Source: Desulfosarcina sp.
Lineage (GTDB): Bacteria; Desulfobacterota; Desulfobacteria; Desulfobacterales; JAFDCJ01
NCBI GenBank assembly: GCA_029288035.1
Contig: JARFPZ010000527.1
Coordinates: forward strand, 1-45,950
Length of the DNA: 45,950 nt
Reading direction: 5' to 3'
The position numbers and the translations under genes are program-made. Positions 1 through 45,950 of the stretch are shown piece after piece. The notes beneath the pieces are model-generated. The model was not told the DNA's origin. It did not search any database and saw only the letters and a program-made list of their open reading frames with translations. Position 1 is the stretch's first letter. Each line of letters opens with the position of its first letter.

Positions 1-90
1 TTCCAGCATGGCCTGGGATATTTTGGCTTTGGATAATCCTACATTCATTCCTGCTCTTCTCATCTCTCCGAACATTTTTTTGCTGAACAT
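1..90 (-). CDS. Partial cassette-borne ORF, N-terminal 30 residues
   Basis: This ORF starts at an ATG preceded by AAGGAGG about six bases upstream and runs off the left edge. Its N-terminus is MFSKKMFGEM, followed by a basic segment. It begins about 50 bases after the GTTAGGC core that ends the attC at 140-262, so it is the first gene of the next cassette. It is too short for the ORF track. I do not recognise the family, and only the start and the ribosome binding site are supported. Confidence 0.55.
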   Translation of the reverse strand, partial: MFSKKMFGEMRRAGMNVGLSKAKISQAMLE

Positions 91-139
91 TGCCACCTCC
101 TTAGCGATGATTGGGAAATGCATATGTTTATTTGGGTAG

Positions 140-262
140 GCCTAACGAAAAGTTCAGTTGCAGGCAGGGAATGATGGCCTTTTTAAAAGAGACGGAAACT
201 CCGAATTGAATTATAACGCAACCGCTCGCCCCTGCCTGTCAAACTGAAACGAGATGTTAGGG
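140..262 (-). other. attC site, 123 bp
   Basis: Read on the - strand the site runs from CCCTAAC (R'') to GTTAGGC (R'). The arms pair as TTCAGTTTGACAGGCAGGG against CCCTGCCTGCAACTGAA, with a one-base mismatch and one-base offset next to a perfect CAGGCAGGG/CCCTGCCTG stem. The middle is about 60 nt and variable. The R'' core is the exact reverse complement of GTTAGGG, which opens the cassette it closes. Confidence 0.85.
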
Positions 263-263
263 T

Positions 264-815
264 TTATAGTTTTTTGACATAGCATTCAAAATGCGGTTTT
301 TCCCTGAAGACTTTATCGTGTCTTCTTGGTTCACCACCTACAGCATGGATTAATTTAACAAGACGTTCAGCAGTGTAGCCCTCTGGCATATCAAAAAACA
401 TGGTGTGAAATGTGGTTCCAAAGCAATAATCAGAACCATCGTCCATAACACCAGTAAATTCTGTCCAACCCATTGATGTTTCTCCACCCATTTCACTAAT
501 TCGGGGGACAGGAATTGCATATGGACTTTTATCTAAACTTTTAACATCATAGTCGTTCAAACGGTTACCGGAGCAAACAAATGATTCTACAATTGATCTA
601 TACCCTGCGGATTTGTGGAGTTTCTTGACTTTACGAGTTTCATCAAATCGTTTAATTGCAAGATCAACACATATTTTCGTACTTTTTATAGCAACACATG
701 GAAGATATAACCCGTCATTCAGTATTGCTGAGCATCTATATAAGGGAGAACCATCATAGTCCTTTAAAGGCTTGATGCTCTTTTTCACGTATTTGATAAT
801 CTCTTTACTTTCCAT
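264..815 (-). CDS. Integron cassette ORF, 183 aa, unknown function
   Basis: The ORF track starts this at 887, but the first 24 residues (MSNKALDRTR and on) are translation through the attC at 827-885. The likely start is the ATG at 815, giving MESKEIIKYV, only a dozen bases after the GTTAGGG core. No clear Shine-Dalgarno sequence is visible, so translation may be leaderless or weak. The protein is soluble and mixed-charge, with two Cys in the first half, a glycine-rich MGGETSMGW stretch and a C-terminal HFECYVKKL. I see no signal peptide or membrane segment. The stop codon lies two bases before the next attC, a normal cassette layout. I do not recognise the family. Confidence 0.75.
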   Translation of the reverse strand: MESKEIIKYVKKSIKPLKDYDGSPLYRCSAILNDGLYLPCVAIKSTKICVDLAIKRFDETRKVKKLHKSAGYRSIVESFVCSGNRLNDYDVKSLDKSPYAIPVPRISEMGGETSMGWTEFTGVMDDGSDYCFGTTFHTMFFDMPEGYTAERLVKLIHAVGGEPRRHDKVFREKPHFECYVKKL

Positions 816-826
816 AAATATCGGAA

Positions 827-885
827 CCCTAACGTCTAAGCTGACCGACGCGCGGTAGCGCGTTCGGTCCAGCGCCTTGTTCGAC
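827..885 (-). other. attC site, 59 bp (classic 59-base-element size)
   Basis: On the - strand this runs from GTCGAAC (R'') to GTTAGGG (R'). The arms GCTGGACCGA and TCGGTCAGC pair with one extra unpaired G, the hallmark of strand-specific attC recognition, and ACGCGC/GCGCGT closes the hairpin tip. It ends the chimeric sulfatase unit. Its R'' core does not match the GTTAGCA core that opens that unit. Confidence 0.9.
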
Positions 886-944
886 AATTTGGTTTTCTGT
901 CCGTTGTATCAGCTTAGGCCTTGGCCGGCAGGGATTGGTTACAA

Positions 945-3311
945 TCAGCGAACAAGCCTCACGTGGAACTTGTTGATTTCTCCTTCCAATTCGAAGGGCC
1001 GGCGGTCCATGTAGTCGAGCGAGACGGTCGATCCAAGGTCGGCACCAACGTCGAAGGTTTCACTGGCGGAGAAGGCGGCGGGCACGGTGCGTTTGAGCTC
1101 GGTCTTTCCGACCTCCCGGTCATTCACGAATAGGGTGACGGTGCCTTCCCGGCCGGGACCCGCGATGTCGGTGTTCACAACGATCTTGTGCCTGCCGGCG
1201 CTGAGCGGCTCGCGGCTACGCGTCTCGTGCTGTTCGATGATCATCATGTTGTAGAGATAGACGAGGTGTCCGTCCTCAAGGTATAGCGTCACCCCGCCCG
1301 CCGAGCCGCCCAGGGCGTAGAGCACGCCGTTGGCCTTCTCCGGCACCTCGAGCTCGATTTCGACGATCGTGCTTTCGCGTCCGACGCCGGGAGCGGTGAA
1401 CTCGGGCATTCGGCGGGTGTTGGCGTTGAAGGTCCATTGGGAATAGGGAGTCTTCACGCGGTCCTCCGGATGCATGCGCAGCCAGTTGCCGGCACCGATC
1501 GGGAAGCCCTGATTCTCCTCGGCGAGGGCAAGGAACTCCTTCTTCAGTTCCTCAAGCTTGTCGGGATGCTCGGCAGCGAGGTTGCGGGCTTGGGAGAAGT
1601 CCCCGGCCACATGGTAGAGCTCCCACTCATCGGTTGCGGAGTCCCACTGGGCGATGCGCGGAGCCGACGCCGCGGTGTTCCACGGTAGCAGGGGGCCAAA
1701 GGTGCAGGCGACCCAGCCGTCCTTGTAGATCGCGCGGCTGCCGTTGTTGTCGAAATACTGGATGGCGTTGGTCGACCCGGCGTCGGCGTCGCTGAAGGTG
1801 TAGGCCAGGCTGGCCCCGTCGATCTTGATCTGGTCATGGCCGTTGACGATCTCCGGCGGGTCGATGCCGAGGATCTCGTAGATGGTCGGGGCGATGTCCA
1901 CCACATGGTGGAACTGCGAACGCATCCGCTTGTCCGGCTGGATTCCCTTGGGCCAGGAAACGACCATCGGGTTGCGCGTGCCCCCGAAGTGGGAGGCAAC
2001 GAGCTTGGTGGCCTTGAACGGCGTGCTGCCCGCCCAGGCCCAGCCGGCGTGATACATGTTGTCGGTCTTCGGCGAGCCCAGCGCCTCGAGCCCGCCAAGT
2101 TTGTCCAGAGCGGCGAGCTGCTGCTCGACGGTGTTGGAGATGTTGTTCTGCGCGAGCAACTCGCTGATCGACCCCTCCTGGCCCTCGGCGCTCGATCCGT
2201 TGTCGCCGAAGATGTAGAAGATGAGTGTGTTCTCGCGCAGCCCGCGCTGGTCGAGCCCCTCGACCAGGCGGCCGACCTGGACGTCGGTGTGCTCGACGAA
2301 GCCGGCGAAGATTTCCATCCCGCGGCGCTGGAAGGCGCGCTGGTTCTCGGGGATGTCGTCCCAGGCAGTCATCGTCTCGTCGCGAGGGGTCAGCTCGGTG
2401 CCGGGCGGGATGATGCCCATCTCGAGCTGGCGCTGGTGGACCCGCTCCCGGTAGGCTTCCCAGCCGTCGTCGAACTTGCCTTTGTATTTGTCGGCCCACT
2501 CCGACCAGATGTGGTGCGGCCCGTGGGCCGCGCCGGGTGCCCAGTACATCAGGAACGGCTTGTCGGGGGCGAAGGACTGGTGCTGGTCGAGCCAGGTGAG
2601 CGCCTTGTCCACCATGTCCTCGGTGAGGTGATAACGTTCGTCGTGGGGCGGCTCGACGGTGTCGTAGTTTTCGACCAACCGCGGTTCCCACTGCGAGGTT
2701 TCACCGGCGAGGAAGCCGTAGAAGTACTCAAATCCGTAGCCGTTCGGCCAGCGGTCCTTGGGGCCGATCGCCGTGGTCTCAGTGGCGGGCGTGTTGTGCC
2801 ACTTGCCGAAGGCCGAGGTGTGGTAGCCGTATTGCTTGAGCACCTCGGCGACGGTGGCGGCCGACTTGGGGATGATGCCGGTGTAGCCGTCGAAGGCGAC
2901 CGCACGCTCGGCGATCGTGCCGGAACCGACGCGGGTGTGGTTGCGCCCGGTAAGCAGCGAGGCACGGGTCGGCGAGCAGATCGCGGTGGTGTGAAAAGAA
3001 TTGTAGCTCAAGCCCTCGTCGGCGAGCTTGCTCAGGGTTGGGGTGTGCACCTCCCCGCCGAAGGTGTCGGCGACTCCGAAGCCGACGTCATCGATCAGCA
3101 CGATCAGGATGTTGGGTGCGTCAGCGGGCAGGCGGGAGGGTTCCTGCGGCCATTGCATTTTCGAATCCTGCAGGCGTGGCTTGGCCACGCTGGCGCTCAT
3201 CGGGGTCGGTGGAAAGGGGAGGACCGAGCCGTCGTTTGGAGTTTCCGCGACGGCCCCGGTGGTCAGTGCGAGGAGGGTGAGCAGTGTTTTCACGATGGGC
3301 TTGGGTTTCAT
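945..3311 (-). CDS. Secreted type I sulfatase (arylsulfatase, AtsA-like), 788 aa
   Basis: Hydrolyses sulfate esters after its cysteine is converted to formylglycine. The N-terminus MKPKPIVKTLLTLLALTTGAVA is a Sec signal peptide with an AVA cleavage site at about residue 23. Asp-Asp metal ligands sit at residues 74-75 (LIDDVGFG). The core motif ICSPTRASLLTGR places the formylglycine Cys at 112, with GKWH and FGDNGS further on. A beta-rich C-terminal extension covers about residues 610-788. The gene is strikingly GC-rich, unlike the AT-rich ORF directly upstream and unlike the chromosome here, so it was probably acquired from a GC-rich donor. It lies inside an integron cassette unit closed by the 59-bp attC. 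The natural substrate is unknown, and no formylglycine-generating enzyme is in the window. Confidence 0.93.
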   Translation of the reverse strand: MKPKPIVKTLLTLLALTTGAVAETPNDGSVLPFPPTPMSASVAKPRLQDSKMQWPQEPSRLPADAPNILIVLIDDVGFGVADTFGGEVHTPTLSKLADEGLSYNSFHTTAICSPTRASLLTGRNHTRVGSGTIAERAVAFDGYTGIIPKSAATVAEVLKQYGYHTSAFGKWHNTPATETTAIGPKDRWPNGYGFEYFYGFLAGETSQWEPRLVENYDTVEPPHDERYHLTEDMVDKALTWLDQHQSFAPDKPFLMYWAPGAAHGPHHIWSEWADKYKGKFDDGWEAYRERVHQRQLEMGIIPPGTELTPRDETMTAWDDIPENQRAFQRRGMEIFAGFVEHTDVQVGRLVEGLDQRGLRENTLIFYIFGDNGSSAEGQEGSISELLAQNNISNTVEQQLAALDKLGGLEALGSPKTDNMYHAGWAWAGSTPFKATKLVASHFGGTRNPMVVSWPKGIQPDKRMRSQFHHVVDIAPTIYEILGIDPPEIVNGHDQIKIDGASLAYTFSDADAGSTNAIQYFDNNGSRAIYKDGWVACTFGPLLPWNTAASAPRIAQWDSATDEWELYHVAGDFSQARNLAAEHPDKLEELKKEFLALAEENQGFPIGAGNWLRMHPEDRVKTPYSQWTFNANTRRMPEFTAPGVGRESTIVEIELEVPEKANGVLYALGGSAGGVTLYLEDGHLVYLYNMMIIEQHETRSREPLSAGRHKIVVNTDIAGPGREGTVTLFVNDREVGKTELKRTVPAAFSASETFDVGADLGSTVSLDYMDRRPFELEGEINKFHVRLVR

Positions 3312-3573
3312 GATGCTTTTGACCTTTTTTAATATATTTTGTTAATTTTATGAGCTTTTTTTCATCAAGTCGATCTTCAATCATCCACGACTCGAGATAG
3401 TCAGCTTGGTCATAGAGAATATTTTGAGCAAAGGTAAATGCCTTATTAAGATATTCTTTTTCGTTTTTACATTTTGTGGCAAGAACTCCAAAATCAGTTT
3501 TCATGAAATCTGATATTTCATTTGCCAAAACAATAATTTGATAGGATTCAATACTTAGATCATCGGTGTCCAT
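3312..3573 (-). pseudogene. Truncated cassette ORF fused to the sulfatase upstream region
   Basis: An AT-rich ORF begins with MDTDDLSIESYQ at 3573, nine bases after the GTTAGCA core. It reads about 85 coherent residues to LTKYIKK before running into the GC-rich sulfatase sequence. The ORF-track tail (to 3121) is only translation through the sulfatase gene in another frame. The native 3' end and its own attC (expected R'' TGCTAAC) are missing. The reading before the junction is Lys- and Asp/Glu-rich and looks like a small soluble cassette protein of unknown family. It is best read as the 5' part of a cassette gene cut by a deletion or insertion near 3312-3325. Confidence 0.6.
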
Positions 3574-3581
3574 TTTTTTAT

Positions 3582-3685
3582 TGCTAACGTCGCCGGTGAG
3601 CAGCGGCCCAAATTCATATCAAACCTGCACGGACTTTACGTAAAACCGCGATCTTCACGCCGTCTGCTTAACTGGCTTGTTGGGC
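3582..3685 (-). other. attC site, 104 bp
   Basis: On the - strand this runs from GCCCAAC (R'') to GTTAGCA (R', last base off consensus). The arms GCCAGTTAAGCAGACGGC and GCCGCTGCTCACCGGC pair with an extra unpaired A and two wobble positions. The higA stop codon lies inside the right arm, as is common for cassette genes. R'' is the exact reverse complement of the GTTGGGC that opens the HigBA cassette. Confidence 0.85.
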
Positions 3686-3979
3686 AACATGCTCAGACCA
3701 AGGCTTAATTTTTTGTATTACATTATCCAAAGTACGTTCTGCAACTTCAGTATCGTGTGCTGCTTGAGCCCGCAGCCAATACCCATTGGACAAACCGAAA
3801 AAACGACATAACCGCAAATCGGTATCGGCTGTGACCGAACGTTTTCCAGATACAATTTCGCTGATGCGCTGGGCAGGAACACCAATTTCCTTGGCCAAAC
3901 GATACTGGCTAATACCCATAGGTTTGAGAAACTCTTCTAAAAGAATTTCACCAGGAGTGATAGGTTTAAGTTGGTTCAT
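3668..3979 (-). CDS. higA: HigA-family antitoxin, 103 aa
   Basis: Helix-turn-helix antitoxin of the HigA/VapI type that neutralises the upstream toxin and normally represses the pair. The N-terminal TPGEILLEEFLKPMGISQ is a typical HigA opening. The HTH covers about residues 22-62 (YRLAKEIGVPAQRISEIVSG), followed by a GLSNGYWLRAQ helix. It starts 12 bases after the toxin stop with a strong GAGGAGG ribosome binding site. The ORF ends inside the attC. Toxin-first order is the usual order for HigBA. Such pairs in cassettes are known to stabilise arrays. Confidence 0.93.
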   Translation of the reverse strand: MNQLKPITPGEILLEEFLKPMGISQYRLAKEIGVPAQRISEIVSGKRSVTADTDLRLCRFFGLSNGYWLRAQAAHDTEVAERTLDNVIQKIKPWSEHVAQQAS

Positions 3980-3991
3980 AGTAAATCCTCC

Positions 3992-4270
3992 TCAGTGGCA
4001 ATCAACTATTTCCACATCTTCCGCACCTGCATTCGTCCAACAAAAACAGACACGCCACTGATTATTAATGCGAATGCTATGTTGGCCGGAACGGTCACCT
4101 TTGAGTGCTTCAAGATGATTTCCGGGCGGAACTTTCAAATCATCAATTCGATTAGCGATCTCAAGCTGTCTGAGCTTACGCCGTGCAACATTTGCAATAT
4201 TTACAAATTGTTTGACATGCTGGCCTTTTGAGAGCGCTTCTGTATATTTGCATTTAAAGGATTTTATCAT
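3992..4270 (-). CDS. higB: HigB/RelE-type toxin, 92 aa
   Basis: Ribosome-dependent mRNA interferase of the HigB (RelE/ParE fold) family. Family features are the N-terminal MIKSFKCKYTEALSKG, the central RKLRQLEIANRIDDLKVPPG and the C-terminal SIRINNQWRVCFCW followed by VEIVDCH. Length is normal and the gene looks intact. There is no Shine-Dalgarno sequence in front of the ATG. The start lies only five bases beyond a strong -10 box, so the message is probably leaderless at the toxin. Antitoxin higA follows in the same cassette. Confidence 0.92.
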   Translation of the reverse strand: MIKSFKCKYTEALSKGQHVKQFVNIANVARRKLRQLEIANRIDDLKVPPGNHLEALKGDRSGQHSIRINNQWRVCFCWTNAGAEDVEIVDCH

Positions 4271-4275
4271 GTGAT

Positions 4276-4304
4276 ATAATAACGCATAGCATGATTAACG
4301 TCAA
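4276..4304 (-). promoter_or_regulatory. Cassette-internal promoter for higBA
   Basis: On the - strand TTGACG is followed after exactly 17 bases by TATTAT (5/6 matches each to the sigma-70 boxes). The higB ATG begins six bases after the -10 box, predicting a leaderless toxin transcript. It lies within the cassette, just after GTTGGGC, so the pair need not depend on the array promoter. Confidence 0.75.
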
Positions 4305-4318
4305 GCGTGACTATTGAT

Positions 4319-4393
4319 GCCCAACGCTCAGCATAGCCGGCTGGTAATGGAGCGCAGCGAAATTGCCAGTCCGAGTTAATACGATTGTTCGAC
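4319..4393 (-). other. attC site, 75 bp
   Basis: On the - strand this runs from GTCGAAC (R'') to GTTGGGC (R'). The inner arms CGGACTGG and CCAGCCG pair with one unpaired A, and a TTTCGCTGCGCTC tip lies between them. R'' is the exact reverse complement of GTTCGAC at 6036-6030, the start of the sulfatase cassette it closes. Confidence 0.87.
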
Positions 4394-4438
4394 AATAGTT
4401 GCCAATAGGGGACTGAGCGTAATATACGACTGTTTACT

Positions 4439-6016
4439 TTACAGCCCGATGTTCTTGGGCGGATAATTCTTGAAGGTGGCACCGTGTTCCTTCAACTTTC
4501 CGAGTACCGTCGCCATCCAAGGGTCAAGGCGGTGGCCGACGGTCATCTCCTCCTTTGGGTCAAGGTAGAGATTGAAAAACCACGGTGCAAGACCGACATC
4601 GTGAACAGTAGAGAGGTCGATGTGCATGTGCGGAGCCTGGGGCATGATGACCTTCGTGTGCACTTTATACTCCTTCATGCGACACGCCATAAGCTCTTTA
4701 CCCCACCAAAAATAAACAGCTTCTCGCTTTGATCTGCCATCTTCGACGAGAAGGAATGATGTCTGATCGATAAAATCGTAGTATTTATCAGTCGGTAGCT
4801 TATCTGTGGAGACACCGGCGATGTTAAGTCCGACGCCAAAAAGGTCCATCAGGTCGAAGAGCCCGTCACTGGTTCGACCGGGTGCGATCATTCCTTCCCA
4901 ATAGGCAATGCCCGGAACGCGAACCCCACCTTCCCAAGTCGTGCCCTTTGCACCGCGAAATGGCGTGTAGCCCGCGTCCGGCCATCCATCCATTTGTGGG
5001 CCATTGTCAGAGGTGAAAAAGACCAGTGTATTATCAAGCACACCTGCGTCGTCAAGAGTCTTGAGGATGGCTCCAACATGGGCGTCCACCTCATGGACAC
5101 CGTCTTTATATGGATACTTCGCTTCACTTTTTCCGGCATAGTCGGGGTGGGCAAAATTATCGCTATGGACTTTCATGAAGCAGTGTTCAATAAAAAATGG
5201 CTTTTCTCCGGCAGCGAGTTCCTTAATCCGCTGAACGGTGAAGTTTGTCAGCACCTGGTCAGCTTTGCTCATGTCTTCAATCGATTTTATCTGCTTCAGC
5301 TCTTCAGTCTTACCTCCCTTGAATCCGTGGGTGAGATAATCTGTAGGACCAACCGCCTCAAAGGCAGCCATGCGCTTAGGGTTGAGCACAAGGCCGGGGA
5401 AGCGCCGGCTGTCGACGCGCTGGGAGATTTCCTTTTGGGCAGGGTAATACCCGTAGTATTCGTCGAAGCCAATGTCGTGCGGTCTCATGCCTATGGACTC
5501 ACCAACGTGCCACTTTCCGGTGAGAAGGGTGAAGTAACCGGCTTCGCTCAATAGCTTTGGCAGGCTGATCTCGTCCGCCCAGGGATTGACGGTAATCTTG
5601 TCGCCAGCAAGAATTGGCCGTATAAGGCCGGTGCGCACTGGTAGTCGACCGGTAAGGATAGCCGACCGGGTTGGCGTGCAGGTCTGCTGAGAGTATGTGG
5701 AAGTAAGCTTCATCCCCTTTGCAGCAAGTTTGTCGATATTCGGTGTCGAGGCGCCTGCCAGGGCACCTCCTCCATAGGTGCCAGGATCGCCAAAGCCCAT
5801 ATCATCGACAACGAGCCATACGATATTGGGCCGCTTGCCTTTCTTTTTTTGCAGTGCAGCAAGTTTTTCTTCAGCGATCTTATCTTGCTCAGGACGAGGT
5901 ATAGCTGTTTCGAAGTTATCAGCGAATCTCACTGAGAGGTCGAACTTGGGTACTTCCTGACCCCATCCATTTACCGAAACACAAAGGGTGACTAGTACAA
6001 TCAAATATCGATACAT
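4439..6016 (-). CDS. Secreted type I sulfatase (arylsulfatase), 525 aa; first cassette of the array
   Basis: Formylglycine-dependent sulfate ester hydrolase. A Sec signal peptide (MYRYLIVLVTLCVSVNGWG) suggests export. Asp-Asp metal ligands are at residues 71-72 (VVDDMGFG). The activation motif CTPTRSAILTGR puts the formylglycine Cys at 113. TGKWHVG, EHCFMKVHSD and FTSDNGPQ supply further active-site residues. The start has a clear GGAGGG ribosome binding site between the GTTCGAC junction and the ATG, as expected for an attI-proximal cassette. Base composition is much less GC-rich than in the other sulfatase, and the two proteins are only distantly similar, so they are separate acquisitions rather than a duplication. 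Substrate unknown. Confidence 0.93.
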   Translation of the reverse strand: MYRYLIVLVTLCVSVNGWGQEVPKFDLSVRFADNFETAIPRPEQDKIAEEKLAALQKKKGKRPNIVWLVVDDMGFGDPGTYGGGALAGASTPNIDKLAAKGMKLTSTYSQQTCTPTRSAILTGRLPVRTGLIRPILAGDKITVNPWADEISLPKLLSEAGYFTLLTGKWHVGESIGMRPHDIGFDEYYGYYPAQKEISQRVDSRRFPGLVLNPKRMAAFEAVGPTDYLTHGFKGGKTEELKQIKSIEDMSKADQVLTNFTVQRIKELAAGEKPFFIEHCFMKVHSDNFAHPDYAGKSEAKYPYKDGVHEVDAHVGAILKTLDDAGVLDNTLVFFTSDNGPQMDGWPDAGYTPFRGAKGTTWEGGVRVPGIAYWEGMIAPGRTSDGLFDLMDLFGVGLNIAGVSTDKLPTDKYYDFIDQTSFLLVEDGRSKREAVYFWWGKELMACRMKEYKVHTKVIMPQAPHMHIDLSTVHDVGLAPWFFNLYLDPKEEMTVGHRLDPWMATVLGKLKEHGATFKNYPPKNIGL

Positions 6017-6029
6017 TTTCCCTCCTTTT

Positions 6030-6036
6030 GTCGAAC
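6030..6036 (-). other. attI/first-cassette junction core GTTCGAC
   Basis: The heptamer GTTCGAC on the - strand lies 13 bases before the sulfatase ATG. It is the reverse complement of the R'' core at the far end of the same cassette (4387-4393), which fixes the cassette boundary. The attI site should lie between here and intI. Its exact limits are not readable because attI sites share little sequence. Confidence 0.7.
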
Positions 6037-6061
6037 AATTGAGTAGTGCGAAAAAGGTCGC

Positions 6062-6090
6062 AATATCAACAACGAAAATCCAATTGTAAA
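6062..6090 (-). promoter_or_regulatory. Candidate cassette promoter (Pc)
   Basis: On the - strand TTTACA is followed after exactly 17 bases by GATATT, about 25 bases before the first cassette junction. Position and direction fit an integron Pc driving the array. The -10 box matches only 4/6, so this is a candidate. Confidence 0.4.
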
Positions 6091-6154
6091 AATAAATGTT
6101 TAATTAATATTTTTACATAAACGACATCCGATAACATATTGAAACCGGAAAAAT

Positions 6155-6257
6155 GCGAATTTTTTCTCAATATCCCAATATGCGGGAATTTTTTCTCGAT
6201 ATCCACTATATCCGGGTGATATTGAGAAAAATTGCGTCATATTAAGAAAAGGCTTGC
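6155..6257. repeat. Four-copy motif (two direct, two inverted) in the intI-array spacer
   Basis: Copies of an A/T-tract motif occur as GCGAATTTTTTCTCAATATC (6155), GCGGGAATTTTTTCTCGATA (6182, continuing TCC), then inverted as GATATTGAGAAAAATTGC (6218-6235) and the weaker ATATTAAGAAAAGGCTTGC (6239). The first and third form a long imperfect palindrome. They occupy the spacer where attI, integrase sites or a regulator operator would be expected. Nothing else is recognisable between 6091 and 6399 beyond AT-rich sequence. Confidence 0.7.
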
Positions 6258-6399
6258 ATTTTTAATTTATATAATGTAAATATATATGTCAATAATTAAT
6301 TACACTAAATGTGTTTACACATAAGGTTTGTTTCATTTTTTAGCTGTCAGGATAATAACTATTATAATCAATTAACTACCTAAAAATCAAGGAGATATT

Positions 6400-7045
6400 A
6401 TGGAAAGACCACCGGCCAAGCTGCTTGATAGAGTCAGGCATCGTATTCGGCTAAAAGGTTATTCCATTCGCACCGAACAATCTTATGTTAGCTGGGTTCG
6501 GCGATTTATCCTCTTCCATAATAGGCGTCATCATGAACGAAATCATGGTCCGTGATGGAAAAGGAAAAATAGATCGTGTTACCATACTACCCAATGACAT
6601 AAAGGAGTCTCTGCAAAAGCATCTTATATTCATAAAACAGTTGCATGAAAACGATTTTTCGAAAGGATTTGGTCGCGTTTATCTACCCTATGCATTGGCA
6701 AAAAAATACAAAAACGCCGACAGGGAATTCGCCTGGCAATATGTGTTTCCAGCCAAGACCATTTCCATTGACCCAAGAAGCGGTATCAAGCGGCGTCATC
6801 ACATTCATCAGAGTAGTTTAAATAAAGCGGTCAAGAAGGCTGCGAAAATGGCCCGGATTAATAAACTTATCAGCTGTCACACCTTTCGTCACAGCTTCGC
6901 CAGCCATCTTTTACAGGACGGATATGATATCCGCACGGTGCAAGACCTCCTAAACCACAAAGACGTCAGCACCACCATGATTTACACCCATGTTCTCAAT
7001 CGTGGCGGTAGAGGAGTGAGAAGTCCACTGGACGTCGGGCAATAA
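6400..7045 (+). pseudogene. intI: intI integron integrase, internally deleted and frameshifted
   Basis: The start ATG has a GGAG ribosome binding site. The first 44 codons read a typical IntI N-terminus ([20 protein letters not shown], then [10 protein letters not shown]). Right after NRRHH the frame ends at a TGA (6553). In the next frame the C-terminal half resumes at [15 protein letters not shown] and runs to [15 protein letters not shown]. The IntI-specific insert is present ([18 protein letters not shown]), as are the HTFRHSF box and the YTHVLN tyrosine. About 130-150 residues are missing between the halves, including the first catalytic Arg region, so the enzyme should be inactive. XerC/D is excluded by the IntI-specific insert. 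Confidence 0.9.
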
Positions 7046-7100
7046 CACAGATGGGTCTGACTTATGTATTTACAATTCACCTTAACATTAAATCACAAAT

Positions 7101-7832
7101 TTACTCGGGGTTCGCTGTCTTTTTCAGGTTCTTCTTTTCCAACAACCTCCGCAGATCGGCAATATGCCTTGCCGGATAAACTTTGGTGGGGCACACGCGG
7201 CTGCAGTTCACGGCTCGTTCGCACAAGTGCTCACCGCGCTCACCGCCGGCGATAGACAGAAGATCTTCTGATTTTTGCGAAGATTTCTTCAGCTCGTTGT
7301 TCAGAGCGGAGAGTACGGCGGGTCCCAAGAAGGTGTCGTTCTTGTGGGTGATCGGGCAGGCCGAGAGGCAGGCACCGCATTCGATGCAGTTTTCAAAGCG
7401 GGTAAAATGGCTGATACCGGCCGGGGGTTGGGAAGATGTATTTTCAGATCGCCTGATGTAACTCCAGTCTTCTGAGTAGTCTTTATAGAAATGAGTTACA
7501 TCCACTACCAGGTCCCCGATGGGCTCGAAACCCGCCAGGGGCGTGAGGGTGATGGTGTCTTCTGCCAGATCTGTAACTCTAGTAATGCAGGTTAAACGCT
7601 CCTTACCGTTGATTCTACAGGCACACGTCCCGCAGGAGGAATGATGGCAGGAGTGGCGGTACATCAGGGTGTTGTCCTGCTCGAGACGAATTTTTTCTAG
7701 CGCGTCAAGTACACTCATCTCCGGCTCAGCATGAAGGGAGAAATCCTGGTAACGGGGGGGCTCGATCCGGTTGGGTTTGTAGCGCAGGATTCGGATTGTA
7801 ACGGTTTTGGAAGTAGATTGAATGGATTCCAT
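7101..7832 (-). CDS. Succinate dehydrogenase/fumarate reductase-type iron-sulfur protein, 243 aa
   Basis: Electron-transfer subunit of the SdhB/FrdB family. The N-terminal ferredoxin domain binds [2Fe-2S] through CHHSSCGTC (Cys 62, 67, 70) plus Cys 82. The C-terminal domain has CIECGACLSACP (residues 149-160) for a [4Fe-4S] cluster and CERAVNCSRVCP (204-215) for the third cluster. No SdhA or SdhC partner is nearby. The upstream gene on the same strand is a GlpA-like flavoprotein, so this may carry electrons from glycerol-3-phosphate oxidation to a membrane acceptor; that link is inference, since a 327-bp gap separates them. Length is normal for the family. Confidence 0.85.
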   Translation of the reverse strand: MESIQSTSKTVTIRILRYKPNRIEPPRYQDFSLHAEPEMSVLDALEKIRLEQDNTLMYRHSCHHSSCGTCACRINGKERLTCITRVTDLAEDTITLTPLAGFEPIGDLVVDVTHFYKDYSEDWSYIRRSENTSSQPPAGISHFTRFENCIECGACLSACPITHKNDTFLGPAVLSALNNELKKSSQKSEDLLSIAGGERGEHLCERAVNCSRVCPTKVYPARHIADLRRLLEKKNLKKTANPE

Positions 7833-8159
7833 TTTTAATTACTTTATTTTGACAGGATTTACAGGATCAACTGGATATTTATTTAAAGGTTGAATGGTTC
7901 AAAATTCAACGTTCCGGGTTGAATAAACTCAGACGGAACCGTTCACAGGTTTAGGGTTCAACGTTCAGGGTTAAGGACAAAGAAGACATTGAAGACCCGA
8001 GTTCCTCGTTAATAATTCTCATTTTCCCAATTAATTACCAATTTTTCTCCAAATTTTGGATCAGACCTAACGAAGCTGACGGTTTTCTTGTAAACACGCA
8101 TCTCAACTGCAGTCCAGAGACGAGAATGGAACCCTGAACCCCGAACCTCTCGGTTTAGA
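7833..8159. other. Intergenic, low-complexity short repeats, no gene seen
   Basis: The stretch contains degenerate GTTCAACGTTC / GGGTTCAACG strings and ACAGGATTTACAGGATC, the kind of short repeats seen between genes in these genomes. I see no ORF, tRNA or convincing terminator. Confidence 0.5.
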
Positions 8160-9317
8160 TTATTTATAAAAATGCCGGTAGTGAAACAACTTTTCAGTCG
8201 TCGTTTTACAGGTAATATTCCTGCCTATTTTGCGACAAATCAAATCAGCCGCTTTTTCGGCCATGGCCCGCAGGGTGGTGGCCTTGCCGCCGATAATCGA
8301 CACCAGTCCCTCCAGGTTGTCTCTTTGCTTGTGGTCATAGCAGTCAAAGGTACGACTGATTAGCTGGGGTTCTTTGGCCTGCTTTTGCTCGATCAAAGGC
8401 CGCGAGGCACTCCAGACCGAACGGATGGCCTTTTCTTTGACCGCCGGGACCATTTGTGCACAAAGATCGATGATTTTTTGAACATGGTCGGACGGCGATT
8501 CAATCCTATCCGGGTCTTCTGCCAGCCAGAGGGTAGTTCCCAGAACCGAAAGTTCTCTTTGGGGCACGATGATATCACCTTCGCCGGCTTGGTGAAGCCG
8601 GTTGATGACCATATCCGTCAATCGGGGTTCGACGGCCACCATCACGCCGGGTCCCGGCTGAATCGGCAAAGGGATATCCGCCAAGGCGCAAATTTTGCCG
8701 GCCCAGGCGCCGGCCGCATTCACAAATAAATCTCCAGAGACATCGTATTCGCGCTCGGTCTGATGATCGAAAATGCGAACTCCCGTGATGGTGCAGTTAG
8801 ATTTTTGAAAACCGATGGCTTGGGAAAAGTTGTGAATCCTGGCGCCGTTGGCTTTGGCGGTGGCATAAAAATACAGCGGGAGCCGCCAGGCATCCAGGGT
8901 CGCATCGGGCAACCGGACGGCTGCTTTCAGATCCGGATGCAGGGCGGGTTCGATAGCCAGGGCCTGGGCGGCGGTGAGTTCTTCGGTAGGAATGTCAGAT
9001 TGTCCACATTTTTCCAAGAATGCCGGCCGGTAATCCATATCGCTATCATTTAGCGCCACGAAAAGCCCGTCGTTTTGTTCGATGGCCTCGGGGGCGATGC
9101 GTCGCAGGATGTTATTTTCCCGGATACACTCACGGGCCGCCTCCGGATCGTCGACTGCATAGCGGCCGCCGCTGTGCAAGAGTCCGTGGTGCCGGCCGGT
9201 GGCGCCGGACAGCAGCTCGCCGCGTTCAAACAACGAGACCTCAAATCCTCGCAATACCAGGTCGTGAGCCAGGGCGGCCCCGGTGCCGCCGCCGCCGATG
9301 ATAACGATGTGTTCCAT
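8160..9317 (-). CDS. glpA: GlpA-like FAD-dependent glycerol-3-phosphate dehydrogenase, 385 aa
   Basis: Oxidises sn-glycerol-3-phosphate to dihydroxyacetone phosphate using FAD. The Rossmann FAD motif IVIIGGGGTGAALAHD opens the protein. ATGRHHGLLHSGGRYAVDDP and the AARECIREN stretch match the anaerobic GlpA subunit closely, and the FAD-closing GGKATTLRAMAE is near the C-terminus. It stops after the dehydrogenase domain and lacks the C-terminal BFD-like [2Fe-2S] domain of longer GlpA proteins. It starts three bases after pepD ends, so the two are co-transcribed. The Fe-S protein downstream may replace GlpB/GlpC functions. Confidence 0.85.
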   Translation of the reverse strand: MEHIVIIGGGGTGAALAHDLVLRGFEVSLFERGELLSGATGRHHGLLHSGGRYAVDDPEAARECIRENNILRRIAPEAIEQNDGLFVALNDSDMDYRPAFLEKCGQSDIPTEELTAAQALAIEPALHPDLKAAVRLPDATLDAWRLPLYFYATAKANGARIHNFSQAIGFQKSNCTITGVRIFDHQTEREYDVSGDLFVNAAGAWAGKICALADIPLPIQPGPGVMVAVEPRLTDMVINRLHQAGEGDIIVPQRELSVLGTTLWLAEDPDRIESPSDHVQKIIDLCAQMVPAVKEKAIRSVWSASRPLIEQKQAKEPQLISRTFDCYDHKQRDNLEGLVSIIGGKATTLRAMAEKAADLICRKIGRNITCKTTTEKLFHYRHFYK

Positions 9318-9319
9318 AA

Positions 9320-10774
9320 TTACTCACTACCATACGACTCTAAAAGTGCCACCATAAACTGCCACACCTTACCAAGAGACGGAATGTAGAGCCCTTCGTT
9401 GGGTGAATGGGGGTCTCTTAGATCCGGGCCAAATGATATCATGTCCATACCCTCGTATTTATCTCCGATGATTGCGCACTCCAGTCCTGCATGAACCGAT
9501 TTAACTTCGGCCTCCCGGTTGAAAACCTGTGTATAAGATTTGCGGCAGCGCTCAAGCAGAGCGGATTGCATATTCGGTGTCCAGGGGGGATATTCACTGT
9601 CGCAGCGGGTGTTCGTGCCGGCAATGGCCGCTGTTGCATTAATGGAATTGGTAATCTCGTCCAACCTTGATTTGGTCAGGCTGCGCTGGCTGGTCAATAT
9701 TTTCAGGGTGTCGTCTATTATCGCAATTGTTGCCAGGTTGTTGGAGGTTTCAACCAAATCGGGGAATACCGCCGACATCCCCATCACCCCATGGGGCAGG
9801 GATAGCAGCAGGTTGATGACGTCCCTTGTTTCCGCCGCGGTCAGCGCTGTTTTTTTCTGTGCAGCGGATTCTGCTGCCGTCAGTTTTATGGCCAAATTAG
9901 ATTCGATGTTGCCATATTCAGTTTGGACGGTGCCTTCGAATTCGGCAACCATCCCGGCCAAGTCACTGGAATTGTCGGCGGCACAGGCGAAGACGGCATC
10001 CGCATCCCGGGCAATGGCATTATGAGCGGTTCCACCTTTGATGGATACCAGCTGAAGGTCGCATGCAACGGCTAGGCGGTGCAGGGTGCGCGCCAGAATT
10101 TTATTGGCGCTGGCCCGCTGCTTGATGATATCGATGCCCGAATGGCCGCCGTGCAATCCGCTGATATTCAAATTGAAAAGTTGACTGCCTTCAGCAATAT
10201 CGGTCAACGTCAGCTTACGGGAGATATGGGTGTGTCTTCCGCCGGCGCAGCCGACAGTGAAAACACCTTCGGTTTCCGAATCAACATTAAGCAGCACCTG
10301 GCCTTCGATGAATCCGGGCTCAAGCTCTTTGGCACCGTTTAATCCGGTTTCCTCGTTCACCGTAAACAACAGTTCCAGGGGCGGATGGGCAACGCTTTCA
10401 TCGCTCGCCACCGCCATTGCCAGCGCCACGGCTATGCCGTTGTCCGCTCCCAGGGTGGTGTTATCTGCCCGCAGCCAATCACCATCGATGATATTTTTGA
10501 TGGGATCTTTGGAAAAATCATGCGTCGAATCCGGCGTTTTTTCGCAGACCATGTCCGTATGGCCTTGAATCACAATGACCGATGCATTTTCATACCCGGG
10601 GGTCGGCGGCACTTTGACCAGCAGGTTGCCTGCGGCATCCTTTTTCACCGCAAACTGTTTTGTCTCGGCCCAATGTTTCAGCCACAGACCTATTTGTTCT
10701 TCATTTTTAGAACATCGCGGGATGGCATTAATCTGTTCGAAGTAGTCTAATATTGATTTTACTTTTTCTTCCAT
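9320..10774 (-). CDS. pepD: Beta-Ala-His/aminoacyl-histidine dipeptidase (M20 family), 484 aa
   Basis: Cytosolic zinc dipeptidase of the PepD type. Metal-ligand motifs visible are GHTDMV (His 72), the bridging Asp in LGADNGIA (about 111), the catalytic NEETG (139-142) and NVDSETEG. The C-terminal SFGPDLRDPHSPNE carries further ligands. Length is normal. The start codon abuts the 102-bp dispersed repeat, whose end supplies the CCAGGAGAG ribosome binding site. First gene of a pepD-glpA unit. Confidence 0.93.
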   Translation of the reverse strand: MEEKVKSILDYFEQINAIPRCSKNEEQIGLWLKHWAETKQFAVKKDAAGNLLVKVPPTPGYENASVIVIQGHTDMVCEKTPDSTHDFSKDPIKNIIDGDWLRADNTTLGADNGIAVALAMAVASDESVAHPPLELLFTVNEETGLNGAKELEPGFIEGQVLLNVDSETEGVFTVGCAGGRHTHISRKLTLTDIAEGSQLFNLNISGLHGGHSGIDIIKQRASANKILARTLHRLAVACDLQLVSIKGGTAHNAIARDADAVFACAADNSSDLAGMVAEFEGTVQTEYGNIESNLAIKLTAAESAAQKKTALTAAETRDVINLLLSLPHGVMGMSAVFPDLVETSNNLATIAIIDDTLKILTSQRSLTKSRLDEITNSINATAAIAGTNTRCDSEYPPWTPNMQSALLERCRKSYTQVFNREAEVKSVHAGLECAIIGDKYEGMDMISFGPDLRDPHSPNEGLYIPSLGKVWQFMVALLESYGSE

Positions 10775-10875
10775 TTAATCTCTCCTGGGTTTAATTCCCC
10801 GCAGCTTGCTGCGATAAAAGTGAGTTGAATCCTAAAAACATGATACTCCGTGGCTTGCCGCGGAGAGATTTCATT
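10774..10875 (-). repeat. Dispersed 102-bp repeat, copy A
   Basis: About 94% identical (six differences in 102 bases by eye) to 35624-35725. Both copies contain two small hairpins (CGCAGCAAGCTGCG and a CCGCGG...CCGCGG-type stem) and end in a Shine-Dalgarno-like CCAGGAGAG facing a - strand gene. Here it sits directly on the pepD start codon. Confidence 0.85.
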
Positions 10876-11244
10876 TTTCCCCTATCGTTTAGCTTCAAAC
10901 CTCGCTGACTAGTTGACTGGTTGATTAGGTATATACTGAAATTCATTTCAGTATGATACGATAGTTGAAACATCAAGTGACCAATTATATTTCAAATATA
11001 GGATGAATCCATATTTGCAACCATTTAACCAATCAACTAATCAACCAATTAGGGCAGTGGCGTGGCTATCAGGAGTGACCGGTTCTGTTTTAGGGATCTT
11101 CGGCCCTCTTGTCAATATTTTACTTTTCGCCTTGATTTTACATATTGACAGATTAATGTTAGGAAATAAAGGCTGTCGAATAATTCCCTGTTTTTCAATG
11201 TCGATCAGGGAATTTCCGGTTTATCCGGCAACGGGGAGGGGAAG
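10876..11244. repeat. Intergenic spacer with inverted repeat and a second dispersed motif
   Basis: There is no gene. The stretch holds a near-perfect hairpin ATACTGAAA-TTCA-TTTCAGTAT (10933-10954) and CGATAGTTGAAACATCAAGT with flanks (10953-10992), which recurs with a few changes at 20017-20056. Short GGTTGATT/AATCAACC strings lie on both sides. A GGGGAGGGGAAG ribosome binding site precedes the gene at 11245. Confidence 0.6.
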
Positions 11245-12405
11245 ATGCCGCTTTTTGATCTGACCGAATTTTTTAAACTGTCATCAGTGTTAAACTACAA
11301 TCTGAGCGCTGCATCTTTAAACCGTTACAATGTATTGATGTATATCATCGGCAATAGGCGCTTGGATGCCGACGAGAAGAAAGACCGCGAACAAAAAGGT
11401 ATCCTGATGGAAGCCCTGGGGTATTTGTTCAGTGTATACAGTCAGAAACGGCGGCGTTTAGGCCCCATGGCCGTTCTGCACCCCTTGCGGACCGCAGCCC
11501 TGTTTACGCGATCCCAGGGCGATCCCAATTTGGTAGACCTGCTCGCCGTGTTGTTCCACGATATCCTCGAAGACATCAAACCGGTAGACTATCAGATACG
11601 ACAATGGGCATCCATGGAAGACCAGTTGTACAGACTTATGGAACGTCTGGAGACCGAAGATGAATCCAGGTTAGTGACGCGTCTGACCTCTCTGACCCGC
11701 GTTGAAAATGAATCCTATTACCAATATATCGGCCGGCTGCTGAATAATACCCAAAATTATCCCGAAATTGTACAAATAAAGCTGGCAGATCGGCTGGACA
11801 ATACTTTGGACATGCGCATTGACCTCGAAGATCCGCTTGCCGGCGTGGATTTTTTTGAAACCGTTTTTCAAATCATGTTTGTCAATAACTATCCGGGTTA
11901 CCGTCCGAAAATGGAACATGCACCGACAACAGCCATAAACGGTGCCAGGCGTTTATACCAGCTATTTAAAAATGCCGTGCTGTTATCATTGATCCGCCAG
12001 CAAGTGCCAGCATCGGCTCGGCAGGAATTAAAAATACTTTTCGATGCCTTGTCGGAGGCCGGCCTGAAAGAAGCGCAGCGCACATTGATCCATTTATTTA
12101 GCTACCATGTTAAGGATTTGAACACTCAACGCGGCCTTGTGCTCGAAGCAATGCGATATTGTTACAGCGGCAGAAGCGACCTGGTAACCATGCCGGACGG
12201 CAGCAAGTTGTTAGACGGTTTCTTTTCGACATATTTCGGTAATAGCGTAAAAAAGATCCGTCACAAGCAGTTGGATGTTTTATATCAGAACAAACCCCTG
12301 ATGCTGGAAGCCTCGGTAGCTTTCATTGTCATATTTTTAAGCTTTTTAAACGACCAAGATTTTTATATTCGGGGAATTAGTGCAGCGGGTATTGAGCCGA
12401 GTTAG
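11245..12405 (+). CDS. SpoT-type HD-domain phosphohydrolase with unknown C-terminal region, 386 aa
   Basis: The N-terminal half has the metal-binding HD pattern of the RelA/SpoT hydrolase fold: AVLHPLRTA (His 79), LLAVLFHDILED (His-Asp 105-106) and KLADRLDNT (Asp near 176). This pattern is typical of (p)ppGpp hydrolases and small alarmone hydrolases. No synthetase, TGS or ACT domain is visible. The C-terminal about 170 residues are helical and unfamiliar and end in a hydrophobic AFIVIFLSFL segment that could touch a membrane. Start chosen by the strong GGGGAGGGG ribosome binding site. It converges with the TPR gene with a four-base overlap. Alarmone hydrolysis is inferred from the HD pattern only. 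Confidence 0.7.
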   Translation: MPLFDLTEFFKLSSVLNYNLSAASLNRYNVLMYIIGNRRLDADEKKDREQKGILMEALGYLFSVYSQKRRRLGPMAVLHPLRTAALFTRSQGDPNLVDLLAVLFHDILEDIKPVDYQIRQWASMEDQLYRLMERLETEDESRLVTRLTSLTRVENESYYQYIGRLLNNTQNYPEIVQIKLADRLDNTLDMRIDLEDPLAGVDFFETVFQIMFVNNYPGYRPKMEHAPTTAINGARRLYQLFKNAVLLSLIRQQVPASARQELKILFDALSEAGLKEAQRTLIHLFSYHVKDLNTQRGLVLEAMRYCYSGRSDLVTMPDGSKLLDGFFSTYFGNSVKKIRHKQLDVLYQNKPLMLEASVAFIVIFLSFLNDQDFYIRGISAAGIEPS

Positions 12406-12875
12406 TTTCCAGGATCACGCAGTATTTTATCCACGTTAAATTGGCTGACCCGCATTGACGCCAAGTGGTCGGCGATCTCACCGTCTTCGATTTGCAGCTG
12501 GTGGTCGATTTTTTTATCCAGTACGGAGTCGCGACCGCGATAGGCGCCAGCTAAATCCGGATCTATTTCAATAGCTTGATCAAAATCACGGAAGGCAGGG
12601 GCAAAATCTCCCATCTTTTCGTAGGCCAAGCCACGAAAATGATAGGCGCGAGCGTATTTCGGGTTCAATCGAATTGCACGGGAAAAGTCGGAGATCGCTT
12701 TTTTAAATTTCTTTAGCTTCAGATGTGCCGTACCGCGGCCGGAATAAACCAGAGAATATTTACGATCGTATTTTAGGGCCTGAGTAAATAGTTTTATGCT
12801 TGTGTGGTAGTCCTGCTTGAGATAGGCGGCGGCACCCTCATCAAATAGTTTTTTCGCCATGTAATTTTCGGACAT
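12402..12875 (-). CDS. Tetratricopeptide repeat protein, 157 aa
   Basis: Three consecutive TPR units cover about residues 8-110, with typical signatures such as AISDFSRAIRLNPKYARAYH and FRDFDQAIEIDPDLAGAYRG. No signal peptide, so a cytosolic scaffold or chaperone-like role is likely. The C-terminal about 45 residues are charged and lack repeats. Partners cannot be told from context; it converges on the HD hydrolase gene. Confidence 0.85.
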   Translation of the reverse strand: MSENYMAKKLFDEGAAAYLKQDYHTSIKLFTQALKYDRKYSLVYSGRGTAHLKLKKFKKAISDFSRAIRLNPKYARAYHFRGLAYEKMGDFAPAFRDFDQAIEIDPDLAGAYRGRDSVLDKKIDHQLQIEDGEIADHLASMRVSQFNVDKILRDPGN

Positions 12876-12893
12876 GTGTAGGTTCTCCTAACT

Positions 12894-12996
12894 CAATTCA
12901 TAAGCCATCGCCGGTGGGAATTTAAAAGGTTGCGCCGTTACCGCGATGGTAGGCTTCATGGTGCAAATCTGATCGATGCCGGCGGCTTATGAATTG
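12894..12996. repeat. Inverted-repeat element upstream of the TPR gene
   Basis: The arms CAATTCATAAGCCATCGCCGG (12894-12914) and CCGGCGGCTTATGAATTG (12979-12996) are perfect complements apart from a three-base bulge, separated by 64 bases. It could be a MITE-like element or a structured 5' region of the TPR transcript. The rest of 12876-13215 shows no credible gene. Confidence 0.7.
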
Positions 12997-13215
12997 TCGA
13001 TCGTATCAGGGAAAAGCCAAATAGGTTAATATGCACTTGAAATAATAAATAATCCAAGCACTTTAGTAAGTTTAATGTAGTCATCCCCCGGAGCTGTGTC
13101 AACCGATGCCGGTCGCGCTTGAAAATCTTTACCTGTTGGGTTGCCTCTTTTAATGGTAACGAAAAAGCATGTCGACGCCAGAAATTATTGCCGATTTTAG
13201 GTTGTTGAAAATTTG

Positions 13216-14025
13216 TTATTTTAAGTAGATGACAGGGCTGGAAGTGTTCTGATCGGCCACATACAGCTTGGCACTGCAACGAGTAAGCGCTCTTGCGACT
13301 TCGTTATACGCCAATTTAGGGGTATTGTTGATTTCGCTTAAGTGGGCCAGGATAACATGCTGCAAATTTTCGTGCTGCAATTCCTCGAGCAGGATCTTTG
13401 AGGAGGTATTTGAAAGGTGGCCGGTTCTGCCTTTGATTCGCTGTTTCAGGGGCCAGGGGTAGGGGCCGTTTTCCAGCATCTGGGGGTCGTGATTGGCTTC
13501 AAGAATCAGCAATGCACAGTGTTTTAAATGCTCCTTGACCATCGATGTTGCGATTCCCAAATCGGTGGCAATGGCAATCGTGGTTCCGTTTTGACCGATG
13601 GTAAAACCGACCGGATCTTCAGCATCATGAGATATCGAAAAAGGATGGATGGTCAGATTGCTGATGTGAAAGGTCTGGCCGCATTCAAACGATTTGGTTT
13701 CATGCAAGCTGCCAATTCTGGGAGAAGCCTGATAGGTTTTTTGATTGATGTAGACGGGCAGCTTGTAGCGGCGGGAAAGAATACCGACACCCTGAACATG
13801 GTCGGAATGTTCGTGGGTGACAATGATGGCATCCAGATGTTCGGGGTCCAGATCTCTTGAAACCAATCTACGCTGAAGCTCGACGCCCGATAGACCGGCG
13901 TCGATGAGAATAGAGGTGTCACCGTCGCTGATATAGGTCGCATTGCCCTTGCTACCGCTGGCCAGCATACAGACAGCGAGGTTGTAGTCGCAAGAACGTC
14001 GTGGTTTTTGATCTTTCGGTTTCAT
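13216..14025 (-). CDS. Metallo-beta-lactamase-fold hydrolase, YycJ/WalJ-like, 269 aa
   Basis: The protein opens with CMLASGSKGNATYIS, the signature of the YycJ/WalJ group of MBL-fold nucleases. The zinc motif THEHSDH is at residues 70-76, followed by SHDAEDPVGF and ILEANHD. Family members act on DNA ends or in cell-wall signalling regulation; the activity here is not known. Start ATG 14025 adds a short basic leader before the fold. Monocistronic between inverted-repeat elements. Confidence 0.85.
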   Translation of the reverse strand: MKPKDQKPRRSCDYNLAVCMLASGSKGNATYISDGDTSILIDAGLSGVELQRRLVSRDLDPEHLDAIIVTHEHSDHVQGVGILSRRYKLPVYINQKTYQASPRIGSLHETKSFECGQTFHISNLTIHPFSISHDAEDPVGFTIGQNGTTIAIATDLGIATSMVKEHLKHCALLILEANHDPQMLENGPYPWPLKQRIKGRTGHLSNTSSKILLEELQHENLQHVILAHLSEINNTPKLAYNEVARALTRCSAKLYVADQNTSSPVIYLK

Positions 14026-14090
14026 AATGCTGATTTGCTTTATTGGATGTTAAGATCTGTATTACCAACCCGGATAAACCAGATATAATT

Positions 14091-14163
14091 GCCACAAAGG
14101 CACCAAGACACAAACAAAAACTTTTTATGAGAATTTAACTTCGTGTCTTGGTGCCTTGGTGGC
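14091..14163. repeat. Short inverted-repeat element (73 bp)
   Basis: The arms GCCACAAAGGCACCAAGACAC and GTGTCTTGGTGCCTTGGTGGC are complementary over 21 bases with one mismatch, around a 31-base AT-rich loop. It matches a kind of dispersed intergenic element that I associate with this phylum, and it lies between two divergent genes. Confidence 0.8.
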
Positions 14164-14230
14164 GAAAATATTCTGTTAAATAACGTAAACGGAACAAAAT
14201 TAAAAGTCTAAAAAAGGTATGATCGGTTAA

Positions 14231-14695
14231 ATGAATTCAATCAATATTGAAACAAAAATCGTAAACCCCCTCATGGGGGAAGGCACTCCCCTGCCTTCAT
14301 ACGCCACCGATGGGTCGGCGGCCATTGACCTGAGGGCCTGCCTCAAGGAACAGATCGGCATTCAACCGGGGCATAGCGTCTTGGTTGGCAGCGGGATTGC
14401 GATTAACATCAAAGATCCCAACATCGTCGGCATCATCGTGCCTCGCTCCGGTCTGGGAATAAAAAAGGGTATCGTCCTGGCCAATACCATTGGGGTGATT
14501 GATTCGGACTATCAGGGTGAAATAAAGATAGGCCTATATAACCGGAGTCAAAACCAATACACAGTAAAACCGGGTGAGCGAATCTGCCAGATGCTGTTTA
14601 TACCGGTCATCCATGCCACCTTAAAATTGGTGAAAGATTTCAGCAACACGACCTATCGGGGCAGTGGCGGGTTTGGGCATACCGGGAGGGATTAA
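14231..14695 (+). CDS. dut: dUTP diphosphatase, 154 aa
   Basis: Converts dUTP to dUMP, keeping uracil out of DNA. All five trimeric dUTPase motifs are visible: GSAAIDLRA, PRSGLGIKKGI, NTIGVIDSDYQGEI, KPGERICQMLF and the P-loop-like RGSGGFGHTG at the C-terminus. Length is normal. Three tandem GACGAAT units directly follow the stop codon. Confidence 0.97.
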   Translation: MNSINIETKIVNPLMGEGTPLPSYATDGSAAIDLRACLKEQIGIQPGHSVLVGSGIAINIKDPNIVGIIVPRSGLGIKKGIVLANTIGVIDSDYQGEIKIGLYNRSQNQYTVKPGERICQMLFIPVIHATLKLVKDFSNTTYRGSGGFGHTGRD

Positions 14696-14833
14696 AGATT
14701 GACGAATGACGAATGACGAATTAAGGAATTCTATCTATATTCATATTTGGGGACCTTACACGGGCCGTAATTATGATCTTATAAGTCGCACCAGGGCGGG
14801 CTGAACCGTTTAACCTATATATGAGGAAAAACA

Positions 14834-16078
14834 ATGAATGAAAAAGAAAATAAAAATTCTCGACGCGATTTTCTAAAAACCGCCGGTGCCATCGGTGCCG
14901 CACCAATAATTGCTTCCCTGGCACCTTTCGCCAGTGCTGCCGATAAGCAAAATTCAAAATCAAGCGACCCCACGATCGTACCGACGAGACCGTTTGGGAA
15001 AACAGGCGAAAATGTCTCTATTCTCTCTCTCGGTGGTGTGTTGGATACGTCGGACCTGCTAATATTCAGGCAAGCGATGAAAATGGGCGTAACCTACTGG
15101 GATACGGCCGATAGCTATGGAGGCGGCAAAAATGAGAAGGCCATCGGCAAGTATTTTACTAAATTCCCGAACGACCGGAAAAAAGTCTTTCTTGTCACCA
15201 AAGCGGCGACTTCCGATCCGAACAAATTAACTGAAAAACTGAATGCCTCACTTGAAAGAATGAAAACGTCTTACGTCGATTTGTACTTCATCCATTATGT
15301 CAAAGATGTAAAAGATGAATTGACAAATGATGTCAAATCCTGGGCTGAAAAAGCCAAAGCCGAAGGAAAGATTCGTTTTTTTGGCTTCAGCGCGCATAAA
15401 AATATGGAAAATAGTATGCTGTCAGCCGCTAAACTTGGGTGGATCGACGGCATCATGATGAGTTATAACTACAGACTCATGGTAAAAGATGAGATGAAAA
15501 GAGCTGTTGATGCCTGTACGAAAGCCGGAATCGGCTTGACGGCTATGAAAACACAGGCTGCCTTCTTTGCATGGTTTTATGCATCCATTGGATCTGAAAC
15601 GAATGATGCGCTGAATATGACCGAAAATTTTTTGAAAAAAGGATTTACGGAGGAACAGGCGAAACTAAAGATCGTCTGGGAGAATCCAAATATTGCCAGC
15701 ATTTGTTCAGCAATGCCCAATATGACCATCCTGCAGGCCAATGTCGCCGCCGCCCTGAACAAGACTAAGCTATCTTTAAAAGACAGACAGCATTTTGATC
15801 AATATGCAAAAAAAACTGCAGGCGGTTACTGCGCCGGCTGCGCAGATATTTGCGAATCAATGGTGGATTTCAAAGTACCGATCAGTGATGTATTGCGTTG
15901 TTCCATGTATTATCACAGCTATGGAGATCGGGACAAGGCTCTGGCACTATTCAATGCCTTGCCAACAAGTGCGATAGAAAATATTTGCAAGACAGACTAT
16001 ACCAAAGCAGAAAAAAAATGCCCCCAAAAGATACAAATTGGCAGCGTTTTGAAAAAAATCCATCAAGATTTAAGCTGA
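14834..16078 (+). CDS. Tat-exported aldo/keto reductase with C-terminal Cys motif, 414 aa
   Basis: The N-terminus carries a twin-arginine signal (SRRDFLKTAGAIGAAPIIAS), so the folded, cofactor-loaded enzyme should be exported. The aldo/keto reductase barrel starts at PFGKTGENVSILSLGG and includes WDTADSYGGG (catalytic Asp and Tyr), a downstream Lys (VTKAAT) and LYFIHY (catalytic His). The C-terminal region has GGYCAGCADICESM and a later KKCPQKIQIG, a ferredoxin-like pattern known in AKR proteins carrying a [4Fe-4S] cluster. Ribosome binding site GAGGA. The 3' end overlaps the M16 peptidase tail by nine bases on the opposite strand. Substrate unknown. Confidence 0.88.
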   Translation: MNEKENKNSRRDFLKTAGAIGAAPIIASLAPFASAADKQNSKSSDPTIVPTRPFGKTGENVSILSLGGVLDTSDLLIFRQAMKMGVTYWDTADSYGGGKNEKAIGKYFTKFPNDRKKVFLVTKAATSDPNKLTEKLNASLERMKTSYVDLYFIHYVKDVKDELTNDVKSWAEKAKAEGKIRFFGFSAHKNMENSMLSAAKLGWIDGIMMSYNYRLMVKDEMKRAVDACTKAGIGLTAMKTQAAFFAWFYASIGSETNDALNMTENFLKKGFTEEQAKLKIVWENPNIASICSAMPNMTILQANVAAALNKTKLSLKDRQHFDQYAKKTAGGYCAGCADICESMVDFKVPISDVLRCSMYYHSYGDRDKALALFNALPTSAIENICKTDYTKAEKKCPQKIQIGSVLKKIHQDLS

Positions 16079-17350
16079 TGAACGCTTAGGGTCAAACAAT
16101 ATCGCTTCAATTTCTTCTTTATCGTTATTTACCGGCCCCAGTAGGGTCAATGCCATCTGGCGGGGGTGGAAAAGATCGTTGGCCAGGGCCAGGATATCCT
16201 CCCGGGTGACAGCCTCGACTTTTGCGATAATTTTTTGCAATGGAATTTCGCATCCAAAATGTATTTCGTTTTGGGCGCTTCGGACCATTTGATTGTCAAT
16301 GCTTTCTGAGGCCAGCATGAGACCGCCTTTGGTATACTCGATAGCGCCTTTTAACTCTGAATCATCGACCCGTTCCTTTCGCAGCCTGTGAATTTCGTCT
16401 AAAACCAGCTGGGTTGTTTCCTGAGCTCGTTCGGGTGCAACTCCCACATAAACACCGAACATACCGGTATCCCCATGGGAAGAAATGAATGAATACACCG
16501 AGTAGGCCAGTCCCCTTTTTTCCCGCACTTCCTGAAACAGCCTTGAGCTCATATTGCCACCCAGGATGGTATTTAAAATGGAGAACGTGTAACGGCGCGG
16601 ATCGGTGATGGATAATCCTTTTGCACTCAGACAGATGTGCATCTGTTCTAAATCCCGGTGGGTGAGGTCTACCACGGAGCAGCCTTGGGGGGTAATTCGC
16701 TGCGGAATGCCGTTGCCGGGTTGGATGGTCTCAAATGCCGGCTGCACCAGATCCACCAAATGATGGTGGTCGAGTTTTCCGGCGGCTGAAATCACGATGC
16801 GTTCGGGCTGGTACAGGCGGCTGAAAAATTTCTTTATCATCGGGGCATCAAATTGGATGATGTTCTGCGGAGAGCCTAGAATCGATCGCCCCAATGGATT
16901 ATCGCCCCAAAAATTATGGCCCGAAAGCACGTGAACATACTCTTCCGGGCTGTCTTCCACCATTCCGATTTCCTGCAAGATAACGGGTCGTTCTTTGTCG
17001 ACCTCCGCAGGATCGAATACCGAATTGATAAAAATGTCGGATAGGACATCCACCATGGTTCCCGTATGGGTATCCATGACGCGGGCATGGTAGCAGGTAT
17101 TCTCCATGGCCGTAAACGCATTGGTATGACCGCCGATGGCATCAAATTCTTTGGCAATCTGAAAAGCGGAGCGTTTGCGGGTGCCCTTAAAAATCATATG
17201 TTCGATAAAATGAGAAAGTCCGCTCTCAAGTTCGGACTCATCCCGGGCACCCACATTGACCCACACTCCCATGGACACCGAACGGGCGTGGGGCATTGTT
17301 TTGCTGACAATTCGAATACCGTTGTTAAGGGTAGTTTTATCGACGGTCAC
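16070..17350 (-). CDS. M16 family zinc peptidase, 426 aa
   Basis: Processing-peptidase-like protease with the inverted zinc motif [10 protein letters not shown] (HxxEH, residues near 47-51) and the distal Glu region in [20 protein letters not shown]. It is conserved behind pnp in many bacteria. The start is GTG at 17350, overlapping the end of pnp by 14 bases, so translation is probably coupled. The C-terminal M16 domain is complete. Natural substrate unknown. Confidence 0.93.
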
Positions 17351-19436
17351 CTTTTTTTTCCTCTTCTAGAACGGCTTTGTGGCTCAGTCGGATTTTTCCA
17401 TCCCGGCTGATTTCAAGCACCTTGACTTTGATCGTGTCCCCTTCTTTGACGATGTCGGACACCTTGGTTACCCGGTGGTGGGCCAATTGAGATATATGCA
17501 CCAGACCGTCGGTACCGGGCATTATCTGGACAAAAGCCCCGAAATCCATGATTTTAACAACTGTACCCTCGTAGGTCGCACCAACTTCCGGCTCCTTGGT
17601 AAGGTCTTCAATCATTTTAATGGCGGCATCACCTTCCTCTTTTGAGATGGCGGCGACTTTAACCACACCGGAATCTTCAATCGCGATATTGGTGTTGGTT
17701 TCACTCTGGATGCCTCGAATTATTTTGCCGCCGGGGCCAATGACTTCGCGGATTTTGTCGGGATGGATCTGGATGGTAGTGATGGTCGGCGCATAGGGAG
17801 AAATTTCCTGACGGGGTTCGCTTAACGCTTCGGCCATTTTTTTGAGAATATGCAACCGTCCGTCCTTAGCCTGGGCCAGGGCCTTTCCCATGATGTCCTT
17901 GGAAAGCTCAAGGATTTTAATATCCATTTGCAGGGCCGTAATACCTTCCGCAGTGCCGGCCACCTTGAAGTCCATGTCTCCGGTGTGATCCTCATCTCCC
18001 AAAATATCGGAAAGGACCGCAATCTGATCACCCTCCTTGACAAGTCCCATGGCAATGCCGGCCACCGGGGCCTTGATGGGAACACCGCCGTCCATTAAAG
18101 CCAGGCAACATGAGCATACCGTTGCCATGGAGGAAGATCCGTTGGATTCAAAGACCTCGGATACCAGTCGAACCGTATAATCAAAATTTTCTTTATCAGG
18201 CAGAATTTTTTCGATGGCCCGGGTGGACAATCCGCCGTGACCGATGTCTCGGCGACTGGGACCTCCAATGCGTTTGACTTCGCCGACGGAATAGGGGGGG
18301 AAGTTATAGTGCAGCATAAAGGGCCGTAATTCTTCACCGCCAAGGGTTTCGACGCGCTGTTCATCCTGGCCGGAGCCCAGGGTTAATACGCCGAGGACCT
18401 GGGTTTCTCCCCGGGTAAAAAGGGCACTGCCGTGGGGACGCGGCAGGATGCCGGTTTCACAACTAATTGGCCGAATTTCGTCGAATTGTCGACCATCGAT
18501 TCGGCGGCCTTCTTTCAATATGAGATCCCGGCTGATTTTCTTTTGTAGATCGTTCAGAATGTCGTAAACTTCATCTTCTCGATCGGCATAGGCTTCACCT
18601 AAGTTTTCAAACTGCTGCGCTTTAAGCTCGCGCAAAGCCGCATAGCGTTTCATCTTCTCAGGGATTGCAATCGTGTCGCGGAGGCTAGCAGAGGCCTGGG
18701 TTTCCAGCAGACCGGCCAGATTTTCATCTTTTGCCGGCGGAGAATAGGGCCGTTTGGCTGCACCGTGGGTTTCCTGCAGTTGGATTTGTATATCGATGAG
18801 GGGCTGCATGGCCTCATGGGCGAAAAATATGGCCTCCAGCATGTCCGCTTCGCTGATCAGGTCTCCGCCGCCTTCGACCATGACGACACCGGTCTTGGAG
18901 CCTGCCACGATGATATTGAGATCGCTTTCTTCCCAATCCGGGATGCCGGGATTTATTATCAGCCGGCCGTTTAAACGTCCGACCCGCACACTTGCAATGG
19001 GGCCGGCAAAAGGGATGTCCGAAATTGTAAGAGCCGCCGAAGCCCCTAGCATCGCCAGTGTATCCGGATCATTTTCCTGATCCATGGACAGCACGGTCGC
19101 AATTACTTGGGTTTCGCAACTGTATTTTTTAGGAAACAGGGGGCGAATGGGCCTGTCGATCAAACGGGCTGTCAGTGTTTCTTTTTCAGAGGGCCGGCCG
19201 ATTTCACGACGAAAATAATTACCGGGTATCCGGCCGGCGGCATAGATCTTTTCCTGATATTCAACAGAAAGCGGCAAAAAACTCGATGGTCTTTCTTTAT
19301 GGGCGGATACGGTCGTGACAAGTACAATAGTATCGCCGTAACGGACCACAACCGACCCGGATGCCTGTTTGGCAACTTTGCCGGTCTGAATGCTGATTGT
19401 TTTTCCGCCGACTTCTGCTTTAAGCGTAGTTTCCAT
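17337..19436 (-). CDS. pnp: Polyribonucleotide nucleotidyltransferase (PNPase), 699 aa
   Basis: Phosphorolytic 3'-5' exoribonuclease of the RNA degradosome. Two RNase PH domains flank a helical linker; the second contains [14 protein letters not shown] and the [10 protein letters not shown] catalytic loop. A KH domain ([18 protein letters not shown]) and an S1 domain ([20 protein letters not shown]) follow. Length is standard. AGGAGA precedes the ATG. Preceded by rpsO, the usual order. Confidence 0.98.
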
Positions 19437-19643
19437 GTTTATCTCCTGGATGTATGCGACGCTGAATTTTTACCTGCTCGATGTTATCAAAAATTTTCAA
19501 ACGAATACCGTCAGCACGTCGCCTGCTGCCGGAGCGCTCGCGGTCTTTCTAATACCGAAATCACTGAAATAACATTTCAGGAACCACCAAGTCCAAAAGC
19601 ACGCTAGAGTGAGTCGGTATTCAGATTGGCAGCAACCGGCTGC

Positions 19644-19913
19644 TTACCTTTTTAAGCCCAGCGTTTCAATGATGGTACGGTAACGATTTACGTCTTTGAA
19701 CTTCACGTAATTAAGAAGCCGGCGGCGTCTGCCGACCAGCATCAGCAGTCCTCTGCGGGAATGATGATCCTTTTTGTGAATCTTTAAGTGTTCGGTGAGA
19801 TAGGAAATTCGGTGAGTCAAAAGTCCAACCTGAACCTCCGGAGATCCGGTATCGGACTCATGCAATTTGAATTTCTCGATCAGTTTTTTCTTATCGCTGG
19901 TTGTGAAAGCCAC
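19644..19913 (-). CDS. rpsO: 30S ribosomal protein S15, 89 aa
   Basis: Binds 16S rRNA in the 30S platform. Full family signature [19 protein letters not shown] and [25 protein letters not shown]. The start codon is GTG, with AGAGGAGG a little far upstream. Sits between truB and pnp as in many bacteria; S15 often represses its own translation through a 5' structure, not resolved here. Confidence 0.98.
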
Positions 19914-20016
19914 TTTCTTTTCTGCCTCCTCTGTTAATTAGTATCTAAATTCGCTTGGTTGAATAGGTTATTGGTTGAATGGTTGACTATTCAAATTATC
20001 GTCATAGTTACAAAAT

Positions 20017-20056
20017 GAGACGATTGCTGAAACATGAAGTGTCCAATTATTTCCGG
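20017..20056. repeat. Second dispersed motif, copy B
   Basis: GACGATTGCTGAAACATGAA with flanks resembles 10953-10992 (GATACGATAGTTGAAACATC and flanks) at roughly 34 of 40 positions by eye. Both copies neighbour GGTTGAATGGTTGA-like strings. It lies between truB and rpsO. Confidence 0.55.
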
Positions 20057-20057
20057 T

Positions 20058-20990
20058 CTAACCGATTTGGCGTTTGTACTGTTTGGGAAACACACAGTGG
20101 TACGCCAAACGGTGACCGGGTTTTTTATGCTTCAATATTGCAATAAGATCTCCTTCCCAGTCAACTACTTTTATTTCGGAACCGGCATCATGGGCTCCGA
20201 CAATGCTGTTTGATCCGATCAGATCTCCGCTTGAAATCATTTTACCTTGCTGTATTTTTTCAGCCAACCGCACGCCAGCACGAAGTTGCGGCATGTCCGG
20301 CAAAGCGTCTGCCATAGGAATGATATGTGCCGACAGCTTAGTGCTGTCTTTCAATTTTTCAAGTTCGGTCAGCGATATTGCCTGCCTCAGGGTAAATCCA
20401 CTGCTTTCAAGCCGCTTTAAGGCGGTGAGATGCCCACCGCAACCCAGGGATTTTCCGATGTCGGCACTCAATGTACGGATATAGGTTCCAGCCGAACAGG
20501 TCACCTCAAAACGAATGAGTGGAAGTGAAATTTCCCGTATGGTGATGTTGTCAATTCGGACACACCTAGGTGGCTTTTGAATTGGTGTGCCGCGGCGCGC
20601 CAGCTTGTAAAGCGGAATACCTTTGTGCTTCAATGCTGAATAAACCGGTGGTAGCTGCTTAATGGACCCTTCAAACTTTCTGAAAACATTTTGTATGGTT
20701 TGCGGTGAGAAATCAACCGGTTTGCCGGTCGAAACAGATGTTCCGGTTAAATCTTGGGTGTCCGTTTCTTCTCCTAATTTGAGCACACCGGCATATTTTT
20801 TTTTGCCGTGTAGTAAAAATCCTGCAAGCCGGGTCGCCTGATTTAAGCAGCAAATCAGCACTCCTTCGGCAAAGGGGTCCAGCGTACCGGCGTGTCCTAC
20901 TTTTTTGGCCTTGAGCGTTTTTTTAACAAATCTTACAACACCGGCGGATGAGATATTGCCGGGTTTATCAATAACGATAATTCCGTTAAT
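20058..20990 (-). CDS. truB: tRNA pseudouridine-55 synthase, about 310 aa; non-canonical or frameshifted start
   Basis: Makes pseudouridine 55 in the T-loop of tRNAs. The ORF track starts at a GTG (20861) that would delete the catalytic motif. The upstream frame is open and encodes INGIIVIDKPG and then VGHAGTLDPFAEG, with the catalytic Asp. The frame opens directly after the nrnA stop and has no ATG, GTG or TTG in the needed region. ATT at 20990 (INGII, aligning with MNGILVIDK of homologs) is the best start. Alternatively, removing one A from GGGAAAT would give an in-frame ATG overlapping the nrnA stop as TGATG. A C-terminal PUA-like part is present. Confidence 0.85.
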   Translation of the reverse strand: MNGIIVIDKPGNISSAGVVRFVKKTLKAKKVGHAGTLDPFAEGVLICCLNQATRLAGFLLHGKKKYAGVLKLGEETDTQDLTGTSVSTGKPVDFSPQTIQNVFRKFEGSIKQLPPVYSALKHKGIPLYKLARRGTPIQKPPRCVRIDNITIREISLPLIRFEVTCSAGTYIRTLSADIGKSLGCGGHLTALKRLESSGFTLRQAISLTELEKLKDSTKLSAHIIPMADALPDMPQLRAGVRLAEKIQQGKMISSGDLIGSNSIVGAHDAGSEIKVVDWEGDLIAILKHKKPGHRLAYHCVFPKQYKRQIG

Positions 20991-21002
20991 CGGTATTTCC
21001 CA

Positions 21003-21974
21003 TCACAAATCATTGGACAGCGTAATAATTTCGGATTTCAGTTTTGCCATGGACATTTCAACCTGAAATCCCGCTGCATTGGAATGCCCGCCACCCCCAA
21101 AAGCGCCGGCGATGGCCGCCACATCGACCGTTCCATCGGAACGTAGGCTTACATGAAAATTTCGTAACTTGTCTGAATTCGTGCCACCGTTTTTTTGTTC
21201 TTGGATCAGGGCGGCCACTTTGACGTCTTCGATTCGTCTGGCATAATTGATGATGCCGTCGACATCTTCCGGCTGGGTTCCGGTTTCTTCAAACATGGCA
21301 TTGGTAAGCGTCATAACCGATAATTTACCGTTATCGGAAATCTCTATAGAATCCAATGCCAGGTTTAACAGTTTTATACGTCCCAGGGAGTAAGTCCCAA
21401 ATACGTGTTGGGCAACATTATAAGGCTTGACTCCGTTTTGAACCATCTCCTGGCTGATGGCAAAGGCTGCCTGGTTGGTGTTTGAAAACCGAAACGATCC
21501 CGTGTCGGTCAAGATGCCGGTGTATATTGACGTTGCAATTGCTTTGTTTATGGGAGCGTTTAAAGCTTTTATCAAGCGGTAGACGATTTCCGCGGTGGAA
21601 CTGGCATCCGGGTCGATGAGCTGAATGTGGCCAAAGCGGTTATTTGTGATGTGGTGATCGATATTGATGATGACCGGGATTTGACTGACGACCGAGTAAG
21701 CTTCGCCAACCCGTGACACATGGCCGCAATCCAGAATGAGCGCCGCATCATAGGTCGCTGCTTTTTCAGTATGCCTGACGATACGCTCCACTGCGGGCAG
21801 AAATCGGTAGACGGCCGGAATGGGGCTGGCGTTGTATAGGGTAACCTTTTTATTCAGTTTGTCCAAGGCCAACCCCATGGCCAGCAACGAACTGATTGCA
21901 TCCCCATCCGGATCGCAGTGGGAGGCCAGTAAAAGATGTTGCGCTTTTTTAATTTGAGTGATTATTTCGTCCAT
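21003..21974 (-). CDS. nrnA: DHH/DHHA1 phosphoesterase (NrnA-like nanoRNase), 323 aa
   Basis: Degrades short oligoribonucleotides and/or pAp. The N-terminal DHH domain shows ASHCDPDGDAIS, the LDCGHVSRVG motif and NIDHHITNNRFG. The C-terminal DHHA1 domain ends with GAFGGGGHSNAAGFQ. Overlaps rbfA by 26 bases. The rbfA-nrnA-truB order is common in Gram-positives and Desulfobacterota. Confidence 0.93.
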   Translation of the reverse strand: MDEIITQIKKAQHLLLASHCDPDGDAISSLLAMGLALDKLNKKVTLYNASPIPAVYRFLPAVERIVRHTEKAATYDAALILDCGHVSRVGEAYSVVSQIPVIINIDHHITNNRFGHIQLIDPDASSTAEIVYRLIKALNAPINKAIATSIYTGILTDTGSFRFSNTNQAAFAISQEMVQNGVKPYNVAQHVFGTYSLGRIKLLNLALDSIEISDNGKLSVMTLTNAMFEETGTQPEDVDGIINYARRIEDVKVAALIQEQKNGGTNSDKLRNFHVSLRSDGTVDVAAIAGAFGGGGHSNAAGFQVEMSMAKLKSEIITLSNDL

Positions 21975-22320
21975 TTTCCGTCTTTATTTTCTTCAGCAAT
22001 TCGTCAATATGAGATCCGTAGTCTAAAGAGTCGTCATAAAAAAAAATCAGATCCGGCATATAGCGCAGACTGAGTTTGGGTGCAAGACTTCTTTTAATGA
22101 AACCGCGCGCGCTTTCAAAACCTCTGGCAGTGGCTTCCACCTTAGCGCTGCCACCGTGAATTGAAAAATAAATACGGGCCAGTTTCAAATCCCGCGACAT
22201 TTTTACATTTGTGATCGTTGCCATTTGCAAACGGGGATCGTGGATGTCCTTTTTTAACAACTCCGACAAGACTTCCTGAATTAAACCGCTGACCCTGTCT
22301 GCCCGGGAAAAGGATATCAT
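21949..22320 (-). CDS. rbfA: Ribosome-binding factor A, 123 aa
   Basis: Maturation factor for the 30S subunit 5' end of 16S rRNA. Recognisable by SRADRVSGLIQEVLSELLKKD, TITNVKMSRDLKLARIYFS and the C-terminal LRYMPDLIFFYDDSLDYG. ATGA overlap with the upstream DUF503 gene indicates coupling. Confidence 0.96.
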   Translation of the reverse strand: MISFSRADRVSGLIQEVLSELLKKDIHDPRLQMATITNVKMSRDLKLARIYFSIHGGSAKVEATARGFESARGFIKRSLAPKLSLRYMPDLIFFYDDSLDYGSHIDELLKKIKTENGRNNHSN

Positions 22321-22604
22321 AAATGAATTATTTCCATTTCGGTATCGACTATTTCCGCCAGCCCCATATCTTCGGCCAGATTGAAAAGTTTGTCGATTTT
22401 AGAGTTAATCAGCCCCGCATCATTCCCGACCAGTGAAAAGCCGATTTCCGCTTTTTGGTAGATATCGTTTGATCCCACTTCGGACACCGATGCATTAAAA
22501 TTGTTACGCAAACGGTTGATCATGGATTTGACAACTTTGCGTTTGGCCTTCAAAGAGCGGCAATCATGCAGCCTCAAGGTGATAAGTCCGGTCCCGACAA
22601 CCAT
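22317..22604 (-). CDS. DUF503 (YlxP-like) protein, 95 aa
   Basis: Small protein of the DUF503/YlxP family, found between infB and rbfA across many phyla and implicated in ribosome assembly. The family pattern is GLITLRLHDCRSLKAKRKVVKSM and then AEIGFSLVGND. Five bases after infB, four-base overlap with rbfA. Biochemical role is not settled. Confidence 0.93.
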   Translation of the reverse strand: MVVGTGLITLRLHDCRSLKAKRKVVKSMINRLRNNFNASVSEVGSNDIYQKAEIGFSLVGNDAGLINSKIDKLFNLAEDMGLAEIVDTEMEIIHL

Positions 22605-22609
22605 ATTCG

Positions 22610-25327
22610 TTATTCAATCGCCGGCTTAATTTCTTCCAGGTAATAGCACTCCAGGACATCGCCGACTTTGATATCATTGAAATGTTCAATCCCGATCCCG
22701 CATTCGTAACCGGCTTGGACTTCTTTGACGTCGTCTTTAAACCGCCGCAGGGAAGAATTTTTGCCTTCATACAATACAACGCCATCTCTGACAACACGGA
22801 TCTTCTGCCCACGTTCAAATTTGCCATCGTTCACATGACAACCAGCGATGGTACCGACTTTGGGTATCTGAAATAGCTCGCGTACATCCGCTGAGCCCAA
22901 AATGTGTTCTTTATAGGTGGAATCCATCAGACCCACCATGGCGCCTTTGACATCTTTGATGACGTCATAAATGACACTGTAAAAGCGCATATCGACATTT
23001 TCTTCGGCGGCGATCGCCTGAACCTTTGTTGTCGGCCGCACATTAAAACCAAAGATGATTGCATTGGACACTGCCGCCAGGGGAATGTCCGATTCGGTAA
23101 CGGTTCCGGTAGCGGAATGCACGACATTAACTTTTACTTCTTCATTGGAAAGCTTCGTTAACGCCTCGGTGAGGGCTTCAATCGAGCCGTGAACATCCGC
23201 TTTGATAATAAGGTTTAAATCTTTAACATCGCCCTGCTGCATCTGTTCAAAAAGATTTTCCAGGCTAACTCTATTGGATTGGGCCAATTCTTTGGATCGC
23301 TGCCGTTGAACGCGATGCATACTGACCTGTCTGGCAATCTTTTCATCGTCGAGGGCAATCATCTCATCACCGGCCACAGGCACTCCGGACAAGCCCAGGA
23401 TTTCAACCGGTATGGAAGGACCGGCTGATTCCACCTGAACCCCCTTGTCGTCCAGCAAGGCGCGGATTTTACCGAAGTGAATACCGCATACCACCGCATC
23501 GCCATTTCGCAAAGTTCCGTCCTGTACGAGAACAGTGGCCACCGGTCCCCGGCCGGTATCTATCTTGGCTTCAACTACGTGACCGTATGCCAGTTTGTCC
23601 GCATTTGCTTTTAGTTCCAGCACTTCAGATTGCAGTGATATCATTTCCAGCAATTCGTCGATGCCCTGTTCCTGCTTTGCGGAAACTTGGATAAAAATCG
23701 TATCACCGCCCCAATCTTCCGGGGTCAATCCATTCTCGGCCAGTTCTCGTTTAACCCGGTCAGGATCGGCATTGGCCTTGTCGATCTTGTTGATTGCAAC
23801 AATAATAGGAACATTCGCCGCCTTGGCATGGTTGATGGCTTCAATTGTCTGCGGCATGACACCGTCGTCGGCGGCGACCACCAAAATGACAATATCGGTG
23901 ACCTTGGCCCCCCGGGCCCGCATGGCGGTGAATGCCTCATGACCGGGCGTGTCAAGAAACGCTATTTGACCCTTATCGGTAACAACACGATAGGCGCCAA
24001 TGTGCTGGGTAATACCGCCGGCTTCCGTCTGGGTTACGTGGGTTTTTCGGATAACATCTAGCAGGGAGGTTTTGCCATGGTCGACGTGGCCCATAATGGT
24101 AACCACCGGTGGTCGTTCCTGTAAGTTTTCCGGGCCGTCGGTTTTCTGTTTAAGAATTTCTTCCTCTTCAAAGGTAGCGCGTTCTACTTCATAATCAAAT
24201 TCGGCGGCAACCAGGACCGCGGTGTCATAGTCGATGCTCTGATTGACAGTCGCCATAACCCCCATGCCCATGAGGGTTTTTATCATTTCGCCGGATTTAA
24301 TTCCCATTCTTTTAGCCAGCTCAGAGAGAATAATGGCATCATCAATTTTGATGCGCCGTTTGATGGCTTTGGCTGTTGTAATTTGAGTTTTTTGTCCGGT
24401 GGCAACCGCTTTGCCCTTGGCACCCTTGCGCGGTTTACGGGTTCGATAGCCACTATCGTATAGGGCTGCACCCTCGATGACCGATTTTTTACGAAATGAG
24501 ATTTTCTTTTTTAAGAATTTTTTGTTTCCCTCAATATCTTCGGCATGCTTCTGTTTAGATTTCTTTTTCTTGATTTCTTTGGCAAGTACTTCCTGCGGTG
24601 GAACGACCGGTTTGGCTGCCGGTGGTCGCGACGGCATCCGCCTAACTTTACCCTTGGGTTTTTCAAGCGCAGCGACTTTTTTCTCCGGTGTTTTTTCCAC
24701 CGGCTTTACAGGCAGCTGGATAATTTTGGCGGCGGATTCTTTTTTCGGTTTTTTAACAACTTTTTTAGGCTTCTTCTCCTTAAGGGTAACCGGTTTTTCC
24801 ACCTGGTCTACCGGAGCCTCCTGACTTTCCGGCGTTTCCGGCACCGGTTCCGCAACAAGCTCTTCTGTCGGCTCCCCTTCTGTCAGTTCTTCAGCAACTT
24901 TCTCATCAACCTTTTCCAACAGCTCAGAAGGTTTTTTATCAGTGGTCTCTATTTCTTCGACGGCTTCGGCTGGCATTTCAACGGTTTCGGCTGACGTTTG
25001 TTCCACAGGGGCCTCTTCACTCTCGACAACTTCTGCAGCGGTCTCCTGTTCGGCAGCTACTTCGACGTTATCTGCTGTGGGTTCGGCCACGACTTCGAGC
25101 GGGACTTTTTTCCTGCGTCTGCGAATGACGGTCGGTTTTACACGGGTTTCTTCGATGGATACTTCTTTTTTCCCAAAAATCACAGTTTTCACCTTGGCAA
25201 CGGCTTCATCGTCCAGAGAACTCATATGACTCTTGACAGAGATATCTAGTTCATTCAGCTTACTCAGCAGAATTTGGTTTGTCAGGTTGAGGTCTCTTGC
25301 GAGTTCATATACCCTGGTCTTGGCCAT
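22610..25327 (-). CDS. infB: Translation initiation factor IF-2, 905 aa
   Basis: GTPase that places initiator tRNA on the ribosome. The N-terminal IF2N domain is at 1-55. A long Glu/Pro/Lys-rich linker follows, then a second IF2N-like segment. The G domain has [22 protein letters not shown] and SAK, and beta-barrel domains complete the C-terminus. The linker is long but in the range for this phylum. Lies 37 bases after nusA. Confidence 0.98.
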
Positions 25328-25364
25328 TAGTTCCCCCTAAGGTTCCCTTATTTACCCTATCAAT

Positions 25365-26771
25365 CTATTTTTTATCCGATTCAGCCTCATCCGACGGCGG
25401 TTCGGATTGCGGCGAATCTTCTATATCGTTGTTGCCGTTTTCATCGGGTTGCGGAGTGACGCCTTCTTCACCGAGATCGTTATCGTTATTCGCCTCGGTT
25501 TCGACGGAGGTCTCATTGTCCGCTTCTGCTTCGGCCTGTGCGACCGCATTGCGTGCCGACTCGAGAAGTTTTTCTGCCTTATCTTCCCCGATACCTCGAA
25601 TTTGAATCAAATCTTCGATGGCTGCCTGGCTGATTTCTTCAGCCGAGTAAAAGCCGCTCTCATATAATGCATCGGCTAAACCGATGCCAACCCCCGGCAA
25701 CGCCACAAGTGAGTCATACCCGATCTGCATGGCCTGACTGTAGCGCGTTTCATTTTTAACATCCAGATGCCAGCCGGAAAGCTTGGATGCCAACCTAACG
25801 TTTTGGCCTTTTTTACCGATGGCGATGGATAAGTACTCGTCCGGGACGATAACTTCCATCGAACGATTGTCTTCGTCTATTATAACCCTTGAAATCTCAG
25901 CGGGGGCCAGTGCGTTGCATACAAATTTAGCCGGATCCAGATGCCATGGAATGATGTCGATTTTTTCGCCACGGAGTTCTTGCACGACGTTTTGCACCCG
26001 GCTGCCTTTCATACCCACGCAGGCACCGACAGGGTCTATGTCGGAATTATTCGAGGCCACCGCAATTTTTGCGCGCACACCGGGTTCACGAGAAGCGCCC
26101 ATGATGGTTACGATACCCTCACTTATTTCCGGCACTTCGGTCCGGAAAAGATCAATCAAAAAGTTTGGATGTGTCCTGGAAAGAACAATTTGAGGGCCAC
26201 GTGATTCCTGTAGCACATCCAGAATATAGGCGCGAATGCGATCTCCCCGACGATACGATTCCCTCGGCACCTGTTCGCGGGACGGAACGATCCCTTCAGT
26301 GTGCCCCAAGTTGACAATGATATCGCCCCGATCGATCCGTTGCACGATGCCGTTTAAAATTTCCCCTTTACGGTCAATGAAATTGGCATAGACAGCATCT
26401 TTTTCGGCATCCTTCATTTTTTGGATGATGACCTGTTTGGCCGACTGCGCGGCGATACGACCGAAAGTGGTGGCATCCATCTTGGTGCCGAGGCTGTCGC
26501 CGACCTCGCAATCGGGGTCCAGCTTGCGTCCTTCCTCAAGGCTGATCTGAACAGCAGGCTCACTGATCTCTTCGGTGACCTCCATAAACTGGAAGACCTC
26601 AATCTCACCGCTTTCATCATTGTATTGAACTTCGATATCCAGTTTGTTGCCAAACTTTTTTCTGGCGGCAGATCGCAAAGCTTCTTCCAGAGCCCTGATA
26701 AGGACTTCGCGGTCAATACCTATATCTCGGCTAACCTGTTCAACGACACGTTTTATGTCTGAGACAAACAT
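25365..26771 (-). CDS. nusA: Transcription termination/antitermination factor NusA, 468 aa
   Basis: Binds RNA polymerase and controls pausing and termination. N-terminal domain to about residue 130, then an S1 domain ([20 protein letters not shown]), two KH domains ([33 protein letters not shown]) and one helix-hairpin-helix pair ([16 protein letters not shown]). An acidic 60-residue tail ([15 protein letters not shown] and on) replaces the second acidic repeat of E. coli NusA. rimP precedes it. Confidence 0.97.
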
Positions 26772-26824
26772 CAGATTGCTCCATTCATATTTAGTTTTTC
26801 CACGGGATTTAATTTCTAACCGGT

Positions 26825-27343
26825 CTAACCTGCAAGTCGTGCCTTCAATATATCCTGATTTGGAATGGCAACAATTTGTTCGTCTAGCTGCAGATTCACC
26901 TGTCCGCTGGAAATCCCTAATAGGATGCCCTTAAAATTTTTTTGCCCGTTGATCGATCGAGTCGTTTTAATTTTTACCCGGTTTCCTTTATATTTATTAA
27001 AATCCTCTGTTGAAGCCAGCGGCCTTGAGGGTCCCGGAGAGGTAACTTCGAGATTGAACGGCCCGATATCTCCCAGGTTGACATCTATGATGTCCCCCAT
27101 TTGGCGGCTGACATTGACACAATCATCCAGGTTGATCCCTTCCGGCTTATCTATATACAGGCGCAGAATTCGACCTCCTGACTCGCGCTGATACTCAACG
27201 TGAATCAGCTCCAGACCTTCGGACTCACACACCGGCTTGGCCAGTGCTGAGACCTGGGCGGCAATTTTTTGTAGGTTGGCCGGTGAATGACGGCGGTCCA
27301 CCGGCCTGGACCTTTTCTTAAATTGATGCTTCTTTTTTTTCAC
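26825..27343 (-). CDS. rimP: Ribosome maturation factor RimP
   Basis: Needed for 30S maturation. Core features are VCESEGLELIHVEYQRE, GGRILRLYIDKPEGINLDDC and LEVTSPGPSRPL, plus an SH3-like C-terminal half. The ORF track begins at a TTG (27373) lying against the terminator stem. I prefer the GTG at 27343 (VKKKKHQFKK), though its ribosome binding site is weak, so the basic N-terminal extension remains uncertain. Confidence 0.9.
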   Translation of the reverse strand: MKKKKHQFKKRSRPVDRRHSPANLQKIAAQVSALAKPVCESEGLELIHVEYQRESGGRILRLYIDKPEGINLDDCVNVSRQMGDIIDVNLGDIGPFNLEVTSPGPSRPLASTEDFNKYKGNRVKIKTTRSINGQKNFKGILLGISSGQVNLQLDEQIVAIPNQDILKARLAG

Positions 27344-27371
27344 CGTACTGCGAACGCCCTCTTTAAAACGC

Positions 27372-27393
27372 AAAAACGGGCTATCGCCCGTTT
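27372..27393 (-). terminator. Rho-independent terminator between tRNA-Gly and rimP
   Basis: On the - strand AAACGGGC-GATA-GCCCGTTT is a perfect 8-bp stem with a four-base loop followed by further T residues (GCCCGTTTTTG). It follows tRNA-Gly and directly precedes the rimP reading frame. Confidence 0.75.
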
Positions 27394-27537
27394 CCTCATG
27401 TTTCAGGTAGACCTTTATTGATGCACAGCGAGATAGTTTATCTGTTCATACCAATAACCATAAGGAAAAAGTTAAGTTCATCCCACAATACAATCCTACC
27501 ACCGCTGCCCATGCGTAAGGATAAGGCGAATTCTAAC

Positions 27538-27613
27538 TGGAGCGGGCAACGAGATTTGAACTCGCGACACCAAGCTTGGGAAGCTTGTACTCTACCAACT
27601 GAGCTATGCCCGC
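27538..27613 (-). tRNA. tRNA-Gly (anticodon TCC), CCA encoded
   Basis: The acceptor stem GCGGGCA pairs with TGCCCGC, followed by T and an encoded CCA. The D arm has TAGCTCAGTTGGTAGAGTA. The anticodon arm CAAGC-TTCCCAA-GCTTG reads TCC. The T arm has GAGTTCAAATCTC (seven-base loop TTCAAAT). All stems are complete. It lies between the MerR gene and rimP in the same direction. Confidence 0.96.
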
Positions 27614-27678
27614 TCGTTTACCGCTTAAATTAGTATAATTAAGACAAATTTTCATGGTTGTCAATAATTTTCATCAAA

Positions 27679-28029
27679 CTAATTATTGTCGAGCATCTTC
27701 CTAATGCTTGACAGTTCCGTTCTCAGGTCCTCCAAGAACCGCCTGGTGGCTGGGGATTCAGCCTCGGCCTTAGCGTTTATAAATTTACGGGCGCCGTCAA
27801 TGGTAAATTTTTTTTCGTAAAGCAGATGCTTAATCTCAAGGATTATTTCAATATCTTTTTTTGTGTACGACCGTTGTCCCGATTCGGTACGCCGTGGCTT
27901 TATTCTTTTAAATTCAGTTTCCCAGAACCGTAACACGTGGCTCGGTAGCTCGGCGATTTTGCTGACCTCACCAATTTTAAAATAGAACTTATCAGGTATT
28001 TTTATTTGATAAGGTTTTTGATCTTGCAT
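27679..28029 (-). CDS. MerR-family transcriptional regulator, 116 aa
   Basis: Winged-helix MerR DNA-binding domain at residues 13-85: YFKIGEVSKIAELPSHVLRFWETEF, then RRTESGQRSYTKKDIEII. A short helical C-terminus and no effector domain. Such small MerR proteins sit next to pheT (or ihfA) in many proteobacteria. Thirty bases after pheT, probably in its operon. Confidence 0.93.
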   Translation of the reverse strand: MQDQKPYQIKIPDKFYFKIGEVSKIAELPSHVLRFWETEFKRIKPRRTESGQRSYTKKDIEIILEIKHLLYEKKFTIDGARKFINAKAEAESPATRRFLEDLRTELSSIRKMLDNN

Positions 28030-28058
28030 TGTGAACCCATGGACCTGCGCTGAGCGGG

Positions 28059-30482
28059 CTAGGGTAAAGTGGCACCGAACGCTTTTAAAAGTTTGTCTGT
28101 AATCGCCCTGTGCAGGTCATTTACATCATCGTCTTCCAAGGTTTTGGTGGATGACCGATAGGTCACTCGAAACGAAACACTTTTTTTGCCGGCAGCGATG
28201 GGATCGCCCTCAAAGACATCGAATAAATGCAACCGTTCCACCAGGTTTTCACCGATATCATCAACCGCTTGCAGTACTGTTTGGGTCTCAATTCCCCGGT
28301 CTATAATGATGGTAATGTCTCTGTAGATAGCTGGGAACCGGGGGATCGGTCTCGAGACCGCATCCGACGGAATCAGCAACATAATTTTGTCCAGCTCCAG
28401 TTCAAAGATAAATGCCGTTTGCTTTAAATCAAAGTTATCCCGGACCAGAGGATGAATCTCACCCACGATCCCCACTTGTCGGCCTGCGATTATAATTTGC
28501 GCCGTGTATCCGGGTCTGGTGTATTCACAGCTTTCGTCGGGTAACTTAGTAAACCGGACCTTATCTATTTTCAACGCCCGAATCAGCGCCTCAACGCACC
28601 CCTTGATGTCATAAAAATCACAAGGGATTTCCCCTTGGTGCCATGAGGTGTCACTTCGTGTTCCGGTCCACAGGGCTGCCAGAATCTCCGGCTCCAGGGG
28701 TAAGTCCTGCCGATCTGATTTAATATATATTCTGCCGACTTCAAATAATTTTAAACTCTTAACCTGACGCGCGATATTGTGGACCGTAGCTTCGATTAGA
28801 CCCGGCACCAGCGATGTGCGCATGATCGTCTGGTCTTCAGTCAAAGGATTTAAAATATGAAGGTAGTTTCGCCGGGCATCCTGGTCTTTAAGCCGGAGGC
28901 GGTCGCCGGTCCGTTCGGAAGCAAAACTGTAGGTGATCGCTTCCGTGAAACCAAAGCCGTTCATTAATCTTTTTATCCGGTTTCTGAGTCCCAAAGAGGG
29001 ATCCGAAGTTCGACCTTCGGCAGGCATCGCTGGAAACGTCGTCGGGATATTATTATACCCCGAAAGTCTGGCCACTTCCTCCATCAGATCCTCTGGCCTT
29101 GAAATATCCACTCTGAAGGCTGGTGGAACGACGGTCAGACGTTCGTCACCATCTTCGGACCTCATGTTTTCAATCTTAAACTCAATCGATTCGAGGAGAT
29201 TTTTAATTTGTCCGGTGTCCGGTGTGATTCCCAGCAGTCGATGCGTCCGTTTTACACTCAGATCGACGCTATTTAAGGTTTGGGGTTTTGGGTATTCATC
29301 GATAATTCCTTCAACAAGACTTCCCCCGCCGAGTTCTACCATGAGTTTTGCGGCCCGGTTGACGGCCCGGACCGTACCCTGGGGGTCCACGCCGCGTTCA
29401 AAGCGATGGGAAGCATCTGTGCCTAAACCCAACTTTTTTGATGTTTTTCGGATGCTTACCGGATTGAAATAGGCACCTTCGATGAGTACCCGGGTGGTGG
29501 TCGTTTCAATTTCCGAGTTGAGACCACCCATGACGCCGCCGATGCCAACGGCTTGTGCGCCATCACAGATCATAAGCATCTCCGAACCTAGTGTCCGTTC
29601 TTTCTCATCCAAGGTGACAAATCTTTCACCTTCGGCGGCGGTGCGAACGACGATTCGATTTTCTGCCAAAAAATCAAAATCAAAGGCGTGCAACGGTTGA
29701 CCGGTTTCCATCATGACGAAATTGGTGATGTCGACGATATTATTGATCGGACGTAGTCCAATGGACAACAGCCTATCCTGAAGCCAGAACGGAGATGCCT
29801 CCACTTTGACCTTTTCCACGAGCCTGGCAGAATAGCGTGGACAGTGGTCCGGTGCCTCAATCTTTACCGACGAGATATTATGGATGGCATTGGCTTTATC
29901 CTTAATGGTGTAATCGGGATAATTTAAGGGTGTTTTTTGAATTGCAGCTATTTCACGGGCGATGCCAATTACGCTGAGACAATCCGGTCGATTGGGCGTC
30001 AGATCAAATTCAAAAACAATATCATACAGGCCGAGGGCGTCGGCCAGCCGGTCTCCAACTTTCAATGACAAATCAAGGGCTTTGATACCGCTGCTGTCGA
30101 TGCCAAGGCCTAGCTCCGCATCGCTGCAGAGCATCCCTTCGGAGCTTACTCCCCGGATCACGCTTTTTTTCAGTTGAGATCCGTCCGGGAAGACGGTACC
30201 GGGTTTTGCCAGGGGTGCCAACATGCCTGGTTGGACATTGGGTGCGCCACACACCACCGACGAAATTTGATCTCCCGTATTGACCCGGCAGATTTTTAGT
30301 TTGTCGGCATTTGGGTGTGGACTCACATCCTCTATTCGGCCCACAACGACACTGCCCAAATAGTCATAGCGATCTGCAACCGACTCCACTTCCAGACCGA
30401 CCATGGTAAGGGCATCGGCCAAATCGGCCGTATCCATATTGATGGTAATATAATCTTTTAGCCAACTCAGGCTAACCTTCAT
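28059..30482 (-). CDS. pheT: Phenylalanyl-tRNA synthetase beta subunit, 807 aa
   Basis: Partner of PheS in the alpha2-beta2 enzyme. Starts MKVSLSWLKDYI. A tRNA-binding EMAP-like domain (VVVGRIEDVSPHPNADKLKI) is at about 45-150, then the editing B3/B4 region, B5 (LSVKRTHRLLGI) and the C-terminal anticodon-binding ferredoxin fold (RFPAIYRDITIII). Length typical. Overlaps the pheS stop by one base (TAATG). Confidence 0.98.
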   Translation of the reverse strand: MKVSLSWLKDYITINMDTADLADALTMVGLEVESVADRYDYLGSVVVGRIEDVSPHPNADKLKICRVNTGDQISSVVCGAPNVQPGMLAPLAKPGTVFPDGSQLKKSVIRGVSSEGMLCSDAELGLGIDSSGIKALDLSLKVGDRLADALGLYDIVFEFDLTPNRPDCLSVIGIAREIAAIQKTPLNYPDYTIKDKANAIHNISSVKIEAPDHCPRYSARLVEKVKVEASPFWLQDRLLSIGLRPINNIVDITNFVMMETGQPLHAFDFDFLAENRIVVRTAAEGERFVTLDEKERTLGSEMLMICDGAQAVGIGGVMGGLNSEIETTTTRVLIEGAYFNPVSIRKTSKKLGLGTDASHRFERGVDPQGTVRAVNRAAKLMVELGGGSLVEGIIDEYPKPQTLNSVDLSVKRTHRLLGITPDTGQIKNLLESIEFKIENMRSEDGDERLTVVPPAFRVDISRPEDLMEEVARLSGYNNIPTTFPAMPAEGRTSDPSLGLRNRIKRLMNGFGFTEAITYSFASERTGDRLRLKDQDARRNYLHILNPLTEDQTIMRTSLVPGLIEATVHNIARQVKSLKLFEVGRIYIKSDRQDLPLEPEILAALWTGTRSDTSWHQGEIPCDFYDIKGCVEALIRALKIDKVRFTKLPDESCEYTRPGYTAQIIIAGRQVGIVGEIHPLVRDNFDLKQTAFIFELELDKIMLLIPSDAVSRPIPRFPAIYRDITIIIDRGIETQTVLQAVDDIGENLVERLHLFDVFEGDPIAAGKKSVSFRVTYRSSTKTLEDDDVNDLHRAITDKLLKAFGATLP

Positions 30483-31489
30483 TAAAACTGCTCCAGAAAC
30501 CTTATATCGTTTTCAAAAAACTTGCGGATGTCATCGATGCCGTACTTCAGCATGGCAATTCTATCCACCCCCATGCCAAAGGCAAATCCGGTATAGCGAT
30601 CGGCATCGTATCCCACATTTTCATACAGCGCCGGGTGTACCATCCCCGAACCGAGAATTTCAAGCCATCCGGTGTGCGAGCAGACCCGACACCCCTTGCC
30701 CCGGCAGATTACGCATAGGATGTCCACTTCAGCGCTGGGTTCTGTAAACGGGAAGAAACTGGGTCTAAATCTGAGGCTCGTTTGTTCATCAAACAATTGA
30801 TGTACAAAAGTTGTCAGGATCCCTTTGAGATCACCGAAAGATATATTTTCATCAACCAACAACCCTTCCACCTGATGAAACATAGGGGTATGGGTCAGGT
30901 CCGAATCACACCGATAGACTTTGCCCGGCACAATGATTCTTACCGGCGGCGATTGTTTCTCCATACTTCTAATTTGATTGGGTGACGTATGGGTTCTTAA
31001 AACAATGTCGTCGGTGATAAAAAAGGTGTCTTGCATATCCCTTGCGGGGTGATCCTTGGGAAAGTTCAGTGCCTCAAAGTTGTAATAGTCTGACTCCACC
31101 TCCGGTCCCTCAGCGATATCAAACCCTAAATTTGAGAAGATGTCACAAATTTGCTGATTGATTTGGGTAATCGGATGTAAAGCGCCGCATGCTACTGCTC
31201 TGCCGGGCAGAGATACATCAATGGCTGCCTCCGCAGCCTGATCCTGGGATTCAAGCTTTTCGGCGGCCACCTTGAAGGCCTTTTCCAACAACCTTTTGAT
31301 CTCGTTTGCCTTTTTCCCGGCCGCCGGTCTCTGCGCGACTGGCAACTTGGAAATATTCCGCAAAAACTGGGTCAAAATACCCTTACGGCCCAGATAGCGC
31401 ACGGAGAGATCCTGGAGGTCATCGGTGTTTTCAAGCGCCGCCAGATCTTTGAGCGCTTGCTGATGGATGTGATCTAAGTTGTCTTCCAC
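30482..31489 (-). CDS. pheS: Phenylalanyl-tRNA synthetase alpha subunit, 335 aa
   Basis: Catalytic subunit. N-terminal coiled coil (residues 1-90), then class II motifs: motif 2 IVPGKVYRCDSDLTHTPMFH, and motif 3 GFAFGMGVDRIAMLKYGIDD. RFRPSFFPFTEPSAEVDI is the diagnostic substrate-binding stretch. It also carries a CVICRGKGCRVCSHTGW cysteine segment between motifs 2 and 3, present in many bacterial PheS. Confidence 0.98.
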   Translation of the reverse strand: MEDNLDHIHQQALKDLAALENTDDLQDLSVRYLGRKGILTQFLRNISKLPVAQRPAAGKKANEIKRLLEKAFKVAAEKLESQDQAAEAAIDVSLPGRAVACGALHPITQINQQICDIFSNLGFDIAEGPEVESDYYNFEALNFPKDHPARDMQDTFFITDDIVLRTHTSPNQIRSMEKQSPPVRIIVPGKVYRCDSDLTHTPMFHQVEGLLVDENISFGDLKGILTTFVHQLFDEQTSLRFRPSFFPFTEPSAEVDILCVICRGKGCRVCSHTGWLEILGSGMVHPALYENVGYDADRYTGFAFGMGVDRIAMLKYGIDDIRKFFENDIRFLEQF

Positions 31490-31523
31490 AATTCGTCAGT
31501 CTTCACTTGTCATTAGATATTTA

Positions 31524-31874
31524 TTAAAGTTGCTGCGCCGCCAATTTAGCGACTTGCTTAAATCCGGCAGGATCGGAAATTGCCAGCTCGGCGAGAACTT
31601 TGCGATCAAGCTCAACCCGGGCAAGCTTCAATCCGTGAATGAACTTGCTGTAGGACAGGTCGTTCAGCCTGGCGGCGGCATTGATTCTGGCAATCCAGAG
31701 TTGTCTGAAATCCCGCTTACGCGTTCGGCGATCACGGTAAGAATACATCAGGGCTTTATCGACGGCATCTGCCGCAGTGCGAAATAATTTGCTGCGGCCG
31801 CCGCGAAAACCTTTGGCCAGTTTCAAAATCTTCTTACGACGTCTTCTGGCTTTGAATCCGCGCTTCACTCTCAT
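31524..31874 (-). CDS. rplT: 50S ribosomal protein L20, 116 aa
   Basis: Early 23S rRNA-binding assembly protein. Full-length match: [51 protein letters not shown]. In many bacteria L20 represses rpmI-rplT translation; no such site is resolved here. Confidence 0.98.
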
Positions 31875-32029
31875 TTTGTTTACCTCTATATTGGTTAAAT
31901 TGTTGGTTTGTTGATTAAGTTGACTGGGGAAAAGGATTAATTCCTAATGTCTTTTGTTTATCCATCCCGCAATCCGAAATCGAATATTTTCCCATTCGCC
32001 CTTCCGCATTCCGCCTTCCCACTTCCAAG

Positions 32030-32227
32030 TTATCCGTTGGGTAGCAGCAATTTTATTTCTCTGCGGTCGGATTTGGCGATGAGATGTGCCTGCCGCAGTG
32101 TTCTTTTGCGCTTGGTAGTTTTTTTTGTCAGGATATGGCTGGCACAGGATTTCCGGTAAACAATTTTTCCACTACCGGTTTTTTTAAACCGTTTGGCCGC
32201 CGCTCTATTGGTTTTAATTTTGGGCAT
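32030..32227 (-). CDS. rpmI: 50S ribosomal protein L35, 65 aa
   Basis: [20 protein letters not shown] and then [20 protein letters not shown] are diagnostic. Located between infC and rplT as usual; the spacer to rplT (155 bp) is longer than typical and holds AT-rich GGTTG-type strings. Confidence 0.98.
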
Positions 32228-32437
32228 AATTTCTTCTCCTCAATCTTAAATATCGCTCTGATAATGTGACACCGCAGCATCAGTAACGTTGGATTCAAGT
32301 GCAATAAATCGAATCGGGTTAACGAATATAAATAAAAGTAGATGGCGTGAGCTATCGCAACCCGGCCCACGCCACCAAATGCTATTTCTATAACAGCTTG
32401 CTAAAAAGACTAATTGTATGCGAAGCGAACTAGACGC

Positions 32438-32977
32438 TCATTTCGGTGCCAGCATCATGACCAGGGTTCTGCCTTCAAATTTGGGATGCTGCTCCACCAC
32501 CGCAATTTCTTCAGTTTCCAGGGCTATTTTTTCGAGCAATGCCATACCAAACCGGGAAAGTGTGATTTCGCGTCCGCGAAATACGACGGTCACTTTAACC
32601 TTGTCTTTTCTTTCAATGAACTTCTTTATATGACCGATTTTGGTCTGCAGATCATGTTCACCGGTTTTCGGACGTACCTTAATTTCCTTTACTTGAAATG
32701 AGCTCTGCTTCTTTTTTGCTTCCTGCTTCTTTTTGGTCTGTTCATAGCGATAGCGGCCATAATCCATGATCTTGCAAACGGGCGGTTTTGCATTGGGAGA
32801 AACCTCTACCAGGTCGAGACCGAATTCAGACGCCGTTTCCAGGGCTTGTCTTGTAGGAATAATACCGATTTGTTCGCCGTCAGGGTCTATTACCCTCACT
32901 TCTCTAGCCCTGATGTCTCTGTTGATGTTCGTTCTATCTGATCGAATGGGTCGATGGGGTCGTTTTGGTGCAGCTAT
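32438..32977 (-). CDS. infC: Translation initiation factor IF-3, 179 aa, apparent AUA start
   Basis: Keeps ribosomal subunits apart and proofreads start-codon choice. The ORF track begins at GTG 32899, which would lose the conserved N-terminal INRDIRAREVRVID. The frame is open further upstream, with no ATG, GTG or TTG. An ATA at 32977 lies six bases after a perfect GGAGG, giving (M)AAPKRPHRPIRSDRTNINRD. Rare start codons are the known basis of IF-3 autoregulation, so this start is well supported. The C-terminal domain includes KEIKVRPKTGEHDLQTKI and TVVFRGREI. Confidence 0.95.
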   Translation of the reverse strand: MAAPKRPHRPIRSDRTNINRDIRAREVRVIDPDGEQIGIIPTRQALETASEFGLDLVEVSPNAKPPVCKIMDYGRYRYEQTKKKQEAKKKQSSFQVKEIKVRPKTGEHDLQTKIGHIKKFIERKDKVKVTVVFRGREITLSRFGMALLEKIALETEEIAVVEQHPKFEGRTLVMMLAPK

Positions 32978-33292
32978 GTCCTACCTCCTCGTTTTAACAT
33001 TTGTGGATTAGATTTGCGCATATGCACAAATATTGCAAAGGCTTGCCGGTCCTTGAAAATTGTTCGTAAACAGCCGACAGAAACCTCCTTGGTTCAATAT
33101 TCATATCGAGATACATCCATCCAATTGAATATATAACAAAATTAAGAAATGCAAGTAAAAAATGCAAGTAAAACTATCTTAATTTGGACATTAAAATTGG
33201 TACAACCATGAAATACAAGAAACACACGAAATATTTGTAGCATAGAATTTGTATTTATTACCAAGGTTGAACCTTGAACCGCTCAACCTAGA
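32978..33292. other. infC leader region, no gene; thrS absent
   Basis: The stretch contains the infC ribosome binding site at 32984-32988 and a second lone AAGGAGG (33084-33090, - strand) with no ATG, GTG or TTG at usable spacing. It also has a tandem ATGCAAGTAAAAA duplication near 33150-33175. thrS, the usual upstream neighbour of infC, is not here. Confidence 0.5.
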
Positions 33293-33844
33293 TTAAAGTC
33301 TGCATACATTCTCATCACACGGACAGCTTCCATCCACCTCATAGCAATACAAGATTCTCGACTCCATTTCCACCCGTACGGCCGAAATTCGGTTAAAAGG
33401 ATCTGCACCCATAATTTCTACCAATTGTTCCCTGCTCGGTATCGTTTCCAGACCACGTGAAATGACCCTGCCCGAAGCCCCTTCAAGGACTTCGGCATCT
33501 TCACCGTTGGTCACCACTGCAATGGGAATCTGGTAGGGGGTTAAAACCCGCGATACCGCCAGCAACGGTCTGCGCCGTGTGACAATTGAACCGGGGCCGA
33601 ATTTAACTATCATGCAAACTTTGCCCAAAAGATTGACTAAAAAATCAATTTTTATGACAGCCCTGTTTTCTCCGGCCCGCACCGGTAGTTCTTTACGTGG
33701 TTTAATATCAGATTTTTGATACCCTTTGTGATTGATAAGCAGACGGGCGATTTTTTGCCGGTAGCGTTCATCATGGGTGTCCGGTACGGTTTCACCGGTA
33801 ATAAAATCGGTTCGTTCACCGAGTATCAAATGATGACCAGCCAT
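33293..33844 (-). CDS. HsdR N-terminal-domain-like (HSDR_N_2) protein, 183 aa
   Basis: Resembles the free-standing type I restriction R-subunit N-terminal fold (PD-(D/E)XK-like) common in Desulfobacterota: RYRQKIARLLINHKGYQKSDI, an AVIKIDFLVNL segment and then VCMIVKFGPGSI, which could hold the nuclease Asp and Lys. No helicase or methylase partner is nearby, so it is not a complete restriction system. The C-terminal CYEVDGSCPCDENVCRL is cysteine-rich and may bind metal. Confidence 0.65.
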   Translation of the reverse strand: MAGHHLILGERTDFITGETVPDTHDERYRQKIARLLINHKGYQKSDIKPRKELPVRAGENRAVIKIDFLVNLLGKVCMIVKFGPGSIVTRRRPLLAVSRVLTPYQIPIAVVTNGEDAEVLEGASGRVISRGLETIPSREQLVEIMGADPFNRISAVRVEMESRILYCYEVDGSCPCDENVCRL

Positions 33845-33942
33845 TCCAGGTTCTAAGGTTCAGGGTTCACATGTTAAAACAGATAAGTCTTTACAACAAA
33901 GTACGCTTTCGATTAACATAACCTCTTTTTTTATTTTGTTAA

Positions 33943-34113
33943 GTCAGGATCCCTTTGATATTTGTAAAAAAATTGAGTGAGCTGCAGATGCACGGCGTCA
34001 ATGATGTTGATCAACCCAAAGGGCGGACTGTTTGCGACTTCATCGCCTCTATGACGGATCGCTACGCCATGAATCTGTATAGAAAGATCTTTTTCCCGTC
34101 TCCTCTGGTGTAA
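33943..34113 (+). pseudogene. C-terminal remnant of a dGTPase-like HD protein
   Basis: An open + strand frame ends with GRTVCDFIASMTDRYAMNLY and RKIFFPSPLV at a TAA. This matches the conserved tail of deoxyguanosinetriphosphate triphosphohydrolases (VxDFIAGMTDRYAxxLYxxLF). Only about 56 codons remain, the N-terminal HD domain is gone, and there is no start signal. The overlapping - strand ORF (33931-34203) has no coding character. The rest of 33845-34281 shows a GAAGATTGAAGATT/ATCTTCAATC inverted string only. Confidence 0.7.
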
Positions 34114-34281
34114 AGGCGGCCGAACCCGGATAAGCTGAAATTGAAAAGTGAAGATTGAAGATTTGTGGATGTCGCTTCGCTCTGTCCTTTTTATAATCTT
34201 CAATCAATGGTATTTGTGATTTGCTGAAACCTTCTATTTCTTACAACATGTTGTCAGAAAAAATGGACTAAGGACCTAAAC

Positions 34282-34875
34282 TTGACACATCTACCCGTTA
34301 AAATTGACGATCCTATTTTGACCGTTTTTTTTGATCGGCTGTACGGTATTTTTGCCGACATGGATCGACAATATGCCGAGGCGGCCAAACACTACGGATT
34401 TCACTGTAGCGGATGTGAGGACAATTGCTGCCGGACCCGTTTTTTTCATCATACCTATTTGGAATTTCTATATATTCATGCGGGATTGAATACACTGGAC
34501 CTTCCTAGACGACAGGCAATCCAATCAAGGGCAGCATGGGTCTGCCGGGAAACCGCAAAAGCGGTTCAAAAGGAAAGGCCCGTGAGACTGATGTGTCCGC
34601 TCAATTCCGATGGACTCTGCATGCTTTATGCGTATCGCCCCATGATTTGTCGTCTGCACGGCATTTCCCACGAGCTCCGAAAGCCGGGACAAAACGTTAT
34701 CCACGGCTCGGGCTGCGGGATGTTTGATCGCCGCTGTTCAAATCAGAGCTATCATAAATTCGATCGTACGCCGTTTTATTTTAAAATGGCCAGGGTGGAA
34801 GGTGAATTCAAACAGGCAATCGGTCTATCTGACAGGTTTAAGATGACCATCGCAGAGATGATCATGGCCGAATGA
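34282..34875 (+). CDS. YkgJ-family cysteine cluster protein, 197 aa
   Basis: Putative Zn- or Fe-chelating protein. The motif CSGCEDNCC (Cys 42, 45, 49, 50) is followed by CPLNSDGLCMLYAYRPMICRLHG, the second half of the YkgJ pattern. The start is TTG at 34282 with AAGGA seven bases upstream. It is only distantly similar to the two YkgJ proteins at 40582 and 43822. Function of the family is not established. Confidence 0.85.
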   Translation: MTHLPVKIDDPILTVFFDRLYGIFADMDRQYAEAAKHYGFHCSGCEDNCCRTRFFHHTYLEFLYIHAGLNTLDLPRRQAIQSRAAWVCRETAKAVQKERPVRLMCPLNSDGLCMLYAYRPMICRLHGISHELRKPGQNVIHGSGCGMFDRRCSNQSYHKFDRTPFYFKMARVEGEFKQAIGLSDRFKMTIAEMIMAE

Positions 34876-34888
34876 CCGACGTCAGAGC

Positions 34889-35605
34889 TCATAATTCTTG
34901 ATCAGATGGTACGGCTAAAATACGGGGCAGGCGGACATGGTCCGGCTGTTCCAAAATAAACCGCACTACTCGAGCAATATCTTCCGGTTGCAGCGGCCGT
35001 GGGATGTTGAGGCTCTGGGCCGGTGGAACCGGCCACTCCCGGTGAAGATCGGTCTGCACCAGGCCGGGCTCAACACATGACACGCCGATATTGGTTTTGG
35101 CTAGTTCCAGCCGCAAGGCTTCTGTCAGTGCCTCGATTGCGAATTTTGTTCCGGCATAAGCACCGGCCGTCGGCCGGACTTTTGTGCCGAGCACACTGGA
35201 AGTGTTTAGCAAGTAACCTGAACCGGTAGATTTAAAATGCTTTACCGCAACATAAGCCATCCGAAAAGCGGCTTCCACATTGACTCGCACCATGTAACAC
35301 ATGTCTTCAATATCGATATCATCAATGCTTCCCGCTTTGATAATTCCGGCATTGTTAAAGACGATGTCACAGCGCCCGAAAGTGTCCAAAGCGGCTGCCA
35401 GCAAACTTTGCGGCATCCCATCCTGACTGATATCGCCCGTCAGAATAGCCGCATGCGCTAATTCGTCTTTTAACTCTGTAAGATGATTCTCCCTACGTCC
35501 GGTCAGAATGAATTTTACGCCGACTTCATTCAAATTACGTGCGACGGCCCTGCCAATGCCGCTACTGGCACCGGTAATAATTGCAACTTTGTCTTTTAGA
35601 TCCAT
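34889..35605 (-). CDS. Short-chain dehydrogenase/reductase, 238 aa
   Basis: Classical SDR: cofactor motif TGASSGIGRAVA at residues 11-22, NNAG in VFNNAGIIKAG, catalytic Ser in NTSSVLG and YAGTK for Tyr and Lys. The GRREN stretch after beta-strand 2 suggests NADP(H) preference. Substrate unknown. The 102-bp dispersed repeat lies just upstream, but this gene has its own closer AAGGAGC ribosome binding site. Confidence 0.93.
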   Translation of the reverse strand: MDLKDKVAIITGASSGIGRAVARNLNEVGVKFILTGRRENHLTELKDELAHAAILTGDISQDGMPQSLLAAALDTFGRCDIVFNNAGIIKAGSIDDIDIEDMCYMVRVNVEAAFRMAYVAVKHFKSTGSGYLLNTSSVLGTKVRPTAGAYAGTKFAIEALTEALRLELAKTNIGVSCVEPGLVQTDLHREWPVPPAQSLNIPRPLQPEDIARVVRFILEQPDHVRLPRILAVPSDQEL

Positions 35606-35623
35606 GCTTTGCTCCTTTTTTGG

Positions 35624-35725
35624 TTTAATCTCTCCTGGGTTTAACTCCCCGCAGCTTGCTGCGATAAAAGTAAGTTAAATCCTAAAAACATGATACTCCG
35701 CGGCCTGCCGCGGATAGATTTCATT
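35624..35725 (-). repeat. Dispersed 102-bp repeat, copy B
   Basis: Near-identical to 10774-10875 (see copy A) and in the same orientation relative to the downstream gene. It contains CGCAGCAAGCTGCG and CCGCGGCAGGCCGCGG hairpins on the - strand and ends 18 bases before the SDR start codon. Confidence 0.85.
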
Positions 35726-35799
35726 GGTGTTGATCGTCAAATTATTCATTGGCCTAATCCATGGCGGATTTGAAATAAAAAAGAATTTTTGCTTACGCT

Positions 35800-36579
35800 T
35801 CAAAACACCCCTTGTTTACGTCCCTGTCCCGGACCTCCGGCGTAGGCTTGGGCGATTGACATCCATTGTTTGGCAATTTCACCCCTGGTGTTAAGATTGG
35901 TATCGGCAACATGGCATCGCTGGACCACCACCAGACAGAAATCTATGGCCAAACCTTTAACCCTATTTTTGGCTTCCGGTGGACCCCAGACCCACAGATC
36001 GCCTGAGGGAGCTCGGAGTTCGACCCGCACCGTTGTGTCGGGGACATCCATTTGTCGATTGACATAACTCCAGCCAAATGTGCTCACTCCCAGGTGGGCA
36101 ACGTGAAGCAGCCGGTCGGTGGGCTTTCGCGTTTTACCCAAGGCGTCTAGGATATCCTGGCCATGGGCCCAGGTCTCCATAAGGCGTGCGGTCGCAAAAG
36201 ATATCACACTCATATCGGGTCCATACCAGTGCAACCTGTGCTTGCGATCCATGGGCTCAAGAACTTTAAGCAGAGCACCACGTTCTTCCCGCCACCATTT
36301 CAGGGTTCCTTTTGCACTCAGATCCTTTCCTGTTTCCTCAACGTGTTTGCGAAATCTATCTGAATCTTGCTGGATCTCGGCCAGCCATTGTTTAAAGGAC
36401 CCCGGGTCAGAAGCCGCCAGCCGTGCTCTTTCTTCATAATAGGCCAAGTGCCGAATTTGATCTTTGATGGTCCATCCCTCTGCGGGCGTCTGGGTGTTCC
36501 AGCCTGCTTCATCCAGATCTGCAACGAATCCATCGAGCTCATCTTGTTCTGCTGCCAAATCAGCACACATGTTCTTCAT
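35800..36579 (-). CDS. TIGR03084-like metal-binding protein (MDMPI/DinB-type N-domain), 259 aa
   Basis: Four-helix DinB/maleylpyruvate-isomerase-like fold with its metal-His pattern: GWTIKDQIRHLAYYEERARL (His about 49), METWAHGQDILDALG (second and third ligands) and a C-terminal SCP2-like half (VRVELRAPSGDLWVWG). The matching family is often annotated TIGR03084. Role unknown. It follows the coiled-coil gene by 31 bases on the same strand. Confidence 0.8.
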   Translation of the reverse strand: MKNMCADLAAEQDELDGFVADLDEAGWNTQTPAEGWTIKDQIRHLAYYEERARLAASDPGSFKQWLAEIQQDSDRFRKHVEETGKDLSAKGTLKWWREERGALLKVLEPMDRKHRLHWYGPDMSVISFATARLMETWAHGQDILDALGKTRKPTDRLLHVAHLGVSTFGWSYVNRQMDVPDTTVRVELRAPSGDLWVWGPPEAKNRVKGLAIDFCLVVVQRCHVADTNLNTRGEIAKQWMSIAQAYAGGPGQGRKQGVF

Positions 36580-36610
36580 TCGTCAATCCATGTAGTTTCA
36601 TATGAGCGGC

Positions 36611-37696
36611 TCATTGTCCGCTCTTGCTGTCGTCACGCACCGGAACGCTGGTTTGTTGGACCGGAACTGAATAAATTTCTCGCCGGGCAGAGGTGACGGC
36701 CCGGTTGGCGATATCCTGAACTTTTTCGTAGGCCAGTTCATTCTTTTTAGCCAAATCGTTGATTTGTGATGCCTGTGACGCCACCGTCTTCTCAAGCGCT
36801 TCGATTTTTCCCATAAGAACGTTTCTTTCGCCCTCGAATCGGGCTTCCATGAGCGCTTGGTCACTCTTAAAATTCCGAGTAATACTCTCCGTGGTATCGG
36901 CCACCGCCTTTTGAACGGCGGCTTCGTTGCGTTTTTGGAAGCTATCGACCTCCTTTTGCAGGCTCTCCATATCGTTTTCGCGGCTGGCAATCGCTTTTTC
37001 CCTGGCGTCGAGCTCGGCCGTTCGGTTTTGAGCTTCGGCTTCGAATGCGCTTCGCTTTGCGATGAGCTCTTTTTCAAGGGCCTGCAACTCATCGTTCAAG
37101 GTATTTTTACGCTGGGCTTTATCCCGCGCAAAGTTATACTCATACTCCTCCTTCTCCCTTTTGCGCTGCTTGTCGATGGCTTCGGCCTGCTCCTTAACGC
37201 GTCGTTCCCGATCAGTCCTTTCACGCTGCCATTGGGTGCGTATTTCCTCCATCTCTGCTTCGAAGGCCTCCTTTTGATCTTGCATCTGCCGCTCGAATCG
37301 CTCTTTCTTCACCCGCTGGGCGTCGATCAGGGCGGCCAGGTCAGAGGCAGCCGTTTCTACCTCGTAAATGGTGTTGAGCTCCTCCTTTTTAGATTCGATC
37401 GCAGACTGGATCTTTCGGTAGGTCTCAATTTCGGTTTCGAAACGTTCTGCCAGTCCGGTCAGCTCCCGGCTGATGGCGCCCCGCAGATCATGGAGGCGCT
37501 TCAACGGATCCTGCGCTGCCTGGGAATCGGCCGTCGCCGCCGCCACTTTTTTTTCCAGCCGCTTGCGGGCCTTTTCGGCATCCAGCAAATCTTTGCTCAG
37601 ACTTTCGAACTGCTCTTTGGCTTCTTCATAGGCCTCCAGGAGTTCTTTCTTTGTGTTGGCCATGGAAACATTCGGAAGATCAGTATTCTCGGACAT
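36611..37696 (-). CDS. Long coiled-coil protein, 361 aa, unknown function
   Basis: Almost the whole chain (residues 12-345) is heptad-rich coiled coil dominated by Glu, Lys, Arg and Ala, for example REEERA-type runs such as ALEKELIAKRSAFEAEAQNR. No signal peptide or membrane segment. The last 35 residues (SARREIYSVPVQQTSVPVRD) are non-helical. Probable cytosolic scaffold or filament-forming protein. A 331-aa ORF on the opposite strand (36857-37852) is a shadow of its codon bias. Confidence 0.85.
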   Translation of the reverse strand: MSENTDLPNVSMANTKKELLEAYEEAKEQFESLSKDLLDAEKARKRLEKKVAAATADSQAAQDPLKRLHDLRGAISRELTGLAERFETEIETYRKIQSAIESKKEELNTIYEVETAASDLAALIDAQRVKKERFERQMQDQKEAFEAEMEEIRTQWQRERTDRERRVKEQAEAIDKQRKREKEEYEYNFARDKAQRKNTLNDELQALEKELIAKRSAFEAEAQNRTAELDAREKAIASRENDMESLQKEVDSFQKRNEAAVQKAVADTTESITRNFKSDQALMEARFEGERNVLMGKIEALEKTVASQASQINDLAKKNELAYEKVQDIANRAVTSARREIYSVPVQQTSVPVRDDSKSGQ

Positions 37697-37803
37697 GATA
37701 CGCCCCCTATCGTAGAATTAATAAAGCACCCATTCACCGAACCAATACCTTTTCGGATAGCTGAAGCGGGTTTTGTTGTCAAGGTTAATATGGTTGCGGA
37801 CGT

Positions 37804-38028
37804 TCACGGGGTTAAAGATTTTAAAACCTGCTGTTGCCAGGATTCGCTGTAGTCATCTGCTTCGGCAATGCCGTTCTTTTTTAGCGTGTGGGCAAAATTG
37901 ATACGAACGAAATCCCGGAATCACTCGCTTTGCCGAGTTGAAGGCATGCGGCCAGCAGAGGCAGGTTCACGACCGCACCGTCAATGACGGACGCATCTGA
38001 TTGAAGATGTGGCCGGTCAAAGACCACC
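37804..38028 (-). pseudogene. Gene remnant, frameshifted, unidentified
   Basis: Two coding-like segments abut in different frames: NLVVFDRPHLQSDASVIDGA and then PLLAACLQLGKASDSG in one, and DFVRINFAHTLKKNGIAEAD ending VLKSLTP-stop in the other. The fragment has no start or ribosome binding site and overlaps the spacer before the protease gene. It looks like the tail of a decayed enzyme gene that I cannot name. Confidence 0.5.
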
Positions 38029-38052
38029 AAATTATAAAGACAGAGGGAAAAA

Positions 38053-38889
38053 ATGAGAGCCAAACTTACTATATTATTGACGATCGCAATTCTGTTTTTT
38101 CAAGATTCGCAAGGGTACGCCCAGCATGACTGGACGGAAAAAATAGCAGCCCTCAAGCCCACGGTCGTCAATATTGAGCGGTCTTCTGAAATTGTTTTCG
38201 AAACGGAGAAGCAAGGCAAATCCTATGGTACGGGCTTCATTATCGATGCCGACAAAGGTATCATTGCCACCAATGCGCATGTAACGGGCATCAGCCCGTC
38301 AAATGTCAGCATCAATTTTTATAACGGGAGTATTACCCAAGCCAAAAAATTATATTTCGACCCCGTGCATGATTTTGGATTTTATCAACTTGATCCGCAG
38401 AAATTGGAATTCAAATTACAATTCGTTGAATGCGGTTCTTGGAACGACTTGTCCATGGGTGACGAGCTGCTTTTTATCGGTAATAACGAGCGGGAAGAAT
38501 ATTCGGTCAAATTCGGCACCGTGGCGAATATAAACATCAACATGTCTTTTGCGGCGGACGGCAGCAGTTTCTCACAGCTTGGATACAGAGACAAAAAGAA
38601 TCGATTTTTTAGAGTGATTATCACCGAGTTTGATGGACGCTCGATAAAAAATATAGACGATTTTATCAATGTCTGCGCTGATATCAAGGACGGACAAAAC
38701 ACCTTTGTGATCGTCCGGGATTTTATGCAGTTTAATACATCCCTGAAGCCCAAGAGCTTGACCGTAAATTTAAAGTACGGGCCATTGGAATTATTTTCAT
38801 GGACGGCAGAATCATTGGATTGGCAGAAAATAGAAGCGCTTCCGCTGAAAAAGAAAATCGTCGATACGGACGCCACCTTAAAATCCTGA
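38053..38889 (+). CDS. Trypsin-like (S1C/DegP-type) secreted protein lacking the catalytic Ser region, 278 aa
   Basis: A Sec signal peptide (MRAKLTILLTIAILFFQDSQ) and AGAGGG ribosome binding site are present. The chymotrypsin-fold first half is intact: SYGTGFIIDADKGIIATNAH (His 76) and FDPVHDFGFYQLD (Asp 107). After GTVANININMSFAADGSSF the frame passes straight into a PDZ-like end (FRVIITEFDGRSIKNIDDFI), and no GNSGSP serine box exists. The missing middle suggests an in-frame internal deletion of a longer HtrA-like protein. It should be proteolytically dead, although the ORF is open and could encode a peptide-binding pseudoprotease. Confidence 0.75.
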   Translation: MRAKLTILLTIAILFFQDSQGYAQHDWTEKIAALKPTVVNIERSSEIVFETEKQGKSYGTGFIIDADKGIIATNAHVTGISPSNVSINFYNGSITQAKKLYFDPVHDFGFYQLDPQKLEFKLQFVECGSWNDLSMGDELLFIGNNEREEYSVKFGTVANININMSFAADGSSFSQLGYRDKKNRFFRVIITEFDGRSIKNIDDFINVCADIKDGQNTFVIVRDFMQFNTSLKPKSLTVNLKYGPLELFSWTAESLDWQKIEALPLKKKIVDTDATLKS

Positions 38890-38900
38890 TAGAATCCGAA

Positions 38901-38986
38901 GAATCAGCGATCACCAGCAGAGAATGGCTCCGCGGCTCCTTCAAGGTGCCTTCCTGTGAGCCCAACTCTGCTGGTGGTTGCTGATT
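38901..38986. repeat. Inverted repeat between convergent genes
   Basis: GAATCAGCGATCACCAGCAGAG (38901-38922) pairs with CTCTGCTGGTGGTTGCTGATT (38966-38986) with one mismatch around a 43-base loop. It reaches into the stop codon of the flavoprotein gene. It may act as a bidirectional terminator for the two converging genes or be a small mobile repeat. Confidence 0.7.
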
Positions 38987-39686
38987 AAGCCGATTCCTTA
39001 AACATGGACATCAACTGTTGTTGCATTTTCTGAGTGACTGCCATGCGATCATGACCGTTCCGTAGGCGTTGACCTAACAATTTGCCGGCGGCCGCGGCCG
39101 ATTCGATAACCACCGACTGCTTGGTCACATCCGGAATCATATCCGGTGTGATTTTAACGCCCTCACCATACAGCAAGGTGGGAACGCCCACCTTACAAGT
39201 TTCGCCATAGCCGCAGGAAAAACAGGAGGCAGCGCCCTGACCGGCTACTTTAGCGACGGTTTCAACGAAATTGTAAAGAAAGAGCTTTTCAATCTCGTCG
39301 GCGGGGTATTGACCGCTGGTACCACCAACCCCGACGGCCACCCCTAATTTACCCCAAAGGGTGTCGCCTTCCTGATGCCGAAACTGATACCATCTTTCCA
39401 ATAAGGCATGGGTCGTGGCATTCATGGCGGAATAAAAGTTGGGGGCGCCGATCACGTAGGCATCCGCCTCAACAATTTTAGCGCGTAGGTCGACCAGGTC
39501 GTCTTGCACTTTGCAGATATTATCCTTGACACACCCCAAGCAGGCAATACATCCTGCTATTTTTTTTCCTCTTAAAGAAACGAGTTCGTAGCTACAGTCC
39601 GTATTTTCAAGCACGGTTTTGACGAGCTTTGATGTCCCGGAAACATCGTCTTTCCGGGTACTGCCTGAAATCCCCAGTATTTTCAT
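38985..39686 (-). CDS. Flavodoxin-fold iron-sulfur flavoprotein (NAD(P)H-dependent FMN reductase-like), 233 aa
   Basis: FMN-binding fold starting MKILGISGSTRKDDVSGTSK. A CIACLGCVKDNICK cysteine motif (Cys 46, 49, 52, 58) supports an iron-sulfur flavoprotein similar to those of anaerobes and archaea. YVIGAPNFYSAMNATTHALLE is the flavin loop. A second CFSCGYGETCKVG segment adds further cysteines. Likely an electron-transfer or stress-reducing protein; substrate unknown. Confidence 0.85.
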   Translation of the reverse strand: MKILGISGSTRKDDVSGTSKLVKTVLENTDCSYELVSLRGKKIAGCIACLGCVKDNICKVQDDLVDLRAKIVEADAYVIGAPNFYSAMNATTHALLERWYQFRHQEGDTLWGKLGVAVGVGGTSGQYPADEIEKLFLYNFVETVAKVAGQGAASCFSCGYGETCKVGVPTLLYGEGVKITPDMIPDVTKQSVVIESAAAAGKLLGQRLRNGHDRMAVTQKMQQQLMSMFKESA

Positions 39687-39794
39687 TGGTACCTCCCTAT
39701 TAGAATGGTTTCTGACGAAAATCCATATCTATAGACTCTGAAATGGCGTGTCAATAGACCGGTGAATCATTTAAAGAAAACAAAGCGAATTTGC

Positions 39795-40041
39795 TCATAG
39801 TTTGCGATTGAAATGTATCGGAGCAGCCAAAGCTTCAAAAAAACATCCTGGAGTTTTTCGCGTTCAATGTTATGATCTCATGCTCCTGGTCGGTTTCCTC
39901 GGCTTGCTCCAAGGCACTGGTCAGTATGAAATGACTAACCGTTCTATCCTCAAAACTGGCAGCACGCGCTATGAGGCTCTTTGCACTACTTTTCAAACGG
40001 AGATTGAGCCGTTCGTTTTTATTTTGGGTAGTCGCATCCAT
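39795..40041 (-). pseudogene. DUF1778 (TacA-like) antitoxin, frameshifted at a T7 run
   Basis: MDATTQNKNERLNLRLKSSA with the ribbon-helix-helix core and FILTSALEQAEE is a TacA/DUF1778 antitoxin. The frame stops after SRMFF in a run of seven T. Skipping one T continues as FFEALAAPIHFNRKL and stops at 39797, restoring the expected toxin-binding tail. AAGGA precedes the ATG. The partner GNAT toxin gene is not found on either side, so this is an orphan. Confidence 0.75.
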
Positions 40042-40581
40042 GGTAAATCATCCTTGTGGTAGTTTTAGTCATGCTTTATAAACGTACGTCAAAAAGGTGC
40101 CTTTATCAAAGAAGATGATAAAATTTTCCCTGGACCGGGGACGGATCATCCGCGCTGGGCGATGAGGGTTCATCATAGCCCGGGGTCGCGTCATTTAAAC
40201 AGGTAATCGATCATTGACAAATTCGTAAAAAGTCTGAAATCCTTTTGAAATGTCATTCCGGCGAAGGGGGAATCCAGTGATTTCAATATGTTCTGGATGC
40301 CGGATCAAGTCCGGCATGACGAACTTGGGACTTTTTGCGAGACCATTATCATTGGAATTTTGATATTATTCGTATTTTGAGTATTGTGATTTGGGATTTT
40401 AGTGCCATATCCGGGAAAGTAAATTGCTTCTATCTGCACCAGTTAGAGTTGACTCTGACGTTTCCCTGCATCATCGCCGATAAGGGTTTCAGTTTTTTTT
40501 TATCGATGGTATAACGTTTTGCGAGCTAATTTTCATTAACAACGCTATGCCCCATGCGCTAAGCTTGATGTCCTGTGAGCC
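40042..40581. other. 540-bp spacer holding one MITE-like element, no gene seen
   Basis: Apart from the inverted-repeat element at 40223-40340 I see no ORF, tRNA or convincing promoter in this stretch. An oligo-T/A-rich segment near 40490-40510 precedes the YkgJ gene. Confidence 0.5.
40223..40340. repeat. MITE-like inverted-repeat element (118 bp)
   Basis: Outer ends TCGTAAAAAGTC and GACTTTTTGCGA are inverted with one mismatch. Inside lie TGTCATTCCGGCGAAGG and CCGGATCAAGTCCGGCATGA with AATCCAG/CTGGAT pairs. This is the kind of element often dispersed in proteobacterial genomes. Confidence 0.8.
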
Positions 40582-41364
40582 ATGAAGCACGTTGACGAAG
40601 ATCAGATAAATAAATTGCCCGGAATACGGATCAAGGAAAACGACACGTTCTGTTTTCGCTGTCATCCGGAGGTCGCGTGCTTTAACCGCTGCTGCCGCAA
40701 TTTGAACCTTTTTTTGTATCCTTACGATGTCCTCCGGTTAAAAAACGCTTTAAGCCTTTCCTCAGACGAGTTTCTGGACCGACATGTCGATATTGTTATG
40801 CGACCCGGCAATTTTTTTCCGGATGTGCTGTTGCGCATGGCCGAGAATCCGCAAAAAACCTGCCCGTTTTTGACTGAATCCGGCTGTCGGGTGTATCCGG
40901 ATCGTCCGGATACCTGCAGAACATTTCCCATCGAGCAGGGCATGCTGTATGATGCCGATCGAAAAAAGGATGCGCCCCTTCATTTTTTCAGACCGCCGGA
41001 TTTTTGTCAGGGGCAGTTCGAAAAAAAAGAATGGACCGTAGCTGAATGGACCCGGGATCAGGAGGCCGAATTGTACCACCAAATGACGTTGCGGTGGGCC
41101 GGGCTCAAGCGGCTGTTCCAAAAAGATCCCTGGGGAATTGAAGGCCCCGAAGGACCCAAGGCAAAGATGGCCTTCATGGCCACCTATAATGTCGACCGAT
41201 TCCGGGATTTTGTGTTTCAAAGCAGCTTTTTAAAACGGTACAAGGTAAAATCCGCGATGCTCAAAAAACTGAAAACGGATGACGTCCAATTGTTGAAATT
41301 TGGATTTGAATGGGTGAGAGTCTTTGTGTGGGGTCAGGAAAGTAAGCGGATTCGGTTGCGATAG
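40582..41364 (+). CDS. YkgJ-family cysteine cluster protein, 260 aa
   Basis: The cluster CFRCHPEVACFNRCCRNLN has Cys 24, 27, 33, 37 and 38, and a second half with CPFLTESGCRVYPDRPDTCRTFP. Close paralog of the 43822 protein (shared CFxCxPxVxCFNxCCRxLN and YDxLRLKN), so these two form a subgroup separate from the 34282 protein. It points toward the TIR-pentapeptide gene tail to tail. Chelated metal and function unknown. Confidence 0.88.
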   Translation: MKHVDEDQINKLPGIRIKENDTFCFRCHPEVACFNRCCRNLNLFLYPYDVLRLKNALSLSSDEFLDRHVDIVMRPGNFFPDVLLRMAENPQKTCPFLTESGCRVYPDRPDTCRTFPIEQGMLYDADRKKDAPLHFFRPPDFCQGQFEKKEWTVAEWTRDQEAELYHQMTLRWAGLKRLFQKDPWGIEGPEGPKAKMAFMATYNVDRFRDFVFQSSFLKRYKVKSAMLKKLKTDDVQLLKFGFEWVRVFVWGQESKRIRLR

Positions 41365-41539
41365 CTTGACCCGGACAGGCCGAATTTGACTATTGATGAT
41401 TGAAAGCTGTTTTGGTCATAGAGCAAATAAAAAATAAGAAATAAAATTCAGAACGATTCGACCGAGATCCAGTATTTTTGGCGCGACCACAGACATTTGA
41501 ACTGCATCGGAGAATATGACATGGCAGTGGTTCTGAATT

Positions 41540-43825
41540 TTATGGACACCTCTTTCTTGCATTTAATTCAACCCACTGTTCTGCCGGCGTTTCCAAAAGA
41601 TGCGGCATTTTGTTTTCTATTTCATTAAGTAGGATCGCATCGAGATCTGCCTTATAGAGGGTTTTTACGGCAGCTAGCTTCTTGGCCGTCAGATTTTTTG
41701 CGCCCGCTAATTTGGCGCATCGCAGATCAGCATCATGGAGATTGACTTCCTCTAAATCTGCTCCAGAGAATTGCGCCAATCCGAGGTTTGCATTTTGAAA
41801 CTGCGCGCCGACCAGAAGCGCATTCATTAGGTTGGCTTCCCTGAGGTCTGCGCCCTTAAGGTTGGCCCCTGTGAGGTCCGAGTGTTGAAGATTTGCCTGT
41901 CTCATGTCGGCAGCTTGAAAATTGACTTTTCTGAGTCTGGCGCCTTCCATGTTTACCCGTCTGAGAATCGCTTTGGCGAGAAACGCTCGAAACATATCTG
42001 CATATCTCAGGTCTTTCTTTTTGAGAAAAGCACCTGTAACGGAATTTATCCGATCTAGTTCATTTTCGATTCTCCAGAAATCCCCTGGCCTGGATGAAAC
42101 ATCGACCTCCCTGATATCTGCGAATACATCGTAGCCAAGCTTAAGAAAGAGCCATGGCACGGTGCTTTTTAAGTTCGTAAAATCGGGCTGATCGGATCGA
42201 ATGCCGTTGATTGCACCATAGGAGAGAACCCACATAAGGATTCCCGCGGTTCCAAGAATTAGGCCATAACGAAATTTTCTGAAGCGCCAGACACTGCTGA
42301 AACCAAAGCGACGGTTAGCGGTTCCATTTAAATTGTTTACAGATAATTGATAAAAGCCGAGGGCGGCTGCGAGTGCAGCAAAAAATAATAGGATGTGAAG
42401 TCCTGTGCCGATCCAATCGCGTCGCGGAAGATACCTTATCCAAAACCCCATCAGCGTAATCGGAACGGCCCACCAACCAATCAGAATTGCCGATTTTTCT
42501 TCCAATTTGGCAATTATCGAACGCTGTTTTTTCAAAATTTTGAAATTACGGCGGACAAAGCAATTCAAAAACCAGCGATGCAACTTCTTGGGTAACGATG
42601 CTCCATCAGGAAATATTGCCGGCAGGGTACCCATGCTTTCCCAAATGCGCTGCATATAGAGATGGAAGAATACATAAATGGATATCAGAATTAATGGCAC
42701 GACCATATATAAGGGTTGCGTCAGAAATTGGTCACCGACCAGCGGCAGATACATCGAAGACGTATTGGTGAATAGTCCAACATCGGTGGTTTTTACGATA
42801 ATTAACCAAGAAAACGCACATACTATAATTAATGCATAAAAAATTTTGCGCGCACTTTTGGATGCTTCCTCAATGAGGTTCAACGTATTGAAATTGCCGA
42901 TATCTTTTGGCAATTTGGCTCTGGTGAGATCGGAACGCGCAAAATCAGCACTGAGAAGTCCACTGGCGCCTTCAAAGTCAGCACCAGATAGGTTTGTATC
43001 ATCCAGCCCGATGACGCCGGCCAAATTTGCGCCGCTGAAATATGTTTCAAGGAGTAAGGCATCTTTTAGGTTGGCATTGCTTAGATTGCTGTCCTCTAGG
43101 TTGGTTCTTGTCAGAATCGCCTCGGTCAAGTTGGCACTTTCTAGGTTGGCTTTGCTTAGGTTCGCCCCAGCCAAATCGGCCTTGGCTAAATCAGCGTCGG
43201 ACAGATTGAGCCTCGATAAATCAGCATTTGCAAGATCGGCTTGTTGACCTTCCTCGGATCCACTTTTGATCCATCTGGAATGCTTTTCCAAGATAGACGC
43301 TAACTCTGATTGTCCAATTTTTTTCACAGCAAGAGGCCTTGCTGAGTCATCCGGCAAAGGGGGCTCCGTGCGTTGATCGATGGGAGTCTCTCCGCCCTCG
43401 GTGCGTTCGTCATTGTTTACATCGGTGGATGGCGGTTGTGCGAGGATTTGAGCCACATTTTCGATTAGGAATTGAAAGTTTTGAGATGCTTCGGCCGGAT
43501 CCCATTTTATTAGATCTACAGCCTGAATGCGACGAAAACCCATTGGAAGCAAAACGTCTTCGATTATTACTGGAATCAGAATCTCTTTATTAAGTCCCTC
43601 ATCTGCCTCTTCTTTTACCCAATTACTTTTTACTGAATGCTTTGACCATGCCACCACTACGCAGCGTGCGTCCGCAAGTTCTTCTTCAATCACTTGGGAA
43701 AACGTTTTTCCGGGTGGAATCTTTCGATCCCACCAGACCGACCAACCTTGATTTTCGAAGCCCTTTGCAAGTGCTTCTATCTTTTTTCGATCTTCCCGAG
43801 CGTAGCTGATAAAAATATCGCTCAT
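41540..43825 (-). CDS. TIR domain + pentapeptide repeats + five TM helices + pentapeptide repeats, 761 aa
   Basis: Residues 1-130 are a TIR domain (MSDIFISYAREDRKKIEALA, WWDRKIPPGKTF, VVVAWSKHSV, NWVKEEADEGL), with Glu 72/73 placed where NAD-cleaving TIR domains keep their catalytic Glu. After a linker, pentapeptide repeats A(D/N)LxxAxL run from about 196 to 305. Five hydrophobic helices follow (about 329-345, 372-392, 445-466, 470-493, 520-540) and a second repeat block spans about 603-715. The ATG overlaps the stop of the upstream YkgJ gene (ATGA), so they are translated together. I do not know a described system with this architecture and partner; NAD hydrolysis and membrane action are inferred from the domains. 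Confidence 0.9.
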   Translation of the reverse strand: MSDIFISYAREDRKKIEALAKGFENQGWSVWWDRKIPPGKTFSQVIEEELADARCVVVAWSKHSVKSNWVKEEADEGLNKEILIPVIIEDVLLPMGFRRIQAVDLIKWDPAEASQNFQFLIENVAQILAQPPSTDVNNDERTEGGETPIDQRTEPPLPDDSARPLAVKKIGQSELASILEKHSRWIKSGSEEGQQADLANADLSRLNLSDADLAKADLAGANLSKANLESANLTEAILTRTNLEDSNLSNANLKDALLLETYFSGANLAGVIGLDDTNLSGADFEGASGLLSADFARSDLTRAKLPKDIGNFNTLNLIEEASKSARKIFYALIIVCAFSWLIIVKTTDVGLFTNTSSMYLPLVGDQFLTQPLYMVVPLILISIYVFFHLYMQRIWESMGTLPAIFPDGASLPKKLHRWFLNCFVRRNFKILKKQRSIIAKLEEKSAILIGWWAVPITLMGFWIRYLPRRDWIGTGLHILLFFAALAAALGFYQLSVNNLNGTANRRFGFSSVWRFRKFRYGLILGTAGILMWVLSYGAINGIRSDQPDFTNLKSTVPWLFLKLGYDVFADIREVDVSSRPGDFWRIENELDRINSVTGAFLKKKDLRYADMFRAFLAKAILRRVNMEGARLRKVNFQAADMRQANLQHSDLTGANLKGADLREANLMNALLVGAQFQNANLGLAQFSGADLEEVNLHDADLRCAKLAGAKNLTAKKLAAVKTLYKADLDAILLNEIENKMPHLLETPAEQWVELNARKRCP

Positions 43826-44577
43826 AGAATTTCAGCCTTTCTTTTGCTTTGTTCTGGGTTCAACAGATTACGCTCCACCCATTGAATTGCGAGATCCAGC
43901 AACGCGACATCATCCCTGAGCGCCGCATCCATGATCCTGGAATTTAGTCGAAAATTAGCCAATAGGTCCGTATGTTGAATTTGCGATCTGAAATTATCCA
44001 GGTCATATAGGGCGGCATGAAAGCGACGTCCGGATTCATGGTCGAGTGCACCCCGGATCAGTCGGTTTTTCAGGCTGATAATCTTCATAAGTTTATCATT
44101 GTTCTCATTGTAGACGGCCAATCCCTGTTCATCGGTCCATTGCCGCGGACTCTGGGTTCGGCCCTTTTCAAAGCCAAGGCAGTGAGGTTCCCTTAACACC
44201 ACGTAGTGTGCCGTCAACTCACCGGTCGATCTCGATCGGGAGACGGCTCGCATCAACGGATAAGTTCGGCAAGAAGACGGACGATTTTCATATACCCGGC
44301 AGCCGGTATCCGTGACAAACGGGCAGATTAATTTGTGGGGATCCTTTGGTTTCAGGGTTACGATGGGCAGGCCCGATTCGGGCCCGATGTGAAGGGATGT
44401 ATACTGTCGCAGGAAATTCCCGGATGACAGACCGAGGTGGTTTTTTAAACGCAGGATGTCATAGGGCGTTAAAAATTGATTTAAATCCCGGCAACACTCG
44501 TTAAAACAAGGCACATCCGGTGAACATGAAAAGCAAAATGATTCCTGTAGCGATATCGGAGTTAGATCAGGTTCCAC
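43822..44577 (-). CDS. YkgJ-family cysteine cluster protein, 251 aa; coupled to the TIR gene
   Basis: Cluster CFSCSPDVPCFNECCRDLN (Cys 15, 18, 24, 28, 29) with a second half CPFVTDTGCRVYENRPSSCRTYP. The C-terminus (RIMDAALRDDVALLDLAIQW) is helical. First gene of a two-gene unit with the TIR-pentapeptide gene (four-base overlap). Paralog of the 40582 protein. Could serve as a metal- or cluster-bearing sensor for the TIR effector; that is a guess from context only. Confidence 0.88.
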   Translation of the reverse strand: MEPDLTPISLQESFCFSCSPDVPCFNECCRDLNQFLTPYDILRLKNHLGLSSGNFLRQYTSLHIGPESGLPIVTLKPKDPHKLICPFVTDTGCRVYENRPSSCRTYPLMRAVSRSRSTGELTAHYVVLREPHCLGFEKGRTQSPRQWTDEQGLAVYNENNDKLMKIISLKNRLIRGALDHESGRRFHAALYDLDNFRSQIQHTDLLANFRLNSRIMDAALRDDVALLDLAIQWVERNLLNPEQSKRKAEIL

Positions 44578-44686
44578 AATAGCACCTTATCGGGTTTTAT
44601 CCGAGAACATCTTGACAGAAAAGTAAAGCTTCCCCGCTTACGCTTCGCTTCAGACGGGATCGTAGACAGGTGTCGGTGTTCAGATT

Positions 44687-44821
44687 TCAGCGATTAGATA
44701 ATTTCCGGTTCATCCATATTAAGAATTCTTCTAATTTATCCCGGGCCACGAACGTCCCTCCAACAAACCGCATGCCGACCTGTCTTTTATCCCATCTTTG
44801 CAGTTGTATCAAGGGCCGCAT
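44687..44821 (-). pseudogene. Short 44-codon coding-like ORF or remnant
   Basis: The frame MRPLIQLQRWDKRQVGMRFV followed by GGTFVARDKLEEFLIWMNRK ends at a TGA. Its amino acid pattern looks protein-like, but there is no ribosome binding site and no homology that I recognise, so it is probably the tail of a lost gene. Confidence 0.35.
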
Positions 44822-44905
44822 CCATTAAATCAGGTAATCGTTTCAATATTACACTACATCTGGTGGCAAATTTCGGTCCCCTATCCAGATGTTGTAAGGT
44901 AATCA

Positions 44906-44948
44906 AACCAAACGGAAGGCGGGTTATTTTTTGTCATTTCGTTTGGTT
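44906..44948 (+). promoter_or_regulatory. Inverted repeat just upstream of the apr promoter
   Basis: AACCAAACG (44906-44914) and CGTTTGGTT (44940-44948) are perfect 9-base complements 25 bases apart, ending eight bases before the -35 box. Could be an operator or a transcript-end hairpin of an upstream unit. Binding protein unknown. Confidence 0.35.
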
Positions 44949-44956
44949 AAAAACAC

Positions 44957-44985
44957 TTGACAAGGCTAAAGTTGGATGATATTCT
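44957..44985 (+). promoter_or_regulatory. Probable sigma-70 promoter of the apr operon
   Basis: TTGACA (perfect) is followed by 17 bases and TATTCT (4/6). It lies about 260 bases before aprB, which predicts a long 5' leader. The leader has an AACCGG-TCGGGTT-CCGGTT hairpin (45062-45080). High expression of apr in sulfate reducers fits a strong -35. Confidence 0.6.
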
Positions 44986-45247
44986 CTCTCCCTTACACAC
45001 TCATATCATATTGAATTTATAGGAAATTTGCTGTTTTGTGCTGATGATTATCCATGAGTTTAACCGGTCGGGTTCCGGTTGTTATTGCCAAAAAAACCCA
45101 GATATAAAGCCAAAATCAACCCAAGCGTTCATTTTTTGGGTAAACACTATGAAGGGAGGTGTAAATTAGCAAGGGAACTTTTTCATCACTAACTGGTAGG
45201 TTAAAGGAATCATAATCTAAGTTAACAAATTTTAGGAGGTATACTAA

Positions 45248-45691
45248 ATGCCAAGTTTCGTAATTAATGAAAAATGCGACGGCTGTAAGGGCGGGGATAA
45301 AACCGCTTGTATGTACATTTGCCCCAACGATCTGATGGTTTTAGAACCCAATGAGATGAAGGCTTACAACCAAGAGCCCGATCAATGCTGGGAATGCTTT
45401 TCCTGTGTTAAAATTTGCCCCACCCAAGCTATCGAAGTCAGAGGCTATGCGGACTTTGTTCCTCTGGGAAGCAGCGTCATGCCGATGCTCGGTACCGAGG
45501 ATGTCATGTGGACCTGCAAGTTCCGAAACGGCCTCATCAAACGCTTTAAGTTCCCCATCCGGACGACCCCCGAAGGACAGGCCAATGCGTATCAAGACCT
45601 AAAAGGTCAGGATCTCGAAGGCGAGCTGCTGTCAACCGAAGAAGCAGACGGCGCCGCACTACGTACCCCTGATGCAGGGCAATTGTTTTAA
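45248..45691 (+). CDS. aprB: Adenylylsulfate reductase beta subunit, 147 aa
   Basis: Iron-sulfur subunit that feeds electrons to AprA for APS reduction to sulfite and AMP in dissimilatory sulfate reduction. Two [4Fe-4S] clusters are carried by CDGCKGGDKTACMYICP and CWECFSCVKICP, with the family-specific PNDLMVLEPNEMKAYNQEP between them. The C-terminal tail that wraps AprA is present. AGGAGG ribosome binding site. aprA follows after 73 bases. Confidence 0.98.
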   Translation: MPSFVINEKCDGCKGGDKTACMYICPNDLMVLEPNEMKAYNQEPDQCWECFSCVKICPTQAIEVRGYADFVPLGSSVMPMLGTEDVMWTCKFRNGLIKRFKFPIRTTPEGQANAYQDLKGQDLEGELLSTEEADGAALRTPDAGQLF

Positions 45692-45764
45692 ATTCAAAGA
45701 TCCTGTTAAAGAAACCGTTTATAACAATATTAAAATTCAATATGTGATTTAAGGAGGATGCAAT

Positions 45765-45950
45765 ATGGCATTACCAAACAAACCTTTGGGTGAACTCAAG
45801 GCTGTAAGGGACCCGGAAGTCGAAGAAAGAGAAGTTGATGTTTTGATCGTCGGTGGCGGCATGGCTGCCTGCGGGGCCGCGTTTGAAGTTAAAAAATGGA
45901 TGTCCGACGACCAGAGCGTGCTGCTGGTGGACAAGGCCGCGCTGGAAAGA
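45765..45950 (+). CDS. aprA: Adenylylsulfate reductase alpha subunit, N-terminal 62 residues
   Basis: Starts MALPNKPLGELKAV after an AAGGAGG ribosome binding site and runs off the right edge. The FAD-binding LIVGGGMAACGAAFE stretch is visible, followed by VLLVDKAALER. Together with aprB this is the catalytic APS reductase. The short sequence alone does not say whether it is the reducing or oxidising clade; the order aprB-aprA and genome context favour sulfate reduction. Confidence 0.93.
   Translation, partial: MALPNKPLGELKAVRDPEVEEREVDVLIVGGGMAACGAAFEVKKWMSDDQSVLLVDKAALER

Follow-up and report, generated by a model that had tools for sequence, protein, structure and literature searches.

A probable transposase-less, IS200/IS605-like mobile repeat in a Desulfosarcina genome, with one end that resembles a ribosome binding site

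The 102-bp repeat found twice in the window (the whole 45,950-nucleotide stretch of Desulfosarcina sp. DNA that was analysed) is probably a non-autonomous, IS200/IS605-like (PATE-like) mobile element, which carries no transposase and would be mobilised in trans, as a single strand, by a Y1 (HuH) transposase. The host genome holds about 60-70 copies, many more than the two first described, and the family is best explained as an element recently amplified into that number of intergenic sites.

Results

Copies in the window and in the genome

The two copies reported in the first-pass annotation are real and lie on the same strand, and in the minus-strand reading both finish in CCCAGGAGAGATTAAA, toward a gene start.

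10774..10875, minus strand: element copy 1, 102 bp counting the target TTAA(A), with 5' end AATGAAATCTCTCC and 3' end AGGAGAGATTAAA
35624..35725, minus strand: element copy 2, sharing 94% identity with copy 1

The element consensus on the gene strand (minus) is AATGAAATCTCTCCGCGGCAAGCCGCGGAGTATCATGTTTTTAGGATTTAACTCACTTTTATCGCAGCAAGCTGCGGGGAATTAAACCCAGGAGAGATTAAA. The genome-wide search for copies proposed with the annotation was performed, and at least 40 copies with 91-100% identity were found by BLAST of the host genome and 71 matches at E<=0.001 by a covariance model, which rules out chance likeness. About 58 full-length copies were looked at in detail. The host assembly is a metagenome-assembled genome (MAG) of 6.68 Mb in 689 contigs (93% complete, 6.7% contaminated), in which the repeat is a frequent point of contig breakage.

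Every same-genus genome contained diverged relatives of the element, and across the order the hairpin-2 core was found in 24 genomes out of 292, as against none for a reversed-pattern control. Short 52-nt forms with a single fused hairpin were also observed (L197, L211 and L213). Neither an account of this repeat family nor the combination of a Shine-Dalgarno (SD) sequence at an element end with one-way insertion at start codons was found in the searchable literature (open-licence papers only).

Insertion at the pepD-like gene and the second copy

9320..10774, minus strand: pepD-like dipeptidase ORF, 484 aa, whose ATG adjoins the element
10782..10786, minus strand: AGGAG in the element end, with no other Shine-Dalgarno near the start codon of the pepD-like gene (sequence)
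10879..10883, minus strand: displaced native Shine-Dalgarno AGGGG of the pepD-like gene, about 100 nt upstream of the ATG (L083/L082 empty sites)
34889..35605, minus strand: short-chain dehydrogenase-like (SDR) ORF downstream of copy 2
35612..35616, minus strand: native Shine-Dalgarno AGGAG of the SDR ORF, kept

The repeat had been described as abutting the ATG of pepD and as supplying its only ribosome binding site, and both descriptions stand: the final base of the repeat doubles as the A of the ATG, and the element end AGGAGAGATTAAATG is, at the sequence level, the sole SD near it. The closest pepD orthologs are from Desulfobacterales MAGs and are 73-86% identical; the repeat-free orthologs L083 and L082 carry AGGGGAGA at the pepD start, and in the window that AGGGGA lies beyond the repeat. 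Copy 2 sits 18 nt from the start of the SDR ORF, which has its own AAAGGAG.

Other repeats were seen in the window. A second dispersed family (10908-11051; about 140 bp, ends TGGTTGATTAG...CTAATCAACCA) lies directly upstream of the pepD copy and has 41 genome matches at 71-100%. An inverted repeat of the CACAAAGGCACCAAGACAC / GTGTCTTGGTGCCTTGGTGG type with 32-nt arms lies at 14083-14171, and element copy L012 is nested in a repeat related to it.

Empty sites and the TTAA junction

That the repeat is mobile, as had been suggested, is borne out by its near-identical copies, by empty orthologous sites and by a fixed TTAA junction. None of about 35 same-genus orthologous regions examined carried the element, and the orthologs of the regions of 11 copies (in up to seven same-genus genomes or two other MAGs) were all without it; the donors of these empty sites are relatives and not ancestors of the host. 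At the pepD site, relatives have ACGATAGGGGAGAAATTAAATGG and the window has ACGATAGGGGAAA-(element)-ATTAAATGG; at the Ffh site, relatives have GGCAAATTAATTTACTTGAC and the host has ACGAA-(element)-TTTATTTACTTGAC; at the L028 site, relatives have TAAGCATTTAAGAGGAG and the host has TTAGCG-(element)-TTAAAAGGAG. TTAA is present once at the site in relatives for pepD, Ffh, L028 and L035.

10775..10778, minus strand: TTAA junction of copy 1 (target motif, kept once and not duplicated; empty-site comparison)
35625..35628, minus strand: TTAA junction of copy 2

Conservation among the copies drops abruptly past TTAA (the fifth base is A in 42 of 50), no shared motif was found in the left flank of the copies, and no target duplication was found for a copy nested inside another dispersed repeat. 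Because conservation ends after TTAA, the left flank has no motif and the sites are empty in relatives, TTAA is taken to be kept once, on one side, with nothing duplicated, and the empty sites point to insertion directly 5' of TTAA(A). Among alignable empty sites, TTAA was exact in about half, and the rest were one or two mismatches off (TTCAAG, ATATA) or too diverged; since some show just TTCAA or ATATA, TTAA is a likely rather than a proven target.

A few right flanks occur with two different left flanks, as in L009 (G000:C106) and L168 (G000:C216), where a single right flank is joined to two left flanks through element copies that differ in their divergence; either gene duplication or an assembly error at the repeat may lie behind this.

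Hairpins, element ends and the mobile strand

Each window copy contains the two hairpins that had been noted (fold z = -3.7).

10846..10865, minus strand: hairpin HP1 of copy 1 (CTCCGCGGCAAGCCACGGAG), near-terminal (fold; covariation across subfamilies)
10800..10813, minus strand: hairpin HP2 of copy 1 (CGCAGCAAGCTGCG), whose sequence resembles that of HP1 (fold; covariation across subfamilies)
35696..35715, minus strand: hairpin HP1 of copy 2
35650..35663, minus strand: hairpin HP2 of copy 2
10862..10870, minus strand: left arm AATCTCTCC, the complement of which is the right end GGAGAGATT (10777-10785; match imperfect)

In 44 diverged copies, 89% of hairpin positions were paired as compared with at most 49% in slid controls, 25 double-change cells were counted as compared with 5.9 +/- 2.0 after shuffling, and the covariation score was 0.182 as compared with 0.088. 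Covariation of base pairs, named in the first-pass annotation as a check, was seen between subfamilies; within the genome, stem mutations mostly break pairs. Such covariation of the hairpins between subfamilies is as would be expected of the ends of a single-strand transposon.

Mismatches in the hairpins, read on the gene strand, were A.C in 42 cases and G.T in 20 (p=0.007, a value that is optimistic because the sequences are related and the cells not independent). A.C mismatches on the gene strand correspond to wobbles on its complement, so that by this count the strand opposite the genes is the better paired of the two. That strand reads TTTAA/TCTCTCCTGGGTTTAATTCCCCGCAGCTTGCTGCG...GATACTCCGCGGCTTGCCGCGGAGAGATTTCATT (the slash marks the junction), and each of the two related near-terminal palindromes has a conserved foot, TTTAATTCC and GATAC. 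The feet AATTAA and GATAC appear compatible with a role as guide or cleavage site. The strand that moves would most likely be antisense to the downstream gene, 5'-TTTAA/TCTCTCCTGGGTTTAATTCC-(hairpin 2)-...-GATAC-(hairpin 1)-AGATTTCATT-3', inserting 3' of a TTTAA/TTAA target without duplicating it.

The arms AATCTCTCC and GGAGAGATT form an imperfect terminal inverted repeat, which would give anti-SD:SD pairing if transcribed. Inverted ends of 7-9 bp are found in the host lineage and also in f51, and are absent from most other subfamilies; in the f51 subfamily (AATCTCCGC/GCGGAGATT) the end pairing is kept with two compensatory changes relative to the host-lineage arms. These 9-bp inverted ends, together with the TTAA junction, would suit a classical MITE that has terminal inverted repeats and depends on a DDE transposase for its movement. 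Such MITEs, however, require a duplicated target, and here TTAA stands on one side only, the left flank is without a motif and the target is not duplicated; in addition, most subfamilies lose the inverted ends but keep the hairpins, making this the least probable of the origins considered.

The predicted SD:anti-SD helix P1 (AAUCUCUCC/GGAGAGAUU) competes with hairpin 1, and its extent differs between copies. An alternative reason for the complementarity may be a junction hairpin in an excised single-strand circle.

Placement at start codons

Gene starts were predicted by a simple home-made gene finder, about nine of the near starts being backed by orthologs, and intergenic TTAAA sites from the same loci as the element copies served as the null. 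Only 2 of 62 of the host's own copies overlapped genes. In 19 of 58 copies a same-strand start lay [-3,20) nt from the AGGAGAG end, as compared with 16 of 378 null sites (OR 11, p=1e-9); the first-pass claim that the ends lie preferentially at same-strand start codons therefore holds for about one third of the copies. Within 30 nt of starts, the ratio of 3' ends to 5' ends was 19:1, as compared with 26:27 for the null (OR 20, p=3e-4), and orientation taken alone was weakly biased over the null (p=0.056). For about two thirds of the copies, there is no same-strand start within 30 nt or the gene that they face is convergent.

Next to these starts, the element end AGGAGAGATTAA, directly 5' of the start codon in about one third of the copies, would act as an SD at usable spacing, so that the downstream gene could still be translated. 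The claim that the repeat places a ribosome binding site on genes apparently applies to about seven near-start copies (pepD included), in which insertion has separated the former SD from the ATG and has left the AGGAGAG of the element as the sole SD; it does not apply to most of them, about 12 having an intact native SD directly 3' of the repeat. The SD segment was not better conserved in near-start copies (3.3% near, 3.7% far), and a promoter search inside the element gave no sigma-70-like match.

An SD motif as part of the target was considered and rejected, as far-from-start copies were SD-like in 4 of 29 cases and null sites in 41 of 468 (p=0.32). AG after TTAA was enriched in copies far from starts (9/29 vs 54/468, p=0.006). 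The near-start excess persists at sites without an SD (8/33 vs 10/437). Because of the excess over TTAAA sites, targeting or positive selection is needed, and the SD motif alone is insufficient. The orientation at starts would readily be explained by selection as a filter, with the SD-bearing end tolerated next to a start and the end bearing hairpin 1 blocking initiation.

For the other tail types (CTCGTCCGCC..., CAGATTTCGCA...), proximity to start codons seems absent, in small numbers. A same-genus subfamily with an extra terminal hairpin (GTCCGCCGCAAGGCGGATTAAA) comprises L195, L196, L198, L200-L205 and L209, and several of its copies are positioned at a convergent gene's stop codon and not at a start. 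A longer subfamily (L175-L177, L181-L183, L216-L220), which has the tail CAGATTTCGCA...TGCGAAATCT and runs on for about 55 nt more, is common in genomes of family f41.

The repeat had also been proposed as a structured RNA leader. In a cis-regulatory leader (riboswitch-like or an RNA thermometer), AAUCUCUCC would pair with the SD GGAGAGAUU in competition with hairpin 1. The stable fold with the SD paired in the minimum free energy structure, the varying balance between P1 and hairpin 1 among copies, the two compensatory P1 changes in another lineage and the sense-oriented, start-proximal third of the copies are consistent with it. A leader is nevertheless very unlikely: within the genome, divergence from the consensus is alike at paired and unpaired positions (5.1% and 5.7%), an Rfam scan of the region gave no match, the host genes as named from sequence are unrelated (dipeptidase, GlnRS, Ffh, dehydrogenases, binding proteins), their orthologs lack the element, about two thirds of the copies are placed away from same-strand starts, and P1 is not complementary in most subfamilies.

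Discussion

Comparison with known mobile repeats

Like IS200/IS605 elements (IS608, IS605, ISDra2), the repeat inserts, with nothing duplicated, on the 3' side of a short AT-rich target and has subterminal hairpins on one strand, with short conserved feet 5' of each, where guides would be; unlike them, it has no tnpA or tnpB, and a search for TnpB-bearing relatives found none. The palindrome-associated transposable elements (PATEs) of Haloquadratum are of IS605 type and without a transposase (PMC3119063). The repeat resembles them in its two related near-terminal palindromes, its length without genes, the lack of target duplication, copies that are more than 90% homogeneous, and degenerate short 'terminal-only' forms of about 52 bp (PMC3119063). 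It differs from them in being bacterial (Desulfobacterales), in having no related IS605 transposon found, in its 7-9 bp inverted ends in the host lineage, classical PATEs having no inverted ends, and in one end that is an SD, with one third of the copies at start codons in a single orientation. Since no related transposon was found and the ends are inverted in the host lineage, the claim is limited to an element that works like a PATE.

Two related palindromes at high copy in intergenic positions are also what REP/REPIN sequences show, and a Y1-type enzyme is plausible for both. Under that alternative, two REP units around a spacer would be mobilised by a RAYT (TnpAREP); eight matches to RAYT-like Y1 genes are present in the genome, and the short single-hairpin forms look like single REPs. 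Y1 proteins encoded by the host include a TnpA (C461), a RAYT (C420) and proteins of about 330 aa. REPs are known for GTAG tags, RAYT association and proximity to the 3' ends of genes (PMC3733652, PMC8266576). The repeat, by contrast, lacks a GTAG or CGTC tag at the foot of its palindromes (consensus and 44-sequence alignment), the conserved feet of the two differ from one another (AATTAAACC and GTATC), and it lies near starts and not near 3' ends as REPs do (PMC3733652). Among about 70 Y1/RAYT loci of the host and related genomes, none has such hairpins in its flanks, no palindromes of the family flank a RAYT gene, and the best RAYT, L108 (G000:C420:2153-2563), is flanked by its own different REPs (GCGGCTGGAAGCCGC). 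A REP/REPIN origin is thus unlikely.

Correia/NEMIS, ERIC and other bacterial MITEs are, like the repeat, mobile hairpin repeats near genes that can end up in leaders. These elements have long terminal inverted repeats and may donate promoters. The repeat differs from Correia/NEMIS and ERIC in having no target duplication or sigma-70-like match and in the SD at its end. Correia elements lie mostly immediately upstream of genes (PMC10969869).

Meaning for the host and the family

For the single-strand element favoured here, adaptation to starts is a tentative and rather doubtful further step, in which orientation-specific targeting of start-proximal TTAA and an SD-bearing end would take over initiation between the SD and the ATG, and the internal anti-SD might tune it. 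If true, a tiny selfish element would bring its own ribosome binding site, and its insertion between SD and ATG would leave a readable gene. A single genome with about 19 leader insertions, for which empty orthologs exist, would offer a natural set for separating targeting from selection and for determining the effect on translation.
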